Source: Cellvibrio sp. OA-2007 (GTDB taxonomy: Bacteria; Pseudomonadota; Gammaproteobacteria; Pseudomonadales; Cellvibrionaceae). From it: a stretch of DNA of 64,000 bases. The DNA is taken from positions 62,001 through 126,000 of the forward strand of contig NZ_BBUL01000096.1 of NCBI RefSeq assembly GCF_000953825.1, written 5' to 3'. Positions 1 to 64,000 of this stretch are shown here, one piece after another. The notes under the pieces are model-generated. The model made no database searches and was not told where the DNA came from. It was given only the letters and a program-made list of their open reading frames with translations. The stretch's first letter is position 1. Each line of letters opens with the position of its first letter. A program made the translations under genes and the position numbers.

Positions 1-25
1 ACGTTAAATTCTTAAGGCAGTCGGA

Positions 26-316
26 TTACACCAGAACCGCTTTGATATCGGACTCGCTCAGGATCACCAGCTCTTCGCCATCAATAGTGATGGTATCGCT
101 GCCTGCATATTTGCCAAACACTACGACATCACCCACTTTTACATCCAAAGGACGCAGCTCACCGCTTGCCAGTACACGGCCATTACCTACAGCCAGCACT
201 TCACCTTGGTTGGGTTTCTCTTTCGCTGCACCGGACAGGATGATACCGCCAGCGGTTTTGGTTTCTTCTTCTTTGCGACGAACAACAACGCGATCATGCA
301 ACGGACGAATTTTCAT
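26..316 (-). CDS. groES: Co-chaperonin GroES
   Basis: GroES is the ring-shaped lid that caps the GroEL folding chamber in an ATP-dependent cycle in the cytoplasm. The 96-residue protein is full length for the family. It begins [12 protein letters not shown], has the mobile-loop segment at about residues 16-30 (ending in TAGGIILS) and the beta-barrel core with VLAVGNG and [11 protein letters not shown]. An AGGAGA ribosome binding site precedes the ATG at 316. groL would be expected immediately beyond the left edge, but it is outside the window. A heat-shock promoter lies about 100 bases upstream. Confidence 0.97.
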
Positions 317-412
317 GGAACTTTGTCTCCTAACAAAACAAGTTTAACGAGCTTGGAACCTGACTCTTGCCCACAGCAGTGCGATAGCAAGAGTACGGGC
401 TCCGCGTGTGAC

Positions 413-440
413 ATATAGGGACAACCAAAAAAGTTTCAAG
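413..440 (-). promoter_or_regulatory. Sigma-32 (RpoH) heat-shock promoter of groES
   Basis: Read on the minus strand, CTTGAAA (434-440) is followed after 13 bases by CCCTATAT (413-420). This is close to the RpoH consensus CTTGAAA-N12-14-CCCCATNT. A second CTTGAAA copy begins about 12 bases further upstream, without a matching -10. The position about 100 bases before groES fits a groESL heat-shock promoter. The motif is seen in the sequence; its use by RpoH is inferred. Confidence 0.8.
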
Positions 441-493
441 CTAAAAAATTTTCAAGCTGACAATTTTCAAGGCTGCCATTAAAGCGGCCGCTC

Positions 494-522
494 TACAGGG
501 ATGAGCTCAGGTGCTCCCTGTA
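494..522. other. Hairpin between groES and fxsA
   Basis: TACAGGGA (494-501) and TCCCTGTA (515-522) form a perfect 8-bp inverted repeat around a 13-base loop. It lies between the fxsA stop and the groES promoter. There is no T-run on either side, so it is a poor intrinsic terminator. Its role is unknown. Confidence 0.4.
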
Positions 523-612
523 ATACGGCAACCTAAATGCGGTGACACCTATCTGGGGTTAGGTTTGGGGATTTCAACGGAAGGAGGTGAAAATTCTTGT
601 TTAGGCAGCGAT

Positions 613-1146
613 TTAGTCGTTTTTACGCTCAGTAGACGAGGTGGATTCGGGCTTCTGGTCAATAAGTATGCCTGTCCCATCTGATTCAGGTTCAACATTC
701 GCAGCTCCTTGATGCTCATAAACATTGCCGGTTGAGCGGGTAAATCCACCAGTGCTAAAGGAGTGAAAGGCCTGACTATTATTAGCCGCCATCTTTGCCA
801 GCCAACGCTTAAGCATTAAGCGGCGTACCAGTGGGATAAAACACAGCAATGCTAGTACATCACTGATAAAACCCGGAATGATTAACAGCACCGCGCCCAC
901 GGCTTTAAACAGCCCGTCTGCCAGCGCTTGCGCGGGCAACTCGCCGCCGCTACGAACATTTTGTGCCGCACGCAACATGCTCGACGCACCCAAATAGCGC
1001 AGCAAGTTGATACCGAGAAAAATCATCGCCACCAGCCAGACAATAACCGCCAGTGCCCCTGTTTCGCCGCCGATTACAATCATCAACCAGAGTTCAAGGA
1101 AAGGTAATAACAACAGCGGGAGAATAGGCAGGCGCATTATCGGCAT
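613..1146 (-). CDS. fxsA: FxsA family membrane protein
   Basis: FxsA is a small inner-membrane protein; in E. coli its overproduction relieves phage T7 exclusion by F plasmids, but its normal role is unclear. The 177-residue product starts with the family's proline/leucine-rich first membrane segment (PILPLLLLPFLELWLMI). It has further hydrophobic segments near residues 30-50 and 80-105, including the conserved GAVLLIIPGFISD stretch, and a polar C-terminal tail. It follows the DUF481 gene on the same strand after 22 bases and is probably co-transcribed with it. fxsA next to groES is a common arrangement in gammaproteobacteria. Confidence 0.9.
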   Translation of the reverse strand: MPIMRLPILPLLLLPFLELWLMIVIGGETGALAVIVWLVAMIFLGINLLRYLGASSMLRAAQNVRSGGELPAQALADGLFKAVGAVLLIIPGFISDVLALLCFIPLVRRLMLKRWLAKMAANNSQAFHSFSTGGFTRSTGNVYEHQGAANVEPESDGTGILIDQKPESTSSTERKND

Positions 1147-1168
1147 CCAAAATAGTGAGGATGGCAGT

Positions 1169-2200
1169 TTACCACTTGTAACTTATGCCCAGCGACATAC
1201 GTGTATCTTTGCTCTGGCGTGTCGGCTGCGGATCTTTATCCAGCCAATAATCAACTTTGAATTCAGAATAAATACGCTTCAGGATCATCGAACTCAGTCC
1301 AGTCGATGTTTTCAGCTGCACATTCGGCTCGTCCTCAGTTGATTGCAGCATTTCATTGTTGTGAAAAAAGCCTACGCCCCAAGGCAAGTTATAGCGAAAA
1401 TCCAGCGCCGCTCCCAGCGCGACAAAGTCATCTTCCAGCGCATAATCGCCCACCAATCCATCCGGCAGCTGGTATGACTCATCGTGTAACGCCAAACCGG
1501 TTTTAAGCGATAAAGTCATGGTTTTGTTTTCAAAAAATTGATACCCCGCCCCTGAGCCAAGGCGCTCATAGGAGCGCATACCGCGTTGGGGATCTGCGCC
1601 CGCTAACAGGCTGTTGTACCAAAACCAATGCTCCCCCAAAAACCAATCGAGCGAATAATGTAGATTCCAGCGCTCCTGTGGCGCAGAAAAATTCCACGAA
1701 GCGCGCGCAAATTCACCGCCCGCCACATGGCGAAAATCATTGCGCCGCACCGTGATTTCACCCTGTGCATTCCACTCATCGCGCACCTCATTACCGCGCG
1801 AATAGGCGCCCCACAAGTTGAGACGCCCGTGGTGCACATAGGCGCCCTTTTTAAAATCCTCATAGGGCATAAGGGTTTTGATGCGCAGCAGTGAAGCGCG
1901 TTTTACACGATCAGATTCAGCGCAGCGATAGCGTAAATATTCAGCATCCATTGGCTCCAACTTGCAAGGCACATTATTGCCATTGATTTTCAGCGCAACA
2001 TCCGTCTGAATGTTTTTAATATTCGTCTTCTTGATATTTTGCTCGCCAAAATTTTTGGAGCGCCAGAGTAAATAGTCGTCATCGATACTAACCAGCTCCC
2101 CCTCCAGACGATCGCCATTTAACAACTCCACAACGCCAGCCACAGCAGTTGCACTGAGCCATAACAACAGCAAACAACACAGCGATAGGATTTTTTTCAC
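1169..2200 (-). CDS. DUF481 outer-membrane beta-barrel protein
   Basis: This 343-residue protein has a cleavable signal peptide (hydrophobic residues 4-20, cleavage near AVAG). A short N-terminal domain with NGDRLEGELVSID and LLWRSKNFGEQNI resembles small Sm-like strands. A long region of alternating polar and aromatic strands then ends in an aromatic residue (SLGISYKW), as in outer-membrane barrels. This matches the DUF481/YdiY 'salt-induced outer membrane protein' family, whose function is not settled. It precedes fxsA by 22 bases. I am confident of the family and not of any transport role. Confidence 0.8.
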   Translation of the reverse strand: MKKILSLCCLLLLWLSATAVAGVVELLNGDRLEGELVSIDDDYLLWRSKNFGEQNIKKTNIKNIQTDVALKINGNNVPCKLEPMDAEYLRYRCAESDRVKRASLLRIKTLMPYEDFKKGAYVHHGRLNLWGAYSRGNEVRDEWNAQGEITVRRNDFRHVAGGEFARASWNFSAPQERWNLHYSLDWFLGEHWFWYNSLLAGADPQRGMRSYERLGSGAGYQFFENKTMTLSLKTGLALHDESYQLPDGLVGDYALEDDFVALGAALDFRYNLPWGVGFFHNNEMLQSTEDEPNVQLKTSTGLSSMILKRIYSEFKVDYWLDKDPQPTRQSKDTRMSLGISYKW

Positions 2201-2419
2201 AACTAACCTTTTTAGCGGAAATATGAGCAGGAATGGTTTATCAGAAGTCTAATAGCCATTAAAGTGAGCACAGCCCAGCGCTGCAACGCCAAAAGTGTTA
2301 ATAATGTTAATTTAAGTTACCTTGAGTTTAGTGACGTAAATCCAGCGTCGATAATGATGGCTGCGCACGCAAATCGCGCAAACAATATACAATTCATCGC
2401 TTCAAGTAAGTTAACCCTT

Positions 2420-2746
2420 ATGAACAACCCTACCGCTAACCGCGAAGCATTTTATCTGGCGTTAATGTCTATCCCGGCGGGAAAAGTAATTACCTATGGC
2501 CAGCTCGCCGCACTGGCAGGGTTGCCCGGTGCAGCACGTTTGGCCGGCACTGTGTTGTGCGGGCTACCCGAGCAAACTGATTTGCCTTGGCACAGAGTCA
2601 TTAACGCGCAGGGAAAAATTTCGTTACCAGAAAATTCCAGTGCTTATCAGGAACAAAAAAAACGGCTGGAGGCTGAAGGCGTAACTTTTACCAACAACAA
2701 AATTAATCTGCGTATTTACGGTTACACTACGCTCACACCCAACTAA
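2420..2746 (+). CDS. Alkyltransferase-like (ATL) DNA repair protein
   Basis: ATL proteins bind O6-alkylguanine, flip it out and recruit nucleotide excision repair, without removing the alkyl group. The 108-residue protein has the MGMT winged-helix fold signature (IPAGKVITYGQLA, the arginine-finger region LPGAARLAGTVL). The active-site motif PCHRV of true methyltransferases is replaced by PWHRV, so the acceptor cysteine is missing. I chose the ATG at 2420, giving the usual ATL length, over an upstream start at 2264 that would add 52 unconserved residues. It is followed by the AmpG-like gene after 16 bases. Confidence 0.88.
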   Translation: MNNPTANREAFYLALMSIPAGKVITYGQLAALAGLPGAARLAGTVLCGLPEQTDLPWHRVINAQGKISLPENSSAYQEQKKRLEAEGVTFTNNKINLRIYGYTTLTPN

Positions 2747-2762
2747 CACCCATACGGTTTTT

Positions 2763-4067
2763 ATGAACTCATCTACACCCAGCTCAACCGACAATAATAA
2801 TTTTAAAGGCTGGCGCGGTATCAAACGCGCGTTTGCTACTCCCTCTGCACTCACGATGTTGTTTTTGGGTTTTGGTTCTGGCCTGCCTTTTTTATTGGTT
2901 GGCGTTACGCTCTCCACCTGGTTGCGCGACACAGGCGTTGCCTTAAGTGTGATTGGCCTAATCAGTTACGCCAGCTTTTTTTACGTGCTGAAATTTTCGT
3001 GGGCGCCGCTAATAGATCGCTATCCACTGCCGTTTTTAGGTCGCCGAAAAGGTTGGTTGGCGCTGTCACAATTGCTGCTCATTAGCGCACTTGCAGGCAT
3101 GGCCGTAATCGGCCCGGAATCATTGTGGTTATTTGTGTTGTTAGCTGGGCTAGCGGCATTTGCAGGAGCCACGCAAGATATAGTGGTGGATGCCTACCGC
3201 ATTGAGGTTGCACCCGTTGAAGCGCAAGCCGCACTGGCGGCGACCTATATTTTGGGTTATCGCTTTGGGCTGATTATATCGGGCGCAATCGCACTGTATT
3301 TAGCAGAGTTAACAGGCTGGACCATTGCCTATTTAATCATGGCAGCATGTATTTTATTGCCATTAGTGGCAGGGCTGTTATCCAAAGAGCCTGCCGCACA
3401 AAAATTAATTGTGCGCGAAATTCATTTGCGCGATGCATTTATAAAACCTTTTCAGGAGTTTTTTTCGCGCAATGGCGTATTGCTCGCACTTGCCTTGTTG
3501 GCCTTTGTTGGACTATTTAAACTGCCCGATCAAATGATCGGAGTATTAGCCGGGCCATTTTATTTGGATTCCGGCTTTACCAAAGCCGATATTGCAACTG
3601 TATCCAAAGTCTACGGAGTATGGATTGGCATTGCGGGCGCGTTTTTAGGCGGTGTGTGTGTGGCGGCGTTTAATATCAAGCCTATGCTGGTAATTGCCGC
3701 AATTGCCGTTGCAATTTCTAACCTGGTTTATTTATTAATGGCGATCCACCCCTCGGAACAATGGGCATTTTTTGCAACCATCAGCGCCGATAATTTATCG
3801 CAAGGTTTTGCCGGAGTAGTACTGGTCGCGTTTATGTCCAGCCTCACCAATCGCAATTTCACCGCAACTCAATATGCACTGCTTGTTTCACTCGCACATT
3901 TGCCCGGGAAATTTATAGGCGGCTTGTCTGGCTACATAGTGGAAGCCTCTAGTTATTCCACGTTTTTTATTCTGAGCACCATTTCTGTTGTGCCCACTTT
4001 GCTATTGTTAATGTGGATTTGGAGCCGCATTCAAGGCAGCACACAACACTCAAATACAGCACAATGA
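2763..4067 (+). CDS. ampG: AmpG-type muropeptide permease (MFS)
   Basis: AmpG imports anhydro-muropeptides released from the cell wall, feeding peptidoglycan recycling and, in many species, beta-lactamase induction. The 434-residue protein has about twelve hydrophobic segments. It carries the family landmarks near the N-terminus: LFLGFGSGLPFLLVG (first membrane helix), SYASFFYVLKFSWAPLIDR and the loop FLGRRKGWLALSQ. The ATAQDIVVDAYRIE-like stretch (residues 138-152) is also characteristic. Genes for AmpE and AmpD lie 0.6-2.2 kb away on the opposite strand, which supports the assignment over a generic MFS transporter. Confidence 0.9.
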   Translation: MNSSTPSSTDNNNFKGWRGIKRAFATPSALTMLFLGFGSGLPFLLVGVTLSTWLRDTGVALSVIGLISYASFFYVLKFSWAPLIDRYPLPFLGRRKGWLALSQLLLISALAGMAVIGPESLWLFVLLAGLAAFAGATQDIVVDAYRIEVAPVEAQAALAATYILGYRFGLIISGAIALYLAELTGWTIAYLIMAACILLPLVAGLLSKEPAAQKLIVREIHLRDAFIKPFQEFFSRNGVLLALALLAFVGLFKLPDQMIGVLAGPFYLDSGFTKADIATVSKVYGVWIGIAGAFLGGVCVAAFNIKPMLVIAAIAVAISNLVYLLMAIHPSEQWAFFATISADNLSQGFAGVVLVAFMSSLTNRNFTATQYALLVSLAHLPGKFIGGLSGYIVEASSYSTFFILSTISVVPTLLLLMWIWSRIQGSTQHSNTAQ

Positions 4068-4103
4068 AAAAAGCCGCTGGATAATAATATCCAGCGGCTT
4101 TTT
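4068..4103. terminator. Bidirectional terminator between ampG and yajQ
   Basis: A perfect 16-bp stem (4068-4083 with 4088-4103) around the loop ATAA has A-rich and T-rich flanks. It can therefore terminate ampG on the plus strand and yajQ on the minus strand. Confidence 0.88.
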
Positions 4104-4158
4104 GCGCGATAACAATAAGTTACTCAAGCAGCAAAAAAAGATAGAAGATTAAAAACCA

Positions 4159-4644
4159 TTAATCCCTAAAGTTTTCAAACTGCAATGGCAAATCGATTCC
4201 TTCGGCGGTACGCAACATGGCAATTGCCTCTTGCAAATCATCGCGCTTCTTACCGGTAATCCGCACTTGATCGCCCTGAATAGATGCCTGAACTTTTAGT
4301 TTGGCATCTTTCACCATGCGTACGATTTTTTTCGCCAGCTCAGTTTCCACACCGGTGCGCACCAGAATATCCCGCTTGACTTGTTTACCCGCCGTTTTAA
4401 CAGGCTTAACATCCAAACAAGAAACACCTATACCGTTTTTGTGCATCGCGCTTCTTAACGAATCCAGCATCGCGTCAAGTTGATATTCATTATCGGCCGT
4501 AATGGTAATTTCATACTCTTTACGCTCAAACTTGGCATCTACACCCTTGAAATCATAACGGCTGACGATAACTTTCCCCGCCTGATCAACTGCGTTGGTA
4601 AGCGCGTGTTTATCAACCTCTGAAACCACATCAAACGATGGCAT
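4159..4644 (-). CDS. yajQ: YajQ family nucleotide-binding protein
   Basis: YajQ proteins bind nucleotides; some family members act as cyclic-di-GMP effectors. The 161-residue protein is the usual length. It starts MPSFDVVSEVD, has the conserved NAVDQAGKVI-RYDFKGV segment near residues 17-35 and ends with LPLQFENFRD, all hallmarks of the family. Two ferredoxin-like halves are expected. It is monocistronic in appearance: a shared terminator follows it and AmpE lies upstream after a 47-base gap. Confidence 0.95.
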   Translation of the reverse strand: MPSFDVVSEVDKHALTNAVDQAGKVIVSRYDFKGVDAKFERKEYEITITADNEYQLDAMLDSLRSAMHKNGIGVSCLDVKPVKTAGKQVKRDILVRTGVETELAKKIVRMVKDAKLKVQASIQGDQVRITGKKRDDLQEAIAMLRTAEGIDLPLQFENFRD

Positions 4645-4691
4645 AACTAACCTCTTTCAAACACTATAAACTCCGATTAAATCGGCAGTAA

Positions 4692-5669
4692 TTAAACAAT
4701 CAGCGTTGCAAATGCAATCGCACAGATCCAGAACAATAAAGAGCGAGAATACAGCGGCAAGCTCGATTTTACCAAAGCAAATGAATAGGCAGGCTCAGTG
4801 TGAGTAGTGATCACATCACCCGTCAGATCCTCGATAATATCTTGAGTTTCCTCTTCCATTTCCTCTTCCGCTTCGGCTTTTGCAACTGGCTCCATTTGTG
4901 CCATGGCTGCTTGCGAACAGTCTGTTGGCGCACCTAATGCACCGCGCAAACATTCGTTTAGCACATAGTCGGATGAGCTTTGGGTATCTAATAAGTTTTT
5001 ACGCAGTGGGCAAGTTTCAAAATTCCCTACCAGCGCCCAGGTAATTCCCATCAAACGCACTGACGGCAACTCTAACAGCCACAACCACTTACTGGCGGTG
5101 GCATATGCATCGCTGCCCGCTGGTGAAAAATCGCGGTACAACACACTTAGGCGGTACAACAAGGCACCAAAAGGCCCAGCGATAAAAAACCAGAAGAGCA
5201 CCGCAAACGTGCGCTCAAATCCGCGATAAGCAAACACTTTTAACGCCTCAGTATGCAGGCTGCGCCAATCGGCAGAGTCAACATCAGCTGCATCAAACGA
5301 GTGCCCGGCGCGCAAACGATCGAGCAATTGCACTGCCGCCACATTGTCGCCGCGCGTAGCCAGTGCAATATATTCCTGCGCATCGGCAAGAATATTGCCG
5401 CGCCCCAAGCTGTAGAGCAGCACAGGTACATAAAGAAAAAACAACCACTGCTTACCGGCCAATTGATCAATTAACAAAAATATAAACACCAAAACCACTA
5501 GCGGGATTAATAGCGCTAATAACAGCGGCGGTATTGCTGAAGCAGAGAGACCAGGAATTTTTTGCAGGCGATTGATAAGCCATTTGAACCAGCCATCATA
5601 TTGCAGAACACTGGCCGAACCGAGCCAATAGACGATAGCGAGTACAACAACCAAACTGAGAAAAATCAT
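4692..5669 (-). CDS. ampE: AmpE-like inner-membrane protein
   Basis: AmpE is an integral membrane protein encoded beside AmpD in many gammaproteobacteria; its biochemical role is unresolved, although it is linked to beta-lactamase regulation. The 325-residue product has N-terminal hydrophobic segments (residues 1-16, 45-70, 75-90) and the family's GRG-DAQEYI motif region. Another membrane pair lies at about 155-180. A Glu-rich cytoplasmic stretch (residues about 262-285) precedes the C-terminal hydrophobic tail. It follows ampD on the same strand after 50 bases, forming an ampDE pair. Confidence 0.88.
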   Translation of the reverse strand: MIFLSLVVVLAIVYWLGSASVLQYDGWFKWLINRLQKIPGLSASAIPPLLLALLIPLVVLVFIFLLIDQLAGKQWLFFLYVPVLLYSLGRGNILADAQEYIALATRGDNVAAVQLLDRLRAGHSFDAADVDSADWRSLHTEALKVFAYRGFERTFAVLFWFFIAGPFGALLYRLSVLYRDFSPAGSDAYATASKWLWLLELPSVRLMGITWALVGNFETCPLRKNLLDTQSSSDYVLNECLRGALGAPTDCSQAAMAQMEPVAKAEAEEEMEEETQDIIEDLTGDVITTHTEPAYSFALVKSSLPLYSRSLLFWICAIAFATLIV

Positions 5670-5719
5670 TTTGTTTAATCACTCTTCAGTCAATAGAGAA
5701 AATGGCATTAGCCGAAACA

Positions 5720-6286
5720 TTAGCCGAGAGAAGCGCGGTAACGCGCCCAATCAAAGGCGGGGCCGGGGTCAGTTTTACGCCCGGGCGCCACATCTGAGTG
5801 ACCGGCAATACGCTCAGGTGTTAGTTTAGGATAAGTCAGCAGCAACTGGCGAGAAACTTTCTCCAGCGCAGCGTATTGCGCATCGCTGTAAGGGATATCA
5901 TCTGCGCCCTCCAATTCAATGCCGATGCTGTAATTATTGCAGTCGGCAACCCCGCCGAAACTGGAGCTGCCCGCATGCCAGGCGCGCGCATCAAACGGGA
6001 CAAATTGTGTGACGTTACCGTCACGTTCGATGAATAAGTGGGCAGAAACCTTGAGTTCAGCGATAGTTTCAAAATAGGGGTGCAAGCTTGCTTCCAGTTT
6101 ATTTTGGAAAAAATCCTGCACATAACCACCGCCAAAGTCACCGGGCGGCAAGCTGATATTGTGGATAATTAGCAAGCTGATCTCGCTATCATCCGGGCGC
6201 AAATTAAAATTGGGCGATGGGCAATGTGTCGCCCATTGCAGCCAACCATCACAAATCATTGCGCCATTATCCTTAGTATCAATCAT
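5720..6286 (-). CDS. ampD: 1,6-anhydro-N-acetylmuramyl-L-alanine amidase AmpD
   Basis: AmpD cleaves the lactyl-amide bond between anhydroMurNAc and the stem peptide in the cytoplasm, a step of peptidoglycan recycling. The 188-residue protein has no signal peptide. It shows the amidase_2 zinc ligands His42 (in LLIIHNISLPPG), His163 and Asp173 (in GHSDVAPGRKTDPG). The GIELEG motif holds the catalytic-site glutamate. The length matches cytoplasmic AmpD rather than longer periplasmic homologues. It is followed by ampE and lies near ampG, forming one functional group. Confidence 0.96.
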   Translation of the reverse strand: MIDTKDNGAMICDGWLQWATHCPSPNFNLRPDDSEISLLIIHNISLPPGDFGGGYVQDFFQNKLEASLHPYFETIAELKVSAHLFIERDGNVTQFVPFDARAWHAGSSSFGGVADCNNYSIGIELEGADDIPYSDAQYAALEKVSRQLLLTYPKLTPERIAGHSDVAPGRKTDPGPAFDWARYRASLG

Positions 6287-6309
6287 TTACATACCAGAAA
6301 TTATTAAGA

Positions 6310-7791
6310 TTACGCCGGAATAGTCCGATCTTGCGCCCACAAACGCAAGCTCGCAATTTGTTCGGACATAACGACTGAGAGCGGGCTGGTTGCTGCAATT
6401 TCATTCAATAAAATATCTGTCGCAAGTACTTTACCCTCTGCACCTGCGGAATAGAGGGCAGCGATTATCGCCTGCTCAATTTCCGAACCGGAAAACCCTT
6501 CGGTCGCTGCAGCCAGTTGTTCAAGATTAAAATCGCCCACAACACAGTTGCGTTTGCGCAGATGGATGGAAAAAATATCTTTGCGCACCGCTGATTCAGG
6601 CAAATCGACAAAAAAGATTTCATCCAAGCGGCCTTTACGGATCAATTCCGGCGGCAGACGCGCAATATCATTACTGGTGGCGACAATAAATACCCGTGTG
6701 CGCCGCTCTGCCATCCAGGTTAATAAGGTGCCGAGCAAACGCTGTGAGACGCCGTTGTCGTTGCCATCTTGCGCCATACCTTTTTCAATTTCATCGAGCC
6801 ACAACACACAGGGCGACATAGCATCAGCTAGCTTTAATGCCTCACGCAAATTGCGCTCAGTTTCGCCGTGGAATTTATTATAGAGCGCACCCACATCCAT
6901 TCGCATCAGCGGCAAACCCCACAAACCGGCCACCGCTTTGGCCGCAAGGCTTTTACCACCGCCCTGCACCCCCAGCAATAATATGCCTTTGGGGCGATCC
7001 AGTTTGGAATCGTCATTGTTAAATGCATCGCGACGTGTTAACAGCCAGCGTTTTAAATTGTGCAAACCACCCACATTGGAAAAATCTTCTGTCTGCTGCT
7101 CAAAGCTGATAACACCTTCCATATCCAGCAGCGCAAATTTAGCTTTGTTGATGCGCGGTAAATCATCTTCATTGAGCGCACCATCATTCCAAATCGCCGA
7201 ACGCACCAAACGATGCACATCGCTCACACTCATGCCTTGTAAATTATTCACCACTTTTTTCAAGGTGAGATTATCGGTTTTAACTCGTGCATTGCCGTTG
7301 CGCTCCGACCAATCTTTTGCCTCTTCACGAATGATTTCCATAATCTTATCGTCATCGGGCAAGGCGAGTGTGTAAGCGGCGCTGTAGCGTGTCAGCTCTA
7401 GCGGTAGACGTAATTGGTAGCTGAGCAGAACCAATGTGTGCGGCACCGCAAAATGATTGAGCGCAATATCTTTTAACAAACGCACAACCTGCGGTTGATC
7501 GGTAAGGAAGGGATGGAGATCACAGAGAGCAAACATCGCCGGCTGCTGTTGCTGTTTAATGTGCCGCAGCATTTCTTCAGGATCATTTAGCTCGCTGCCT
7601 TTGGGCACTAATTGCGGGCCAAAATTCAAGCGTGTAAGGCCTTCGGTTATCGACCAACGGTGCAAATCCTTACCTTGTTTATTGGCAACTTTGAGCAGTA
7701 CATCCAGTGCTTTTTTTTCTTCGAAGGTTTCTATCACCAACAGAGGGATGCGGGAATCCAACAGCAGTTTTATTTCGTTAACATCTTGCAC
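6310..7791 (-). CDS. Ycf46-like AAA family ATPase
   Basis: This 493-residue cytoplasmic AAA ATPase belongs to the family typified by cyanobacterial and chloroplast Ycf46, whose function is poorly defined. An N-terminal domain (residues 1-220) precedes a single AAA module. The module has Walker A GVQGGGKS at 274-281, Walker B VLWLDEIEKG near 329-338, a sensor-1 Asn in ATSND and arginine fingers in LIRKGRLDE near 383-391. The Walker A uses GxQGGGKS in place of the commoner GPPGTGKT. It ends 24 bases before ampD on the same strand and might be transcribed with it. No specific substrate can be inferred. Confidence 0.85.
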   Translation of the reverse strand: MQDVNEIKLLLDSRIPLLVIETFEEKKALDVLLKVANKQGKDLHRWSITEGLTRLNFGPQLVPKGSELNDPEEMLRHIKQQQQPAMFALCDLHPFLTDQPQVVRLLKDIALNHFAVPHTLVLLSYQLRLPLELTRYSAAYTLALPDDDKIMEIIREEAKDWSERNGNARVKTDNLTLKKVVNNLQGMSVSDVHRLVRSAIWNDGALNEDDLPRINKAKFALLDMEGVISFEQQTEDFSNVGGLHNLKRWLLTRRDAFNNDDSKLDRPKGILLLGVQGGGKSLAAKAVAGLWGLPLMRMDVGALYNKFHGETERNLREALKLADAMSPCVLWLDEIEKGMAQDGNDNGVSQRLLGTLLTWMAERRTRVFIVATSNDIARLPPELIRKGRLDEIFFVDLPESAVRKDIFSIHLRKRNCVVGDFNLEQLAAATEGFSGSEIEQAIIAALYSAGAEGKVLATDILLNEIAATSPLSVVMSEQIASLRLWAQDRTIPA

Positions 7792-7894
7792 GCGTGTCTC
7801 CTTTCAGCCGGACGAATAATTATAGTGGCGAAGCAAGCATGAAGTGCGGATTGCATCCTTGCAATAGTTTTTTGTAGAGCCTGTTTTCTATCGC

Positions 7895-10585
7895 TTAAGG
7901 CTCGCGGATATCAATTATCTGACGCAAACGAATATCACTGCTGGATGCACCGATCTGGATTTCATAACGACCAGGATCTACGGCATAGGCTTTTTTCTGC
8001 TCATCGTAAATTAGCACGTCCTTATTAGGGATAAGGGTAAAACTGATTTCTCGCTGCTCGCCTTTTTGCAAATGCACACGCTGCACTGCACGCAACTCTT
8101 TTAGTGCACGTGAACGCAAAGGTTCAACTGGCTTGATATACATCTGCACCACCTCGTCGCCTGCGTACTTACCGATATTTTTTAGCTGCATGCGCACCTT
8201 GATGGTTTGCGCTGGAGTGAAGGCTTTTTGATTCACGACCAACTTGGAATAGTTAAAGCGGGTGTAGGACAAACCATAACCAAAGGGATAAAGCGCTTCA
8301 CCGGTAAAATAGCGATAGGTGCGGTTGCGCATGGAATAATCATCAAATGCGGGCAATTTTTCATCGGCCTTATAAAACGTCACCGGCAAACGACCTGCGG
8401 GATTTACATCGCCGAACAATACATCGGCCATCGCATTGCCGCCGCGCTGACCGGGATACCACCCCATCACAATAGCTGGTAGATTTTTATCAGCCCAATC
8501 AATCGCCATAGCGGCGCCACCGGTCAACACCATGACAATGGGTTTACCGGTTTTGTGCAGGGCTTCCAACAATTTTTGCTGGATCGCAGGCAAGTGAATA
8601 TCGGTGCGATCACCACCGGCAAAACCGGGATAATTCACTTTCATTTCTTCGCCTTCAACATCGCCCGTTAAACCACCGACAAAAATAATCACCTCTGCAT
8701 CTTGCGCAATTGCCAAGGCTTCATCAAACGGTGCCTGAGCATTAGGTAAACGCCAGCCCAAACGAATTTCGGCATCGCGGATATCTTCAAAATATTCGAG
8801 CGTGATGTCATAGGCTTTGCCGGCCTCCAATTCAATCGACGCACTGTGGCTACGCAACCGCTCGGCCAACTCCCACGAGTCGATCAGGGTTTTGCCATTG
8901 ATTTTTAAGCGCACACCATCGTTGGCACTGACATTTAATTCATAGTTTCCCGATACCGGCGGCAAGAGCTGCCCCGTCCAGCGCACACTGTAATTATCGC
9001 TGGGCAAACCGGCGCCCGCAGCAATTTCACCGCGCGCGACCAGCGAATCAGTGGGTGCGCCGCGATCCCAACGAAAGGCGATGCGCGAATCAATCCGCGT
9101 CAATAAAGGTGCTCCAGAGAGTTCGGCATTATTAAAATATTCGCCGCGCAACCCCTGCTCAGTGGAGCTGGATGAGGGGCGCAAATAGCTTGGCTCGATG
9201 ACGGGCGCTGCGCGCGGATCTTCCCTGCCCTCCACCAAATCCACACCGCGTGCATAACGTATCTGGGTGTCAGGTGAAACAGCCGCGCGTATACCTTGCA
9301 AAATTGTAACGGGCGCCGCGGGGGTACCGTAATAATTGCCCAGCAGCGACATCACTTCATCCGCCGTGGGTCCAATGACGGCAATATTTTTCAACGATTT
9401 TTTGAGCGGCAAAATGCCATTATTTTTTAATAATACGATTGATGACTGTGCGGCTTTGCGCGCGAGCTGATCGTGCTCAGCGGATTGATTGATCCCGTAG
9501 GGTATTTGCGCCCAGGGCACATCGCGATCAGGATCAAACATACCCAGCCGGAAACGAGTCAGGAATAATCGACGCAGCGAATCATCCAGCTCTGCCTCGG
9601 TAATCAAACCTTGGTTTACTGCGCTTACTAATGCCTGATAAGTTTTGCCACAATTTAATTCAGTGCCTTGTTTAACACCGAGCGCGGCAGCCTCTTCTGC
9701 GGTTTTTACAATCTTGTGATGCAAAAAAATATCTTCAATCGAATCGCAGTCAGACACCACGTATCCCTTAAAGCCCCAATCTTTGCGCAACACATCAATT
9801 AGTAAACGCTGGCTCGCTGATGCCGACTCACCGTTGACGCGATTGTAAGCCCCCATCACCGAGGCGACATTAGCCTCTTGCACCAAGGCTTTGAAGGCGG
9901 GCAAATAGGTCTCATACAAATCGCGCTCACTGGGATGCACATCAAAATAGTGGCGATCTGCCTCCGGGCCGCTATGCACGGCAAAATGTTTAGCGGTTGC
10001 ATCGGTTTTGCGATATTTATGGGTGGGTGCATCGGCGTAATCGCCCTGCAAGCCTTTTACAAACTCAACGCCCATCCGACTAGTGAGAAAAGGATCTTCA
10101 CCATAGGTTTCCTGACCGCGCCCCCAGCGCGGATCGCGAAAAATATTGATGTTGGGCGACCAAAACGTCAGCCCTTGATAGCGCAGCCGCTGATCGCGCC
10201 TCACAAACTCGTGATGTTTTGCACGGCCTTCGTCACTGATCACTCGCGCGACCCGGCCCACCAATTCAGGGTCAAAGGTTGCTGCCAATCCAATCGCCTG
10301 GGGGAATACAGTTGCATCGCCCGCGCGCGCCACACCATGCAGGGCTTCATTCCACCATTCGTATTTGGGAATGCCCGAGCGCGGAATCGCGGGGGCATCA
10401 TTGAGCATTTGGCTGACTTTTTCTTCCAATGTCATACGCGCAACCAAATCCGCTGCGCGCACTTCAAAACTGCGCGACAAATCCTGATAAACCGGCATTG
10501 GAGTTATTGGCGCCGCTTGCTGGGAAAAACACAGAGCAGAACCGCTGCCGACAATTATCAACAGTAAAGATCGAACCAAAAACAT
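7895..10585 (-). CDS. Secreted family 3 glycoside hydrolase with PA14 domain (beta-xylosidase/beta-glucosidase type)
   Basis: This 896-residue exported enzyme should cleave terminal beta-linked sugars from plant-polysaccharide oligomers. It has a signal peptide at 1-22 and the GH3 barrel from about 45 to 345. The predicted nucleophile is Asp279 in YVVSDCDSIEDI, a form common in xylosidase-type members. The alpha/beta sandwich begins near 380 and is interrupted by a PA14 domain at about 478-612. After it come GDVEGEEM and GFAGGDRT (residues 641-660), where the acid/base residue is expected, and a C-terminal fibronectin III-like domain. Substrate (xylose, glucose or arabinose) cannot be fixed from sequence alone. 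No sugar-utilisation neighbours are present. Confidence 0.9.
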   Translation of the reverse strand: MFLVRSLLLIIVGSGSALCFSQQAAPITPMPVYQDLSRSFEVRAADLVARMTLEEKVSQMLNDAPAIPRSGIPKYEWWNEALHGVARAGDATVFPQAIGLAATFDPELVGRVARVISDEGRAKHHEFVRRDQRLRYQGLTFWSPNINIFRDPRWGRGQETYGEDPFLTSRMGVEFVKGLQGDYADAPTHKYRKTDATAKHFAVHSGPEADRHYFDVHPSERDLYETYLPAFKALVQEANVASVMGAYNRVNGESASASQRLLIDVLRKDWGFKGYVVSDCDSIEDIFLHHKIVKTAEEAAALGVKQGTELNCGKTYQALVSAVNQGLITEAELDDSLRRLFLTRFRLGMFDPDRDVPWAQIPYGINQSAEHDQLARKAAQSSIVLLKNNGILPLKKSLKNIAVIGPTADEVMSLLGNYYGTPAAPVTILQGIRAAVSPDTQIRYARGVDLVEGREDPRAAPVIEPSYLRPSSSSTEQGLRGEYFNNAELSGAPLLTRIDSRIAFRWDRGAPTDSLVARGEIAAGAGLPSDNYSVRWTGQLLPPVSGNYELNVSANDGVRLKINGKTLIDSWELAERLRSHSASIELEAGKAYDITLEYFEDIRDAEIRLGWRLPNAQAPFDEALAIAQDAEVIIFVGGLTGDVEGEEMKVNYPGFAGGDRTDIHLPAIQQKLLEALHKTGKPIVMVLTGGAAMAIDWADKNLPAIVMGWYPGQRGGNAMADVLFGDVNPAGRLPVTFYKADEKLPAFDDYSMRNRTYRYFTGEALYPFGYGLSYTRFNYSKLVVNQKAFTPAQTIKVRMQLKNIGKYAGDEVVQMYIKPVEPLRSRALKELRAVQRVHLQKGEQREISFTLIPNKDVLIYDEQKKAYAVDPGRYEIQIGASSSDIRLRQIIDIREP

Positions 10586-10728
10586 AAGGAATTTCCCCAG
10601 CAGACTTGCAACAAAATGGTTATTGTTTTTATGACTATAAATAGGGTTTTGTTTGCATACAAGTAAAATAGGGTTAAGTGGCTGCCAGATTTCTGTTTAA
10701 ATAGCCTATCGCCCAAGGGGGAACCTCT

Positions 10729-11376
10729 ATGCCCAACAGACACTTAAGCCTGATCGACACATTTATCATCAATGCCGACCGCGCCTTGCGCACGCTGGCA
10801 GCCGGTAGCGATATGACCAGCGAGCGCCCATCGCCCGCCCGCCCATTAAGTGAAGCCGACCTCAGCGAGGCCGAGCGCAAACAAGCCGCCGCCTTGATGC
10901 GGGTTAATCACACCGGAGAAGTGTGCGCCCAAGCGCTCTACCAGGGTCAGGCTTTAACTGCCAAATTACCTGTTGTCCGTGCCGAGATGGAAAAAGCCGC
11001 CGAAGAGGAAGTTGATCACTTGGTCTGGTGTCAGGAGCGTATTGATGCCCTGGGTAGCCACACCAGTTATTTGAACCCGGTATGGTACGGGCTTTCATTT
11101 GCAATTGGCGCGGGCGCGGGTTTGGTAAGCGACAAAGTCAGTTTGGGCTTTGTTGCGGCAACCGAAGATCAGGTCTGCAAGCATCTGCAAGATCATCTAA
11201 CGCAACTGCCGGTAGGCGATGCACGCAGTCGCGCAGTGGTAGAACAAATGCTGGAAGATGAAGCGCGCCATGCGGATATGGCGTTGAGTGCAGGCGGTTA
11301 CAATTTTCCCACACCAGTAAAAGGCCTGATGACACTGGTCTCCAAAGTGATGACCACCACCAGCTATCGCATTTAA
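10729..11376 (+). CDS. coq7: 2-nonaprenyl-3-methyl-6-methoxy-1,4-benzoquinol hydroxylase (COQ7)
   Basis: COQ7 is the di-iron hydroxylase of ubiquinone synthesis, used in Pseudomonas-type bacteria in place of UbiF. The 215-residue protein contains the ferritin-like iron ligands: [25 protein letters not shown] and the late [22 protein letters not shown]-like ribosome binding site precedes the ATG at 10729. It stands alone on the plus strand, followed by a strong terminator shared with the convergent OsmC-type gene. Its proximity to vfr and trp genes matches Pseudomonas gene order. Confidence 0.95.
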
Positions 11377-11395
11377 ACCTGGAGTATCAGCGCAA

Positions 11396-11424
11396 AAAAA
11401 TACCCGCAACTCGCGGGTATTTTT
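11396..11424. terminator. Bidirectional terminator between coq7 and the OsmC-type gene
   Basis: AAAAATACCCGC (11396-11407) pairs perfectly with GCGGGTATTTTT (11413-11424). The A-rich and T-rich ends allow use from both strands. Confidence 0.88.
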
Positions 11425-11444
11425 ATATGGTACCTAGACAAATT

Positions 11445-11864
11445 CTAGGCTTCGCGAATTTCATAGGAGTGAGTGATTTCTACTCCACCGGCTTCCAACA
11501 TAATCGATGCTGAACAATATTTGGTCGCCGATAATTCCACTGCACGTTTTACCTGCGCTTCCTTTAATTCCTTACCGGTAACCAAAAATTTCATATGGAT
11601 TTTGGTAAATGGCGAAGGTACGCCTTCCGCGCGCTCGGCTTCCAGTTCACAGCGGCAATCCGTCACCTGCTGGCGCGCTTTAGTCAAAATGCTCATCACA
11701 TCAAATGAGGAACAGCCACCCAAGCCAAGCAACAGCATTTCCATTGGGCGCACACCGGTATTGCGACCGCCATGATCTGGTGGGCCATCCATCAATACTG
11801 CATGGCCGCTGCCCGACTCACCTAAAAATTGCGCACCATCCACCCATTTCACTACTGCTTGCAT
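11445..11864 (-). CDS. OsmC family peroxiredoxin-like protein
   Basis: OsmC/Ohr-fold proteins reduce organic hydroperoxides with two cysteines. The 139-residue product has Cys51 (LGLGGCSSFD) and Cys117 (ATKYCSAS) at the expected positions. It resembles the YhfA-like branch often found beside crp/vfr. I chose the ATG at 11864 (MQAVVKWVDG); an in-frame extension to 11987 would add 41 unconserved residues and run through an upstream palindrome. It is transcribed divergently from vfr and convergently with coq7. The branch-specific substrate is not known. Confidence 0.9.
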   Translation of the reverse strand: MQAVVKWVDGAQFLGESGSGHAVLMDGPPDHGGRNTGVRPMEMLLLGLGGCSSFDVMSILTKARQQVTDCRCELEAERAEGVPSPFTKIHMKFLVTGKELKEAQVKRAVELSATKYCSASIMLEAGGVEITHSYEIREA

Positions 11865-11980
11865 AATCGTACCCGCTGTAAAAATTGCGCCAATAAAAAG
11901 TCGCCTAGGGTAACACAGCAGGCCAAAAAACCGAAAATGTCGCGAAAAACAACAATTAATCCCTGAATAATCACTTTTGA

Positions 11981-11999
11981 TAGACAATTGAATTGTCTA
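11981..11999. promoter_or_regulatory. Perfect 19-bp palindrome upstream of vfr
   Basis: TAGACAATTGAATTGTCTA is a perfect inverted repeat (9+1+9) between the divergent OsmC-type gene and vfr. It has no adjacent T-run, so it looks like a protein-binding operator and not a terminator. The binding protein is unknown. Confidence 0.5.
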
Positions 12000-12120
12000 G
12001 GCTTATAACTGCATCACAAAATTTCAGTGTGTCATGGCATATCTATAGCAGTGCGATGACCTTGTCGTCATAATAAATTTCATAGCTGAATTAGTCATAT
12101 AAAAAATTCACCAACCATTA

Positions 12121-12134
12121 CTATTGATCAATAG
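12121..12134. promoter_or_regulatory. 14-bp palindrome overlapping the vfr leader
   Basis: CTATTGATCAATAG is a perfect palindrome whose end abuts the AGGGAG ribosome binding site (12133-12138) of vfr. It could be an operator or a small leader hairpin; which one cannot be decided here. Confidence 0.4.
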
Positions 12135-12145
12135 GGAGCCACACC

Positions 12146-12781
12146 TTGGTCGCTGTCTCACTCACACCGCACATTAAGAATGTGGAAGAATTTTTAATAC
12201 ACTGCCATCACCGCCGTTATCCAGCCAAAAGCACCATTATTTATGCGGGCGACAAAAGCGATTCTCTGTATTACATAGTTAAAGGCTCGGTTACCGTCTT
12301 GATTGAAGACGATGAAGGTCATGAAATGATTGTTGCCTATTTAAATGATGGCGACTTCTTTGGTGAAATGGGTTTGTTTGACGAGAAAGATTCGCGCAGC
12401 GCTTGGGTGCGCGCAAAATCTGAATGTGAAGTTGCCGAAATCAGTTATGCAAAATTTCAGGAGATCTCTGAATCGCACCCTGAATTTTTGTTTGCACTCG
12501 GCAGCCAAATGGCGCGTCGCTTGCGCGCCACCACACGCAAGGTTGGCGACTTGGCCTTCCTTGATGTGACAGGCCGCGTTGCACGTACTTTACTTGAACT
12601 CTGCAAAGAACCAGATGCCATGACGCACCCAGATGGAATGCAGATTAAAATCACTCGCCAGGAAATCGGCCGAATTGTTGGCTGCTCCCGCGAAATGGTT
12701 GGCCGCGTACTCAAGACTTTGGAAGAACAAGGCTTGGTGATGGTAAAAGGCAAAACCATGGTAGTGTACGGCACCCGCTAA
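12146..12781 (+). CDS. vfr: cAMP-dependent global regulator Vfr/CRP
   Basis: Vfr is the Pseudomonas-type CRP homologue, a cAMP-binding activator that controls virulence, motility and catabolic genes in its relatives. The 211-residue protein has an N-terminal cyclic-nucleotide domain ([10 protein letters not shown] near residue 70, SAWVRAK following). The C-terminal helix-turn-helix is [21 protein letters not shown] (split here by eye at about residues 170-190). Translation appears to start at TTG (12146): the residues [12 protein letters not shown] match the Vfr N-terminus, AGGGAG lies 7 bases upstream and no in-frame ATG gives a full domain. Two palindromes lie in its leader. Confidence 0.95.
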
Positions 12782-12798
12782 TAGATTTCGTTAGCGCA

Positions 12799-12834
12799 AA
12801 AAACAAAGCCCGCTTTACGCGGGCTTTGTTTTTT
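12799..12834. terminator. Bidirectional terminator between vfr and trpC
   Basis: AAACAAAGCCCGC (12801-12813) pairs perfectly with 12819-12831 around TTTAC and is followed by a T-run. It serves the convergent vfr and trpC transcripts. Confidence 0.9.
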
Positions 12835-12868
12835 CTCCTCAATATAAAACTGAATAGTTTCGCCAGAG

Positions 12869-13669
12869 TTACTGCGCGAAAAACTCAGCAAGCGCAACGC
12901 CAGGTTCATCGGCGCGCATAAACGCTTCGCCCACCAAAAACGCATTAACATGTTTACTGCGCATAGCCTGCACATCGGCGGGCGCGAGAATTCCGCTTTC
13001 AGTGACCACAATGCGGTCGCTGCCGATTTTATCCAGCAATTTATAGGTGGTTTCCAAGGTTACTTCAAAGGTGTGCAAGTTGCGGTTATTAATACCGATT
13101 AATTTATTCGGTAAGGTCAAGGCTATATCCAACTCGGCCTCATCGTGCACTTCCACCAATACGTCCAAGCCAATAGCCTGCGCCAGTGTATTAAGCTCCA
13201 CTAATTTTTCAGCAGTGAGTGCAGCAACGATCAGTAATACACAATCGGCGCCCATCGCCCGCGCTTCGTAAATTTGGTATTCATCGACCAGAAAATCCTT
13301 GCGGATCACCGGTAAATTCACTGCGGCACGCGCCTGCTGTAGATATTCATCAGCACCTTGGAAAAAATCCACATCGGTTAAGATCGACAGACAGGCTGCA
13401 CCGCCCTGCTCATAAGAGCGCGCCAATTCAGCTGGCACAAAGTGTTCGCGAATCACGCCCTTACTCGGTGATGCCTTTTTAATTTCAGCTATCACACCCG
13501 ATTTGCCTTGTGCGATTTTGTTTTCAATCGCCGCAACAAAACCGCGCGCCGGTGCTTGTGCTGCAGCGCGTTGTTTTAATTCCTCCAGCGAAACCTGTGT
13601 TTTACGCTCGGCAATTTCTTCCCATTTACGCGCAATAATTTTACGCAATACTGTTGGTGTATCAGACAT
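12869..13669 (-). CDS. trpC: Indole-3-glycerol phosphate synthase
   Basis: TrpC closes the indole ring of CdRP to make indole-3-glycerol phosphate in tryptophan synthesis. The 266-residue TIM barrel carries the family landmarks: [12 protein letters not shown] (catalytic Lys of the first strand), [24 protein letters not shown] and VTESGI. It is monofunctional, with no fused TrpF domain. It is the last gene of the trpE-G-D-C series, 29 bases after trpD, and ends at a strong terminator. Confidence 0.97.
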
Positions 13670-13698
13670 GGATCAATTCCAAAAACGGTTTACAAAAA

Positions 13699-14730
13699 TT
13701 ATTGCAAATATTGGGTGAAGGCTGCCAGCTCGCGGATTTTTTCGCCCGCAAGACTGCTGCCGATAGCATCGCGCGCCATTTCAACACCATCGGACAAGGT
13801 GCTGGCAACACCGCTCACGTAAATTGCAGCGCCGGCGTTAAGCGCGATAATATCAGCTGCTTTTTCGGCGTATTGCCCACGGCGATTTCCTAACGCATCG
13901 CGAATCAGCAAAAGAGAATCCTCAGCATTGCTCACACTTAAACCAATCAGACTTTTGGATTGCATACCAAAGTCTTCCGGTTTAATGATGTACTCACGAA
14001 TCTCACCATCTTTTAACTCAGCAACCTGGGTTTCACTCGACAAGCTGATTTCATCCAAACCATCTTTGGCATGAACCACCATGACATGCTCACTGCCCAA
14101 ACGCGCCAGCACTTCGGCCATTGGTTTACACAAATCGCCATTGAACACACCTATCACTTGGCGTTTAACTTTTGCGGGATTGGTCATAGGGCCAAGCATA
14201 TTAAAAATGGTGCGCATCCCTAATTCTTTACGCGGGCCAATCGCGTGGCGCATCGCCGCGTGATGTGCTGGCGCAAACATAAAACCCACACCGATTTCAC
14301 GCACACAGCGGGCAACTTGTTCAGCGGTGATATCCAATTTAATACCCGCCGCCTCAAGCACGTCAGCACTGCCGGTTGAGCTGGAGACAGAGCGATTGCC
14401 ATGTTTGGCAACGCGACCACCGGCAGCGGCGACAACAAATGCACTCGCCGTAGAAATATTAAATAAGTTGGCGCCATCGCCACCCGTACCGCAGGTGTCC
14501 ACTAAAAAGGGAACATCTAACTCAACCGGCGTAGCTAGTTCGCGCATCACCATTGCGGCGCCACTGATCTCATCCAGCGTTTCACCTTTCATGCGCAATG
14601 CCACTAAAAAGCCACCGATCTGCGCGGGTGTTGCACCTCCTGTCATCACCACACGCATTACCGCAATCATCTCTTCTGTGGTCAGGTCGATACGTGCTAC
14701 CAATTTTGTTAATGCTTGTTTGATATCCAT
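13699..14730 (-). CDS. trpD: Anthranilate phosphoribosyltransferase
   Basis: TrpD joins anthranilate to PRPP. The 343-residue protein has the nucleoside phosphoribosyltransferase III motifs: [18 protein letters not shown] (PRPP loop), [19 protein letters not shown] and [11 protein letters not shown]. It is a standalone enzyme, not fused to TrpG. It sits 19 bases after trpG and 29 before trpC in a tight operon. Confidence 0.97.
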
Positions 14731-14749
14731 TGCCCTTACCTTTTATAAA

Positions 14750-15331
14750 TCAATACGTTGTTAAAAAATTGCGCAACATATCGTGGCCGTGTTCCGTCAG
14801 GATCGACTCCGGGTGAAACTGCACGCCTTCCAGTGCGAGAGTTTTATGTTTTACTCCCATGATTTCCGCCATGCTGCCATCTTCATTTTGCGTCCAAGCC
14901 GTTATTTCCAAGCAGTCGGGTAGTGATTCTTTTTCAATGACCAATGAGTGATAACGCGTAGCCTGAAATGGATTGTTTAATCCGGCGAATACACCTTTGT
15001 TGTTGTGATACACCGGCGAGGTTTTTCCGTGCATCACAAAGGGTGCGCGAATTACCTTGCCACCCAACGCCTGACCAATGCTTTGGTGACCAAGACAAAC
15101 ACCAAGCAACGGAATTTTTCCGGCGAAGGTTTTGATCGTATCGACCGATACGCCAGCTTCCGTCGGCGTACAAGGGCCAGGGGAAATCACAATTTTTTCT
15201 GGTGCAAGTGCGGCAATTTCTTCGATGGTGATTTCATCATTGCGCACCACTTTGATGTCTGCACCCAGCTCACCAAAATATTGCACCAGGTTATAGGTAA
15301 ACGAATCGTAGTTGTCGATCATTAAAATCAT
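14750..15331 (-). CDS. trpG: Anthranilate synthase component II (glutamine amidotransferase)
   Basis: TrpG releases ammonia from glutamine for TrpE; in many bacteria the same subunit also serves p-aminobenzoate synthesis. The 193-residue class I amidotransferase shows the nucleophile in [15 protein letters not shown] and the His-Glu pair in [11 protein letters not shown]. Its ATG overlaps the trpE stop by four bases (15328-15331), so the two subunits are probably translationally coupled. Confidence 0.97.
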
Positions 15332-16839
15332 TTTGCATCCCCTTTTACTGCTGCAGCTCCCACCATATCAACGGCTTTAAAAATCGCGCGCGCTTTATTC
15401 ATGGTTTCTTTCCACTCCAGCGCGGGAATAGAGTCTGCAACAACACCGGCACCCGCCTGCACATAAAGTTTGCCGTTTTTAATCACTGCGGTGCGAATCG
15501 CAATCGCAGTATCCATATTGCCATTCCAGGCGATATAACCTACTGCACCACCATAGATACCGCGTTTTTCCGGCTCCAACTCATCGATAATTTCCATCGC
15601 GCGGATTTTCGGTGCACCACTTAAGGTTCCGGCAGGCAGGGCTGCACGCAATACATCCATCGCGCGCAAGTCATCTTTTAATTTACCGGTGACGTTGGAG
15701 GTAATGTGCATTACATGGGAGTAACGCTCTACCACCATTTTATCGGTCAGTTTCACACTGCCGATTTTTGCCACGCGGCCAACATCATTGCGCCCCAAAT
15801 CAATCAGCATTAAATGCTCGGCAATTTCTTTCGGGTAATTAACCAATTCAATCTCCAGCGCTTTATCTTCTTCCGGTGTATAACCGCGACGGCGAGTTCC
15901 GGCGATTGGGCGCACCGTCACTTCACCATCTTCCAAGCGCGCGAGAATTTCCGGGCTGGAACCGACCACATGGTGATCGCCGAGATCCATAAAATACATG
16001 TAAGGCGACGGATTTAAATTGCGCAGCGCGCGATAAAGATTGATCGGCTCCTGGGTAAAATCAATCGATAAACGCTGGGAGACAACCACTTGCATGGTAT
16101 CGCCCGCCAGAATGTAGTCTTTGATTTTATCGACATACTGATGAAAGCTTTCTTCGCCGCAATTGGAGGTAAATAGCGGTTCATTGTGACCGTTATTGCC
16201 TAGCGATAAACTCGGCGTTGCCGGAATTTCACCGCGCAGTTTTTGCTCCAATTCATCCAATCGAGCGTTCGCTTTGGCAAAGGCATTTTCAACATCTGGA
16301 TTGGCGTGAATCACAAAAATTAATTTACCGGCGAGGTTGTCAAACACCAGTACTTCGTCGGATACGCTGAGCAAAATATCCGGTGTACCAATCACATCTT
16401 TCGGTGTGCTGGCTTTTAAATGTGGCTCGACATAACGCACACAGTCATAACCAAAGTAGCCAACCAACCCGCCAGTAAAACGCGGCAAGCCAGGCAATTC
16501 AGGTGCGCGATAACGCTGCTTGAACTCTTCTACAAAGCTCAGGGCATCGGCGCAAGTATGAGTCTCCACCACTGTGCCATCGCGCTCGATTTGTATTTCA
16601 TCGCCAAATGCTTTTAATACAGTGCGTGCAGGCAGGCCGATCATGGAGTAACGCCCCCATTTTTCGCCGCCTTGTACGGATTCAAATAAATAGGAGTAAG
16701 AGCCAGCAGCCAGTTTGAGATAAGAGGACAACGGCGTATCCAAATCAGCCAGCACTTCGCGCATAACAGGAATACGGTTGTAACCTTGCGCGGCTAATTG
16801 GGCAAACTTGGTTTGATCGATAAACGGGTCGGAAGTCAT
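15328..16839 (-). CDS. trpE: Anthranilate synthase component I
   Basis: TrpE converts chorismate to anthranilate using ammonia from TrpG. The 503-residue protein (ATG at 16839, [12 protein letters not shown]) has the N-terminal feedback-binding region (LLFE-like [17 protein letters not shown]) and the chorismate-binding domain with [26 protein letters not shown]-type sequence, here broken across residues 320-350. [17 protein letters not shown] lies near residue 430. A longer reading frame to 16911 adds 24 residues without conservation; AAAGG lies upstream of the chosen start. It leads the trpEGDC operon. I did not find a convincing attenuator. Confidence 0.97.
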
Positions 16840-16928
16840 GACATTACCTTTACGCTCACCTGATAGGGGGCAAGCTTTTATCTTTTTCAGTATTGTATTT
16901 GCGCAGCACAATTAATGGAAAAGAATTA

Positions 16929-17120
16929 ATGGCAAAACCACTAACCAATTCCGATGCGCAAACAGGGAAAGGCAGGCTCAGCGCAAAATCGCGACGGATT
17001 TTGACCAAGCGGGATGAACTAGCGACGCCATCGGGCGGCAAGGCGGGTAGCGCACTCTGTTGTGTAGGCTGCGTGTTTCACGAGGATGATTCCTGTTTAA
17101 GTGAGAGTAAGTGTACTTAA
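16929..17120 (+). CDS. Small cysteine-rich protein of unknown function
   Basis: I do not recognise this 63-residue reading frame. It starts MAKPLTNSDAQTG after a GGAAAAG-type ribosome binding site. It has a basic first half (several Lys/Arg at 16-31) and a cysteine-rich C-terminus with Cys44, 45, 48, 56 and 62 (CCVGC, then two more cysteines). That pattern could bind a metal. It is divergent from trpE and occupies the space where gph commonly sits in relatives. No domain supports it, so it may be a real small protein or a chance frame. Confidence 0.4.
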   Translation: MAKPLTNSDAQTGKGRLSAKSRRILTKRDELATPSGGKAGSALCCVGCVFHEDDSCLSESKCT

Positions 17121-17177
17121 ATAAATTGCCGATGCCTACCCTCAAACCACTGCCAATACCTGCAAATTCACAGCAGA

Positions 17178-17858
17178 TTAAACCAGTGCTAACTGCTCGC
17201 GCATTTGGGCGATAACCGCTGCATAATCCGGCGCATTAAAAATCGCCGAGCCCGCGACAAAGGTATCTGCCCCCGCCTCTGCTACTTCGCGGATATTCGC
17301 CAAGCCAACACCACCATCAACTTCCAAGCGAATCGGAAAGCCGCTGGCATCGATCAGGGCGCGCGCTTCACGTAACTTGTCGAGTACATAAGGGATAAAT
17401 GCCTGACCGCCAAAACCCGGGTTGACCGACATCAACAGCAACATATCCAACTTGCCCATCACGTATTTGATATGGTCGAGGGAGCTGGCGGGTGTGAGCA
17501 CCAATCCAGCTTTGCAGCCCTTATCTTTAATCAGCTGCAGGGAGCGATCCACATGGCGCGAGGCCTCCGGGTGAAAGGTGATGTAGGTAGCGCCAGCGTC
17601 AGCAAATTGCACGATCAAATCATCCACCGGCTCAACCATCAGGTGCACATCAATTGGCGCGGTCACACCGTATTTGCGCAGGGCTTTACACACCATAGGA
17701 CCTACGGTGAGATTGGGCACATAATGGTTATCCATCACATCAAAATGGATGATATCGGCACCCGCGGCGAGCACTGCATCCACTTCTGCGCCCAAGCGCG
17801 CAAAGTCAGCCGAGAGAATTGAGGGCGCTATTTGGTAATCTCGCTTAAAGTTCTGCAT
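17178..17858 (-). CDS. rpe: Ribulose-phosphate 3-epimerase
   Basis: Rpe interconverts ribulose-5-phosphate and xylulose-5-phosphate in the pentose phosphate pathway. The 226-residue TIM barrel has [14 protein letters not shown], the metal-site [26 protein letters not shown] and [13 protein letters not shown] chose the ATG at 17858 ([10 protein letters not shown]); the longer frame adds 22 unconserved residues. In Pseudomonas, rpe is normally followed by gph and then trpE. Here gph is absent between rpe and trpE. Confidence 0.96.
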
Positions 17859-17939
17859 AAATGTCCCGATATGGATAAATGGCAGCGCGCATTCTACGTG
17901 ATAAGGTTTGCCACCAAAACCCACCCCCAGGACTGAACC

Positions 17940-19055
17940 ATGCTAGCAGTCGGCTTATGGCCAACAAGATCGATCAAAACCCCTGCAGGCTTGCTGTGCG
18001 GCGCGCTGCTACTTTGCCTCTTGCCACTGATAAGCACTGCGCAAGAGCCGGAAGAAAACGCAGAATCATCGGCAGCGAGCAGCGCAGCCAGCTCCAGCAG
18101 CAAATCCTCCGAGGCGCCGCTTTATCCATCCCGCACCATGCGCAACAAAAGTTTATTTGCCGATGAGATCAAAGATGAAGCCCAATGGCTGGACACAGAA
18201 CACGGGAAAATCCTCGCGCTCTATCGCCCTACCGAGGCCAAAAAGACGCTGGGTGTACTGATTCTGTTTCACGCCGCCGAAAACCCGCAATTCTGGCCGC
18301 CCATGCTGGAAAACCTGCGCGCCAATCTGCCCCGCTACGGCTGGGAGACACTGGCGATTAGCTTGCCGCATAAGTATCCAGCCCCAATTCCGGCGCGACC
18401 AAGTTCGTCGTCATTTAGCGCATCAGCATCTAGCGCAAGCGGTGAAACTGAGGACAACACAGAAGATGCCGCACCTGCAGACGAAACTGCCGCTCAAGAA
18501 GAAGCGGTAGCCGCCGCATCCAGCAGCGCACCCGGCTCGTCGAGTGCTGCCTCCTCCAGTGTTGCGCGGGAAGTTCTGATCGCAACCTATGTCGAGGCGG
18601 CATTTGGCTTTCTCAAAGAGAAAGGGCGATTTAATGTAGTGGTATTAACAGACAACAGTTCTGCCCATCAAGTCCTGCAAAACTTACTGCCACAAGTCAA
18701 AGAGAATAAACGCGATGCCAGCGTAGTAGATGGCCCACTGCAAGCCTTGGTAATCACCAACCTGCAGCAACAAGAGCCGATCAGCAAAACCGAGTTGGAA
18801 GCTATTTTTAGTGCGGCGCAATTACCGGTGATGGATATCTTTTTTGCGCCAGACAATGCCGAGCAACACGACGCGCGCGAATTGCACCGCGCCATAGCTA
18901 TGCGCAAAAAGTTAGCCGATTACCAACAACACTTGATCGACACTCAACCCAAGATGGTGGAACAAGACCATCAAAGTTATTTGCTGGGGCGCGTGCGCGG
19001 TTTTATGAAACAAAAAGCCAGCGGCAGTGAGTTGACCAGCAACAACCCACAATAA
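17940..19055 (+). CDS. DUF3530-like alpha/beta-hydrolase-fold protein with serine-rich linkers
   Basis: This 371-residue exported protein has a signal peptide (hydrophobic residues 15-34). A poly-Ser/Ala linker at about 42-58 follows, then a region resembling DUF3530 ([34 protein letters not shown]), which has an alpha/beta-hydrolase-like core. A second low-complexity Ser/Ala/Glu insertion occupies about 154-208 inside the domain. No clear GxSxG nucleophile elbow is visible, so catalysis is doubtful. It is divergent from rpe, whose start lies about 80 bases away, and ends at a strong terminator. Confidence 0.7.
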
Positions 19056-19067
19056 TGCCCAAAATAA

Positions 19068-19100
19068 AAACGGGATCAGCCATTGACTGATCCCGTTTCT
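19068..19100 (+). terminator. Intrinsic terminator after the DUF3530-like gene
   Basis: AAACGGGATCAG (19068-19079) pairs perfectly with CTGATCCCGTTT (19087-19098) around a 7-base loop, followed by a T-rich tail. Confidence 0.85.
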
Positions 19101-19369
19101 TTAACGCACAAAGCTCAACACATCCCGTCCTGAACCTTGTAATCGCCTTTCATTTACATGACACAATTGAGTGAAAATGGCGATCCGAATTAGGCGCTTC
19201 CCTTGACCCTGCTTGGTCAACCTACCCTCCCTGACGACCTCCTTGTTAGAAGCCATTTTCAAGTAAACACAGGGTTGGGAATAGTCGCAAAATTCACTGA
19301 TTCATGTAGGAAATCAACTACAGCACGCTGCGGCTATTGGCTTATAAGCCCGAGGAAATAGGGCAAATC
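19101..19369. other. Gene-free stretch with nested inverted repeats
   Basis: No protein frame is convincing here. GAAAATGGC (19173-19181) is complementary to GCCATTTTC (19252-19260), and between them TTGACC (19203-19208) pairs with GGTCAA (19215-19220). A perfect 12-bp palindrome GGCTTATAAGCC lies at 19339-19350. These could fold as an RNA or mark a decayed repeat; no known RNA family is recognised. Confidence 0.35.
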
Positions 19370-20110
19370 TCAGGCTTTTTTGTAAGCCTCCATACGTTTA
19401 TGCAACTCGCCAACAACAGGAGCAACCGCGCCACGTGTCGCCAGGTAATGCACATTAAATAGCTGAAAATAATCCTGCAGTGCATTGGCGATACGCGGCT
19501 CACCCGCCATTTCCAAACATAAACTCGCCGCTTCTGCGGTCGATAAATAATGCTCTTGATGGGATTTACGCACCGCGTAGCCGCGCACCAAAGCCTCCGG
19601 CAATATCACACAGGGGATATTTTCCAGCCAACGGCTCAAATGAAACATCCGACCGCTCTGTTTCCAGGTGCCATCCAACACAACAAACGTATTGATTTTG
19701 CCGTCGTCCGGCAACTCAGCAATCAACTGGCGCGGCTTGGCACTGGCATCACTGGCATCCACCGGAAACACGATCAAACAGCGCCGCTGCGGATCACTTA
19801 ATAAAGCCAACAATTCCGGGGCTGGCTGGGTGCGACTCCAACAAAAAGCATGGGTCTGACGCGGCAAAATATCCGCAATCAAACGCCCGGTATTGGTGGG
19901 CTTAAACACCTCATCGGTATGCATCAACAGTACAAATTCCGAGCGCGCCGCCAACTCTGGTCGCCAAGGACAAAGACACGCAAATACCGCCAGCTGACAA
20001 GCCTCACAGCGCACCACCGACTTACCCCGCGCCAGAAATTCCCGCGTAGACAAGGCCAAACGCTGCGCGCGCAATTGCAGATATTGATTTGAATATTCGC
20101 CAACCATCAA
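19370..20110 (-). CDS. tapT: tRNA-uridine aminocarboxypropyltransferase (DTW domain)
   Basis: DTW-domain proteins of this type add the 3-amino-3-carboxypropyl group to uridine (acp3U47) of tRNAs, using S-adenosylmethionine. The 246-residue protein has an N-terminal cysteine cluster (Cys35, 38, 45, 47) and MHTDEVFKPTNTGRL. The signature VLDGTWKQSGRM is present, as are RKSHQEHYLSTAEA and a leucine-rich C-terminus, as in YfiP/TapT. It stands alone; its stop codon is read within a short AT-rich hairpin. Confidence 0.9.
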   Translation of the reverse strand: MMVGEYSNQYLQLRAQRLALSTREFLARGKSVVRCEACQLAVFACLCPWRPELAARSEFVLLMHTDEVFKPTNTGRLIADILPRQTHAFCWSRTQPAPELLALLSDPQRRCLIVFPVDASDASAKPRQLIAELPDDGKINTFVVLDGTWKQSGRMFHLSRWLENIPCVILPEALVRGYAVRKSHQEHYLSTAEAASLCLEMAGEPRIANALQDYFQLFNVHYLATRGAVAPVVGELHKRMEAYKKA

Positions 20111-20142
20111 TCACTCACAAAAAAACCATTGAACATTAGCGA

Positions 20143-20173
20143 CAAAAAAAAGCGCTCTCATGAGCGCCTTTTT
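20143..20173. terminator. Terminator after the TPR lipoprotein gene
   Basis: GCGCTC (20152-20157) pairs with GAGCGC (20162-20167) around TCAT, with an A-run on the left and a T-run on the right. On the minus strand it follows the lipoprotein stop by about 12 bases. Confidence 0.8.
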
Positions 20174-20184
20174 GGCAGATACAG

Positions 20185-20916
20185 TCACTGCGCCACCGGC
20201 ACCAATTGTACGCGTGGCGGGCTACCTAATTTGATGTCGCCGCGCACTCTATAACCCGGCACCGCATCGCGCATTTTTTGGTAGATCCAGCGCCCTTCCA
20301 CATCCGTGCGCGCAATGATAATCGCCAGACTCTTAGTTGCTTTTAGTTTTTGTGCGATTCCGGTTAGCTTGGCGATAATTTGCGGATCATCTTTGCCAAG
20401 CAAGCTCGCATCGAGTAAAAACTCATTTGCACCGCCACGATAAGGCTCTACTGGCGGGGCTGATTTAATTTGTTCCGCCAAACCGGTTGCTACTTCTTTA
20501 ATTAGCAAGTTGGTCGGATCAACAATGCGTGCATTATTGAGCATTGTGGTTGCCTGCGAGTAATTGCCACGAGCCGCCGCCTGACGGGCGAGATCTACAT
20601 AGCGCATAACAATACCCTGCAGGCCACCTTTGGCGCGGGTGTTATTGGGGTCTAACTTGAGTGCTGCACGAAAGTAATCATATGCGTTGTCATTGTGGGG
20701 TGTGAGTAGCTGGTCGTGCGCCAAGGTATATTCACCATTGAGAATCAACAGTTTTACTGCTTGCTGTTCTTTGGTAATGACGGGTTTAGGCTGCACTTGG
20801 GGCACAGGAGCGGGAGCAGGTTGTTTTTTTTGATTGGCATAAAAGGGAATCTGGCAAGCACTGAGCGAACACACCAAAACAGCCAATAAACCACTGCGAC
20901 CAATAGAATTACGCAT
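20185..20916 (-). CDS. TPR-containing lipoprotein of unknown function
   Basis: This 243-residue protein has a lipoprotein signal ending in LSAC (Cys21), then a Pro/Gln/Lys-rich linker. TPR-like helices follow (YDYFRAALKLDPNNTRAKGGL, then a second pair around residues 118-145 with ARGNYSQATTMLNNARIVDPTN). The C-terminal region lacks recognised motifs. I chose the ATG at 20916, which has GAAGGG upstream and gives the lipoprotein signal directly; the longer frame to 20979 would bury it. It is probably periplasmic or outer-membrane anchored. Its role is unknown. Confidence 0.8.
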   Translation of the reverse strand: MRNSIGRSGLLAVLVCSLSACQIPFYANQKKQPAPAPVPQVQPKPVITKEQQAVKLLILNGEYTLAHDQLLTPHNDNAYDYFRAALKLDPNNTRAKGGLQGIVMRYVDLARQAAARGNYSQATTMLNNARIVDPTNLLIKEVATGLAEQIKSAPPVEPYRGGANEFLLDASLLGKDDPQIIAKLTGIAQKLKATKSLAIIIARTDVEGRWIYQKMRDAVPGYRVRGDIKLGSPPRVQLVPVAQ

Positions 20917-21125
20917 AACACCCTTCTCGATAATCTCGTTAGACAATCCATACATTAATTTACCAGACCACCCGAACATCTAATCGCAAAAGAAAAACCA
21001 AACAGCGATAGAATGATCTTTATTACCGGTTGTCTACAGGCCGCGTATGTTACTGTAAGTCGCGTCGCCGGGCACCATTGCTCGCTCACGAACATTTACT
21101 TTTAAACCGGGAAGCTCCTCATACC

Positions 21126-22946
21126 ATGTTTAATTTGCATCAACCAAGATCTGGACTTGTGTATCGACTCAGCATGAACGCGCTAATGCTACTTGTCATG
21201 CTATTAGCCCAACCCAGCACTGCCGAGGATTTTTTAACGCAAAAAACCGGATCGTTCACCAGCAACAATGCATTGAATTCCAGCTTACTCGCCGGCCAAG
21301 ATGAATTTTTGCCCGTGGCCGAAGCATTCAAACCCAGTTACATCATCACGCAAGGCAGACTGGTTTTGCACTGGCAAATTGCAGAAGGTTACTACCTGTA
21401 TGAGGAGCGCTTTGTTTTTCGCCCCGACAGCAATATCCAACTAACTCCTTCTTATACCCCGGGTAAGATGAAGTATGACGAGCTGTTTGAACGCGAAACC
21501 ATGGTGCATTACCACGAGGTGTCGGCGAGCTTTGATTTAGCGGGCATCGACAAGGCATTTACGCTAAAGCTGGAGTATCAGGGTTGCGCCGATGCAGGCC
21601 TCTGTTATCCCCCGCAAAAACTGACACTGGCGATTGACCCCGCAAACGCCTTAGTGACGGAACAGGCCTTAAGCGCACCGCCACTTGCCGTTGAATCAAC
21701 AAGTGCAGCTATCGCATCATCCACCGCTACAACAACCGGTTCCAATTGGATCTTTCAGGCGATTATTTTTGCGCTGCTGGGCGGCATGATTTTGAATCTG
21801 ATGCCCTGCGTATTTCCGGTTCTCTCTATTAAGGTGATGAGTTTGGCAGCCGCAGACCGCTCGCGACTCGTCATCCACGGCTGGGTTTATACCCTTGGTA
21901 TTGTGCTGTGTTTTGTGGGCTTCGCTGTGGCTTTACTCATCGCACGCAGAGGTGGAGAAGCAATTGGCTGGGGCTTTCAGCTGCAGTCGCCGGGCCTCAT
22001 CGCCGCCCTCGCCTATTTGTTTTTTGTGATGGGCTTGAGCATGTCAGGCCTGATCAATGTTGGCAGCAGCCTGATGGGAACCGGCCAAAACCTGACCCAA
22101 AAATCCGGCCTGAGCGGCTCTTTCTTTACCGGCGTGTTGGCAGCCGTGGTCGCCAGCCCCTGCACCGCACCTTTTATGGGGGCCGCACTCGGTTTTGCCT
22201 TAACCCAACCAGCCATTGCCTGCCTTGCCGTATTTGCCGCCTTGGGTTTTGGCATGGCATTACCCTTATTAGTACTTTGTTACTTGCCCACGTTGGCCGA
22301 GCGCTTGCCCAAACCCGGGGCCTGGATGGATAACCTCAAGCAATTCCTCGCCTTTCCTCTTTACCTTAGTGCAATCTGGCTGCTGTGGGTTTTCGGCCGT
22401 CAAACCAGCGTTAGCGGTATGGCAGCACTCTGCGTTGGTGCTGTCGCCATCGCCTTTGGCTGCTGGCTATTAGGACGCGACGCGCGGGGATTTTGGCAGC
22501 TAGTGCGCCGGATTAGCATCGCCGCCAGTTGGATAATTGCAGTTGTCCTGGTTTGGCAAAGCTCCGCAAACCAAAACCAAACACCGACTGGCCGCTGGCA
22601 AGCTTACAGCCCTGAACTTGTCACCTCACTGCGCGCCGAAGGTCGGCCAGTATTTATCAACTTGACCGCTGATTGGTGCCTGACCTGCCTCGCCAATGAG
22701 CGAATTGCACTTCACACCCAGGCCGTTGAGCAAATCTTTGATGAGTTAAATGTGGCGACAATTAAAGGCGATTGGACGAATACTGACCCGAAAATCACTG
22801 AACTTCTGCAAGAATATGGTCGCAGTGGTGTGCCTTTGTACCTCTGGTTCCCCGCCGGCAGCACCGATAAAGCAATCGTTTTACCGCAACTGCTAACACA
22901 AGACCTGATTATCGACACACTAAAAGCGAAAATAACCGCAAAGTAA
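21126..22946 (+). CDS. dsbD: Protein-disulfide reductase DsbD
   Basis: DsbD carries electrons from cytoplasmic thioredoxin across the inner membrane to periplasmic disulfide isomerases and cytochrome c maturation. The 606-residue protein has a signal segment and the alpha domain with Cys154 and Cys160 (GCADAGLCYPP). The membrane domain carries Cys228 (LMPCVFPVLS) and Cys346 (ASPCTAPFMGA). The C-terminal thioredoxin domain has Cys518-Leu-Thr-Cys521. All three redox pairs are present. I prefer the ATG at 21126 over 21030 because the extra 32 residues are basic and unlike a leader. It is followed by a 316-base gap. Confidence 0.93.
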   Translation: MFNLHQPRSGLVYRLSMNALMLLVMLLAQPSTAEDFLTQKTGSFTSNNALNSSLLAGQDEFLPVAEAFKPSYIITQGRLVLHWQIAEGYYLYEERFVFRPDSNIQLTPSYTPGKMKYDELFERETMVHYHEVSASFDLAGIDKAFTLKLEYQGCADAGLCYPPQKLTLAIDPANALVTEQALSAPPLAVESTSAAIASSTATTTGSNWIFQAIIFALLGGMILNLMPCVFPVLSIKVMSLAAADRSRLVIHGWVYTLGIVLCFVGFAVALLIARRGGEAIGWGFQLQSPGLIAALAYLFFVMGLSMSGLINVGSSLMGTGQNLTQKSGLSGSFFTGVLAAVVASPCTAPFMGAALGFALTQPAIACLAVFAALGFGMALPLLVLCYLPTLAERLPKPGAWMDNLKQFLAFPLYLSAIWLLWVFGRQTSVSGMAALCVGAVAIAFGCWLLGRDARGFWQLVRRISIAASWIIAVVLVWQSSANQNQTPTGRWQAYSPELVTSLRAEGRPVFINLTADWCLTCLANERIALHTQAVEQIFDELNVATIKGDWTNTDPKITELLQEYGRSGVPLYLWFPAGSTDKAIVLPQLLTQDLIIDTLKAKITAK

Positions 22947-23262
22947 TTGCTTTTTGATTATTTTCGCCACACTTGCCTGCAACATTTTGCAACTTCTCAC
23001 ATCTTGCCGCTAACATGGGGGCAAGATGCGGGGATAATCGAGCAAAACGGCTATTTCCACCCCCCTGCTTAACACTATCACGAATAACTTCTTCAATCAT
23101 GCAGGCATTTTCTGCCATCTAAACAAAATTTCGCGGGCATCGTGGACATATCCTGCTTTTTGCGGCAAACTCCTCCCACTTTGAAATCCCCGGCAAGCTG
23201 AACTTGCGCTTTCGTTGCGAGTCTCAGCATAAAACCAGAATATCACCGCAGGATCACTGTTA
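22947..23262. other. Intergenic region before aroQ with a 9-bp hairpin
   Basis: No convincing gene is seen. CATCTTGCC (23000-23008) and GGCAAGATG (23020-23028) form a perfect hairpin with an 11-base loop but no T-run, so it is a weak terminator candidate for dsbD at best. The right end contains the leader of aroQ. Confidence 0.4.
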
Positions 23263-23703
23263 ATGGCAACCATTTTGGTACTTCACGGCCCCAATCTGAA
23301 TTTGTTAGGCCTGCGCGAACCAGACATCTATGGTGCAACTACGCTTGATGATATCAACCGCAATTTGACCCAAGTCGCCATAGCGGCTGGCCATCATCTG
23401 CAAACCCTGCAAAGCAACGCTGAATACGAACTGATTGACCGCATTCACGATGCGCGCAAAGAAGGTGTCGATTTCATCATCATCAATCCCGCTGCGTTTA
23501 CCCACACCAGTGTCGCCTTGCGCGATGCATTGTTAGGGGTCGGCATTCCATTTATCGAAGTACACCTATCCAACGTGCACAAACGCGAAGCCTTTCGTCA
23601 CCACTCTTATTTTTCTGATGTCGCCCACGGCGTCATCTGCGGTTTTGGTGCCACCAGTTATGAACTGGCACTACAAGCTGCATTCAAACTCGTTAAACAG
23701 TAA
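23263..23703 (+). CDS. aroQ: 3-dehydroquinate dehydratase, type II
   Basis: AroQ converts 3-dehydroquinate to 3-dehydroshikimate in the shikimate pathway. The 146-residue protein has [17 protein letters not shown] at the N-terminus. The catalytic loop and His region follow as [18 protein letters not shown] and [17 protein letters not shown], with the usual end [11 protein letters not shown]. It is placed directly before accB and accC, a conserved gammaproteobacterial order. Confidence 0.97.
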
Positions 23704-23766
23704 CGCTTTTATTAATTTGGCCCTGCCAATAACAATCACAACACACCTTGTTACAGAGAGGATTTT

Positions 23767-24240
23767 ATGGATATTCGCAAAATTAAAAAATTGATCGAGC
23801 TGCTGGAAGAATCCAACATCGGCGAACTGGAAATCAAAGAAGGCGAAGAGTCTGTGCGCATCGCCCGTAACAGTGGCACCACCCAATACTTCAGCGCACC
23901 AGCGCCTGCTGGTTACGCTATGCCTGCAGCACCTGCCGCTGCAGCGCCAGCAGCAGCTCCGGTTGCGGCCGCACCTGCAGCAGCCCCAGCGGCACCGGCA
24001 ACTGCTGGCCATGTAGTGAAATCGCCAATGGTTGGCACCTTCTACCGTTCACCAAGCCCAGGCTCACCTATGTTTGTTGAAGTGGGCAAACACGTAAAAG
24101 CGGGCGACGTAATCTGCATTATCGAAGCGATGAAAATGATGAACCAAATCGAAGCCGACAAGACTGGCATCATCGAAGCGATTTTGGTGGAAGACGGCAA
24201 CCCAGTTGAATTCGATCAGCCTTTAGTGACCATTGTTTAA
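23767..24240 (+). CDS. accB: Biotin carboxyl carrier protein of acetyl-CoA carboxylase
   Basis: AccB carries the biotin that shuttles CO2 between biotin carboxylase and carboxyltransferase in fatty acid synthesis. The 157-residue protein has the N-terminal [16 protein letters not shown] helix and a flexible Ala/Pro linker at about 50-80. The C-terminal biotinyl domain contains EAMKMMNQ, whose Lys is biotinylated. It lies 58 bases before accC; GAGAGG precedes its ATG. Confidence 0.97.
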
Positions 24241-24298
24241 TCAACCATTGCGGTTGCCTGCAGGGCACCCCAATCGCTAATCGCTGAGGAACTGGTTT

Positions 24299-25639
24299 AT
24301 GTTCGATAAAATTTTGATCGCCAATCGCGGCGAAATCGCATTGCGTGTATTGCGTGCGTGCAAGGAAATGGGCATCAAGACAGTTGCTGTCCATTCACAA
24401 ATTGACCGCGATTTAAAACACGTACGCCTGGCAGATGAATCCGTCTGTATTGGCCCAAACCCATCACCCAAAAGCTACTTAAATGTACCGGCAATTATCG
24501 CCGCGATGGAAATCACCGATTCCGAAGCCGTTCACCCCGGCTACGGCTTTCTCGCTGAAAACGCTGACTTTGCCGAGCGCGTGCAAAAAAGCGGCTTCAC
24601 CTTTATCGGACCAGATCCAGCGGTAATCCGCATGATGGGCGACAAGGTTGAAGCGATTAAAGCAATGAAAAAAGCGGGCGTTCCTACCGTACCAGGTTCA
24701 GATGGCCCACTGCCAGAAGACCCTGAAGAGTGCATGAAGATCGCCAAGCGCATCGGCTACCCAATTATCATCAAAGCCGCCGCTGGTGGCGGTGGTCGCG
24801 GTATGCGCGTAGTGCACACCGAAGCGGCACTGATCAACTCCATCCATGTAACCCAAGGCGAAGCTAAAGCTGCCTTTGGCGATGACACTGTGTACATGGA
24901 GAAATTTTTACAGAACCCACGTCACGTGGAAGTGCAAATTCTGTCTGACGGCCAAGGCCACGCGATCCACTTGGGTGACCGCGATTGCTCACTGCAACGC
25001 CGCCACCAAAAAGTACTGGAAGAAGCACCCGCTCCCGGCATTCCGCAAGATGTGCGCGAAGCGACCTATGCCGCTTGCACCAAAGCCTGTATTGATATTG
25101 GCTACAAAGGCGCCGGTACTTTTGAATTCTTGTACGAAGATGGCCGTTTCTACTTTATCGAGATGAACACCCGTATTCAGGTTGAGCATCCGGTATCCGA
25201 AATGGTGACCGGCATCGATTTGATCAAGGAGCAAATCCGCGTTTGTTCGGGCTTGCCACTGTCAATCAAACAATCCGATGTGATCATTCGCGGTCACTCG
25301 TTTGAATGCCGTATCAACGCAGAAGACCCGAAAACCTTTATGCCCTGCCCCGGCCTGGTAAAAGGTTTCCATGCGCCGGGCGGCTTAGGTGTGCGAGTGG
25401 ATTCACACTTGTACAATGGTTATACCGTGCCGCCGAATTACGACTCAATGATCGCGAAAATTATCACCTATGGTGATACCCGCGAGATCGCCCTGAGCCG
25501 TATGCGCAACGCACTGGATGAAACCATTGTCGACGGCATTCGTACCAATATCCCGCTGCAGCAAATGCTGGTGCGGGACCCGGAATTCCGCAAAGGTGGC
25601 GTAAACATCCACTATCTGGAAAAGAAATTGGCGGAGTAA
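24299..25639 (+). CDS. accC: Biotin carboxylase of acetyl-CoA carboxylase
   Basis: AccC carboxylates AccB-bound biotin with ATP and bicarbonate. The 446-residue protein has [19 protein letters not shown] at the N-terminus. The ATP-grasp glycine-rich loop [12 protein letters not shown] and the [14 protein letters not shown] signature with its catalytic residues follow, and then [10 protein letters not shown]. It forms the accBC pair and ends at a clear intrinsic terminator. Confidence 0.97.
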
Positions 25640-25656
25640 AGCTGCCAATTGACCTG

Positions 25657-25683
25657 AAGGGCGCGATTTATCGCGCCCTTTTA
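25657..25683 (+). terminator. Intrinsic terminator after accC
   Basis: AAGGGCGCGA (25657-25666) pairs with TCGCGCCCTT (25671-25680) around TTTA, then TT follows. The short T tail makes it moderately strong. Confidence 0.75.
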
Positions 25684-25748
25684 CATTGCGTCACTACGTA
25701 TTTGCGCCCATCATTTCAGCTCCACATTTATCAGCAAGAATTTACTTT

Positions 25749-26630
25749 ATGCCTTGGTTACAACTCAAAATTATCAGCTCGCGCCGCTATGCAGAATCTC
25801 TCGAAGATTCACTGCTCGCCTGCGGCGCAGCGTCCGTTACCCTGCAAGATAATGCCGATCAGCCCATTCTGGAACCCGGTTTAGGCGAAACCCCACTCTG
25901 GGACAGCGTAAAGATAACCGGTCTGTTTGATGCAGAAATCGATACCGCCAAAACAATTGCCATCGCCGAGCGGCGCTTTGGCAATCCGCTGCCTGAACAT
26001 TATTGGGAGCAGCTGGAAGATAAGGATTGGGAGCGGGAATGGATGGCCAACTATCAAGCCATCCGCTGCGGCGAACGCCTGTGGATTTGCCCCAGCTGGC
26101 AGCAGCCACCGGAACCAGACAAAGTTAATCTGATGCTCGACCCCGGCCTCGCATTTGGTACAGGCACCCACCCCACTACATTTTTGTGCATGCAGTGGAT
26201 CGATCAGCAGGATTTCACCGACAAAGAGGTTATCGACTACGGCTGTGGCTCAGGAATTCTCGGCATAGCCACCCTCTTGTTGGGAGCCAAAAAAGTCATC
26301 GGCGTGGATATAGATCCGCAAGCCTTGCTTGCCACCACCGAAAACGCCAAGCGCAATCAGCTGCCGGAAGATGCAATGCCGGTCTACTTGCCACCCCAAT
26401 GTCCGGCAGTACAGGTAGACGTAATGCTCGCCAACATACTCGCTGGCCCACTGGCAGAACTTGCACCTGCACTGAGTGCCATGACCAAAATTGGGGGGAA
26501 ACTCTGCCTTTCAGGGATTTTATCGGTGCAGGCTGAATCAGTCATGGCGGCCTATAGACCCTGGTTTGTGTTTGACCCTATCGCCGAGCAAGAAGAGTGG
26601 GTGCGTTTAACCGCCACAAAGGTGAGCTAG
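25749..26630 (+). CDS. prmA: Ribosomal protein L11 methyltransferase
   Basis: PrmA trimethylates ribosomal protein L11. The 293-residue protein has the small N-terminal L11-binding domain (MPWLQLKIISSRRY) and the linker motif LDPGLAFGTGTHPTT. The SAM-binding VIDYGCGSGILGIA and the NILAGPL motif complete the fold. I chose the ATG at 25749, which gives the usual 293 residues, over the frame from 25686. It follows accC as in many gammaproteobacteria. Confidence 0.96.
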   Translation: MPWLQLKIISSRRYAESLEDSLLACGAASVTLQDNADQPILEPGLGETPLWDSVKITGLFDAEIDTAKTIAIAERRFGNPLPEHYWEQLEDKDWEREWMANYQAIRCGERLWICPSWQQPPEPDKVNLMLDPGLAFGTGTHPTTFLCMQWIDQQDFTDKEVIDYGCGSGILGIATLLLGAKKVIGVDIDPQALLATTENAKRNQLPEDAMPVYLPPQCPAVQVDVMLANILAGPLAELAPALSAMTKIGGKLCLSGILSVQAESVMAAYRPWFVFDPIAEQEEWVRLTATKVS

Positions 26631-26767
26631 TTGGCATTGCCGATGGAGAATACAACGACCGGCTGTCGCTGGAATTTACCCTGCGGCTCCCGCTAGTTAC
26701 ACTGTTAAACTGCACCAAGAAACTGACCGGGGTTCTCCTGCCCCTTTGTGTTAAGAGCCAATAAACC

Positions 26768-28369
26768 ATGACCTCTGCTAGCAACCAAATGATCACTCGC
26801 TGCCCCAAATGCGGGACAGCTTTTCGTGTGACCCCCAGCCAGCTGCAATCCGCCAAGGGTGCGGTTCGCTGTGGCTCCTGCTTGCATGTCTTCAAGGCTC
26901 AGGAATATGTGGCTGCAACGCCGGCAAAAAATAACACTGCATCATCCCCCTCTAGCATTGCAACAGCAAAGCCCAGCGTCACCGCTGCAGCAACAAAAAC
27001 CGTACCCGCAAAAACACCACCAACTACAAAGGTGACAACACAAACTCAAACTCCTGCCAGCAAATCGGCCACTGCCACCGCGCAACCCGCGATATTAAGT
27101 GCAATCAAACCGCTACCCGTTGAGCCCCCCAAGGCATCTGTTACAGCCACGCCCGCAACAAAACCCGCAGCAGCTAAACCGGTCATGCGTACCATCAAAA
27201 AATCACCCCTTGATGAAACGGATGACCTGCTGATTAGCGACGACATGGATGATAGTAAAACCGACAACACAGACTACGAGTTTGATGGTTTTATCGATAT
27301 AGGCTCGACCCCCAAAGCAGAGGTGTCGCTGTTCGAGCGCAAAATTAGCAACAAAGACACAAGTGAAGATCCTGCCAGCGCAGCCGATGAATCCTGGGCG
27401 GAAATGCTAATCGATGATGAGGATGACACTCCCCAGCTCGGGCTGCTCAAACCCAAAACCGATGAGCAACTGGCAGATGACGCGCTATTTTCCAGCCATG
27501 CAGTCAATACCGAATCAGAACTAGATGCACCAGTCGCAGAATCACCTGCACCCGCTAAAGCCTCAACCCCAGGGCTCATCTTCAGCCTCGTAGGCGAGAA
27601 AGAAGAACAGATTGAGCCGCAGAGCAAGCCATCAACAAACGATGACTTTATCCTCAGCGACGAACTGGCAAATATCCCCAGTAATCAGGGCTTCAACCAA
27701 GCCAACACCACTGATATACCTGACCCCAGTATTTTTGAAACCCCGGATGACAACAGCAACGAGGATAGTGATACCCCCAAGCGCCAGGTCAAAACCCAGC
27801 CCAAAATCCGCGCTTACGATGGCTCTCGCACCGCACTGCTGATGAACATTATCCCGGCACCGATAGAATTTAATGCCAAACGCATGCGTCGCTGGTATCA
27901 GCGCAAACTCTGGCCAAGCCTCAGTGCGCTGGCGCTGGTTGCGTTACTAGTACAGGTAGGCTGGTTTAAGTTCGATTACTTCAGCAGAGTCGAGCCCTAT
28001 CGCACCGGCTATTTATTTCTCTGCCCCTATCTAGGCTGCGAGGTGCCAACACTGGTTGATACCAGCCGCATCATCGCATCCAATTTAGTAGTACGCGAAC
28101 ACCCAGAAGCCGAGGGCGCACTGGCGGTAGATGTAATGCTGATTAATGGCGCCCCCTTTGACCAGCCGTTTCCCGACCTGCTTCTGGTTTTTACCGACAT
28201 AGACAACAATCAGGTAGCGGCACGCCGTTTTATCCCCAAAGATTATCTGGGGGGCGAACTGGTTGGACGAGAACTTATGCCACAGAATCAAAAAGTTCAC
28301 ATCAGTCTGGATTTGGTTGATCCGGGCGCTGAAGCAGTGAATTACCACATTTCAATTCCACAACAATAA
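26768..28369 (+). CDS. Zinc-ribbon and DUF3426 domain membrane protein
   Basis: This 533-residue protein starts with an MJ0042-type zinc ribbon (Cys12/15 and Cys35/38). It continues with a long disordered Thr/Ala/Pro and acidic region (about 45-370), one membrane helix near 380-400, and a C-terminal DUF3426 domain outside the cytoplasm (residues about 400-533, with LGCEVP and VDVMLINGAPFDQPFPDL). It lies after prmA and before dusB-fis, its normal place in Pseudomonas relatives. Its function is not known; a regulatory or envelope role is only a guess. Confidence 0.88.
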   Translation: MTSASNQMITRCPKCGTAFRVTPSQLQSAKGAVRCGSCLHVFKAQEYVAATPAKNNTASSPSSIATAKPSVTAAATKTVPAKTPPTTKVTTQTQTPASKSATATAQPAILSAIKPLPVEPPKASVTATPATKPAAAKPVMRTIKKSPLDETDDLLISDDMDDSKTDNTDYEFDGFIDIGSTPKAEVSLFERKISNKDTSEDPASAADESWAEMLIDDEDDTPQLGLLKPKTDEQLADDALFSSHAVNTESELDAPVAESPAPAKASTPGLIFSLVGEKEEQIEPQSKPSTNDDFILSDELANIPSNQGFNQANTTDIPDPSIFETPDDNSNEDSDTPKRQVKTQPKIRAYDGSRTALLMNIIPAPIEFNAKRMRRWYQRKLWPSLSALALVALLVQVGWFKFDYFSRVEPYRTGYLFLCPYLGCEVPTLVDTSRIIASNLVVREHPEAEGALAVDVMLINGAPFDQPFPDLLLVFTDIDNNQVAARRFIPKDYLGGELVGRELMPQNQKVHISLDLVDPGAEAVNYHISIPQQ

Positions 28370-28474
28370 GAGTGGCGCCAGTAGCAGTCGCGCCAATCCA
28401 CAATAGCGACTAAACTTAGCCTCATAGACAACAATGACAGGGCTATCTGCTTCTGCATAAGCGCGGATCGGAAT

Positions 28475-29404
28475 ATGAAACCCGAACTTATCGGCACTCA
28501 GTTTTTGATATCAATTAAAGACGCACATAAGCTTTATCTATGTCCGCTCCTGCTGTGCTTACTCTTTCCTATCGCAATCGTAAAAGCCAATACGCAGCCA
28601 TTAATCATTACCCACAAGCTGCCCGAACTAAATAGCGACGAACGCGTCCTTCACGAAGTTGAAGTGTTACAGCTGGCACTGGACAAAACTGTCGCCGAAT
28701 TTGGCCCCTACGAACTGCGCGGCATACCGCCGATGAACCGGGCTCGCACACTTGCAGCCATGAGCAACAATGTTTACCCCAATCTAATTTTGCAAATGAG
28801 CTATGAAGATGAATTAGCCGAGCAGGAAAGCTTGGCATTTATTCCTTTTCCACTTGACCGCGGTGCGCTCAGCTACCGCATTTGTTTTATGCGCGACGCG
28901 ATTAAACAGCCCATCGGCGAGATAACCAACATTACGCAATTAAAAGCCTACAGCTTTGGTGCAGGCATTGGCTGGGCTGACAGCAAAATTCTGCGCCACA
29001 ATAATCTGCAAGTGGTGGAAAGCGGCACCGTTATCAGTCTATTTCGCATGACCAAAGCGGGCAGAATTGACCTGTTTTGCCGCGGCCCCATGGAGTTTTT
29101 CTACGAGCAGCAAGACCTGAACAGCTTGGGGCTGGTGAGCGATACTCATCTCGCACTTTACTACCCATTACCTAAATTTTTCTTCGCCCACAAAAACAAT
29201 CAGGCAGCGCTTGATCGCGTGCAAAAAGGACTAGAGATCGCTTATCAAGATGGCTCCTTTAATCAACTCTGGAGCCGACGCCATATAAAATCGCTAAACC
29301 GCGCCCAACTTAAACAGCGCAATATCATCAAACTGGAAAACCCTCTAATCATGCACCTACCACGCAATTATGAAATGTACCTGTACGACCCACTTAGTCA
29401 GTAA
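28475..29404 (+). CDS. Periplasmic solute-binding-protein-like protein
   Basis: This 309-residue protein resembles the type 2 periplasmic binding fold (SBP_bac_3-like). After a hydrophobic export segment (about residues 20-38) come an N-terminal lobe and a region with QLKAYSFGAGIGWADSKIL. A second lobe ends in LEIAYQDGSFNQLWSR, a common SBP_bac_3 ending. The 19 residues before the hydrophobic segment are unusual for a signal peptide, so the true start could be internal, although no other ATG fits. No permease genes are nearby, suggesting a stand-alone sensor or enzyme-like member. The ligand is unknown. Confidence 0.65.
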   Translation: MKPELIGTQFLISIKDAHKLYLCPLLLCLLFPIAIVKANTQPLIITHKLPELNSDERVLHEVEVLQLALDKTVAEFGPYELRGIPPMNRARTLAAMSNNVYPNLILQMSYEDELAEQESLAFIPFPLDRGALSYRICFMRDAIKQPIGEITNITQLKAYSFGAGIGWADSKILRHNNLQVVESGTVISLFRMTKAGRIDLFCRGPMEFFYEQQDLNSLGLVSDTHLALYYPLPKFFFAHKNNQAALDRVQKGLEIAYQDGSFNQLWSRRHIKSLNRAQLKQRNIIKLENPLIMHLPRNYEMYLYDPLSQ

Positions 29405-29524
29405 GCCACCGGTGACCTGCCCCAATTCACATTTTTTTGCAACCAAAAACAACTAAAAAACCCATTTTTATCGCTCAAAAAAACGCCATTTTTTATGCTT
29501 TTTGCGTTCCAAACCCCAGCCCAA

Positions 29525-29649
29525 ACGGGTATTATGGCGACCCTTTTACGCAGGGCCCTGTACAAATTTGATACAGGGGAAGCTCAGGTGAATCCGGCAC
29601 TGTCGGCGCAACCCCAACTACAACGATTCACTCACTACAAGCCAACCAC
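29525..29649 (+). promoter_or_regulatory. Structured leader of dusB-fis, weakly cobalamin-riboswitch-like
   Basis: CCCTGTA (29556-29562) and TACAGGG (29572-29578) form a perfect hairpin. It is followed by GGGGAA, GGTGAATCC (29588-29596) and CTGTC-N2-CGCAAC, an order that recalls the conserved core of cobalamin riboswitches. The GGTG-AATCC loop is two bases shorter than typical and the P5 stem pairs poorly. No clear terminal B12 box is seen. It may be a divergent riboswitch or coincidence. Confidence 0.25.
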
Positions 29650-30639
29650 GTGTTTACTATCGGCTCCTTTTGTATCGACAGTCAGGTCATTCTCGCGCCT
29701 ATGGCAGGTGTGACTGATCGCCCCTTTCGTCAATTGTGCCGCTCACTGGGTGCTGGGTTGGTGATATCGGAAATGCTCACCGCTGACTCCACCTTATGGA
29801 GCAGCCGCAAGAGCAGCCTGCGAATGGATCACACGGGTGAAGCCGAGCCCATCGCCGTGCAAATTGCCGGAGGTGATCCGGAAATGATGGCCGAGGCCGC
29901 GCGCCTCAATGCGGCCAATGGCGCCCAGATTATTGATATCAATATGGGCTGCCCCGCTAAAAAAGTATGTAAAAAAGCCGCCGGATCTGCGCTCTTAAAA
30001 GACGAGCAACTGGTCGCTAATATTTTGCAAGCCGTAGTCAGTGCAGTGGATATACCCGTCACACTGAAATTTCGCACTGGCTGGAGCAACGAAGAACGCA
30101 ATGCAGTGCGTATTGCACGCATCGCTGAAGATGCTGGCATACAAGCGCTGGCACTTCATGGCCGCACCCGCGCCGATGCTTTTTTGGGCGAAGCCGAATA
30201 TGACACTATCGCCAGTGTTGTAAATGCCGTGAAAATTCCGGTATTTGCCAATGGCGATATAGATTCACCGCAAAAAGCCAAAGCCGTGTTAGATCAGACA
30301 GGTGCCGCAGCGGTGATGATAGGACGGGCGGCTCAAGGTCGTCCCTGGATTTTCCGGGAAATTGCGCATTACCTGCGTACCGGTGAGCAATTACCCGAAC
30401 CGTCGCTGACCAAAGTCAGAGACATTTTATGTACCCATCTGCGTGAGCTATACCGTTTTTATGGTGAGTTTATGGGCCCGCGTATCGCTCGCAAACATGC
30501 GAGTTGGTATTTGCAAACGGTTCCTGGCAGCGAAGCATTTCGCAAAACCTTTAACGCTATAGATAATGCAGAAGAACAACAAACCAGCATTCAAAATTTC
30601 TTTGAACAGCTGCTTACGAAAGAGGAAAAAGCCGCATGA
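29650..30639 (+). CDS. dusB: tRNA-dihydrouridine synthase B
   Basis: DusB reduces uridine 17 (and sometimes other positions) of tRNA with FMN and NADPH. The 329-residue protein has LAPMAGVTDRPFRQLC near the N-terminus and NMGCPAKKVCKKAAGSALL with the catalytic Cys. HGRTRADAF and IGRAAQGRPWIF follow as FMN-binding stretches. Translation seems to begin at GTG (29650), which gives the conserved MFTIGSF start; no good ribosome binding site is visible. Its stop overlaps the fis start by four bases, the classic dusB-fis operon. Confidence 0.95.
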   Translation: MFTIGSFCIDSQVILAPMAGVTDRPFRQLCRSLGAGLVISEMLTADSTLWSSRKSSLRMDHTGEAEPIAVQIAGGDPEMMAEAARLNAANGAQIIDINMGCPAKKVCKKAAGSALLKDEQLVANILQAVVSAVDIPVTLKFRTGWSNEERNAVRIARIAEDAGIQALALHGRTRADAFLGEAEYDTIASVVNAVKIPVFANGDIDSPQKAKAVLDQTGAAAVMIGRAAQGRPWIFREIAHYLRTGEQLPEPSLTKVRDILCTHLRELYRFYGEFMGPRIARKHASWYLQTVPGSEAFRKTFNAIDNAEEQQTSIQNFFEQLLTKEEKAA

Positions 30640-30932
30640 ATACCGCAACTTTCTTTGCTGAATCAACTCCAGCACAAGCTGCAAACCCAAACCAACCAGT
30701 ACAAGCTCAATCGCTGCGCGGCTGTGTAGAGCAGGCAATGGAAAACTATTTCAAACACCTCGATGGTCAAGAGGTTAGCAACGTTTACGAAATGGTACAG
30801 GCTGAAGTAGAAGCGCCTATGCTTGAAATTGTATTGAAATATACCCGCCACAACCAAACCCGCGCTGCGCAAGTATTGGGTTTGAACCGTGGTACTCTGC
30901 GTAAAAAATTAAAGCAATACGGCCTGCTGTAA
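30636..30932 (+). CDS. fis: DNA-binding protein Fis
   Basis: Fis is an abundant nucleoid protein that bends DNA and stimulates rRNA transcription and recombination. The 98-residue protein has a C-terminal helix-turn-helix ([20 protein letters not shown]) and a central helical dimer region. The ATG at 30636 overlaps the dusB stop (ATGA), so it is translationally coupled. A clear terminator follows. Confidence 0.96.
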
Positions 30933-30956
30933 TTTTCCCAGCGCCGCATGGCAATC

Positions 30957-30995
30957 AAAAAAGGGGTGGCAATTTATTTCCACCCCTTTTGCTTT
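30957..30995 (+). terminator. Intrinsic terminator after fis
   Basis: AAAAGGGGTGG (30959-30969) pairs perfectly with CCACCCCTTTT (30980-30990) around a 10-base loop, with a following T-rich stretch. Confidence 0.85.
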
Positions 30996-31032
30996 TCAAC
31001 AGTTTAATTTTTCACTTACATGGGAACTGAGT

Positions 31033-32613
31033 ATGTCTAACACTTCCGATCTTGTTGCAGTAAAACGCGCGTTAATCAGCGTGTCTGATAAAACCGGCAT
31101 TGTCGAATTTGCCCAAGCCCTGCACGCCCAAGGCGTAGAAATTTTATCAACCGGTGGCACGTTTAAATTACTTACCGACAACAAGATCCCTGCGATTGAA
31201 GTCTCTGACTACACCGGCTTCCCGGAAATGATGGATGGCCGCGTTAAAACTCTGCACCCAAAAGTACACGGCGGTATTTTAGGTCGTCGCGGTATAGATG
31301 AAGGTGTGATGTCGCAACACGGCATCAACGCGATTGATATGGTCGTGGTGAATTTGTACCCGTTTGAAAAAACCGTTGCCAACAAAGACTGCTCTTTGGA
31401 GGACGCCGTAGAAAATATCGATATCGGCGGCCCAACCATGGTACGCGCTGCCGCAAAAAATCATGCGCACGTTAATATCGTGGTTAACGCTGCTGACTAC
31501 GCCATTATTCTCACTGAGATGCAAACCAACAACGGCTGCACCTCACTGAAAACCCGTTTCAATTTGGCGATCAAAGCCTACGAGCACACCGCGGCTTACG
31601 ACGGCGCTATCGCCAATTATTTTGGCCGTTTAGTAGAAGGTGGCAGTGCCGATTTTCCGCGCACCTTCAACAGTCAATTTATCAAAGCGCAAGAAATGCG
31701 TTACGGTGAAAACCCGCACCAAAAAGCCGCTTTTTATGTGGAAAAAAATCCACAGGAAGCCAGCATCGCCACCGCCAAACAATTGCAAGGTAAAGAGCTG
31801 TCGTACAACAACGTTGCTGACACTGACGCAGCGCTAGAAACCGTTAAATGCTTCACCGAGCCAGCGTGTGTGATTGTGAAACACGCCAATCCTTGCGGTG
31901 TTGCTGTATCGTCTAACATTAAAGATGCTTACGACCTCGCCTACGCAACTGATACCGAATCTGCCTTCGGCGGTATTATTGCCTTCAACCGCGAGTTGGA
32001 TGCAGCGACTGCGCAAGCTATCGTTGAACGTCAATTTGTGGAAGTGATTATCGCCCCCAGTGTTTCTGCCGAAGCTGTTGAAGTCGTGAAAGCGAAACAA
32101 AATGTTCGCCTGCTTGCCTGCGGCGAGTGGGGTACTGAGCGCTTCGCCGGATTGGATTACAAACGCGTCAATGGCGGCTTGTTGGTACAAGATCGCGACA
32201 ACGGCATGATCACCGCTAGCGATTTGAAAATTGTGAGCAAGCGCATCCCTACCGAAGACGAACTGCGCGATATGTTGTTCGCGTGGAAAGTGGCGAAGTT
32301 CGTTAAATCCAATGCCATTGTTTACGCCAAGAACTCACAAACCATCGGTGTAGGTGCAGGCCAAATGAGCCGCGTAAATTCAGCGCGTATCGCTGCGATC
32401 AAAGCAGAACACGCCGGTTTACAAGTTGCTGGCTCAGTAATGGCCTCCGATGCCTTCTTTCCGTTCCGCGATGGTATCGACAATGCTGCGAAAGTGGGTA
32501 TTGCTGCAGTAATCCAACCCGGCGGCTCAATGCGCGACGAAGAAGTTATCGCCGCTGCCAACGAACACGGCATGGCGATGGTATTTACTGGTATGCGTCA
32601 CTTTAGACATTGA
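31033..32613 (+). CDS. purH: Bifunctional AICAR transformylase / IMP cyclohydrolase
   Basis: PurH carries out the last two steps of IMP synthesis. The 526-residue protein has the N-terminal cyclohydrolase domain ([39 protein letters not shown]). The C-terminal transformylase domain follows, with [26 protein letters not shown] and [12 protein letters not shown]. It sits between fis and purD; a repeat-like hairpin separates it from purD. Confidence 0.97.
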
Positions 32614-32649
32614 TAAATCGCATCACTAATAATGTGTGATATTGCTTTT

Positions 32650-32732
32650 GTAGGTTGGCGGTGAGCTTGCGAACCCCAACATCGGTTACAGGTATATGGT
32701 CATGTTGGGGTTCGTCCCTCACCCCAACCTAC
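32650..32732. repeat. REP-like inverted repeat between purH and purD
   Basis: The outer arms GTAGGTTGG (32650-32658) and CCAACCTAC (32724-32732) are perfect complements. The inner arms GAACCCCAACAT (32671-32682) and ATGTTGGGGTTC (32702-32713) are also perfect. Only about 19 bases form the loop, so the whole element can fold into a long hairpin. The sequence type (GTAGGTTGGGGTGAG...GAACCCCAAC) resembles small dispersed repeats in gammaproteobacterial genomes. Confidence 0.75.
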
Positions 32733-32761
32733 ATGAACAACTCAAAAAAGATATTAATTTT

Positions 32762-34048
32762 ATGAACGTATTAATTATTGGCAGCGGCGGACGCGAACAT
32801 GCACTCGCGTGGAAAGCAGCACAAAGCGCGCAAGTTGAAAAAGTATTTGTTGCACCGGGTAATGCCGGTACAACGCTGGAAGAAAAACTGGAAAACGTTG
32901 CTATCGACGTTTTAAATTTTGAAGCACTGGCCAATTTTGCAGAAAACAATAACGTCGGTCTAACGATTGTTGGCCCGGAAGTTCCGTTGGTTGCGGGCGT
33001 AGTCAATTATTTTCAAGCGCGCAATTTATTGTGTTTTGGCCCAAGCAAAGGCGCCGCGCAATTAGAAGGCTCAAAAGCCTTCACCAAAGATTTTCTCGCG
33101 CGTCACAAAATCCCAACGGCGGATTACCAAAACTTTATTGAAGTGGAACCTGCTCTCGCTTATTTGCGCGAGAAAGGCGCACCGATTGTAATTAAGGCCG
33201 ATGGTCTTGCTGCGGGTAAAGGTGTAATCGTTGCTGAGACACTTGAACAAGCCGAAGACGCGGTGCGCGATATGTTATCGGGCAATGCGTTTGGCGATGC
33301 AGGCTGTCGCGTGGTGATTGAAGAATTTTTAGCAGGCGAAGAAGCCAGCTTTATTGTGATGGTTGACGGTAAAAATGTATTACCAATGGCGACCAGCCAA
33401 GATCACAAACGTGTTGGCGATGGCGATACAGGCCCGAACACCGGCGGCATGGGCGCCTACTCTCCTGCACCGGTAGTTACCCAAGCGGTACACGACCGGG
33501 TGATGCAAGAAATTATTTACCCCACCGTGAACGGCATGGCGGCAGAAGGTAATACTTACGTTGGCTTTTTGTACGCAGGTTTGATGATCGATGCAGCGGG
33601 CACACCCAAAGTGATCGAATACAACTGCCGCTTTGGCGACCCTGAAACCCAACCGATTATGTTGCGTTTGCAATCGGATTTGGTTGAACTGTGTTTGGCT
33701 GCACTCAAAGGTGATTTGGATAAAACCACTGCCGATTGGGATGCACGTGCATCAGTAGGTATTGTATTAGCAGCTGGCGGTTATCCAGACGCTTACGACA
33801 AAGGCGATATTATTTCTGGTTTACCCACCACTGAAATCGCGGGCGAAAAAGTTTTCCACGCGGGAACAACAGTAAAAGATGGCAATGCAGTTACCAATGG
33901 CGGCCGCGTACTCTGCTCAACCGCACTCGGTAATTCCGTATTGGAAGCGCAGCAACGCGCTTATAAACTCGCCGAACAAATTAGCTGGAAAGGCATGTTC
34001 TACCGCAAGGATATAGCCTATCGCGCGATTGCACGCGAACAAAAATAG
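32762..34048 (+). CDS. purD: Phosphoribosylamine-glycine ligase
   Basis: PurD makes glycinamide ribonucleotide, the second step of purine synthesis. The 428-residue ATP-grasp enzyme starts MNVLIIGSGGREHALAWK and has KADGLAAGKGVIVA, GDGDTGPNTGGMGAYSPAP and EYNCRFGDPETQ. I chose the ATG at 32762; an upstream start at 32696 lies within the repeat and adds 22 unrelated residues. The transcript ends at a UUCG-loop terminator shared with pilU. Confidence 0.97.
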   Translation: MNVLIIGSGGREHALAWKAAQSAQVEKVFVAPGNAGTTLEEKLENVAIDVLNFEALANFAENNNVGLTIVGPEVPLVAGVVNYFQARNLLCFGPSKGAAQLEGSKAFTKDFLARHKIPTADYQNFIEVEPALAYLREKGAPIVIKADGLAAGKGVIVAETLEQAEDAVRDMLSGNAFGDAGCRVVIEEFLAGEEASFIVMVDGKNVLPMATSQDHKRVGDGDTGPNTGGMGAYSPAPVVTQAVHDRVMQEIIYPTVNGMAAEGNTYVGFLYAGLMIDAAGTPKVIEYNCRFGDPETQPIMLRLQSDLVELCLAALKGDLDKTTADWDARASVGIVLAAGGYPDAYDKGDIISGLPTTEIAGEKVFHAGTTVKDGNAVTNGGRVLCSTALGNSVLEAQQRAYKLAEQISWKGMFYRKDIAYRAIAREQK

Positions 34049-34071
34049 TCAGTAATAGCCAACTGATTACC

Positions 34072-34105
34072 ATGTAAAAAGGAACCTTCGGGTTCCTTTT
34101 TACAT
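34072..34105. terminator. UUCG-tetraloop bidirectional terminator, purD/pilU
   Basis: ATGTAAAAAGGAACC (34072-34086) pairs perfectly with 34091-34105 around TTCG. The C(UUCG)G loop is exceptionally stable. The A- and T-rich arms serve both directions. The right arm overlaps the stop codon of the minus-strand pilU gene. Confidence 0.92.
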
Positions 34106-35284
34106 TGGCTCTTCTTCATCATCAATTTTTTGCAAACTCAATTCGCCAAAACTAGTCGGCGCCTTGGCCTGCGCTTGCGGTTCAGCCGCAGCAGTTTCTG
34201 CCTTGGGTACTGCAACACCATCAGTTGCCAGTTTTATTCGCAAGCGCAAATTATTGGGAGAATCCGCATTGGCAATCGCATCATCAAAACTCACCTTGCC
34301 TGCCATAAACAATTTAAAAATAGCGCCATCAAATGTCTGCATACCGAGATTTTCAGATTTTTCCATAATCTCTTTAATTTCGGTGAGCCGACTTTTTAAA
34401 ATTAATTCCTGAATTGTTTTAGTGCCCAATAGCACTTCAACCGCGGCGCAACGTTTTCCATCCACCGTGGGCAATAAACGTTGCGACACAAACGCGCGCA
34501 AATTTTGCGACAGTCCCATTAATAATTGCGGGCGGCGCTCTTCAGGGAATAAGTTGATAATGCGTTCCAGTGCCTGGTTGGAATTATTAGCGTGTAACGT
34601 AGAGATCGCTAAGTGCCCGGTCTCAGCAAACTCCAGCGCGTGCTCCATGGTTTCGCGGTCGCGAATCTCGCCGATTAAAATCACATCAGGCGCTTGGCGC
34701 AGAGTATTTTTTAATGCAGCTTTGTAACTGCGAGTGTCCACACCCACTTCGCGTTGGTTGATCACACTGCGCTTGTGTTTATGGACAAATTCAACCGGAT
34801 CTTCAATGGTAATAATATGACCGCCGCTGGATGAATTGCGATGATCAATCAACGCCGCCAAGGATGTAGATTTACCTGAGCCCGTGCCGCCGACAAATAA
34901 CACCAGTCCGCGTTTGGTCATGATCACATCTTTTAATACTTCCGGCAGACCCAGCGCATCAAACTGCGGAATATCGGTTTTGATATTGCGCGCGACTATC
35001 GCCACTTCATTGCGCTGTTTGAAAATATTAATGCGGAAACGCCCAACACCATGAATAGAAATCGCCAGATTCATTTCCAGCTCATGGGCAAAGGCTGCGC
35101 GCTGTTCCTCATCCATAATCGCATTGGCAATTGCTTCTATCTCCCCCGGCTTAAACGGCTCGGTGGCCAAGGGCTTCAATACACCTTGGAATTTGGCGCA
35201 GGGTGGCGCACCAGTACTCAAATACAAATCCGAGCCGTCTTTTTTGGCGAGAATATTTAAATATTGGTCGATTGGGGTTGCCAT
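34100..35284 (-). CDS. pilU: Type IV pilus retraction ATPase PilU
   Basis: PilU is a hexameric ATPase that helps PilT retract type IV pili during twitching motility and DNA uptake. The 394-residue protein has KKDGSDLYLSTGAPP near the N-terminus and Walker A VGGTGSGKSTS (about residues 130-140). The Asp box IITIEDPVEF, Walker B DVILIGEIRDRETM and the His box TGHLAISTLHANN follow. The ending SENLGMQTFDGAIFKL and ADSPNNLRLRIKL matches PilU more than PilT. pilT, normally adjacent, is not beside it here. Confidence 0.9.
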   Translation of the reverse strand: MATPIDQYLNILAKKDGSDLYLSTGAPPCAKFQGVLKPLATEPFKPGEIEAIANAIMDEEQRAAFAHELEMNLAISIHGVGRFRINIFKQRNEVAIVARNIKTDIPQFDALGLPEVLKDVIMTKRGLVLFVGGTGSGKSTSLAALIDHRNSSSGGHIITIEDPVEFVHKHKRSVINQREVGVDTRSYKAALKNTLRQAPDVILIGEIRDRETMEHALEFAETGHLAISTLHANNSNQALERIINLFPEERRPQLLMGLSQNLRAFVSQRLLPTVDGKRCAAVEVLLGTKTIQELILKSRLTEIKEIMEKSENLGMQTFDGAIFKLFMAGKVSFDDAIANADSPNNLRLRIKLATDGVAVPKAETAAAEPQAQAKAPTSFGELSLQKIDDEEEPM

Positions 35285-35355
35285 AGATTACTCCGCTACA
35301 TAAAAACAATAGGATGAGTATAGACAGGATTAATCTATGGGCAGGACAAGAAGGG

Positions 35356-35703
35356 TTAATCAACCGCCGCAACAAAGGCAATTTCCACCAACATCGCAGG
35401 GTCGAGCAATTCCACTTTGACGCAGGCACGGGAGGGAGCACAGCCTTCTGGCAGCCACTTCTCCCAAGCTTGATTCAATGAGGACACATTATCTTTGTGC
35501 GTGATATAAATAGTTGCAGAGAGCAAACGAGACTTGTCGCTGCCAATCGCAGCTAAGGTAATGTCTGTTTGTGCCAGAATTTGTGTGATCTGCTCATCCA
35601 TCGCACAATCTGTATTATTAGGGACTTCGACAAAATGGGCGGTGCCCTTGTACAGAGTGGCATCTGACCAGCGCGGCGTCGGATTCAAGCGTTGAATATT
35701 CAT
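35356..35703 (-). CDS. RidA family protein
   Basis: RidA-family proteins hydrolyse reactive enamine/imine intermediates from PLP enzymes, although many members have other or unknown roles. The 115-residue protein has the YKGTAHFVEVPNN start region. Its C-terminal motif APSRACVKVELLDPAMLVEIAFVA contains the conserved Arg expected to bind the substrate carboxylate, placing it in the family (the motif spans two strands). It lies 71 bases upstream of pilU on the same strand. The subgroup cannot be fixed. Confidence 0.85.
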   Translation of the reverse strand: MNIQRLNPTPRWSDATLYKGTAHFVEVPNNTDCAMDEQITQILAQTDITLAAIGSDKSRLLSATIYITHKDNVSSLNQAWEKWLPEGCAPSRACVKVELLDPAMLVEIAFVAAVD

Positions 35704-35807
35704 GCAGGGTTTCCAATAGGGTGTTTGAAATCAACTCGGGCGCCTATAATAACTGCCTTTTAAGCTCCGCCCAATTTTAATCACCTCTCAATAAAGCGAC
35801 TCGATTC

Positions 35808-36827
35808 ATGGCCTTAACCTCCATCATTGCACACCGTATTTATCGTCATTCGCCCGGTAGCAACTTTGAATTGCAATTGCGCGGTGAACCATTTGCTCAT
35901 GCAGGCAAACTGGAAGAATTGGCTTATGAATTAAAAACCCAGTTTATTCGCAAGGGCGGCAAAAGTTACGGGCGTTTTTCAGATGAACTGGGTGAATTCC
36001 CCCTGCCCGCCTGGCTGCGTGATTGTCGCGAAGAGCGGTTGAGTTTTTTGAGTTTCACCCATAAAGCAATGCAGCAATTTCAACAGGCACTGGAAAAGGC
36101 GGAGTCACTGCTCGACGCCTATATGTTTTTTGTAGAAGAAAAATTAGAAGTGGGCGATACACTGAGCGTGTATTTAGTCGAACACCAAAGCGGACTGTAT
36201 CTGGATGGTGAATTAACACTAGACGATTCACTCTTTCTCGATACCAGTGGTTTTACCCTTGCAGCCAAAATCCAGCTTAATGATTGGACTTCAGGCGACT
36301 CATCCACTTATCTCACCCTGATGCGTTCTCGCGGCGACAAAGATATCGCTGATGCTTTCACGCAATTTATTGCCTTTACCGATAAGCAAGATATCAAACA
36401 GGAAACCGCTGAGTTTTTACAGATTGTCGATAACTTCAGCCAAACACTCGACGAAGCTACCGCAAAAATCACTCGCACCAAAGTAGTCGATTACTGCCTG
36501 GAACAAAATAAAGCCGGCAAACCCGTTACTATCGCAGCACTCTCCAGCAACCTAGCAGAAGAAGTAAAAAGTTACGAGCCTGAGCGTTTTGTGCGTTATG
36601 TAGAAAACAGCAAGCCAGAACTCAAACCCGAATTTATTCCCCACGCAGGGCAGATCCGTAGCTACGTTCGCATCAGCGGCCGCAATGACTCTTTGAGCAT
36701 GAGCTTTGCCTCTGAGTGCCTCGGACGTGAAATTGAGTATGATGCTGCAAATGATGTACTGACGATTAAAAATTTGCCGTCATCGTTGAAAGCGCGCTTA
36801 ATTAAACACTTGAAAGAAACACACTGA
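35808..36827 (+). CDS. ndpA: Nucleoid-associated protein NdpA/YejK
   Basis: NdpA (YejK) is a nucleoid-associated protein reported to interact with topoisomerases. The 339-residue protein starts with ALTSIIAHRIYRHSPGS. It has the family features LAYELKTQFIRKGGKSYGRF, FIAFTDKQDIKQETAEF and KVVDYCLEQNKAGKPV, and the C-terminal stretch GRNDSLSMSFASECLG. The length agrees with the family. It is monocistronic and convergent with the metalloprotease gene; a dyad lies between them. Confidence 0.9.
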   Translation: MALTSIIAHRIYRHSPGSNFELQLRGEPFAHAGKLEELAYELKTQFIRKGGKSYGRFSDELGEFPLPAWLRDCREERLSFLSFTHKAMQQFQQALEKAESLLDAYMFFVEEKLEVGDTLSVYLVEHQSGLYLDGELTLDDSLFLDTSGFTLAAKIQLNDWTSGDSSTYLTLMRSRGDKDIADAFTQFIAFTDKQDIKQETAEFLQIVDNFSQTLDEATAKITRTKVVDYCLEQNKAGKPVTIAALSSNLAEEVKSYEPERFVRYVENSKPELKPEFIPHAGQIRSYVRISGRNDSLSMSFASECLGREIEYDAANDVLTIKNLPSSLKARLIKHLKETH

Positions 36828-36891
36828 AATATTGTGCAAACTTGACTAAGACTTCATAGCCAAAAATTACCGAGTGACTAATCAGCACTTA

Positions 36892-36943
36892 AGCCATCGA
36901 CTAGTAAAATATAGAATATCTTTACTTTACCAGCACGATGGCT
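36892..36943. other. Nested inverted repeat between ndpA and the metalloprotease gene
   Basis: AGCCATCG (36892-36899) pairs with CGATGGCT (36936-36943), and inside them AGTAAA (36903-36908) pairs with TTTACT (36921-36926). It lies between convergent genes and may act as a terminator-like structure, but it lacks a T-run. Confidence 0.4.
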
Positions 36944-36963
36944 AACAAATGACAAGATTGCTA

Positions 36964-38232
36964 TCACTTTAATAAGGGGGAATTCAACGCATCGACTTTA
37001 GGGCCAATTAATTTTTCGACGCTTTTTTGCAAATCATCTAAGGTGACTTTTCTGGTTTTCATCAAATCTCGTATTACATGATCGATATTATATTTATTTT
37101 TGCTTCGTTTGCGAATTTCCTTATCCAATTCATCCAAAAGCACAACTGCACGTGCGGTTACCGGCCCGGTAGATTTACTTTTCCGCAAATGCTTTACCTC
37201 TGCACCCCACTTATCCAAACTCTTAATAATTGCATTACGCCGCGATTTAGTCATGCCATGGGCACGATACAACAATTCAAAAGAATAAAACTCAGCAACC
37301 CCTTCCGCAATCCAATCATCATTAGTATTGGCAGTTGTGGCACCGCTGATACGAGTAATCATATGAGTCAATTCGTGCAGCAATGGACTAGTTCCATTTT
37401 CACTCACCAGAGGACGATCTGCATGCAAAAACAAGGAATTAGCTGCCGATAGTCCACCACGCCACATTGGATCACCCGCACCAACTACTAATAATTTTTG
37501 GGGTGTTTTAATAAATGCCTTGTGAACTTCCGGCCAAACAAAATTAAAAAAAGTCAACGAATCCATGCGTTTAAAGTGCTCACCTTTAGGGGCACTAACG
37601 GCAATTGAAGTCCCAGAAACCTTCGCACGTCGCGTTCCCACCTTGCCTGCAATCATCCACCCGGTCGGACGATCAAAGCGGCGATCAGGATTATCTATTG
37701 AAAAGATATTGTCTTTTTTTCGCGGCCACCCGGTCTCAATACTGGTCCAGCCTTCTGGCAAAACAACCTGCATCGTGGCAATCGCGTATGAACCCATAAC
37801 GTCTCCAGTATCTATATGAGCTGGAGGTATCAAATCATCTCCTCTAAAAACAGCCCAATCCTTAGTAACAATTGCATCATATTTCCCTGGGTCGCGCTCA
37901 TGCGTAAGCGCTACAAAATAGGATAATTGTGCAACACCTTGTGGTAACTCCCATGTCACACGCTTATCTTTGATTATCAATTTGCCATTTGCCCGAATAT
38001 TGGAATAAATATCTCGGCTATTATTAAAACTCAACTGCTTGAGCAGCTCACCTTTATTCACACTGATTATTACTGATGCCCCCTGCTTGGATGGCTCAAG
38101 AGTAACCTTATATGTCAATTCATAGCTGAGATCAGACGAAGTTGTAGCCATCGCCTGAGCAGAACCCGCCATCAAGACAAATAGCCAAAAAAATTTAAAA
38201 ACAAATAAGCGTATTTTCAAAACAAACGACAT
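36964..38232 (-). CDS. Secreted gluzincin-like zinc metalloprotease
   Basis: This 422-residue exported protein has a signal peptide (hydrophobic residues 8-27, cleavage near AQA) and an N-terminal beta-rich region. The zinc motif is HELTH (His286, Glu287, His290), followed 19 residues later by Glu310 in WIAEGVAEF, as in M1/M61 gluzincins. No PDZ domain typical of M61 is visible. I chose the ATG at 38232, where GAGGTT lies upstream. The gene is visibly more AT-rich than its neighbours, which may mean acquisition or relaxed selection. Its substrate is unknown. Confidence 0.72.
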   Translation of the reverse strand: MSFVLKIRLFVFKFFWLFVLMAGSAQAMATTSSDLSYELTYKVTLEPSKQGASVIISVNKGELLKQLSFNNSRDIYSNIRANGKLIIKDKRVTWELPQGVAQLSYFVALTHERDPGKYDAIVTKDWAVFRGDDLIPPAHIDTGDVMGSYAIATMQVVLPEGWTSIETGWPRKKDNIFSIDNPDRRFDRPTGWMIAGKVGTRRAKVSGTSIAVSAPKGEHFKRMDSLTFFNFVWPEVHKAFIKTPQKLLVVGAGDPMWRGGLSAANSLFLHADRPLVSENGTSPLLHELTHMITRISGATTANTNDDWIAEGVAEFYSFELLYRAHGMTKSRRNAIIKSLDKWGAEVKHLRKSKSTGPVTARAVVLLDELDKEIRKRSKNKYNIDHVIRDLMKTRKVTLDDLQKSVEKLIGPKVDALNSPLLK

Positions 38233-38360
38233 AAGACTACAACCTCGATAGTAATAATTTGTTTTCAACACAGTGTACTGCAATTGGCGGCGCATAGGTT
38301 ATCAAGCGGGGGAACTTACCTATTTGAACCAGACCAAAACAAAACACAAACTGACCTTCT

Positions 38361-38378
38361 TTGTAGTCAATTTCCTAC
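38361..38378 (+). promoter_or_regulatory. GacA-box-like upstream activating site
   Basis: TGTAGTCAATTTCCTACA matches 9 of 12 defined positions of the GacA upstream activating sequence TGTAAG-N6-CTTACA and keeps its 18-bp dyad. Its centre lies about 65 bases before the predicted start of the GGA-rich RNA, the distance usual for rsmZ-type promoters. A -10 element GATAAT lies at 38423-38428. Confidence 0.65.
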
Positions 38379-38434
38379 ATAGAATTCAGCCTTTGGCGGC
38401 TACCCAATAGAGCATGTGTATTCGATAATAGTCA

Positions 38435-38708
38435 CAACAAGGACGTAAAAAGGAACTACACAAATTCATAGCTACCGGATGCAAGGAGAAGGGAGATTCA
38501 TGGACTGAACGAAGGAATGACAACTAATGGAAAACCAAATGCAGGGATGGATAAGCGAATAAGGGAGTATGAAGGTTTTACATAAGGAAGATGCAATGGA
38601 TTGAGCGGTAAACTTGGGTTTTCAGCAGGACGCTGAGGTGATCGAGATTACTTTATCCAATACAGGACGCACTATGGGGTTTCTCTACAGAGAAACCCCT
38701 TCTTTTTA
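38435..38708 (+). ncRNA. CsrB/RsmZ-type CsrA-sequestering small RNA
   Basis: No protein frame is present, yet the stretch holds 15 GGA motifs between 38440 and 38666. Several are in strong CsrA contexts such as ACAAGGACGT (38437-38446), TCATGGACTG and ACAGGACG. Chance would give three or four. It ends at an intrinsic terminator on the same strand and is preceded by a GacA-like box and a GATAAT -10. The family known as CsrB/CsrC/RsmX/Y/Z binds and titrates the translational repressor CsrA/RsmA. The predicted length of about 274 bases is nearer to CsrB/CsrC than to short RsmY/Z. The 5' end is estimated from the -10. csrA itself is not in the window. Confidence 0.8.
38676..38708 (+). terminator. 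Intrinsic terminator of the GGA-rich RNA
   Basis: GGGGTTTCTC (38676-38685) pairs perfectly with GAGAAACCCC (38690-38699) around TACA and is followed by TTCTTTTT. The T-run is present only in the plus direction. It therefore ends a plus-strand transcript, although no plus-strand gene lies nearby. Confidence 0.9.
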
Positions 38709-38766
38709 TCCAAAAAAATACTTTATTCCAGGCTGGCAATCAACCGCTGCACCTTGAAAATAATAA

Positions 38767-39501
38767 TTAGAAATTATCAGCAATAAACTTCTGCGCTAAA
38801 CGTGCAGCATCACTGTTACCTGCTGCAACCTCAGACAATAAAGCCTTGGCCTTGGCTCTATCACCCATCAAAAAATAAACCTTACCTAAATCGAGCTGAG
38901 CATCAGGTACTTTTGCAGCACTTGGAAAGTTGGCGATAAGCTCTGTAAACCAACTTTTTGCTTGCGGGTAATCTTTTTTGAGCATTGCGATTTTGCCCAA
39001 CCAATAATGGCTATTACTGGCAAAACTTCCACTAGGGAAACTGTTCAGATGTGCCTTGAAAGCTCGCACGGCACCATCAAAATCTTTTTGATTTAGCAAA
39101 TCGTAAGCGGCTTTATAAACATCACTTTCGCTAGCAGTGCCAGGCAAAGCTGACGCTGCAACAGGAGCGGCAACTGCTGCCATAGAGTCTTCGGTACGAG
39201 CACTTACCGCAGCAGATGTATTACCAGACAAACGTCGATCAAGATCTATGTAGTTGTCTAGTTGTAGTTGTTTGAGCTGTTTTAGCTCATAGGATTGCTC
39301 TTCAAGAAGACCGCGCAAAGTGGCTACCTCTTCTTGCAAAGCGCGAATTTGGGAATAAACATCAGATTCAGCAGAGACAGGCAGATTAGATTGAGCCACC
39401 CCAGAGCGAATGCTCTGGGGTGAAGACTCAATAACCCGTACTTGTGCCTGAGAGACTGAAGCTGAAGTCACTAAAACAACAGCAAGCAGATTTTTAAGCA
39501 T
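38767..39501 (-). CDS. cpoB: Cell division coordinator CpoB (YbgF)
   Basis: CpoB is a periplasmic protein that couples Tol-Pal function to peptidoglycan synthesis at the septum. The 244-residue protein has a signal peptide (cleavage near SQA) and an N-terminal trimerising coiled coil (about 45-80, IRALQEEVATLRGLLEEQ). An Ala/Ser-rich linker leads to C-terminal TPR repeats starting at about residue 125 (YKAAYDLLNQKDFDGAVRAF). It is the last gene of the tol-pal group, 14 bases after pal. Confidence 0.93.
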   Translation of the reverse strand: MLKNLLAVVLVTSASVSQAQVRVIESSPQSIRSGVAQSNLPVSAESDVYSQIRALQEEVATLRGLLEEQSYELKQLKQLQLDNYIDLDRRLSGNTSAAVSARTEDSMAAVAAPVAASALPGTASESDVYKAAYDLLNQKDFDGAVRAFKAHLNSFPSGSFASNSHYWLGKIAMLKKDYPQAKSWFTELIANFPSAAKVPDAQLDLGKVYFLMGDRAKAKALLSEVAAGNSDAARLAQKFIADNF

Positions 39502-39515
39502 ACGGGTTTAGACTC

Positions 39516-39980
39516 TTAGTACTTAACTTCTACGCGACGGTTTTGAGACCAAGAAGCTTCATCGCTACCGGTAGCAGCTGGTTGCTCTTCGCCAAAGCTA
39601 ACAACTTCCAGAGAAGAACCGTTAACGCCTTGAGTCACGAGGAAATCGCGAACAGCATTAGCACGCTTCTCGCCCAGAGCCATGTTGTATTCGCGTGAAC
39701 CGCGCTCATCCGCATGACCTTCCAAACGTACTGCAACTGAAGCACCTTTCAGCTTGTCAGCGTGAGCCAACAGAACAGCGCGGCTTTCAGCGGTCAAAGA
39801 GTATTGATCAAAGTCAAAGTAAACAACGTTTGACAAAGTAGCTTCAGATACAGTGCTTTCTACAGGCGCTGTACCAGTTGTTGGAGCCTCGGTACCTTTG
39901 TTGTCGCTGCTTGAACAGCCAACAAGGAAAGACATAACAACAGCCAAAGTAAGACCTTGCTTGATTGCCTTAGTAATCAT
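39516..39980 (-). CDS. pal: Peptidoglycan-associated lipoprotein Pal
   Basis: Pal anchors the outer membrane to peptidoglycan and binds TolB. The 154-residue precursor has a lipobox LVGC (Cys22), a short Thr/Ser linker and an OmpA-like domain. That domain includes VYFDFDQYSL, EGHADERGSREYNMALGEKRA and the C-terminal NRRVEVKY. It lies 42 bases after tolB in the same operon. Confidence 0.97.
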   Translation of the reverse strand: MITKAIKQGLTLAVVMSFLVGCSSSDNKGTEAPTTGTAPVESTVSEATLSNVVYFDFDQYSLTAESRAVLLAHADKLKGASVAVRLEGHADERGSREYNMALGEKRANAVRDFLVTQGVNGSSLEVVSFGEEQPAATGSDEASWSQNRRVEVKY

Positions 39981-40022
39981 GTGTGTGTAACTCCAATGAG
40001 GTAAAGATCTGTTTTACGGGAC

Positions 40023-41303
40023 TTAGTTAAAGAATGGCGACCATGCGGGTTCCCGCACATCACCTTGTTTTGGAGGCTGGAGGATTTTGACACGCGCATC
40101 GAGAGACACCGCCGCCAACACTCCTTTACCACCAGAACGAGTCGCATACATCAGCATAGCGCCATTGGGCGCTATAGTAGGCGATTCGTCCAAATTTGTC
40201 TCGGATAAAATACGCAAATTACCAGATTTTATATCTTGTGCTGCAATATGGTGAGTGGTACCTGGGCGCTTGTTCAACATTACCAGGCTTTTACCATCTG
40301 GAGAGACGCGCGCACGCGCATTGTAATCGCCATCAAAGGTGACTCGCTCTTGCTGCATAGTGGCAAGATTGACTTGATAAATCTGTGGTTTACCGCCGCG
40401 ATCAGAAGTAAAAAACAATGAGGCGCCATCTGCAGCCCATGAAGGCTCATGATCAATAGCGAAGTGATTTGTTACACGTGTTAGCTGGCGCGTCAACACA
40501 TTCATCACATAGATTTCAGGATTGCCATCTTTGGATAAGGCCATAGCCAATTTTTGCCCATCGGGCGACCAAGACGGAGCACCATTTAAACCACGAAAAT
40601 TAGTCATCTGCTGACGTCTGCTCGTCGCAATATCTTGAATATATATTGCAGGCTTGTTATCGGCTTCAAAAGATACATAAGCAACGCGCTGGCCATTAGG
40701 CGACCACACAGGGGACAAAACAGGATAGCGCGATTCAAGCAACATGCGAGGACGGAACCCGTCAATATCAGATAACATCAAACGATACTTTTGCGGCTGC
40801 TTAAAAGCCTCTACATAAATCAACTTGGTTGAAAAAATACCACGAATGCCAGTGATAGTTTCGTATACTTTGTCACTAATATGATGCGCCATGTCACGCA
40901 ATTGCGCCTCTGTGCCATCCACCGTCAGCTTGGCAAACACACGCTTTTGCTGCACAACATCAAACAATTCATAGCTCGCATAATAGCGGCCCGCCTGTTG
41001 CGTAATGGAGCCAATTAACAAGTACTCAGCACCAAGGGCTTTCCAATCCCGATAATGTACCTCTGCCTCAGAGCGAGGAAACGACAGCATACGCTCCGGT
41101 TTAGTAGCCTCAAACTGACCGGAAAACTCCAGATCATTGCCAACTATTTTTGCAATATCCCCTGGTAACCGAGCGCCAGCCCAACCAAAAGGAACCACAG
41201 CAATCTTGGTGGGATTATCAACACCCTTGGTAACAAAAACTATGTTCTGGGCATTTGCCGAAATCGCAAACACCAACAGAAATGCGCTAATTATGTATCT
41301 CAC
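40023..41303 (-). CDS. tolB: Tol-Pal system protein TolB
   Basis: TolB is the periplasmic propeller protein that exchanges between Pal and TolA. The 426-residue precursor has a signal peptide (cleavage after ANA), the N-terminal TolB_N domain and repeated WD40-like PD40 motifs (SPVWSPNGQRVAYVS, APSWSPDGQKLA, EPSWAADGASLFFTSD) forming a six-bladed propeller. Its start overlaps the tolA stop by four bases. Confidence 0.97.
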   Translation of the reverse strand: MRYIISAFLLVFAISANAQNIVFVTKGVDNPTKIAVVPFGWAGARLPGDIAKIVGNDLEFSGQFEATKPERMLSFPRSEAEVHYRDWKALGAEYLLIGSITQQAGRYYASYELFDVVQQKRVFAKLTVDGTEAQLRDMAHHISDKVYETITGIRGIFSTKLIYVEAFKQPQKYRLMLSDIDGFRPRMLLESRYPVLSPVWSPNGQRVAYVSFEADNKPAIYIQDIATSRRQQMTNFRGLNGAPSWSPDGQKLAMALSKDGNPEIYVMNVLTRQLTRVTNHFAIDHEPSWAADGASLFFTSDRGGKPQIYQVNLATMQQERVTFDGDYNARARVSPDGKSLVMLNKRPGTTHHIAAQDIKSGNLRILSETNLDESPTIAPNGAMLMYATRSGGKGVLAAVSLDARVKILQPPKQGDVREPAWSPFFN

Positions 41304-42142
41304 TGACGTAAATCCTCTGGATTAAAGGCAAATTGAAAATGACGGAAATTTCGCTCAAAGACATCAATAGGCACATCTTTGATTTCAACAAATCGCTCTA
41401 CTTTTTTGATCGCTTGCTCAGCTGCATTATCAAAGGCAGAGTTTCCACTACTTTTAGCAAGCTGGACATTAATAACCTGCCCATTTGGCAGCATATCTAT
41501 ATTAAAGATTGCCACCATTCCTGCGCGCGCCGAAGGAGGCCTACTCCAATTTTGGGCAACACGCTCCGATAACAATTCGTTGTAGCTCTTTACATTAGCT
41601 TCATCATTAGATTCAGCTATGTGCTTTGCCTCCAACTGACGGGCAGCCTGTATACGGCGCTGCTCAGCTTGAGCCTCTTGCTCGCGCAGAGTTTTTTTCA
41701 ATGCCTCTGCTTTGCGCTGCGCCTCGGCTTCCGCCTGTTTCTTTTTCTCAGCCTCTGCTTGTGCAGCCTTGGCTTTAGCTGCTCTAGCTTGCTCTTCCTT
41801 AATTTTCTGCTGCTTTTGCTTCTCTGCTTCAGCGGCTTTCGCCTGCTGCTCCCGCTGACTTTGGACTAGTGCTTCCGCCTCTTTACGTCGCTGCTCTTCT
41901 TGCTTTTTATTGTTTTTCAAATCTTCGTAAGTCTTTGAGTCCAATATTTGCTCTTTAACCTGCTGCGGTGCAGCCTTAGCTTTAGGTTTAAGATCAACCA
42001 AGGTCGCAGTTACATAATGCGGTTTATAAGGCTCCTCATCCGACTTGAAAAAATCCCAATTACCCAAAAAAAGAACCAGCAAAGCCCCGTGCAAAAAAAC
42101 ACTCAGAAATGTTGGCAATGAAAATGATTTTTCCAACTTCAT
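41300..42142 (-). CDS. tolA: Tol-Pal system protein TolA
   Basis: TolA spans from the inner membrane to the outer envelope, coupling TolQR proton flow to Pal. The 280-residue protein has an N-terminal membrane helix (about 12-28). A long charged Lys/Glu/Ala/Gln helical domain follows (about 65-175, many AEAEKKKQ-type repeats), and then a C-terminal domain containing PSARAGMVAIFNIDMLPNGQV. It is shorter than E. coli TolA, close to Pseudomonas forms. Confidence 0.95.
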   Translation of the reverse strand: MKLEKSFSLPTFLSVFLHGALLVLFLGNWDFFKSDEEPYKPHYVTATLVDLKPKAKAAPQQVKEQILDSKTYEDLKNNKKQEEQRRKEAEALVQSQREQQAKAAEAEKQKQQKIKEEQARAAKAKAAQAEAEKKKQAEAEAQRKAEALKKTLREQEAQAEQRRIQAARQLEAKHIAESNDEANVKSYNELLSERVAQNWSRPPSARAGMVAIFNIDMLPNGQVINVQLAKSSGNSAFDNAAEQAIKKVERFVEIKDVPIDVFERNFRHFQFAFNPEDLRQ

Positions 42143-42149
42143 AAAAAAC

Positions 42150-42578
42150 CTAGCGCGGAGGCTCCGTAATCAAGCCAACCGACGGCGCGCCAGCCAGTTT
42201 TAACTCACCCATTAAGTTGACAATCACACCATATTCAACTTTTTTGTCGCCTTGAACAAACACCAAGGTATTCGGCTTTTCTGCCAGAACCTTACTGACG
42301 ATTGATTTGATTTCTGCCAATGGACGCGGTTTTTCAGGGTCGCCAGCCAGATCTATATAGAAGCCGCCATCTGCTTTTACTGACACAGTAATAGGATCAT
42401 CTTCTTTACTTTCAACTGGCTCTGATGCGGCCTGCGGCAACTCGACTTTAATACCCTGTGTCATCATGGGTGCGGCAATCATAAATACAATTAATAGCAC
42501 CAACATAACGTCGATTAGCGGAACCACATTGATTTCCGCTTTGAGCTTCTTTTTGATGGGTGGACCAAATCCTGACAT
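42150..42578 (-). CDS. tolR: Tol-Pal system protein TolR
   Basis: TolR forms the proton-driven motor with TolQ. The 142-residue protein has an N-terminal cytoplasmic part, then the membrane helix EINVVPLIDVMLVLLIVFMI, whose Asp (VPLIDVML) is the key proton-path residue. A periplasmic ExbD-like domain makes up the rest. It lies between tolQ and tolA with spacings of 36 and 7 bases. Confidence 0.97.
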   Translation of the reverse strand: MSGFGPPIKKKLKAEINVVPLIDVMLVLLIVFMIAAPMMTQGIKVELPQAASEPVESKEDDPITVSVKADGGFYIDLAGDPEKPRPLAEIKSIVSKVLAEKPNTLVFVQGDKKVEYGVIVNLMGELKLAGAPSVGLITEPPR

Positions 42579-42614
42579 GGCTTTAACCTGTTTCCAATAA
42601 ACGTAAAAACAGCG

Positions 42615-43301
42615 TTACTTGCTGTGAACTTGGCGATGCAAAATTGCGGAGAATTCTTCCGCAAAGGTGCGATAGTTACTCAACAGGTTTTCGGCGCGCG
42701 CGGAGAACTTGTTGTAGGCCAATACCGCGGGGATGGCCGCAAATAAGCCCATAGCCGTTGCAATCAAGGCTTCAGCAATCCCTGGCGCAACAGTAGCGAG
42801 ACTCGGCTGACCAGCATTGGCGATATTAAGGAAAGACACCATGATGCCCCACACGGTACCAAACAACCCGACATATGGGCTTACCGACGCAACACTGGCG
42901 AGGAATGGCAAATTTTCTTCCAACTTTTCTTCTTCGCGCGCCAATGCTACGCGCATCGCACGCATAGAACCCTCCATCACCGCATCAGAGTCGGCTCCAG
43001 CTTGTTGGCGCAGGCGGGTGAACTCTTTGAATCCGGCACGAAAAATATTTTCGATGCCCTCAACAACTTCATTGCGTCCATTGCCCTGGCGATAAAGTTG
43101 GTTGAGATCAATACCCGACCAAAATTGCTTTTCGAAAAAATCAAAGGCTGCAGAAGCCTTTCGTTGATAGATTTCGCGCTGAAAAATCATCACCCAGGAT
43201 ATAACGGATGCCAAAAATAAAATTAGCATGACCATTTGTACTAAAAAACTGGCCTCAACAATGAGGTGCAGAATGGACAGGCTTTGCTTGGTTTCTGGCA
43301 T
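42615..43301 (-). CDS. tolQ: Tol-Pal system protein TolQ
   Basis: TolQ is the pentameric stator-like channel partner of TolR. The 228-residue protein has three membrane helices: residues about 15-38, then a pair in the C-terminal half (VSPYVGLFGTVWGIMVSF and IAEALIATAMGLFAAIPAVLAYN). The MotA/TolQ/ExbB signature GTVWGIM is clear. It starts 4 bases after the ybgC stop region in the same operon. Confidence 0.97.
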   Translation of the reverse strand: MPETKQSLSILHLIVEASFLVQMVMLILFLASVISWVMIFQREIYQRKASAAFDFFEKQFWSGIDLNQLYRQGNGRNEVVEGIENIFRAGFKEFTRLRQQAGADSDAVMEGSMRAMRVALAREEEKLEENLPFLASVASVSPYVGLFGTVWGIMVSFLNIANAGQPSLATVAPGIAEALIATAMGLFAAIPAVLAYNKFSARAENLLSNYRTFAEEFSAILHRQVHSK

Positions 43302-43305
43302 AGTA

Positions 43306-43731
43306 TTAATTAACTCTTTCTGTTTGACTGTGAAAAAAATGATTCAGCTGTTGATGCATGGCGACAGGCAGAGCGCTGGGCTTCATGGAATTAGCATCCA
43401 CACAGGCGATGCGAATTACTCCCTCACACAACAACTCATCACCACGCCATACTTGCTGTTTAAACTCGGTATAGGTGCGCGCTAACTTCTCAATTTCTGC
43501 CGTTACTTGCAGCTGATCATCGAGCCGCGCAGGACGGCGGTAGTTGATTTGTGCAGCATGCACAACCAATAACAGACCACCCTCCAAAATTGCGGGCTTA
43601 TCATAGCCCAAACTGCGCAAAAATTCTGTACGAGAACGCTCCATGTACTTCAGATAATTGACGTAATAAACGATACCGCCCGCATCGGTGTCTTCTATAT
43701 AAACTCGCAGCGGGATACTAAATGGCTGCAT
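43306..43731 (-). CDS. ybgC: Acyl-CoA thioesterase YbgC
   Basis: YbgC is a hotdog-fold thioesterase encoded with the Tol system. The 141-residue protein has the active-site motif EDTDAGGIVYYVNYLKYMERSRTEFL near residues 13-38, with the catalytic Asp. I chose the ATG at 43731 (MQPFSIPLRVY), as the longer frame adds 22 residues that overlap ruvB. It leads directly into tolQ. Confidence 0.94.
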   Translation of the reverse strand: MQPFSIPLRVYIEDTDAGGIVYYVNYLKYMERSRTEFLRSLGYDKPAILEGGLLLVVHAAQINYRRPARLDDQLQVTAEIEKLARTYTEFKQQVWRGDELLCEGVIRIACVDANSMKPSALPVAMHQQLNHFFHSQTERVN

Positions 43732-43738
43732 AACTGAT

Positions 43739-44764
43739 TTATTCCGCAGATTCCTGCAAACGCTTTGGTATAGGCACACCAAAATACATATAAGCATTAT
43801 TGGTTAAAATTCGACCGCGCGGTGTGCGTGCCATAAAACCTTGCTGAATTAGATAGGGCTCTATTACATCTTCAATAGTTCCGCGATCTTCACTAATCGC
43901 AGCGGCCAAACTTTCCACACCGACCGGGCCGCCATCAAAATTATTCATCATTGCCGTTAATAGCCGGCGATCCATATGATCAAAACCGCGCTCATCGACA
44001 TTCAGCATATTCAATGCATTGTCAGCCATTTGCGCAGTCACCGTGCCATCGCCTTTCATCTCGGCGTAATCACGCACGCGGCGCAATAAACGATTGGCAA
44101 TACGCGGAGTGCCGCGCGAGCGCTTGGCCACTTCCGCAGCACCTTCTATATCCATTTTCACCCCCAATAGCGCCGCAGAGCGCGCCACTATATGAGTGAG
44201 ATCGGCGACATTATAAAACTCCAGACGCTGAACAATACCAAAACGATCGCGCAATGGTGAGGTCAGCAACCCCGCGCGGGTTGTGGCACCGACCAAAGTA
44301 AATTGCGGCAAATCCAATTTGATTGAGCGCGCAGCTGGGCCTTCGCCGATCATAATATCCAGCTGAAAATCTTCCATCGCCGGGTAGAGAATTTCTTCCA
44401 CCACTGGGCTCAAGCGATGAATTTCATCGATAAACAACACATCGCCCGGCTCAAGATTGGTAAGTAATGCGGCCAAATCTCCCGCCTTTTCCAACACCGG
44501 GCCGGAAGTGCTTTTAAGCGAGACATTCATTTCGTTGGCGATAATATTGGCGAGTGTGGTTTTGCCCAAACCGGGTGGCCCAAACACCAGGGTGTGATCC
44601 AGCGCTTCACCGCGTTTTTTAGCGGCGCCGATAAAAATTTCCATCTGTTCGCACACCGCAGGTTGCCCCACGTAATCAGCCAGAGATTTGGGGCGCACAG
44701 TGCGATCAAGATGGTCTTCGCGCTCTTTGGCAGCGGGGGCGATCAGGCGATCCGTTTCAATCAT
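43739..44764 (-). CDS. ruvB: Holliday junction branch migration helicase RuvB
   Basis: RuvB is the AAA+ motor that drives Holliday junction migration. The 341-residue protein has the N-terminal [16 protein letters not shown], Walker [14 protein letters not shown] and Walker [12 protein letters not shown]. The arginine finger lies in [18 protein letters not shown], and the winged-helix end has [16 protein letters not shown]. It follows ruvC and ruvA. Confidence 0.98.
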
Positions 44765-44815
44765 CGATAGTTAATCCTGAAAATTATTCGGCGCAGCTTT
44801 TATTCAGTAGCTTAT

Positions 44816-45430
44816 TTATCCAGCGATTGAGCGCAGCGCCATGCGAATCAATTCTTCACTACTGGCTTCCGGTTTTTGTTTGGCTGCCAGCGAGATCATT
44901 TTGGCTGCATCTACCGGTTTGTAGCCCAGCGCGATCAGCGCACTCTCTGCCTCGGCAAAGGCGTCATTATCGGTGGCGATACTTTGAATTTCACTGTGTG
45001 CAAGCAAATCGCTCTGCGGCATATCCCAATTTTTTAAGCGGTCGCGCAATTCAATTACCAATCGCTCAGCCGTTTTTTTGCCCACACCCGGCACTTTAGT
45101 CAGCGCGGTGATATTGTCATCGCGTACACAGCGGGCGATATCATCCGCCTCCATGCCCGACAAAATCGCAATCGCCAACTTGGGGCCGACGCCATTGACT
45201 TTAATTAAGGTGCGGAACAATGAGCGATCGCGCTGCTCAACAAAACCAAATAACTGATGTAAATTTTCAGTAATCGACAAGTGGGTATGCAATACCACTT
45301 CGCAACCAAGAGCAGGCAAACGATAAAAAGTCGTCATAGGCGCCTGCACTTCATAGCCCACACCGCTGACATCCAGCAATAAAAACGGCGGTTGTTTTTC
45401 GATTAAAAGTCCGCGCAAACGTCCGATCAT
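44816..45430 (-). CDS. ruvA: Holliday junction DNA helicase RuvA
   Basis: RuvA tetramers clamp the Holliday junction and load RuvB. The 204-residue protein starts MIGRLRGLLIEKQPPFLLLDVSG. It has HhH motifs (KVNGVGPKLAIAILSG and LTKVPGVGKKTAERLVIELRD) and the C-terminal RuvB-binding domain ending in EELIRMALRSIAG. It lies between ruvC (32 bases) and ruvB (51 bases). Confidence 0.98.
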   Translation of the reverse strand: MIGRLRGLLIEKQPPFLLLDVSGVGYEVQAPMTTFYRLPALGCEVVLHTHLSITENLHQLFGFVEQRDRSLFRTLIKVNGVGPKLAIAILSGMEADDIARCVRDDNITALTKVPGVGKKTAERLVIELRDRLKNWDMPQSDLLAHSEIQSIATDNDAFAEAESALIALGYKPVDAAKMISLAAKQKPEASSEELIRMALRSIAG

Positions 45431-45462
45431 AATGGGTCTCTTATGCTATCAGGATAAAACAA

Positions 45463-45984
45463 TCACACAATTCGCCCACGGCGAAAACTCGATGAACCCG
45501 CCATGCGGATTAAATGATCGCGAGTATTAGCGTGGCAGAGTGCCACGGCCAAGGCATCCGCCGCATCTTCTTGCGGTGCCGCAGGAAGGCGCAACAGGGT
45601 TTTCACCATATGCTGCACCTGTAATTTATCTGCCGCGCCATTACCCACCACCGACTGTTTCACTTTGCGCGCTTCGTATTCAGACACCGGCACATTCTGC
45701 GCAGTCGCCGCCACAATTGCCGCCCCCCGCGCCTGCCCCAGCTTTAACGCTGATGAAGCATTTTTGGCCATAAACACCTGCTCAATCGCCATCTCTTGCG
45801 GGCAATATTGTTCGATGATTTGGGTCAGGGAATCAAAAATAACTTTGAGGCGCGCGGGCAATTCATCGGCATCACTCATGCGAATGACACCACTGGTGAT
45901 GTATTCGTATTTGCTGCCGATGACATTGATAATGCCAAAACCGGTTTTGCGGGAGCCGGGATCTATACCAAGAATAAGCGCCAT
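45463..45984 (-). CDS. ruvC: Crossover junction endonuclease RuvC
   Basis: RuvC cuts Holliday junctions symmetrically. The 173-residue protein has the acidic active-site residues in [24 protein letters not shown] and [12 protein letters not shown], the last of which provides two carboxylates. It is the first ruv gene, 95 bases after yebC. Confidence 0.98.
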
Positions 45985-46079
45985 AGTTGTATCTATATAC
46001 AGTATTTATGGCGCAGTGTTGCATGCTGAAACGCGACAGGCAAGAGCCCGCTTAAAATCTTCCTTTCGCGTATCGGGTA

Positions 46080-46823
46080 TTAGCCGATTAGCTCCATAAT
46101 TTCTTCCGATATATCCGCATTGGTATAGACGTTTTGCACATCGTCCAAATCTTCCAGCGCGTCGATCAAGGCAAGAATTTTTTCGGCATGCTCTTTATCG
46201 AGATTGACGGTCAGCGACGGAATAAGTGCTATATCGGCAGCCTCGGCAGTGAATCCGGCGCCGGCCAAAGCATCCTTAACACGAAAGAAATCTTCAAACG
46301 CGGTCATTACATCGGCTGAGCCGTCATCGTTGATGACTACATCATCGGCGCCCGCTTCCAAAGCGGCTTCCATCAATGCATCTTCATCTATACCTGCAGC
46401 AAAACTGATTTGCCCTTTGCGCGCAAACAGATAAGACACGGAACCGTTAGTCCCCAGGTTGCCGCCTTTTTTGTCGAACGCATGGCGCACATCGCCCGCC
46501 GTGCGGTTGCGATTGTCGGTCATGCACTCAACGATAAAGGCCACACCGTTTACGCCGTAACCCTCATAGGTCAACTCTTCATAGGCTTCGGATTCACCGG
46601 TACCGGCGCCGCGGGCGATAGCGCGCTCGACCACATCTTTTTTCAGATTGTTGAGATAGGCCTTATCCACCGCCGCACGCAGACGCGGGTTGTCAGCGGG
46701 ATTAGCACCGCCTTTAGCCGCGACAGTCAGCTCGCGAATAATTTTGGTAAAGATCTTGGTCCGCTTGGCGTCTTGACGCGCCTTGCGGTGTTTCATGTTT
46801 GCCCATTTGGAATGTCCGGCCAT
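46080..46823 (-). CDS. yebC: YebC/PmpR family transcriptional regulatory protein
   Basis: YebC-type proteins have been described as DNA-binding regulators (PmpR) and, more recently, in some bacteria as translation factors at polyproline stalls. The 247-residue protein starts [15 protein letters not shown], with [20 protein letters not shown] and [14 protein letters not shown]. It is the standard long form. It precedes ruvCAB in the same direction, a conserved order. Confidence 0.96.
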
Positions 46824-47012
46824 TCGAAACTCCCATGCTAATAATTACTTCAAATAAATCAGTGCCAACTGCACGGTTCGCCAATGAGATTCGCCTTTCA
46901 AAAACGCATAAATACATCCTTGTAGCTCCCGTTCGGCATCCATGCCTCTAGGGTTTTGAAATACGAATCCCATTACCGAACCTGCATTGTGCCAATTTCA
47001 TAATTGCTACAA

Positions 47013-47046
47013 ACAAAAAAGGTGGGCAAAAGCCCACCTTTTTTTA
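47013..47046 (-). terminator. Intrinsic terminator after aspS
   Basis: The plus-strand sequence AAAAAAGGTGGGC (47015-47027), AAAA, GCCCACCTTTTTT (47032-47044) is a perfect 13-bp stem. It lies 15 bases past the aspS stop on the minus strand and can work in both directions. Confidence 0.9.
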
Positions 47047-47058
47047 TGTTGCAAAAGA

Positions 47059-48864
47059 TTACATGCCGTATTCAGGCGCATCTTCAGCAACAACTGCTTT
47101 TTCTTTTTTACGCAGACGGATATGCAGATCGCGCAATTGCAGATCGTCCACAGTACCTGGTGCATCGGTCATCACACAGGCAGCGCTTTGGGTTTTGGGG
47201 AAGGCGATAACATCGCGGATCGAGCTTGCGCCCACCATCAACATAATCAAACGATCCAAACCAAAGGCCAAACCGCCGTGTGGTGGTGCACCGTAAGCCA
47301 AGGCATCCAACAGGAAGCCGAACTTCTCGCGTTGCTCTTCTGGCGAAATTCCCAGAATTTGGAAGACTGCTTGCTGCATGGTCGATGAGTGAATACGTAC
47401 CGAACCACCGCCCAATTCAGTACCGTTTAATACCAAGTCGTAAGCGCGCGACAAAGCGGCACCTGGGTTTGCAATCAATTCTTCAGGAGTACAGCTAGGT
47501 GAAGTGAATGGGTGGTGGATTGAAGTCCAGCCGCCTTTGTCATCATCTTCAAACATTGGGAAGTCAACCACCCAGAGCGGCGCCCACTGGCAGGTGTACA
47601 ACTCAAGGTCTGCACCCAGTTTGCAGCGCAATGCACCCAAGGCTTCGGTTACGACTTTGTGTTTGTCGGCGCCGAAGAAAATCAGGTCGCCGTTTTCTGC
47701 ACCAACGCGATCCAAAATTGCTTTGCGCACGGAAACTGGCAGGTTCTTAACGATTGGCGATTGCAAGCCTTCTTCCAAATCTGACTTGTCGTTGACCTTG
47801 ATGTAGGCCAAACCTTTTGCACCGTAAATGCCGACAAACTTGGTGTAGTCGTCGATTTGTTTACGGGTCAGCTTCTCGTTACCGCCGGGTACTTTTAATG
47901 CGGTAACGCGAGATTTTGGATCATTCGCTGGGCCGGCGAACACTTTGAAATCTACTTCGGTAACCAGATCTTTAACATCCACCAATTCCAGCGGGATACG
48001 CATATCCGGCTTGTCTGAACCGTATTTTGCAATCGCTTCAGAGAAAGGCATGTGTTTGATTTCAGCGAAATCCACACCCATCAGGTCTTTGAACAACTCA
48101 CGGAACATGCCTTCGGTAATGTTCATGATCTGCTCTTGCGACATGAATGAGGTTTCGATATCGATCTGGGTGAATTCCGGCTGACGGTCAGCACGCAAGT
48201 CCTCGTCACGGAAACACTTGGCGATTTGGTAGTAGCGGTCGTAACCGGCCACCATCAACAATTGTTTGAACAGCTGGGGTGATTGCGGCAGCGCAAAGAA
48301 TTTACCGTCGTGAGTACGCGATGGCACCAAGTAGTCACGCGCGCCTTCTGGGGTCGCACGAGTCAGAATTGGGGTTTCAACATCGAGGAAGCCATTGCGA
48401 TCCAGATAGTTGCGGATAACGCTGGTCACTTTGCTGCGGAAACGCAGGTTTTTCTGCATTTCGGTGCGGCGCAAGTCGAGGAAGCGATACTTCAAACGGG
48501 TCTCTTCACCCACGTTGGAGTAAGAATCCAAGGGGAAAGGCATGGTTTCCGCTTCGTTCAAAATAGTCAGCGCTGTGCCGTACACCTCGATCTCACCGGT
48601 CGCCATGTTCGGGTTAACGGTAGAAGGTGCACGTGCGCGCACTTTACCGGTCAACTGCAATACGTATTCGCCGCGCACTTTATCCGCCAGCGCAAAATTC
48701 TCTTTCGCATCCGGATCGAACACTACTTGCACAATACCTTCGCGGTCGCGCAGGTCGATAAAGATCACTCCACCGTGATCGCGACGACGATCCACCCATC
48801 CGCAGAGAGTGACTTCTTGATCGATAAACGAGGCATTTAAAGCGCCACAGTATTGGCTGCGCAT
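47059..48864 (-). CDS. aspS: Aspartyl-tRNA synthetase
   Basis: AspS attaches aspartate to tRNA-Asp (and, in organisms lacking AsnRS, sometimes to tRNA-Asn). The 601-residue bacterial-type enzyme has an N-terminal OB fold ([15 protein letters not shown]). The class II motifs 2 and 3 appear as [20 protein letters not shown] and [12 protein letters not shown], and the insertion domain of bacterial AspRS lies between them. It ends at a strong terminator, after fmdB. Confidence 0.98.
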
Positions 48865-48927
48865 AGCAAGTTCCTGATATTTGTATAAGAGTATTTTGAA
48901 AAGGCGTTTGTTGGTGCGATGGCCAAC

Positions 48928-49185
48928 TTAGCTGGCCGTAGTGCTGCTCGCACTTGAGGATGAACCGGCACTGCCGGAATCACCCGCGATATTCTTTTTC
49001 TTGCCCGATTTAAAATCGGTCTCGTACCAACCGCCGCCCGCTAAACGGAAACCGGCCGCTGATATTTGTTTTTTCAATGCTGCCTTGCCGCAGGCTGGGC
49101 AATCCACCAAAGGGGCATCGCTCAATTTTTGCAGCGCTTCAAGGTTATGATTACAAGCTTCACATTGGTATTCATAAATAGGCAT
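48928..49185 (-). CDS. FmdB-type zinc-ribbon protein
   Basis: This 85-residue protein starts MPIYEYQCEACNHNLEALQK with two CxxC pairs (Cys8/11 and Cys29/32, in DCPACG), which should bind zinc. The C-terminal part (residues about 70-85) is a Ser/Gly/Ala-rich tail. FmdB-family proteins are called putative regulators but have no proven role. It is 63 bases upstream of aspS, a conserved neighbourhood. Confidence 0.9.
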   Translation of the reverse strand: MPIYEYQCEACNHNLEALQKLSDAPLVDCPACGKAALKKQISAAGFRLAGGGWYETDFKSGKKKNIAGDSGSAGSSSSASSTTAS

Positions 49186-49374
49186 GTTTATACCCCGGTC
49201 ACAACAACGATTTAGTTACAACAATTTGCTAAAAAGGATACCAAGACCCTGAAAGGGTCGCGATTGTATCGCAAAACCAGTGCGGCGAGAACCGCGCCAG
49301 GGAATATGGATGCGGCGGTGCAGATTTAAAGGGGCAAGCGCAAACAAAAAGGCAGCAGCAAAGTGCAAGCTGAA

Positions 49375-50067
49375 TTAGGGAATTTGGGAGCGATGCATGC
49401 GCGCTTGCACCCGCGCCGCATGTTTAACCACCCAGGCCGGCATAGCTTTTTCGTATTGACGCGGATTGGGCAACATCACCGCCATACGCGCTGCCGCCGA
49501 AGGGCCTATCTGCGCAGCGGGAACCTTGTAATAGTGACGCGCAGCGGCTTCAGCACCAAACACGCCATTGCCCCACTCCACTACATTTAAATACACCTCC
49601 AGAATCCGGCGCTTATCCCACACCAGTTCGATCATCAGTGCCACTACCGCCTCTTCCGCTTTACGCACATAAGAGCGCGAGGGCGATAAAAACAGGTTTT
49701 TCGCCAGCTGCTGGGTGATGGAGGAACCACCTGCGACGGATTTACCTTTGCGCTGATTCTTTTTCAGCGCCTGTTCGATACCGCGCAAATCAAACCCTTG
49801 ATGCTGCATAAACCGGTCATCTTCAGCGGCGACTACAGCGCGTTTTAGATGCGTAGAAATATGCGCATAATCCACCCATTGCTGCTTCAGTTCCGCTTTG
49901 GGATTTTTTTCGCGCAGTTCATCCAGCCGGATCGACATAAAACTCGTTTCACTTGGATTGACCCATTTCCACACCAGAACATGAGCAAATAACCACAGCT
50001 GATAGGCCAAGAGCGCCAGCAATAGCCATTTCAAAACTCGCCACAGACTGCGCCAGACAATTTTCAT
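49375..50067 (-). CDS. mtgA: Monofunctional peptidoglycan glycosyltransferase MtgA
   Basis: MtgA polymerises lipid II into glycan strands. The 230-residue GT51 enzyme has one N-terminal membrane helix (about 9-32). The catalytic Glu lies in VVAAEDDRFMQHQGFD, followed by GKSVAGGSSITQQLAKNLFL and KRRILEVYLNVVEWG. It has no transpeptidase domain. It lies 10 bases after the DUF4124 gene on the same strand. Confidence 0.95.
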   Translation of the reverse strand: MKIVWRSLWRVLKWLLLALLAYQLWLFAHVLVWKWVNPSETSFMSIRLDELREKNPKAELKQQWVDYAHISTHLKRAVVAAEDDRFMQHQGFDLRGIEQALKKNQRKGKSVAGGSSITQQLAKNLFLSPSRSYVRKAEEAVVALMIELVWDKRRILEVYLNVVEWGNGVFGAEAAARHYYKVPAAQIGPSAAARMAVMLPNPRQYEKAMPAWVVKHAARVQARMHRSQIP

Positions 50068-50077
50068 CTATTAATAA

Positions 50078-50566
50078 TCACTGCAGCTGCTCTTGTTGCT
50101 GCACTCGCTGCTGCATTGCGGTAGCCGCGGCGCGAGCTTTATCAAGCGCAGATTCCTGTACTGGAGCTTTAGGCTCAGCCGCAGCCTGTTGCCGAACAAT
50201 AGGAGCAGACGCTTCCGGCGCCGAGATAGCATTGCGCGTGTCTACCGCTATTTGCTCCGCATTACTAGCGACAGGCTTATCGCCAAAATGCACCTGACCA
50301 TTGGCATCCGTCCACTTGTACACTGTGGTGGGCGGCGCTGGTTCAGGCTCGGAAACCTTATCTGCCACTGATTTCATCGCCTGCTTTGCATCCGCAGCCA
50401 ATTGCCCGGGTGACCACAATTCTTGTAAATCCACCCACCAATCATCGCCCATACGCTCGCGCATATCGCGCAATGGCATCTGGCCAGTCTTGAGATAAAT
50501 CAGGTAGTTACCTATAAAAAATACCAGCAATGCCAGGGTAAGCGACTTAAATAGCAAACGTTTCAT
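50078..50566 (-). CDS. DUF4124 domain membrane-anchored protein
   Basis: This 162-residue protein has an N-terminal hydrophobic anchor (about 5-26). A DUF4124 core with VYKWTDANGQVHFGDKP at about 81-98 follows, and then a Gln/Ala-rich C-terminal helix. DUF4124 proteins are envelope proteins of unknown function. The close spacing to mtgA (10 bases) suggests a shared transcript and a possible link to the cell wall, which is inference. Confidence 0.82.
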   Translation of the reverse strand: MKRLLFKSLTLALLVFFIGNYLIYLKTGQMPLRDMRERMGDDWWVDLQELWSPGQLAADAKQAMKSVADKVSEPEPAPPTTVYKWTDANGQVHFGDKPVASNAEQIAVDTRNAISAPEASAPIVRQQAAAEPKAPVQESALDKARAAATAMQQRVQQQEQLQ

Positions 50567-50596
50567 ACAGCTCCTTAATACAACAGCTCCAAGGGT

Positions 50597-50905
50597 TTAG
50601 GAGAGCTCAACACCAACATTGCCGCCCTCATAAATAAGCGGTAAAAACTGCAGTGAGCTGGTACAGGCCGGGGTAGTGGGATTACCGGTAGCCAAATCAA
50701 ACTGAATACCATGCATAGGGCAACGCAAGGCGTTATCGGTACAGGTTGCATAGGTCAGCACCGCACCTGCATGTGGGCACTCGTTTTTAATCAATATGGT
50801 TTTGCCATTTTCTTGCAGTAAAAGCAGGTTATGGCCAGCCAGACTGACCGGCTTGCGGTAGCCATCATGCAACAAATGTAATTTTTCCAAGGCAACAAAC
50901 GACAT
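50597..50905 (-). CDS. Rieske [2Fe-2S] domain protein
   Basis: The 102-residue protein is little more than one Rieske domain. It has Cys43-x-His45 and Cys62-x2-His65 (NECPHAGAVL, RCPMHGIQFD), the four ligands of a [2Fe-2S] cluster. It is soluble, with no signal peptide, and resembles ferredoxin components such as NirD or dioxygenase ferredoxins. No partner oxygenase or reductase lies nearby, so its electron partner is unknown. It precedes the DUF4124 gene by 30 bases. Confidence 0.88.
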   Translation of the reverse strand: MSFVALEKLHLLHDGYRKPVSLAGHNLLLLQENGKTILIKNECPHAGAVLTYATCTDNALRCPMHGIQFDLATGNPTTPACTSSLQFLPLIYEGGNVGVELS

Positions 50906-51140
50906 AATAGATCCTCATTAGCACCCCTAATCGGGCGACCCCCATTCTGGCGATTTATGCGGCAAGACGCCAGCGACACATACTTATCCCACAAATTCTA
51001 GCCACAATTGCCAAGCAACCAGATAGAATGGCGCCCTCTCCCAGCATGAACATCTGGCACTGTTTACACGTGGCTTTGTACACAAAAGCAGCGCCGAGCC
51101 ATTCGGTTAGTTCTTGCACGTTTAATGCGGCAGCCTTGTT

Positions 51141-52475
51141 ATGACCGACTCTCTTTACCTGGAGCGTTTAAAGCAGTTATCGACGCGCTTGGTATCCTTG
51201 CAAAAACCTATTCGTATTCTTGATGCCATTAAATGGCCGCAAGGAGTGGAGCAGCGCTTTCGCGAGCAACAAGGCAAAGAGTTACCAGCACTGAGCGCCG
51301 ATTATTATCAGCAACAAAAGCTGGGCTTTGATCCGGATACAGTTAGCCAATTATTAAAAGAATTGAAAAACGATGTGCGCCGCCAATTGGGGCGCGACGA
51401 TGCGCTAGGCAAAATCCTGCAGGCGACCATTGATCAGTACCAAATTGTGATTGAGTTGCTGCGCTTTCGAGGCACGGATCAGTTCGGTCATTTCAGCCGC
51501 CAGCTGTACGGCTCCGCCAGTGACAACCTGCGTGGCGACCGCAAAACCCTGCGCCAAATGGGTGAGCGCTTGTGCCATATTTTTTCACTGCCAGCGGTGG
51601 AGCATTTAAACCGCCCTTACACTAATCACATCAGCTCAGAAGAGGCAGTCACCACGTTACAAGCACGCATGACCAATTATTTCGGCGCCGGTGAAGTGCG
51701 CGTGCAAATCAGCGACGACATAGTGTCGGACGCCTCTGCCGGTGGCGACTGCATTAAAGTGAATCGCCGCTCCTCTTTTTCTGAATTGGATTTGCAAGTA
51801 CTGGAAGTACATGAGGGCTGGGTGCATATAGGCACCACTCTCAATGGCCGTGAGCAACCTTGGGCAACCTGGCTGAGTGTAGGGTCGCCGCGTATTACGG
51901 CAATCCAAGAAGGCATGGCGGTATTACTGGAGACGCTGACCTTCAGCTCATTTCCACAGCGCGCACGGCGCATTAGCGACCGGGTTGTCGCGGTGGATTT
52001 GGCTGAACAAGGCGCGGATTTTTGTCAGGTCTATCGCCACTTTTTAGAGCGCGGCGTAAGCGAGCACGACAGTTATCGTGTGACCCAACGAGTATTTCGC
52101 GGCGGCACCTTAACTGGCGGATCAGTGTTCACCAAAGACATCTCTTACGTAAAAGGTTTTGTCGAAAATGTGAATTTTATTCGCAGTGCAATTCAGTCTG
52201 GCGTGCCGGAAATTATCCCCATGCTGTTTGTCGGCAAGGTGACACTGGATGATTTGCCGCTGCTGTACGAGCGTCATTTAGAGGGGGTAATTGCCGCGCC
52301 TAAATATTTGCCGCCGATGTTTAAAAATTTAAATGGTTTGTATGTGTGGTTTGGTTTTTCGAGCGGCATGTCGGTAATGAATATTGCACGGGTGCAGCAA
52401 CATTTCAGCAAGCTGTTCAATAAAATGCCAACCCCACCACCGCAAGCTGATGGCATTGATGCCGAAATAGATTGA
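51141..52475 (+). CDS. DUF1704 (QEGLA-motif) metallopeptidase-like protein
   Basis: This 444-residue protein matches the DUF1704 family, annotated as 'flavohemoglobin expression-modulating QEGLA motif protein'. It carries HEGWVH (His224, Glu225, His229), the HExxxH zinc motif of the family, and QEGMA at 256-260 where QEGLA is usual. Eukaryotic relatives with the same motif (MATCAP) are carboxypeptidases acting on tubulin tails, so peptidase activity is plausible here. No signal peptide is seen. It lies directly before two unknown genes. Confidence 0.85.
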   Translation: MTDSLYLERLKQLSTRLVSLQKPIRILDAIKWPQGVEQRFREQQGKELPALSADYYQQQKLGFDPDTVSQLLKELKNDVRRQLGRDDALGKILQATIDQYQIVIELLRFRGTDQFGHFSRQLYGSASDNLRGDRKTLRQMGERLCHIFSLPAVEHLNRPYTNHISSEEAVTTLQARMTNYFGAGEVRVQISDDIVSDASAGGDCIKVNRRSSFSELDLQVLEVHEGWVHIGTTLNGREQPWATWLSVGSPRITAIQEGMAVLLETLTFSSFPQRARRISDRVVAVDLAEQGADFCQVYRHFLERGVSEHDSYRVTQRVFRGGTLTGGSVFTKDISYVKGFVENVNFIRSAIQSGVPEIIPMLFVGKVTLDDLPLLYERHLEGVIAAPKYLPPMFKNLNGLYVWFGFSSGMSVMNIARVQQHFSKLFNKMPTPPPQADGIDAEID

Positions 52476-52490
52476 GTTTGATTGTAAATT

Positions 52491-52898
52491 ATGACGTATT
52501 ACAAAGTTGTACTCTCAGGTGAGAATATTTTTTTTGAAAACGCGAGCCACATAGACAGTGACGCGCCGGAACCGGTTATTGGTTTTATTGCTTGCAAATT
52601 AATACAAACTGACACTGAAGATTTGGCTATTGCAACCGCCAAGCGAGATTTGCTCGTACAGTGGAACCAGAGTTTTAATTTGGATCGGAAATTGGGCATG
52701 CCCAAACTAAAGCTTGAGCATATTGCAGAAGTGCGCGGCTGGTTTAAACCCAAAAGCACCCATGATTATTATTGGTTTACCGATAATAATCACAAGCAGG
52801 AACAGCTGGAAAAATTCACTCAGCCGCCGCGCCACTGGTTCTGGCGCAATTCAAAAAAGTCAGCAACTAAAGATGGAGCCGAAAATAACGTAGAATAA
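52491..52898 (+). CDS. Hypothetical protein downstream of the DUF1704 gene
   Basis: I do not recognise this 135-residue protein. It begins MTYYKVVLSGENIFF and is hydrophilic with several Trp and Lys residues (VRGWFKPKSTHDYYWF near 83-98). It ends in a Lys/Glu-rich tail. It has no signal peptide or membrane helix. The 15-base gap to the DUF1704 gene suggests co-transcription. Its stop lies within two bases of the convergent neighbour's stop. Confidence 0.7.
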   Translation: MTYYKVVLSGENIFFENASHIDSDAPEPVIGFIACKLIQTDTEDLAIATAKRDLLVQWNQSFNLDRKLGMPKLKLEHIAEVRGWFKPKSTHDYYWFTDNNHKQEQLEKFTQPPRHWFWRNSKKSATKDGAENNVE

Positions 52899-52899
52899 A

Positions 52900-53283
52900 T
52901 CAGGCTGTAGCTGCAACAGCCTGAGCTGGATCAATTAGCTGCAATAGGGTCGCACGTAAGCCAGGCGAATTAATTTCTTCGCTGCGCGCCGAAAGCGGTG
53001 AGTTACCTACCCACTCAAAGCGCCAGCGATATAAATGGGTCGCATCACTTGCATCTCGCACTTCAATTAATTCAAGACGACGCGCATCCAGCGCAAACTT
53101 TTCCCGCAATTGGAAAGCAAAGGGTTCAGCATTTTTACCGACAAAACTGGAAGCTTGCTGAGTGGGTGCCATTACAAACACGTAATCGCGACCTTGATAT
53201 TGACAGTGACAGACGCCGAGTTGAACTTCCTGCCCAAGACGATTGTGTAATGAGGTATCGACAAATAAAGGATTCATCAACAT
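52900..53283 (-). CDS. Hypothetical protein, convergent
   Basis: I do not recognise this protein of about 127 residues. I chose the ATG at 53283 (MLMNPLFVDTSL), preceded by a GGAA; an upstream ATG at 53337 adds 18 residues, and 53277 is a second option. It contains HCQYQGRDYVFVMAP and FALDARRLELIEV, which look like a small beta-rich fold. No signal peptide is seen. Coding direction is supported by its compact fit to the convergent neighbour and an open frame without rare features. Confidence 0.6.
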   Translation of the reverse strand: MLMNPLFVDTSLHNRLGQEVQLGVCHCQYQGRDYVFVMAPTQQASSFVGKNAEPFAFQLREKFALDARRLELIEVRDASDATHLYRWRFEWVGNSPLSARSEEINSPGLRATLLQLIDPAQAVAATA

Positions 53284-53711
53284 AAAAGGTTCCGCTGCGC
53301 TTTTTATTGTTGAGTTGATGTTAAATCGCCACATCACTCACTTGGTTGATTATTCGCCACCCGGTTCCGAAAAAGTCCCTCTGCTGCGACGAGGCGGCAG
53401 TCTACGCACAATTTGTGACAGTTCAAGCAAAAGCGATGAACAATTCTCTAGCAGTAGATTCAGGAATAACTTTGTTACTTTATTGCCAACTGCAGGGAAC
53501 AGCAGTGACAAATCCTCCCGCTGTTCTGTGTCTGCATAAAGACAATCTGGTAAAGTCACCTCTTAAGGCTGCAGCGGATCTGAATAGTTCCTTAATTTAT
53601 TCAAATTGCAGCGTATTTTTTGTTTATTATTTAATCGCCGTTTTGCGATGCCAGTATTTATCGCCGCAATCAGGCTTGTATCACCCTCATACCAAGTAGA
53701 AAGGAATAATC
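53284..53711. other. Intergenic region before the dihaem cytochrome gene
   Basis: Overlapping short frames exist on both strands, but none has a recognisable domain or good start. The right end supplies the AAGGAATAATC leader of the cytochrome gene. I see no repeat, RNA family or terminator. Confidence 0.4.
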
Positions 53712-55646
53712 ATGTCACCACTGTGTCTGCGCAGCACACTGCGCACTTCCGCTTTTTTGTTGTCTCTTATAACGCTTTGCACAATTTCTGCATGTACTTA
53801 TGTGTCACAGGGCGTGCTGGTTGATGGTGATCGCTATGCAAAAACCACCCAGCAAGATAGCTTTGGCGATAGCGCTGACCGAGTCGTTTATCCTGAGCAA
53901 AATTGGAGCGGTGCCGATAGCCTCTGGTTTTACAATGTTACTCAAGGTTCTAACCTGATCCCCTACGAGATTTTTTTACACCTCGAAACAGCCGACAGTG
54001 AAGCGCTGTTTCGCAGCGATGAAAATATGAATCGGCTGCGTTACTTGCCACAAGAAGCCAGTTTTGCCAATCCTGATGGACTGCCCGTTGGCTGGGTCAA
54101 AGATCAACACAATGGCAGGGAATTTATTGGTTTCACCTGCGCGGCATGCCACACCAGTCAGATCAACTATCAAGGTGCTGCTATTCGCATCGACGGTGGC
54201 GCAACTCTGGCCGATATGGAGCAGATGCTAAAAAGCCTGTCGCTGGCATTACAAGCAAGCCTGGAACAGCCCGACAAGTTTGAGCGTCTCGCCGAAAAAG
54301 TCCTGCAAGGGAAATACCCCGAAGATAAAGCCGCCTTCCGCGCGCAACTCGCCGATACCGCCCAGCAAATTGCCAACTACAACCAAATTAATGATCCGCG
54401 CCACGGCGAACAATCCGTCGCCTATGGTTACGGCCGGTTGGATGCATTTGGGCGCATTTACAATCGGGTGCTCGCTCACCTCACCCCCAACGAACCCAAT
54501 TTCAACCCCGCCAGCGCTCCAGTGAGCTACCCCTATTTGTGGGATACCCCGCAGCACGATTTTGTGCAGTGGAACGGTGTGGGTGATAACGAACTTGCAG
54601 GCCCTCTGGGGCGCAATACCGGCGAAGCGCTGGGTGTATTTGCGCAATTTGATCTGAACAAACAGAAGCATGACGTGGGCTATCGCTCATCTGTAGCGGT
54701 GCGCAATCTGACCCGTATGGAGCGCCACTTGGAGAGTTTATGGTCGCCAAGCTGGGAACAGTTGGCGCAGCAAAAGGTACTGCCCGCCATTAACCAAGCC
54801 TTGGCCGCACAGGGCAAACAGGTATTTATTGAATACCAATGCCACACCTGCCATGAAGCCATCGACCGTACCGACCCCAAGCGCCGCATCACCTCCCAAT
54901 TCGCCAGCTTGCAGACCATTGGCACCGATCCTTATATGGCGATGAACGCACTCAAATATGCCGGTAAAACCGGCTATTTTGAGGGTGATCGCATTAATCC
55001 GCTCAAACCCAATTCACCGCGTTTTCAAGCGACCAGCCCGGTATTACCGGCATTAAGCGCGGCAGTTGAAGGAGTTTTAGTGGAGCCGGATCACGATAAG
55101 TGGTTAATCCGCCGCTGGGCAGAAAAGCTCTACGACCTAATTGGATCCATTTCTGACAACCCGATCAAAAAGACCGAGCGCCACCTGGACTTTGAGATTG
55201 TGAATAAAGATAACCCAGCGACTCTCGCCGCCTACAAAGCGCGCCCACTCAATGGTGTTTGGGCCACTGCACCTTATCTACACAACGGATCAGTGCCAAG
55301 CCTGTATGAATTGTTTATGCCGAGCTGCAGCGACGCTGAAATCGCCAGCGGTAAAACCTGCCGCCCCAATCGTTTTACGGTCGGCACCCGCGAGCTGGAT
55401 GCAGTCAATGTAGGCGTTGTACAGCGTGACCCACAAGCCTTCCCCGGCCTGTTTGTGTTTGACACCAGCCTGCCGAGCAATTCCAATAAAGGCCATGAAT
55501 ACGCCGCTGGTGTCACCCCGGTATTTGTACTGGATGCCAGAGGTCGCCCGGTAAAAGATGCACAGGGCAAACCGAAAATGCAGACATTAAAGCCCATCGA
55601 CCACCACCAGCGCTTAGCCTTGGTGGAATACTTAAAAACACTCTAA
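53712..55646 (+). CDS. Dihaem cytochrome c lipoprotein, RoxA/peroxidase-like
   Basis: This 644-residue exported protein has a lipobox-like ISAC (Cys28) at the end of its signal. Two c-type haem sites are present: CAACH at 143-147 and CHTCH at 377-381. The late stretch LNGVWATAPYLHNGSVPSLYELF is typical of the dihaem family that includes bacterial cytochrome c peroxidases and the rubber oxygenase RoxA. Large insertions relative to classical peroxidases favour the RoxA-like branch. The substrate is unknown. It stands alone, and a dispersed-repeat-like hairpin follows it. Confidence 0.8.
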   Translation: MSPLCLRSTLRTSAFLLSLITLCTISACTYVSQGVLVDGDRYAKTTQQDSFGDSADRVVYPEQNWSGADSLWFYNVTQGSNLIPYEIFLHLETADSEALFRSDENMNRLRYLPQEASFANPDGLPVGWVKDQHNGREFIGFTCAACHTSQINYQGAAIRIDGGATLADMEQMLKSLSLALQASLEQPDKFERLAEKVLQGKYPEDKAAFRAQLADTAQQIANYNQINDPRHGEQSVAYGYGRLDAFGRIYNRVLAHLTPNEPNFNPASAPVSYPYLWDTPQHDFVQWNGVGDNELAGPLGRNTGEALGVFAQFDLNKQKHDVGYRSSVAVRNLTRMERHLESLWSPSWEQLAQQKVLPAINQALAAQGKQVFIEYQCHTCHEAIDRTDPKRRITSQFASLQTIGTDPYMAMNALKYAGKTGYFEGDRINPLKPNSPRFQATSPVLPALSAAVEGVLVEPDHDKWLIRRWAEKLYDLIGSISDNPIKKTERHLDFEIVNKDNPATLAAYKARPLNGVWATAPYLHNGSVPSLYELFMPSCSDAEIASGKTCRPNRFTVGTRELDAVNVGVVQRDPQAFPGLFVFDTSLPSNSNKGHEYAAGVTPVFVLDARGRPVKDAQGKPKMQTLKPIDHHQRLALVEYLKTL

Positions 55647-55682
55647 CTTAGCTCAAGCACTCGGCAACCATTTGAATAGTCC

Positions 55683-55761
55683 CATCGTCACTCCCGCTCG
55701 CGGGAGTCCAGCTTTTTAAGGGTTTAAAACCTATGGATACCCGCAAGCGGGTATGACGATG
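55683..55761. repeat. MITE/REP-like inverted repeat after the cytochrome gene
   Basis: CATCGTCA (55683-55690) and TGACGATG (55754-55761) are perfect terminal inverted repeats. Inside are the palindromic arms CTCCCGCTCGCGGGAG (left) and ACCCGCAAGCGGGT (right). This kind of 'CGTCACTCCCGC...GCGGGTATGACG' element is common as a dispersed repeat in proteobacterial genomes. The rest of the gap to 56006 holds only the next gene's leader. Confidence 0.7.
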
Positions 55762-56006
55762 TTTTAGCTTCACAATTACTCACAACGTGCCGCCGCCATT
55801 TTCGCTAAATTACCTTTCCAACAAAAATCACTGAACCAATCCTCTGCTTTAAAGGTCTTTAGGCCAGCTCGATAAAAGCCAGAACCAAACCCAGAGTCTT
55901 ATCTGTGCCCGAATATTGCTGGCGATTTGATTGACACCAAGCGCCGCGACACACAGAATCACCGACCAGTTTTAAACCTCAGTTCTAAACATCAGGAACA
56001 TGCTGA

Positions 56007-58325
56007 ATGAATATTGACCGTTTTTCACCGCTACTAAAGCGTACCACCCTGCTTCTCTCGTTGATGGCAGGCTCATTTTTACTGGCTGGCTGCGGCGGTG
56101 GCAGCGATAAAAAATCCTCGGCAAGCTCTTCATCTATTAGCAGCTCATCCTTGCGCAGCAGCTTCAGTGCAGCCTCTGTGCCGCCAAATGGCTCAGGCAT
56201 TTGGCCCAGCGTTAAGGTAGAAGCGCAAACACCAAAAGTGCTGACCTTCCAATGGAGCGCGGTTGATGGTGCTACTTTTTATAAGCTCTATAAACACGAT
56301 GCAGCGACCGGCGGCGTAGTGCAAGTAGGCGGCGATTTGACTGCGACTAAGGCTACAGATGAAATCGGCGTACATGTGCATGATTGGGTCAACAATTACT
56401 ATTACGTAGACGCCTGTAATGCCGGCGGCTGCCAAAGATCCGACCTGACTTTTACCGCGACCGAAATGATCAAAGCCATTGGCTATTTCAAAGCATCTAA
56501 TGCTGAAGCCAATGATTTTTTTGGCTGGAGCATTGCACTGTCCGCCGATGGCACCACCCTAGCGGTGGGCGCGCCCACCGAAGACAGTAAAGCCATAGGC
56601 GCAAATGGCGACCAGACCAACAATGACAGCACCAACTCTGGCGCGGTCTATGTATTCGTTAAAGAAAACGGCGTTTGGATTCAACAGGCCTACCTGAAAG
56701 CATCCAACACCGAGCAACCCAATGTAAATTCACTGCGTGTTCTACCCAACGATCGCTTCGGCTACAAAGTTGCACTGTCCGATGACGGAAATACCCTGGC
56801 GGTATCGGCGCTATTGGAAGACAGCCCATCCTATGGTGTTAACTGTAATCAGAATAACTATGAAGTAACCAACTACGGCACATCATCAGACCCATCCGAC
56901 GACCTCATTGCCGCCGTTAATTACGACATGGGCGCAGTTTATGTTTTCACCAGAAATAGTAGTGAGTGGTTGCAAGAAGCTTATGTAAAACCGCTCTACT
57001 CACTGATTCATAAAGATTTAAACGGCGGCTTACGTTTTGGCGAGAGCATTTCTCTTTCGGGCGATGGAAAAACCTTGGCCGTCGGTGCGACCAGTGATGG
57101 CGTTGGCTTATCCGATGTAGTGAATTTTCATAACAGCAGCTTCAGCAGCAACCCAAGTGAAATCGAATGTTATGAGTACTACCCATCGTCCAGCGCCTCC
57201 AGTGTCAGCAGTTCCAGCACCTCCTCTAGCAGCTCTTCAAAAAGCAGTGTTAGTTCAAGTTCAAGCTCTGACTTTCCTGGCGGCACTGCATCTGGTGCAG
57301 TTTATATTTATGTAAAAACAGCCGATAAGGGATGGAAGGAAGAGTCTTATCTAAAAGCCTCAAACGCTGAACCATCCGACGCTTTCGGCACCAGTATTGC
57401 CCTCTCCACTGACGGCAACACTATGGCTGTAGGCGCTATAGGAGAAGATAGCAATGCAACAGGCGTCAATGGCGACCAAGCCAACAACGCATGCTATTAC
57501 TTCAATGAATCTACCTACACCATAGATCCAGAATGTGAGAAAGCAGGTAAGTATGCTGTGCGCGGTTTAATTAACAACGGTGCCGCCTATGTATTCAAAC
57601 GGACTGGTAATCTATGGGGGCAAGAAGCTTATTTCAAACCCAGTAGCACCTTTATAAAAACTGCGTTTGGTACCAGCGTGGATTTATCCGGTGACGGCAC
57701 ACTCTTGGCGGTTGGCGCTACTGGTGATGCAAGTAATGCCAGCGGCATTAATGGTGATACCACACAGCAGATTGACTACGCCAATACCGGGGCAACCTAT
57801 ATTTTCAGTAAATCCGGCAGCGGTTGGGCGCAAGAGGCGATGATAAAACCCTCAACCTTAACCAAGCATTCAGGCGTTGCATTAGCCAGTAACGGCAATG
57901 GCACTTACGATATTCAAATTAGCGACGGAGGCCAATTCGGCGGCAATGTGAGCCTCTCCCAAGACGGCAAGACCTTGGCGGTTGGTTCATTCCGTGAGTC
58001 AAGTAATGCCAAAGGCATTAACGGCGATCAAGGTGATACCAGCGCCGCGCGCTCTGGCGCCGTATTTGTGTTCAAACGCAATAACACAGTGTGGACACAA
58101 CAAAGCTATGTTAAAGCTAGCAATACCGACAGCGACGACCGCTTTGGCGTGAACGTAGATTTGTCGGCGGATGGCAAAACTATGGCAGTTAGCGCGCACC
58201 GCGAAGCCGGCCGCGGTTATGCTGCCGCATCCAGTGGTGCCAGCACCAGCTCGGCAACAAGCAGCAACAGCTTAGATCAAAGCGACAACTCAGCTGATGC
58301 AGCCGGTGCCGTGTACGTCTACTAA
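56007..58325 (+). CDS. Lipoprotein with seven FG-GAP-like repeats and poly-serine linkers
   Basis: This 772-residue lipoprotein (LAGC at residues about 26-29, then GGGS) has a Ser-rich linker at about 35-55, then a fibronectin-like segment. Seven repeats of the pattern FGxxVxLSxDGxTLAVG...GAVYVF follow, the unit of FG-GAP/integrin-alpha propellers, with NGDQ-type Asp/Asn loops that may bind calcium. A poly-Ser stretch (57187-57270) interrupts the third repeat. Seven repeats suit a complete seven-bladed propeller. It should be surface-anchored. AGGAA lies before the ATG at 56007. Its ligand is unknown. Confidence 0.8.
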   Translation: MNIDRFSPLLKRTTLLLSLMAGSFLLAGCGGGSDKKSSASSSSISSSSLRSSFSAASVPPNGSGIWPSVKVEAQTPKVLTFQWSAVDGATFYKLYKHDAATGGVVQVGGDLTATKATDEIGVHVHDWVNNYYYVDACNAGGCQRSDLTFTATEMIKAIGYFKASNAEANDFFGWSIALSADGTTLAVGAPTEDSKAIGANGDQTNNDSTNSGAVYVFVKENGVWIQQAYLKASNTEQPNVNSLRVLPNDRFGYKVALSDDGNTLAVSALLEDSPSYGVNCNQNNYEVTNYGTSSDPSDDLIAAVNYDMGAVYVFTRNSSEWLQEAYVKPLYSLIHKDLNGGLRFGESISLSGDGKTLAVGATSDGVGLSDVVNFHNSSFSSNPSEIECYEYYPSSSASSVSSSSTSSSSSSKSSVSSSSSSDFPGGTASGAVYIYVKTADKGWKEESYLKASNAEPSDAFGTSIALSTDGNTMAVGAIGEDSNATGVNGDQANNACYYFNESTYTIDPECEKAGKYAVRGLINNGAAYVFKRTGNLWGQEAYFKPSSTFIKTAFGTSVDLSGDGTLLAVGATGDASNASGINGDTTQQIDYANTGATYIFSKSGSGWAQEAMIKPSTLTKHSGVALASNGNGTYDIQISDGGQFGGNVSLSQDGKTLAVGSFRESSNAKGINGDQGDTSAARSGAVFVFKRNNTVWTQQSYVKASNTDSDDRFGVNVDLSADGKTMAVSAHREAGRGYAAASSGASTSSATSSNSLDQSDNSADAAGAVYVY

Positions 58326-58345
58326 ATATCAGTAGCGGTAAAACA

Positions 58346-58378
58346 AAAACGGGATGCCATCGCATCCCGTTTTTTTTG
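58346..58378. terminator. Bidirectional terminator between the FG-GAP gene and tilS
   Basis: AAAACGGGATGC (58346-58357) pairs perfectly with GCATCCCGTTTT (58362-58373) around CATC and is followed by a T-run. The stem can serve both convergent genes. Confidence 0.92.
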
Positions 58379-58382
58379 GTTT

Positions 58383-59648
58383 TTATCGCCAATACAGCGC
58401 AAAACCCGCTTCATCTTCTGCCGCAACAAACCCCGTACAGACCCACAAATCCCCCACGGCGACTAACTCATCGCCGCTAAATACCAGTGGCACCTTATCA
58501 CGCAGCCAAGGCTCCAAAGCGTAATCCTGCAGCAGTTTTTTTAATGTTTGTGAGTGCGCACGGCCTGCGGGCTTACAGCGCTCACCGCCAGTGCGATAAC
58601 GAATCTGTAATGCAGGTAAATCAGCCTTCAACCGCGGTGATGAATCATGGTTTGTTAATTCAAACTGCAGTTGCATTTCCGGTAACTGTACGGGTAGCAG
58701 ATACAAACGCTGGCGATAGGTTTGCAGCGCGACATTACCCCAGCTGACGCGGGTTTGTGCATCATCGCGGCCATGAATAATTTGCCGCTCGATTTGCTGC
58801 CAGTGCAATTGTTCAGGTGTGGTGTAATGCAGTGAACGCAACCAAAAGCGCAGCAGGTTTTGTTGGCGTGCTGGCGACAATTGCCGCAATGCATCAAGCT
58901 CAATACTCTGCCCTACTCGTGCCGCCTGCGGTGCGGCGCGCCATAAATCCTCGCGCGCAAGCTCTTCCACAATTGCCTCTTGTTGTGCGCACAATTCTGC
59001 GGTCTGCTGCCATTTGCGTTTAAATTCCGGCCAGCGATCTTGCAACAGTGGCATCACCTGATTGCGCAAAAAATTGCGATCGTAATCATCATCCAGATTG
59101 CTTTCATCATCCACCCACTGCAGTTGATGCACACGTGCATAGGCCTCCAAATCAGCACGGGAAAAATGCAGCAGCGGCCGCACTAACAAACCCGCACCCA
59201 GCGCACGCACAGAGGTCATCGCCGCTAAACCACGGGGGCCGGTGCCACGCAGTAAACGCAGCAGCAGTGTCTCAGCTTGATCATTAGCGTGATGCGCCGT
59301 GAATAAAACATCATTAGGGGCAAGATTTTTTTCGAACACGGCATAGCGAATTTCGCGCGCCGCGTCTTCAATGCCTTTACCGGAATTTTCTACCCGCACT
59401 TTTTCAGCATGAAACGGCACCGCATGCTGCGCGCAAAAATCAGCGCACTGAGCTTGCCATGCATTGGCATTGGGTGAAATTTGGTGATTGATATGCAGAG
59501 CGCGCAGCTGTACCGGCAAAGCCAATTGCGTTAACGCATGGAGCAGCACAGTAGAATCCAAGCCTCCGCTAAAACCGATCCACCAGATAGCGGATGGCGA
59601 AGTAATGGGAGGCAGATAAGTGCGTAATTGTTCAGCGGTAAAATCCAT
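58383..59648 (-). CDS. tilS: tRNA(Ile)-lysidine synthase
   Basis: TilS adds lysine to C34 of tRNA-Ile2, changing its codon reading from AUG to AUA. The 421-residue protein has the PP-loop SGGLDSTVLLH near residue 28, then HHANDQAETLLLRLLRGTG and FLRNQVMPLL. The C-terminal TilS domains include LQIRYRTGGERCKPAG. It is the standard full-length form and is divergent from the S9 peptidase gene. Confidence 0.96.
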   Translation of the reverse strand: MDFTAEQLRTYLPPITSPSAIWWIGFSGGLDSTVLLHALTQLALPVQLRALHINHQISPNANAWQAQCADFCAQHAVPFHAEKVRVENSGKGIEDAAREIRYAVFEKNLAPNDVLFTAHHANDQAETLLLRLLRGTGPRGLAAMTSVRALGAGLLVRPLLHFSRADLEAYARVHQLQWVDDESNLDDDYDRNFLRNQVMPLLQDRWPEFKRKWQQTAELCAQQEAIVEELAREDLWRAAPQAARVGQSIELDALRQLSPARQQNLLRFWLRSLHYTTPEQLHWQQIERQIIHGRDDAQTRVSWGNVALQTYRQRLYLLPVQLPEMQLQFELTNHDSSPRLKADLPALQIRYRTGGERCKPAGRAHSQTLKKLLQDYALEPWLRDKVPLVFSGDELVAVGDLWVCTGFVAAEDEAGFALYWR

Positions 59649-59775
59649 AAGAAAATCCAGTTAGAGCCGGCATTAAAGCCCAAAGCCACTCAAATAAAAA
59701 CCCTGCCTTGCTCCTGCTTCGCATTGAGAGGCAAAATACCGCCCTTCTTTGTTATTGCGTCAGGCGACACTCCTT

Positions 59776-61662
59776 ATGACCAGCATTCCCTACGGCCACT
59801 GGCCATCGCCCATTAGCGCCGAATTGCTCACCGCCCAAGGTGTGCGCATCAGCGAGCCACAAGCCGTTGGTGATTATGTTTACTGGCTGGAATCGCGCCC
59901 ACAGGAAAAAGGCCGCAGTGCACTGGTGCGCGAATCAGGTGGCATACGTGAAGACTTGCTGCCTGCACCGCACAGTATTCGCACCCGCGCCCACGAATAT
60001 GGCGGCGCGCCCTATCTCGCTACCGCCAGCGCCATTTTTTATGTGCTGGATAGCGACCAGCGAATTTATCGCTACGATCTGGCCAGTAATAAAACCCAAG
60101 CGCTTACGCCCGAGGGCGCTTATCGTTACGCGGATTTTTGTTACGACGCAGCACGCACGCGATTAATAGCGGTGCGTGAAGATTGCACACAAGATGCACA
60201 TCAACCCAGCAGCAGCAGTATTATTGCGCTGGATCTCACCAGTGGCGAGATACATACCCTCGCACAGGGCGATGATTTTTATTCCAACCCACGCCTGTCG
60301 CCGGACGGAAATCAGTTCAGTTACCTGTATTGGAATCACCCCAATATGCCTTGGGATGGCACCGAGTGTGTGCTCGCGCAACTCAATCAACGCGGCGACA
60401 TTATTAACCGCGCGGTGATTGCGGGCGGCGCCAGTGAATCTATTTTTCAACCGCAGTGGTCGCCAACAGGCGAATTATTTTTTGTGTCGGATCGCAGCAA
60501 CTGGTGGAATATTTACCGCTGGACTGGCACAGAAGCTGAAGCCGTTTGTGTAATGGAGGCCGAGTTCGCTACACCGCAATGGGTGTTTGGTATGAGCTGC
60601 TACGGATTTTTATCGGCGCACGAAATTTTCTGCTGCTTTAGCCAAGAGGGATATTGGCAACTGGGCAACATCGATTTAACCACAGGCAAGCTGAACATCA
60701 TCCCCAGCGAGTTGCGCGATATTGCCAACATTCATTGCCACAATGGCAAAGGTTATTTCATCGCCGCCAGTGCAAAACAAAGTGCCCAGCTGTGGTTTTA
60801 TGATGCCGATGGCAGCCAAGAAAAAATTGCGCCGCTCACCACAACAGCGCAACTGATTGCAGCAGATTTTTTTGCCACACCGCAACCAATCGAATTCCCC
60901 ACTCGCGATGGAGAAAGCGCACGCGGATTTTTTTATCCGCCGACTAACCCTGATATCAAAACAACTGCCAACCAACTGCCGCCGCTCTTAGTCATGTGTC
61001 ACGGTGGACCAACCGGCGCAAGCGAAAGCTCGCTCAACTTAAAAATCCAATTCTGGACCAGCCGTGGTTTTGCGGTACTGGATGTAAATTATCGCGGCAG
61101 CACCGGCTACGGCCGACGCTATCGCGACCGTTTAAAAAATAATTGGGGCATTACCGATGTAATCGATGTGTGCAGCGGCGTGGATTATTTGGCCGCGCAA
61201 AATCTTATCGACAAAAACAAAGTTGCTATCCGCGGCTCCAGCGCGGGTGGTTACACAGTGCTTGCCGCGCTCACCTTTAGCGATGTTTTTAAAGCCGGTG
61301 CCAGTTTGTATGGCATTGGCGATTTGGAAGCCCTCGCGCGCGACACCCATAAATTTGAAGCGCATTATTTGGATTCGCTGGTGGGCGAATATCCTGCGCA
61401 GCAAGAAACCTATCGCGCCCGCTCACCCATTCATCACATAGAGCAACTCAACTGCCCGGTGATTTTTTTACAGGGTCTGCAAGATAAGGTTGTACCGCCT
61501 GCGCAGGCAGAAGCCATGGTCGCTGCGCTGCAACAAAAAGGCATAATGACCCAATATGTGACCTTTGAAGAAGAAGCGCACGGCTTTCGCCAAGCGCAGA
61601 ATATCCAGCGCGCACTCACTGAAGAATTGAATTTTTACCTCACTGTTTTTGGAGATAAATAA
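59776..61662 (+). CDS. S9 family prolyl-oligopeptidase-like serine peptidase
   Basis: This 628-residue cytoplasmic enzyme has an N-terminal beta-propeller (several SPDG/WSPTGE motifs). The C-terminal alpha/beta-hydrolase domain carries the apparent catalytic triad Ser489 (GSSAGG), Asp570 (LQDKVVPP) and His602 (EEAHGF). It resembles dipeptidyl aminopeptidase/acylaminoacyl-peptidase members. I chose the ATG at 59776; the longer frame starts at TTG 59749 and adds nine residues. There is no signal peptide. Its stop overlaps the greB start by one base (TAATG). Confidence 0.9.
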   Translation: MTSIPYGHWPSPISAELLTAQGVRISEPQAVGDYVYWLESRPQEKGRSALVRESGGIREDLLPAPHSIRTRAHEYGGAPYLATASAIFYVLDSDQRIYRYDLASNKTQALTPEGAYRYADFCYDAARTRLIAVREDCTQDAHQPSSSSIIALDLTSGEIHTLAQGDDFYSNPRLSPDGNQFSYLYWNHPNMPWDGTECVLAQLNQRGDIINRAVIAGGASESIFQPQWSPTGELFFVSDRSNWWNIYRWTGTEAEAVCVMEAEFATPQWVFGMSCYGFLSAHEIFCCFSQEGYWQLGNIDLTTGKLNIIPSELRDIANIHCHNGKGYFIAASAKQSAQLWFYDADGSQEKIAPLTTTAQLIAADFFATPQPIEFPTRDGESARGFFYPPTNPDIKTTANQLPPLLVMCHGGPTGASESSLNLKIQFWTSRGFAVLDVNYRGSTGYGRRYRDRLKNNWGITDVIDVCSGVDYLAAQNLIDKNKVAIRGSSAGGYTVLAALTFSDVFKAGASLYGIGDLEALARDTHKFEAHYLDSLVGEYPAQQETYRARSPIHHIEQLNCPVIFLQGLQDKVVPPAQAEAMVAALQQKGIMTQYVTFEEEAHGFRQAQNIQRALTEELNFYLTVFGDK

Positions 61663-62174
61663 TGGGACGTTGGCGCCCACCGAGTGAAAAAGGTTCTGCG
61701 TATATTACCGCTGCCGGGTTTAAACGCATGAAAGATGAAGTCACCCAACTGTGGAAAGTTGAACGCCCACAAGTGACGCAAGTGGTGCACGAAGCCGCCA
61801 AAAACGGCGACCGCAGCGAGAACGGGGATTATATTTACGGCAAACGCCGCCTACGTGAAATTGATTCACGCGTGCGCTTTTTATCCAAACGCATGGAAGC
61901 CGCTACCGTTGTTGACCGCCTGCCCGAAGACCAAAGCAAAGTTTTTTTTGGCGCCTGGGTAACATTAGAAGATGAAGACGGCAATGAAAAAACCTACCAA
62001 ATTGTCGGCCCGGATGAGTTCGATGTAGCAAAACAAAAACTCAGTATGGATGCGCCCTTAGCGCGGGCAATGATGGGCAAACGCGTAGACGACGAACTCG
62101 TGTTAAAAAAACCGGAAGGCGAGGAGTTTTTTTACATCACTCGCATTGAATACAAACCCTATGATCAGGAATAA
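61662..62174 (+). CDS. greB: Transcription elongation factor GreB
   Basis: GreB rescues backtracked RNA polymerase by stimulating transcript cleavage. The 170-residue protein has the N-terminal coiled-coil finger with its tip acidic residues in NGDRSENGDYIYGKRRLREID, and the C-terminal FKBP-like domain with VGPDEFDV and ARAMMGKRVDDE. Its length and motifs fit GreB rather than GreA. The ATG overlaps the upstream stop as TAATG, so it is probably co-translated with the S9 peptidase. Confidence 0.96.
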   Translation: MGRWRPPSEKGSAYITAAGFKRMKDEVTQLWKVERPQVTQVVHEAAKNGDRSENGDYIYGKRRLREIDSRVRFLSKRMEAATVVDRLPEDQSKVFFGAWVTLEDEDGNEKTYQIVGPDEFDVAKQKLSMDAPLARAMMGKRVDDELVLKKPEGEEFFYITRIEYKPYDQE

Positions 62175-62177
62175 ATT

Positions 62178-62372
62178 ATGAAAACTTTATCGTTCTTAGC
62201 ACTCGTAATTTTCGCTCTAACAGCCTGTAGTACTGATGAAAAAGCTGCAAAACCAGAAGGAATATTAACCGAAACACAAACCAAAGCGCTTGAACAAAGC
62301 AAAGCGCTAGAAGAAACCCTAAAGAAAACAGAAGAAGAGCGCCGCAAAACGCTAGAAGCTGCAGAGCAATAG
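62178..62372 (+). CDS. Small lipoprotein with coiled-coil tail
   Basis: This 64-residue protein has a lipoprotein signal ending in LTAC (Cys17) and then a charged, helical Glu/Lys-rich tail (ALEQSKALEETLKK and onward). It starts three bases after greB, so it is likely in the same transcript. I do not recognise a family. The signal and regular charged pattern support a real gene. Confidence 0.65.
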   Translation: MKTLSFLALVIFALTACSTDEKAAKPEGILTETQTKALEQSKALEETLKKTEEERRKTLEAAEQ

Positions 62373-62417
62373 CAGCCAAATAATCGCAATAGCTCCGGCC
62401 TGATTGCGCCAGCGAAA

Positions 62418-62429
62418 AATGCTATAGTG
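62418..62429 (+). promoter_or_regulatory. Possible extended -10 promoter of metG
   Basis: TGCTATAGT (62420-62428) is an extended -10 element (TGn-TATAGT) about 80 bases before metG. No good -35 lies at the right distance, which extended -10 promoters can tolerate. This is tentative. Confidence 0.4.
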
Positions 62430-62504
62430 CGCCCCATTTTTTCGGCTGGCCGATTCGCATCGCATCGCCCCGCCATAGACTCCCGCTTTGACAGGTTTTT
62501 ATTC

Positions 62505-64000
62505 ATGACTCAATCAGCTCGCAAGATTTTGGTTACCAGCGCCCTGCCCTATGCCAATGGTTCGATTCACCTTGGCCATTTGGTGGAATATATCCAGACC
62601 GATATTTGGGTGCGTTTCCAGAAAATGCGCGGCGTGGATTGTACCTATGTGTGCGCCGACGATGCCCACGGCACCGCGATTATGCTCAAAGCTGAGCAGT
62701 TGGGGCATTCGCCTGAACAACAAATCGCCAATGTAAAAGCCGAGCATGAAGCCGACTTTGCCGCCTTTAATATTGCCTTTGACAACTATCACTCGACCCA
62801 CTCGGAGGAAAACCGCGAGTTGTCGAGCATGATTTATGGCCGTTTGAAAGCCAATGGCCATATCGCCAGCAAAAGTATTACCCAGGCTTACGACCCAGAA
62901 AAACAACTGTTTTTGGCCGACCGCTACATCAAGGGCACCTGCCCGAAATGTAAGACGGAAGATCAATACGGTGATAATTGCGAAAAATGCGGTGCAACCT
63001 ATTCGCCAATGGATTTGATTAACCCCAAATCGGCGATTTCTGGCGCAACTCCGGTGGCGAAGGATTCCGAACATTTCTTTTTTACCCTGCCCGAGTTCGG
63101 CGACTTTCTCAAAAACTGGACCCGCGCCGGTCACTTGCAAGATGAAGTAGCCAACAAAATGGCCGAATGGCTCGATGCCGGTTTGCAGTCCTGGGATATC
63201 TCCCGCGATGCGCCCTACTTCGGTTTTGAAATTCCCGGCGAGCCGGGCAAGTATTTTTACGTCTGGCTGGATGCACCGATCGGTTATATCGCCAGCTTGA
63301 AGAATTTATTGGATAAAACCGGCGGCGACTGGGAAGAGTATTGGAAGCCGGATTCGACTGCCGAGGTGTATCACTTTATCGGTAAAGACATAGTCAACTT
63401 CCACGCCCTGTTTTGGCCAGCGATGCTGCACTCGGCCAATTTGCGCACACCAACTAAGGTCTGTGTACACGGATTCTTGACCGTCAACGGCACCAAGATG
63501 AGTAAATCGCGCGGCACCTTTATTAATGCCCGCACTTATCTCGACCATTTGAATCCGGAATACCTGCGCTACTACTTTGCCGCCAAACTGACTTGCAACG
63601 TGGACGACATCGACCTGAATCTGGAAGATTTTATCCAACGGGTGAATTCGGATTTGGTCGGTAAAGTGGTGAATATCGCCAGCCGTACCGCTAAGTTCAT
63701 CAATAACGCTGGTGGTGTGTTGGCGACCGAAATAGCCGATGCGGCCTTGTGGCAGCAGTTTGTCGATGCCGGTGACAGCATCGCCAGCCACTACGAAAAC
63801 CGCGATTACAGCAAAGCCATGCGCGAAATTATGGCGCTGGCCGATGCCGCCAACGAATATATCGCCACCCAAGCGCCGTGGAAGCTGGCGAAAGAGGCCG
63901 GTGCCGAAGCGCAAACTCAAGCGGTTTGCACCCTGGGCATCAATATGTTCCGCGCCTTGCTGACTTATTTAAAGCCGGTATTGCCTGCCCTGACTGCCGA
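62505..64000 (+). CDS. metG: Methionyl-tRNA synthetase (partial, runs off the window)
   Basis: MetG charges tRNA-Met. The visible 498 residues start [26 protein letters not shown], here including the class I HIGH-type motif HLGH. The zinc-binding knuckle ([18 protein letters not shown]) lies near residue 145, DAPIGYIAS is present, and the KMSKS signature ([11 protein letters not shown]) lies near residue 330. The anticodon-binding domain has begun, but the C-terminus and stop lie beyond 64000. The ATG at 62505 follows a weak ribosome binding site. Confidence 0.96.

Follow-up and report, generated by a model that had tools for sequence, protein, structure and literature searches.

We report a probable GGA-rich small RNA gene at positions 38436 to 38708, on the plus strand, of the window (the whole stretch of Cellvibrio DNA analyzed here, 64,000 nucleotides). 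With a probability of roughly 0.86, its product is a GacA-controlled sponge that titrates CsrA, one of several parallel sponges in the genome. In the proposed mechanism, GacA would bind a dyad whose center lies some 66 bp before the presumed transcription start. A promoter of the sigma-70 type would give rise to a transcript of about 270 nt, which would stop at its own terminator and be made when Gac activity is high. The many GGA (ANGGA/CAGGA) sites of this RNA would then bind CsrA dimers and withdraw CsrA from target mRNAs, the presumed regulon. Parallel sponge RNAs in the same genome would include those of classes A and D, both in the window, those of classes B and C, and copies that stem from IS66 elements.

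Anatomy of the window locus

The locus begins with an 18-bp dyad of the GacA/UvrY type, TGTAGTCAATTTCCTACA (hereafter, the box), at 38362 to 38379 on the plus strand. It is followed at 38396 to 38403 by GCGGCTAC, the window form of a GCGACTAT-like element found between box and -10 region, and at 38424 to 38429 by a -10 hexamer, GATAAT. By eye, a comparable GCGACTAT-like element stands at about the same position in classes A, B, and D, and class A orthologues carry an A+T-rich, -10-like hexamer in the position matching GATAAT. The GATAAT promoter was not among the results of a generic sigma-70 scan. Transcription would start near 38436, and the predicted RNA contains 15 GGA motifs. These include the AGGA in the loop of a hairpin at 38622 to 38636 (TCAGC-AGGAC-GCTGA), which is the most conserved CsrA-type site in class A. 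The RNA closes with an intrinsic terminator at 38676 to 38708, made up of a stem with covarying pairs, GGGGTTTCTCTACAGAGAAACCCC (38676 to 38699), and a T-rich tail, TTCTTTTTA; this is the longest of three terminator-like sites in 38000 to 39000 and the sole one on the plus strand. The dyad, the -10 hexamer, and the plus-only terminator named in a first-pass annotation of this DNA are therefore all present. That annotation had also described the interval as free of protein genes, and indeed the stretch from 38295 to 38767 holds no open reading frame of at least 50 aa. On the plus strand, stops break all three frames of the predicted RNA, and the class A RNA is predicted to be noncoding, with a promoter and a terminator of its own. 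The neighboring "gluzincin" gene (36964 to 38295, minus strand) has a HELTH motif and no Pfam match at an E value of ≤0.001.

GGA density and folding

In a sliding count over both strands, 15 GGA motifs in 232 nt is the maximum in the 64-kb window, and the next separate peak reaches 10. The first-pass annotation had the number right and the places slightly wrong, since each start that it listed was one base low (the real starts are 38441, 38452, 38477, and so on to 38665). Twelve of the 15 motifs are ANGGA sites. None of 2,000 mononucleotide shuffles of the class A stretch reached 15 GGA, and 21 of 2,000 dinucleotide-preserving shuffles did (mean, 9.9). The latter figure, together with a weak fold z-score (the window RNA is slightly more stable than its shuffles; z = -1.76, with 9 of 200 as stable), is what one might expect if there were no RNA gene here at all and the locus were a purine-rich spacer plus a terminator serving the convergent cpoB, its GGA cluster a product of base composition. 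The recurrence of the locus and the existence of paralogues, presented below, speak against such a spacer; it is already disfavored, and we consider it very improbable.

GGA guanines of the window RNA have a mean unpaired probability of 0.65, compared with 0.38 for its other guanines; the same computation on Escherichia coli CsrB gave 0.81 and 0.28. In the minimum free energy structure, 8 of the 15 GGAs are unpaired and 5 are in hairpin loops (17 and 9, respectively, of the 22 in CsrB). The folding evidence is therefore mixed: the expectation that most GGAs would sit in hairpin loops fails for the window copy, and GGA guanines are more unpaired than other guanines in 15/15 class A, 8/8 class C, and 12/13 class B RNAs.

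Conservation beside cpoB in Cellvibrio

We took cpoB from 21 Cellvibrio genomes and read the DNA downstream of each. In 15 of them, a box with 0 to 2 mismatches to TAGTCAATTTCCTACA lies on the strand opposite to cpoB and is followed by a GGA-rich stretch and a terminator-like end. The box, promoter element, GGA cluster, and terminator thus recur as a unit in 15/21 genomes, contrary to what the spacer explanation would predict, and this answers for close relatives the question, raised by the first-pass annotation, of whether the GGAs and dyad are conserved. That annotation had also proposed looking for the same interval between the gluzincin gene and cpoB elsewhere in the genus, and 13 of the 15 class A loci do have a gluzincin-like gene on the side away from cpoB; the flanking DNA retrieved for the other two (G012 and G016) did not contain it. 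Loci L004, L023, and L045 are cpoB linked and were counted as class A, and the box is present in Cellvibrio mixtus J3-8 too. No class A RNA was found beside cpoB in the remaining six genomes (G003, G004, G005, G006, G009, and G020). In G004, the interval downstream of cpoB (L084) in which the class A RNA is missing holds an AGTAAGC tandem repeat. G018, a genome with 6% contamination, has a second cpoB without the RNA.

The class A orthologues are 212 to 368 nt long and contain 11 to 26 GGA motifs each; the window copy is short, at 269 nt compared with 317 to 368 nt in 12 of the 14 others. Thirteen of the 15 RNAs were aligned (alignment A4, model R2), with those of G012 and G016 left out as too divergent. 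In the 13 aligned 3' domains, the CAGGA of the 3' hairpin is invariant, while the RNA sequence drifts strongly; of the 16 consensus pairs predicted there, 8 show changes on both sides. The class A 3'-domain model found no match outside Cellvibrio among 144 family genomes. The drift between GGAs, the short window copy, and the placing of only 5 of 15 GGAs in hairpin loops would also suit an RNA that is real and GacA controlled and has a main role other than CsrA titration, such as base pairing with mRNAs. There is a precedent in RgsA, which the available part of one report describes as GacA controlled, with a single GGA, and as having failed to derepress hcnA (PMC2375449). However, RgsA has one GGA where the window RNA has 15, at least 11 GGAs are kept in all 15 orthologues, and the CAGGA loop is the best-conserved segment of the RNA; we regard such a nontitrating role as improbable, and CsrA titration as the preferred reading.

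A putative multigene set of box-driven RNAs

Judged from sequence, the box-driven RNAs appear to form a multigene set: class A beside cpoB, class B, class C (mostly between rplQ and uvrA), and class D beside a DTW-like gene. Paralogy among them was detected with covariance models. Model R3, built from 13 class B sequences (alignment A3), matched at E values of 1.3e-42 or better in 19 of the 21 genomes of the genus; in the genome that contains the window, the class B RNA is at G000:C15:64216-64425 and adjoins a tadA-like gene. Weaker matches occur in other genera of the family; at an E value of ≤0.01, R3 matched 74 of the 144 family genomes in all. Many of these matches are weak and may reflect composition, and weak matches were counted only with support from a box and synteny; an opposite-strand match at G014:C1:2050084, which may likewise be due to composition, was not counted. 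Among 10 class B-like loci retrieved from other genera, 7 have TGTN12ACA 71 to 73 bp before the RNA. In one other genus, of the family, three class B-like matches follow one another in each of G149, G150, and G152, and two do so in G151, which suggests tandem duplication of the RNA gene.

Class D supplies the second predicted RNA of the window. R3 has one match there, at 19250 to 19063 on the minus strand (27.9 bits; E = 6.4e-8), and none to the class A RNA. This GGA-containing RNA (19063 to 19250) is preceded by a box, TGTAGTTGATTTCCTACA, at 19305 to 19322 on the minus strand and a -10 element, GAAAAT, at 19260 to 19255; its terminator falls within 19098 to 19061. Of 20 regions fetched around weak R3 matches in other genomes, 17, each from a different genome, have both the neighboring DTW-like gene and a box at -71 or -72 with 2 to 5 mismatches of 18. 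Counting the window's own genome, class D therefore lies beside a DTW-like gene in at least 18 of the 21 genomes of the genus. The remaining regions comprise L236 and L243 (G009 and G018), with a box and no DTW gene, perhaps a fifth class, and L238, without a box.

Class C was modeled from eight class C sequences only (alignment A1, model R1), and yet the single match of R1 in the 64-kb window, up to an E value of 10, is the class A RNA (38535 to 38706, plus strand; 31.9 bits; E = 1.7e-6). Conversely, the class A 3'-domain model matches class C RNAs at E values of 3e-5 to 8e-3. Since the models' E values are rough and purine-rich composition may inflate them, this link is taken as support for, not proof of, common descent. 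R1 detected class C in 14 of the 144 family genomes, all Cellvibrio. Four of 390 order genomes gave R1 matches outside Cellvibrio (E = 6e-4 to 8e-3); these lacked a TGTN12ACA dyad within 110 bp upstream and were not counted. Nine of the 11 loci labeled as chromosomal class C, including G000:C25 of the window's own genome, sit between rplQ and uvrA. To assess covariation, 24 class C RNAs, including the 8 from which R1 was trained, were aligned with that model; such an alignment is fitted to the model and leans toward it. In it, 89.1% of cells pair (shuffled mean, 83.2), and 56 cells are changed on both sides, compared with 15.9 in shuffles (0 of 500 as high). Twelve pairs show change on both sides, compared with 8.8 (21 of 500 as high); 10 of these 12 belong to two hairpins whose loops present AGGA, and the signal is lost when the partner is slid. 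BLAST searches in distant mode gave no match of a class C RNA to plasmids and none of the window class A RNA to phages.

The box, the Gac/Csr regulators, and known Csr/Rsm systems

The GacA consensus is TGTAAGN6CTTACA, from which the window box departs at 3 of 12 positions; 14 sites in the 64 kb are at least as good. By itself, the box is weak evidence, to which its conservation adds weight. The 16-mer box core, with at most one mismatch, occurs in 19 of the 21 Cellvibrio genomes, and a reversed control pattern occurs 0 to 1 times per genome and strand. Fetched box sites were merged to 51 distinct sequences, of which 46 have at least 230 nt downstream. Seven or more GGAs follow at 34 of these 46 readable sites, compared with 71 of 1,380 control stretches from the same loci, which, with the paralogues at other loci, again runs counter to a mere composition effect. 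The 12 sites with fewer than seven GGAs downstream include the class D RNA L065 (6 GGA) and L017, whose RNA seems to have been cut by another IS66 end. A box pattern was also seen at L118 19-56, close to a contig end in what is classified as a Bacteroidetes metagenome-assembled genome; the contig is possibly misbinned.

Profile searches found that the host encodes both CsrA and a GacA orthologue. Its CsrA (MLILTRRIGETLMVGDEV...) is canonical, with an aspartokinase-like gene preceding it, and a second, divergent CsrA-like protein of 90 aa is encoded on another contig (L021 1378-1650, minus strand). The best GacA/UvrY candidate scored 272 bits with NF007018, which we take to be the appropriate model, 8 bits under its cutoff of 280; the next regulator scored 123 bits. 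The gene after this candidate is presumably uvrC. For the related Teredinibacter turnerae, the available portion of one report describes GacS, GacA, and two CsrA homologues, and it mentions an annotated csrA in Cellvibrio japonicus (PMC2699552).

The first-pass annotation called the window RNA a member of the CsrB/RsmZ type. The kind is supported; membership in a catalogued family is not. Rfam gave no RNA match of any family in the 64-kb window, and no Csr/Rsm family is among the matches at an E value of ≤10 in 38340 to 38760, so that the covariance-model comparison proposed at the outset came back empty and the window RNA is not filed in any Rfam Csr/Rsm family. Weak matches to veev_FSE, rnk_pseudo, Bacillaceae-1, and CRISPR-DR36 in the same interval are far below the cutoff and were set aside. 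CsrC and RsmY are also in Rfam, beside CsrB (RF00018) and PrrB_RsmZ (RF00166). At 369 nt and 22 GGA, E. coli K-12 csrB resembles class A in size and motif number, and the class A RNA is likewise intergenic with a terminator of its own; in contrast to CsrB, the window RNA matches no model and has a smaller share of its GGAs unpaired (8/15 against 17/22). The paralogous classes fall short of these models as well. An IS66-borne class C RNA (L018) reached only 24.7 bits with RF00018, whose gathering score is 71, and a class B RNA (L034) reached only 20 bits (E = 0.76) with RF00166, whose gathering score is 44.

PrrB/RsmZ shares with the Cellvibrio set the upstream GacA-type dyad, the richness in GGA, and the presence of several parallel RNAs per genome; RsmX and RsmY are parallel RNAs of this kind in pseudomonads. 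RF00166 gave no match in the window's own genome. Over the Rfam cutoff, it gave 10 matches in nine genomes, all of one family (f20), which we take to be Pseudomonadaceae. All nine loci fetched carry TGTAAGN6CTTACA with 0 to 1 mismatch at -178 to -190; the Cellvibrio set thus has the same type of box at a different distance, its boxes starting about 71 to 74 bp before the RNA, and the window-type RNA is longer than RsmZ. A palindromic upstream activating sequence of rsmX, rsmY, and rsmZ is mentioned in the available text of PMC2375449. The three mismatches and the shorter distance would both be accommodated if the box were bound by a regulator other than GacA, with the RNA still a CsrA sponge. 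We consider this unlikely, though somewhat less so than a nontitrating role: the class B-like loci of other genera keep the place of the box, the TGT...ACA ends are retained in 7 of 10, and some of their cores (TGTGAGACATTTCCTACA and TGTAGGAAATATCTCACA; 2/12 mismatches) are nearer to the GacA form. Control by GacA remains our preferred reading.

Class C RNAs on IS66 elements

Although the window RNA itself belongs to an established kind, the siting of class C copies on IS66 elements appears to be new. In the class C copies other than the chromosomal ones, the box points inwards and is 38 to 77 bp away from the outer edge of a terminal repeat, GTAAGCG; in five distinct elements, an IS66 tnpC converges on the terminator of the class C RNA. 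Two elements have both terminal repeats within the contig. L073 (1-2394) consists, in order, of repeat, box, RNA, tnpC in two frames, tnpB, tnpA, and repeat, with the repeats GTAAGCG/GTAACCG at 1 and 2394. L079 (1746-3539) contains a class C RNA and a shortened tnpC between repeats GTAAGCGCAG at 1746 and 3539. A third, L078 (from 2091), is an IS66-family element with the class C RNA between terminal repeat and tnpC. Pfam matches on the carrier elements were PF03050, PF13817, and PF05717, confirming DDE_Tnp_IS66 and TnpB_IS66. The carrier elements have a TnpC with DDE_Tnp_IS66, a TnpB_IS66, and terminal inverted repeats, as expected of the IS66 family. Outside the repeat, the DNA is unlike among the eight copies in G006, the three in G020, and two in the window's own genome. 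Contigs end 78 to 136 nt from the box in three of the G006 copies and in all three G020 copies, and their RNAs are therefore visible only in part; such contig ends are as expected of a collapsed repeat.

Most IS66 copies seen carry no class C RNA: PF03050 has 29 matches in 7 of the 21 genus genomes, and 22 of these 29 loci, including all 12 of G019, are without an R1 match. The four class C copies of the own genome that lie away from rplQ-uvrA have no intact tnpC beside them and look like remnants. IS66 elements produce an 8-bp target duplication. None was found at L079, where the flanks GAAAAACC and ATTAGATT differ (L073 starts at a contig end). Neither of the two-ended elements has an uninterrupted tnpC, and this, together with the missing duplication at L079, counts against current insertion sequence activity.

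The TnpC proteins of L073 and L078 are only 28 to 34% identical in their aligned parts. Class C RNA identity is 69 to 80% across the two transposase lineages (78% for C101-C622, 80% for C101-C269, and 69% for C153-C622) and 71% (C101-C153) and 82% (C269-C622) within them. On the tree, the IS-borne RNAs need two changes, and one of them falls among the chromosomal RNAs. As far as these sequences go, the pattern is in keeping with a module captured or exchanged more than once, and a single origin of the IS-borne RNAs may also apply. Identity of class C RNAs between the own genome (G000) and G014 was dropped as a sign of transposon transfer. L162 (G000:C14) and L160 (G014) are 100% identical over 6,001 bp or more, the whole fetched stretch, and L163 (G000:C31) and L161 (G014) share a block of 1,646 bp at 99.9% identity. 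The identical blocks span flanking genes and are therefore not evidence of IS movement. CpoB proteins of the two genomes are only 74% identical, compared with near identity of these blocks with their old IS66-end RNA; the blocks reflect either the transfer of a larger piece of DNA or a mix-up in assembly.

Taken together, we lean toward, without being confident of, a model in which Cellvibrio IS66 elements carry a built-in, GacA-switched CsrA-sponge RNA module that has moved between transposase lineages, each insertion adding a copy of the antagonist. Among the open-license PMC papers, the titles and abstract beginnings listed contained no report of an IS-borne sponge RNA, and no paper was found on IS66 with CsrB or on IS66 with a small RNA and CsrA; those retrieved for CsrB with Cellvibrio dealt with other subjects. 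According to the available part of PMC7366521, csrA genes are carried by phages and plasmids, so that there, too, part of the Csr system travels on mobile elements; the cargo there is the protein CsrA and, on the IS66 elements, a sponge-like RNA together with its box.

Implications

Cellvibrio has been studied for its degradation of polysaccharides. Its Gac/Rsm system would have its output in classes A, B, C, and D and in the copies borne on IS66 elements. The redundancy of this sponge set predicts that deletion of any single RNA may have little effect. Expression of the IS66 copies would mean that an insertion sequence carries a dosage-dependent antagonist of a global regulator of its host; the IS66-borne sponge would then match, at the RNA level, the csrA genes that the available part of PMC7366521 places on phages and plasmids. 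Should the proposed model of a built-in module be true, mobile DNA would tune or exploit the Gac/Rsm switch.
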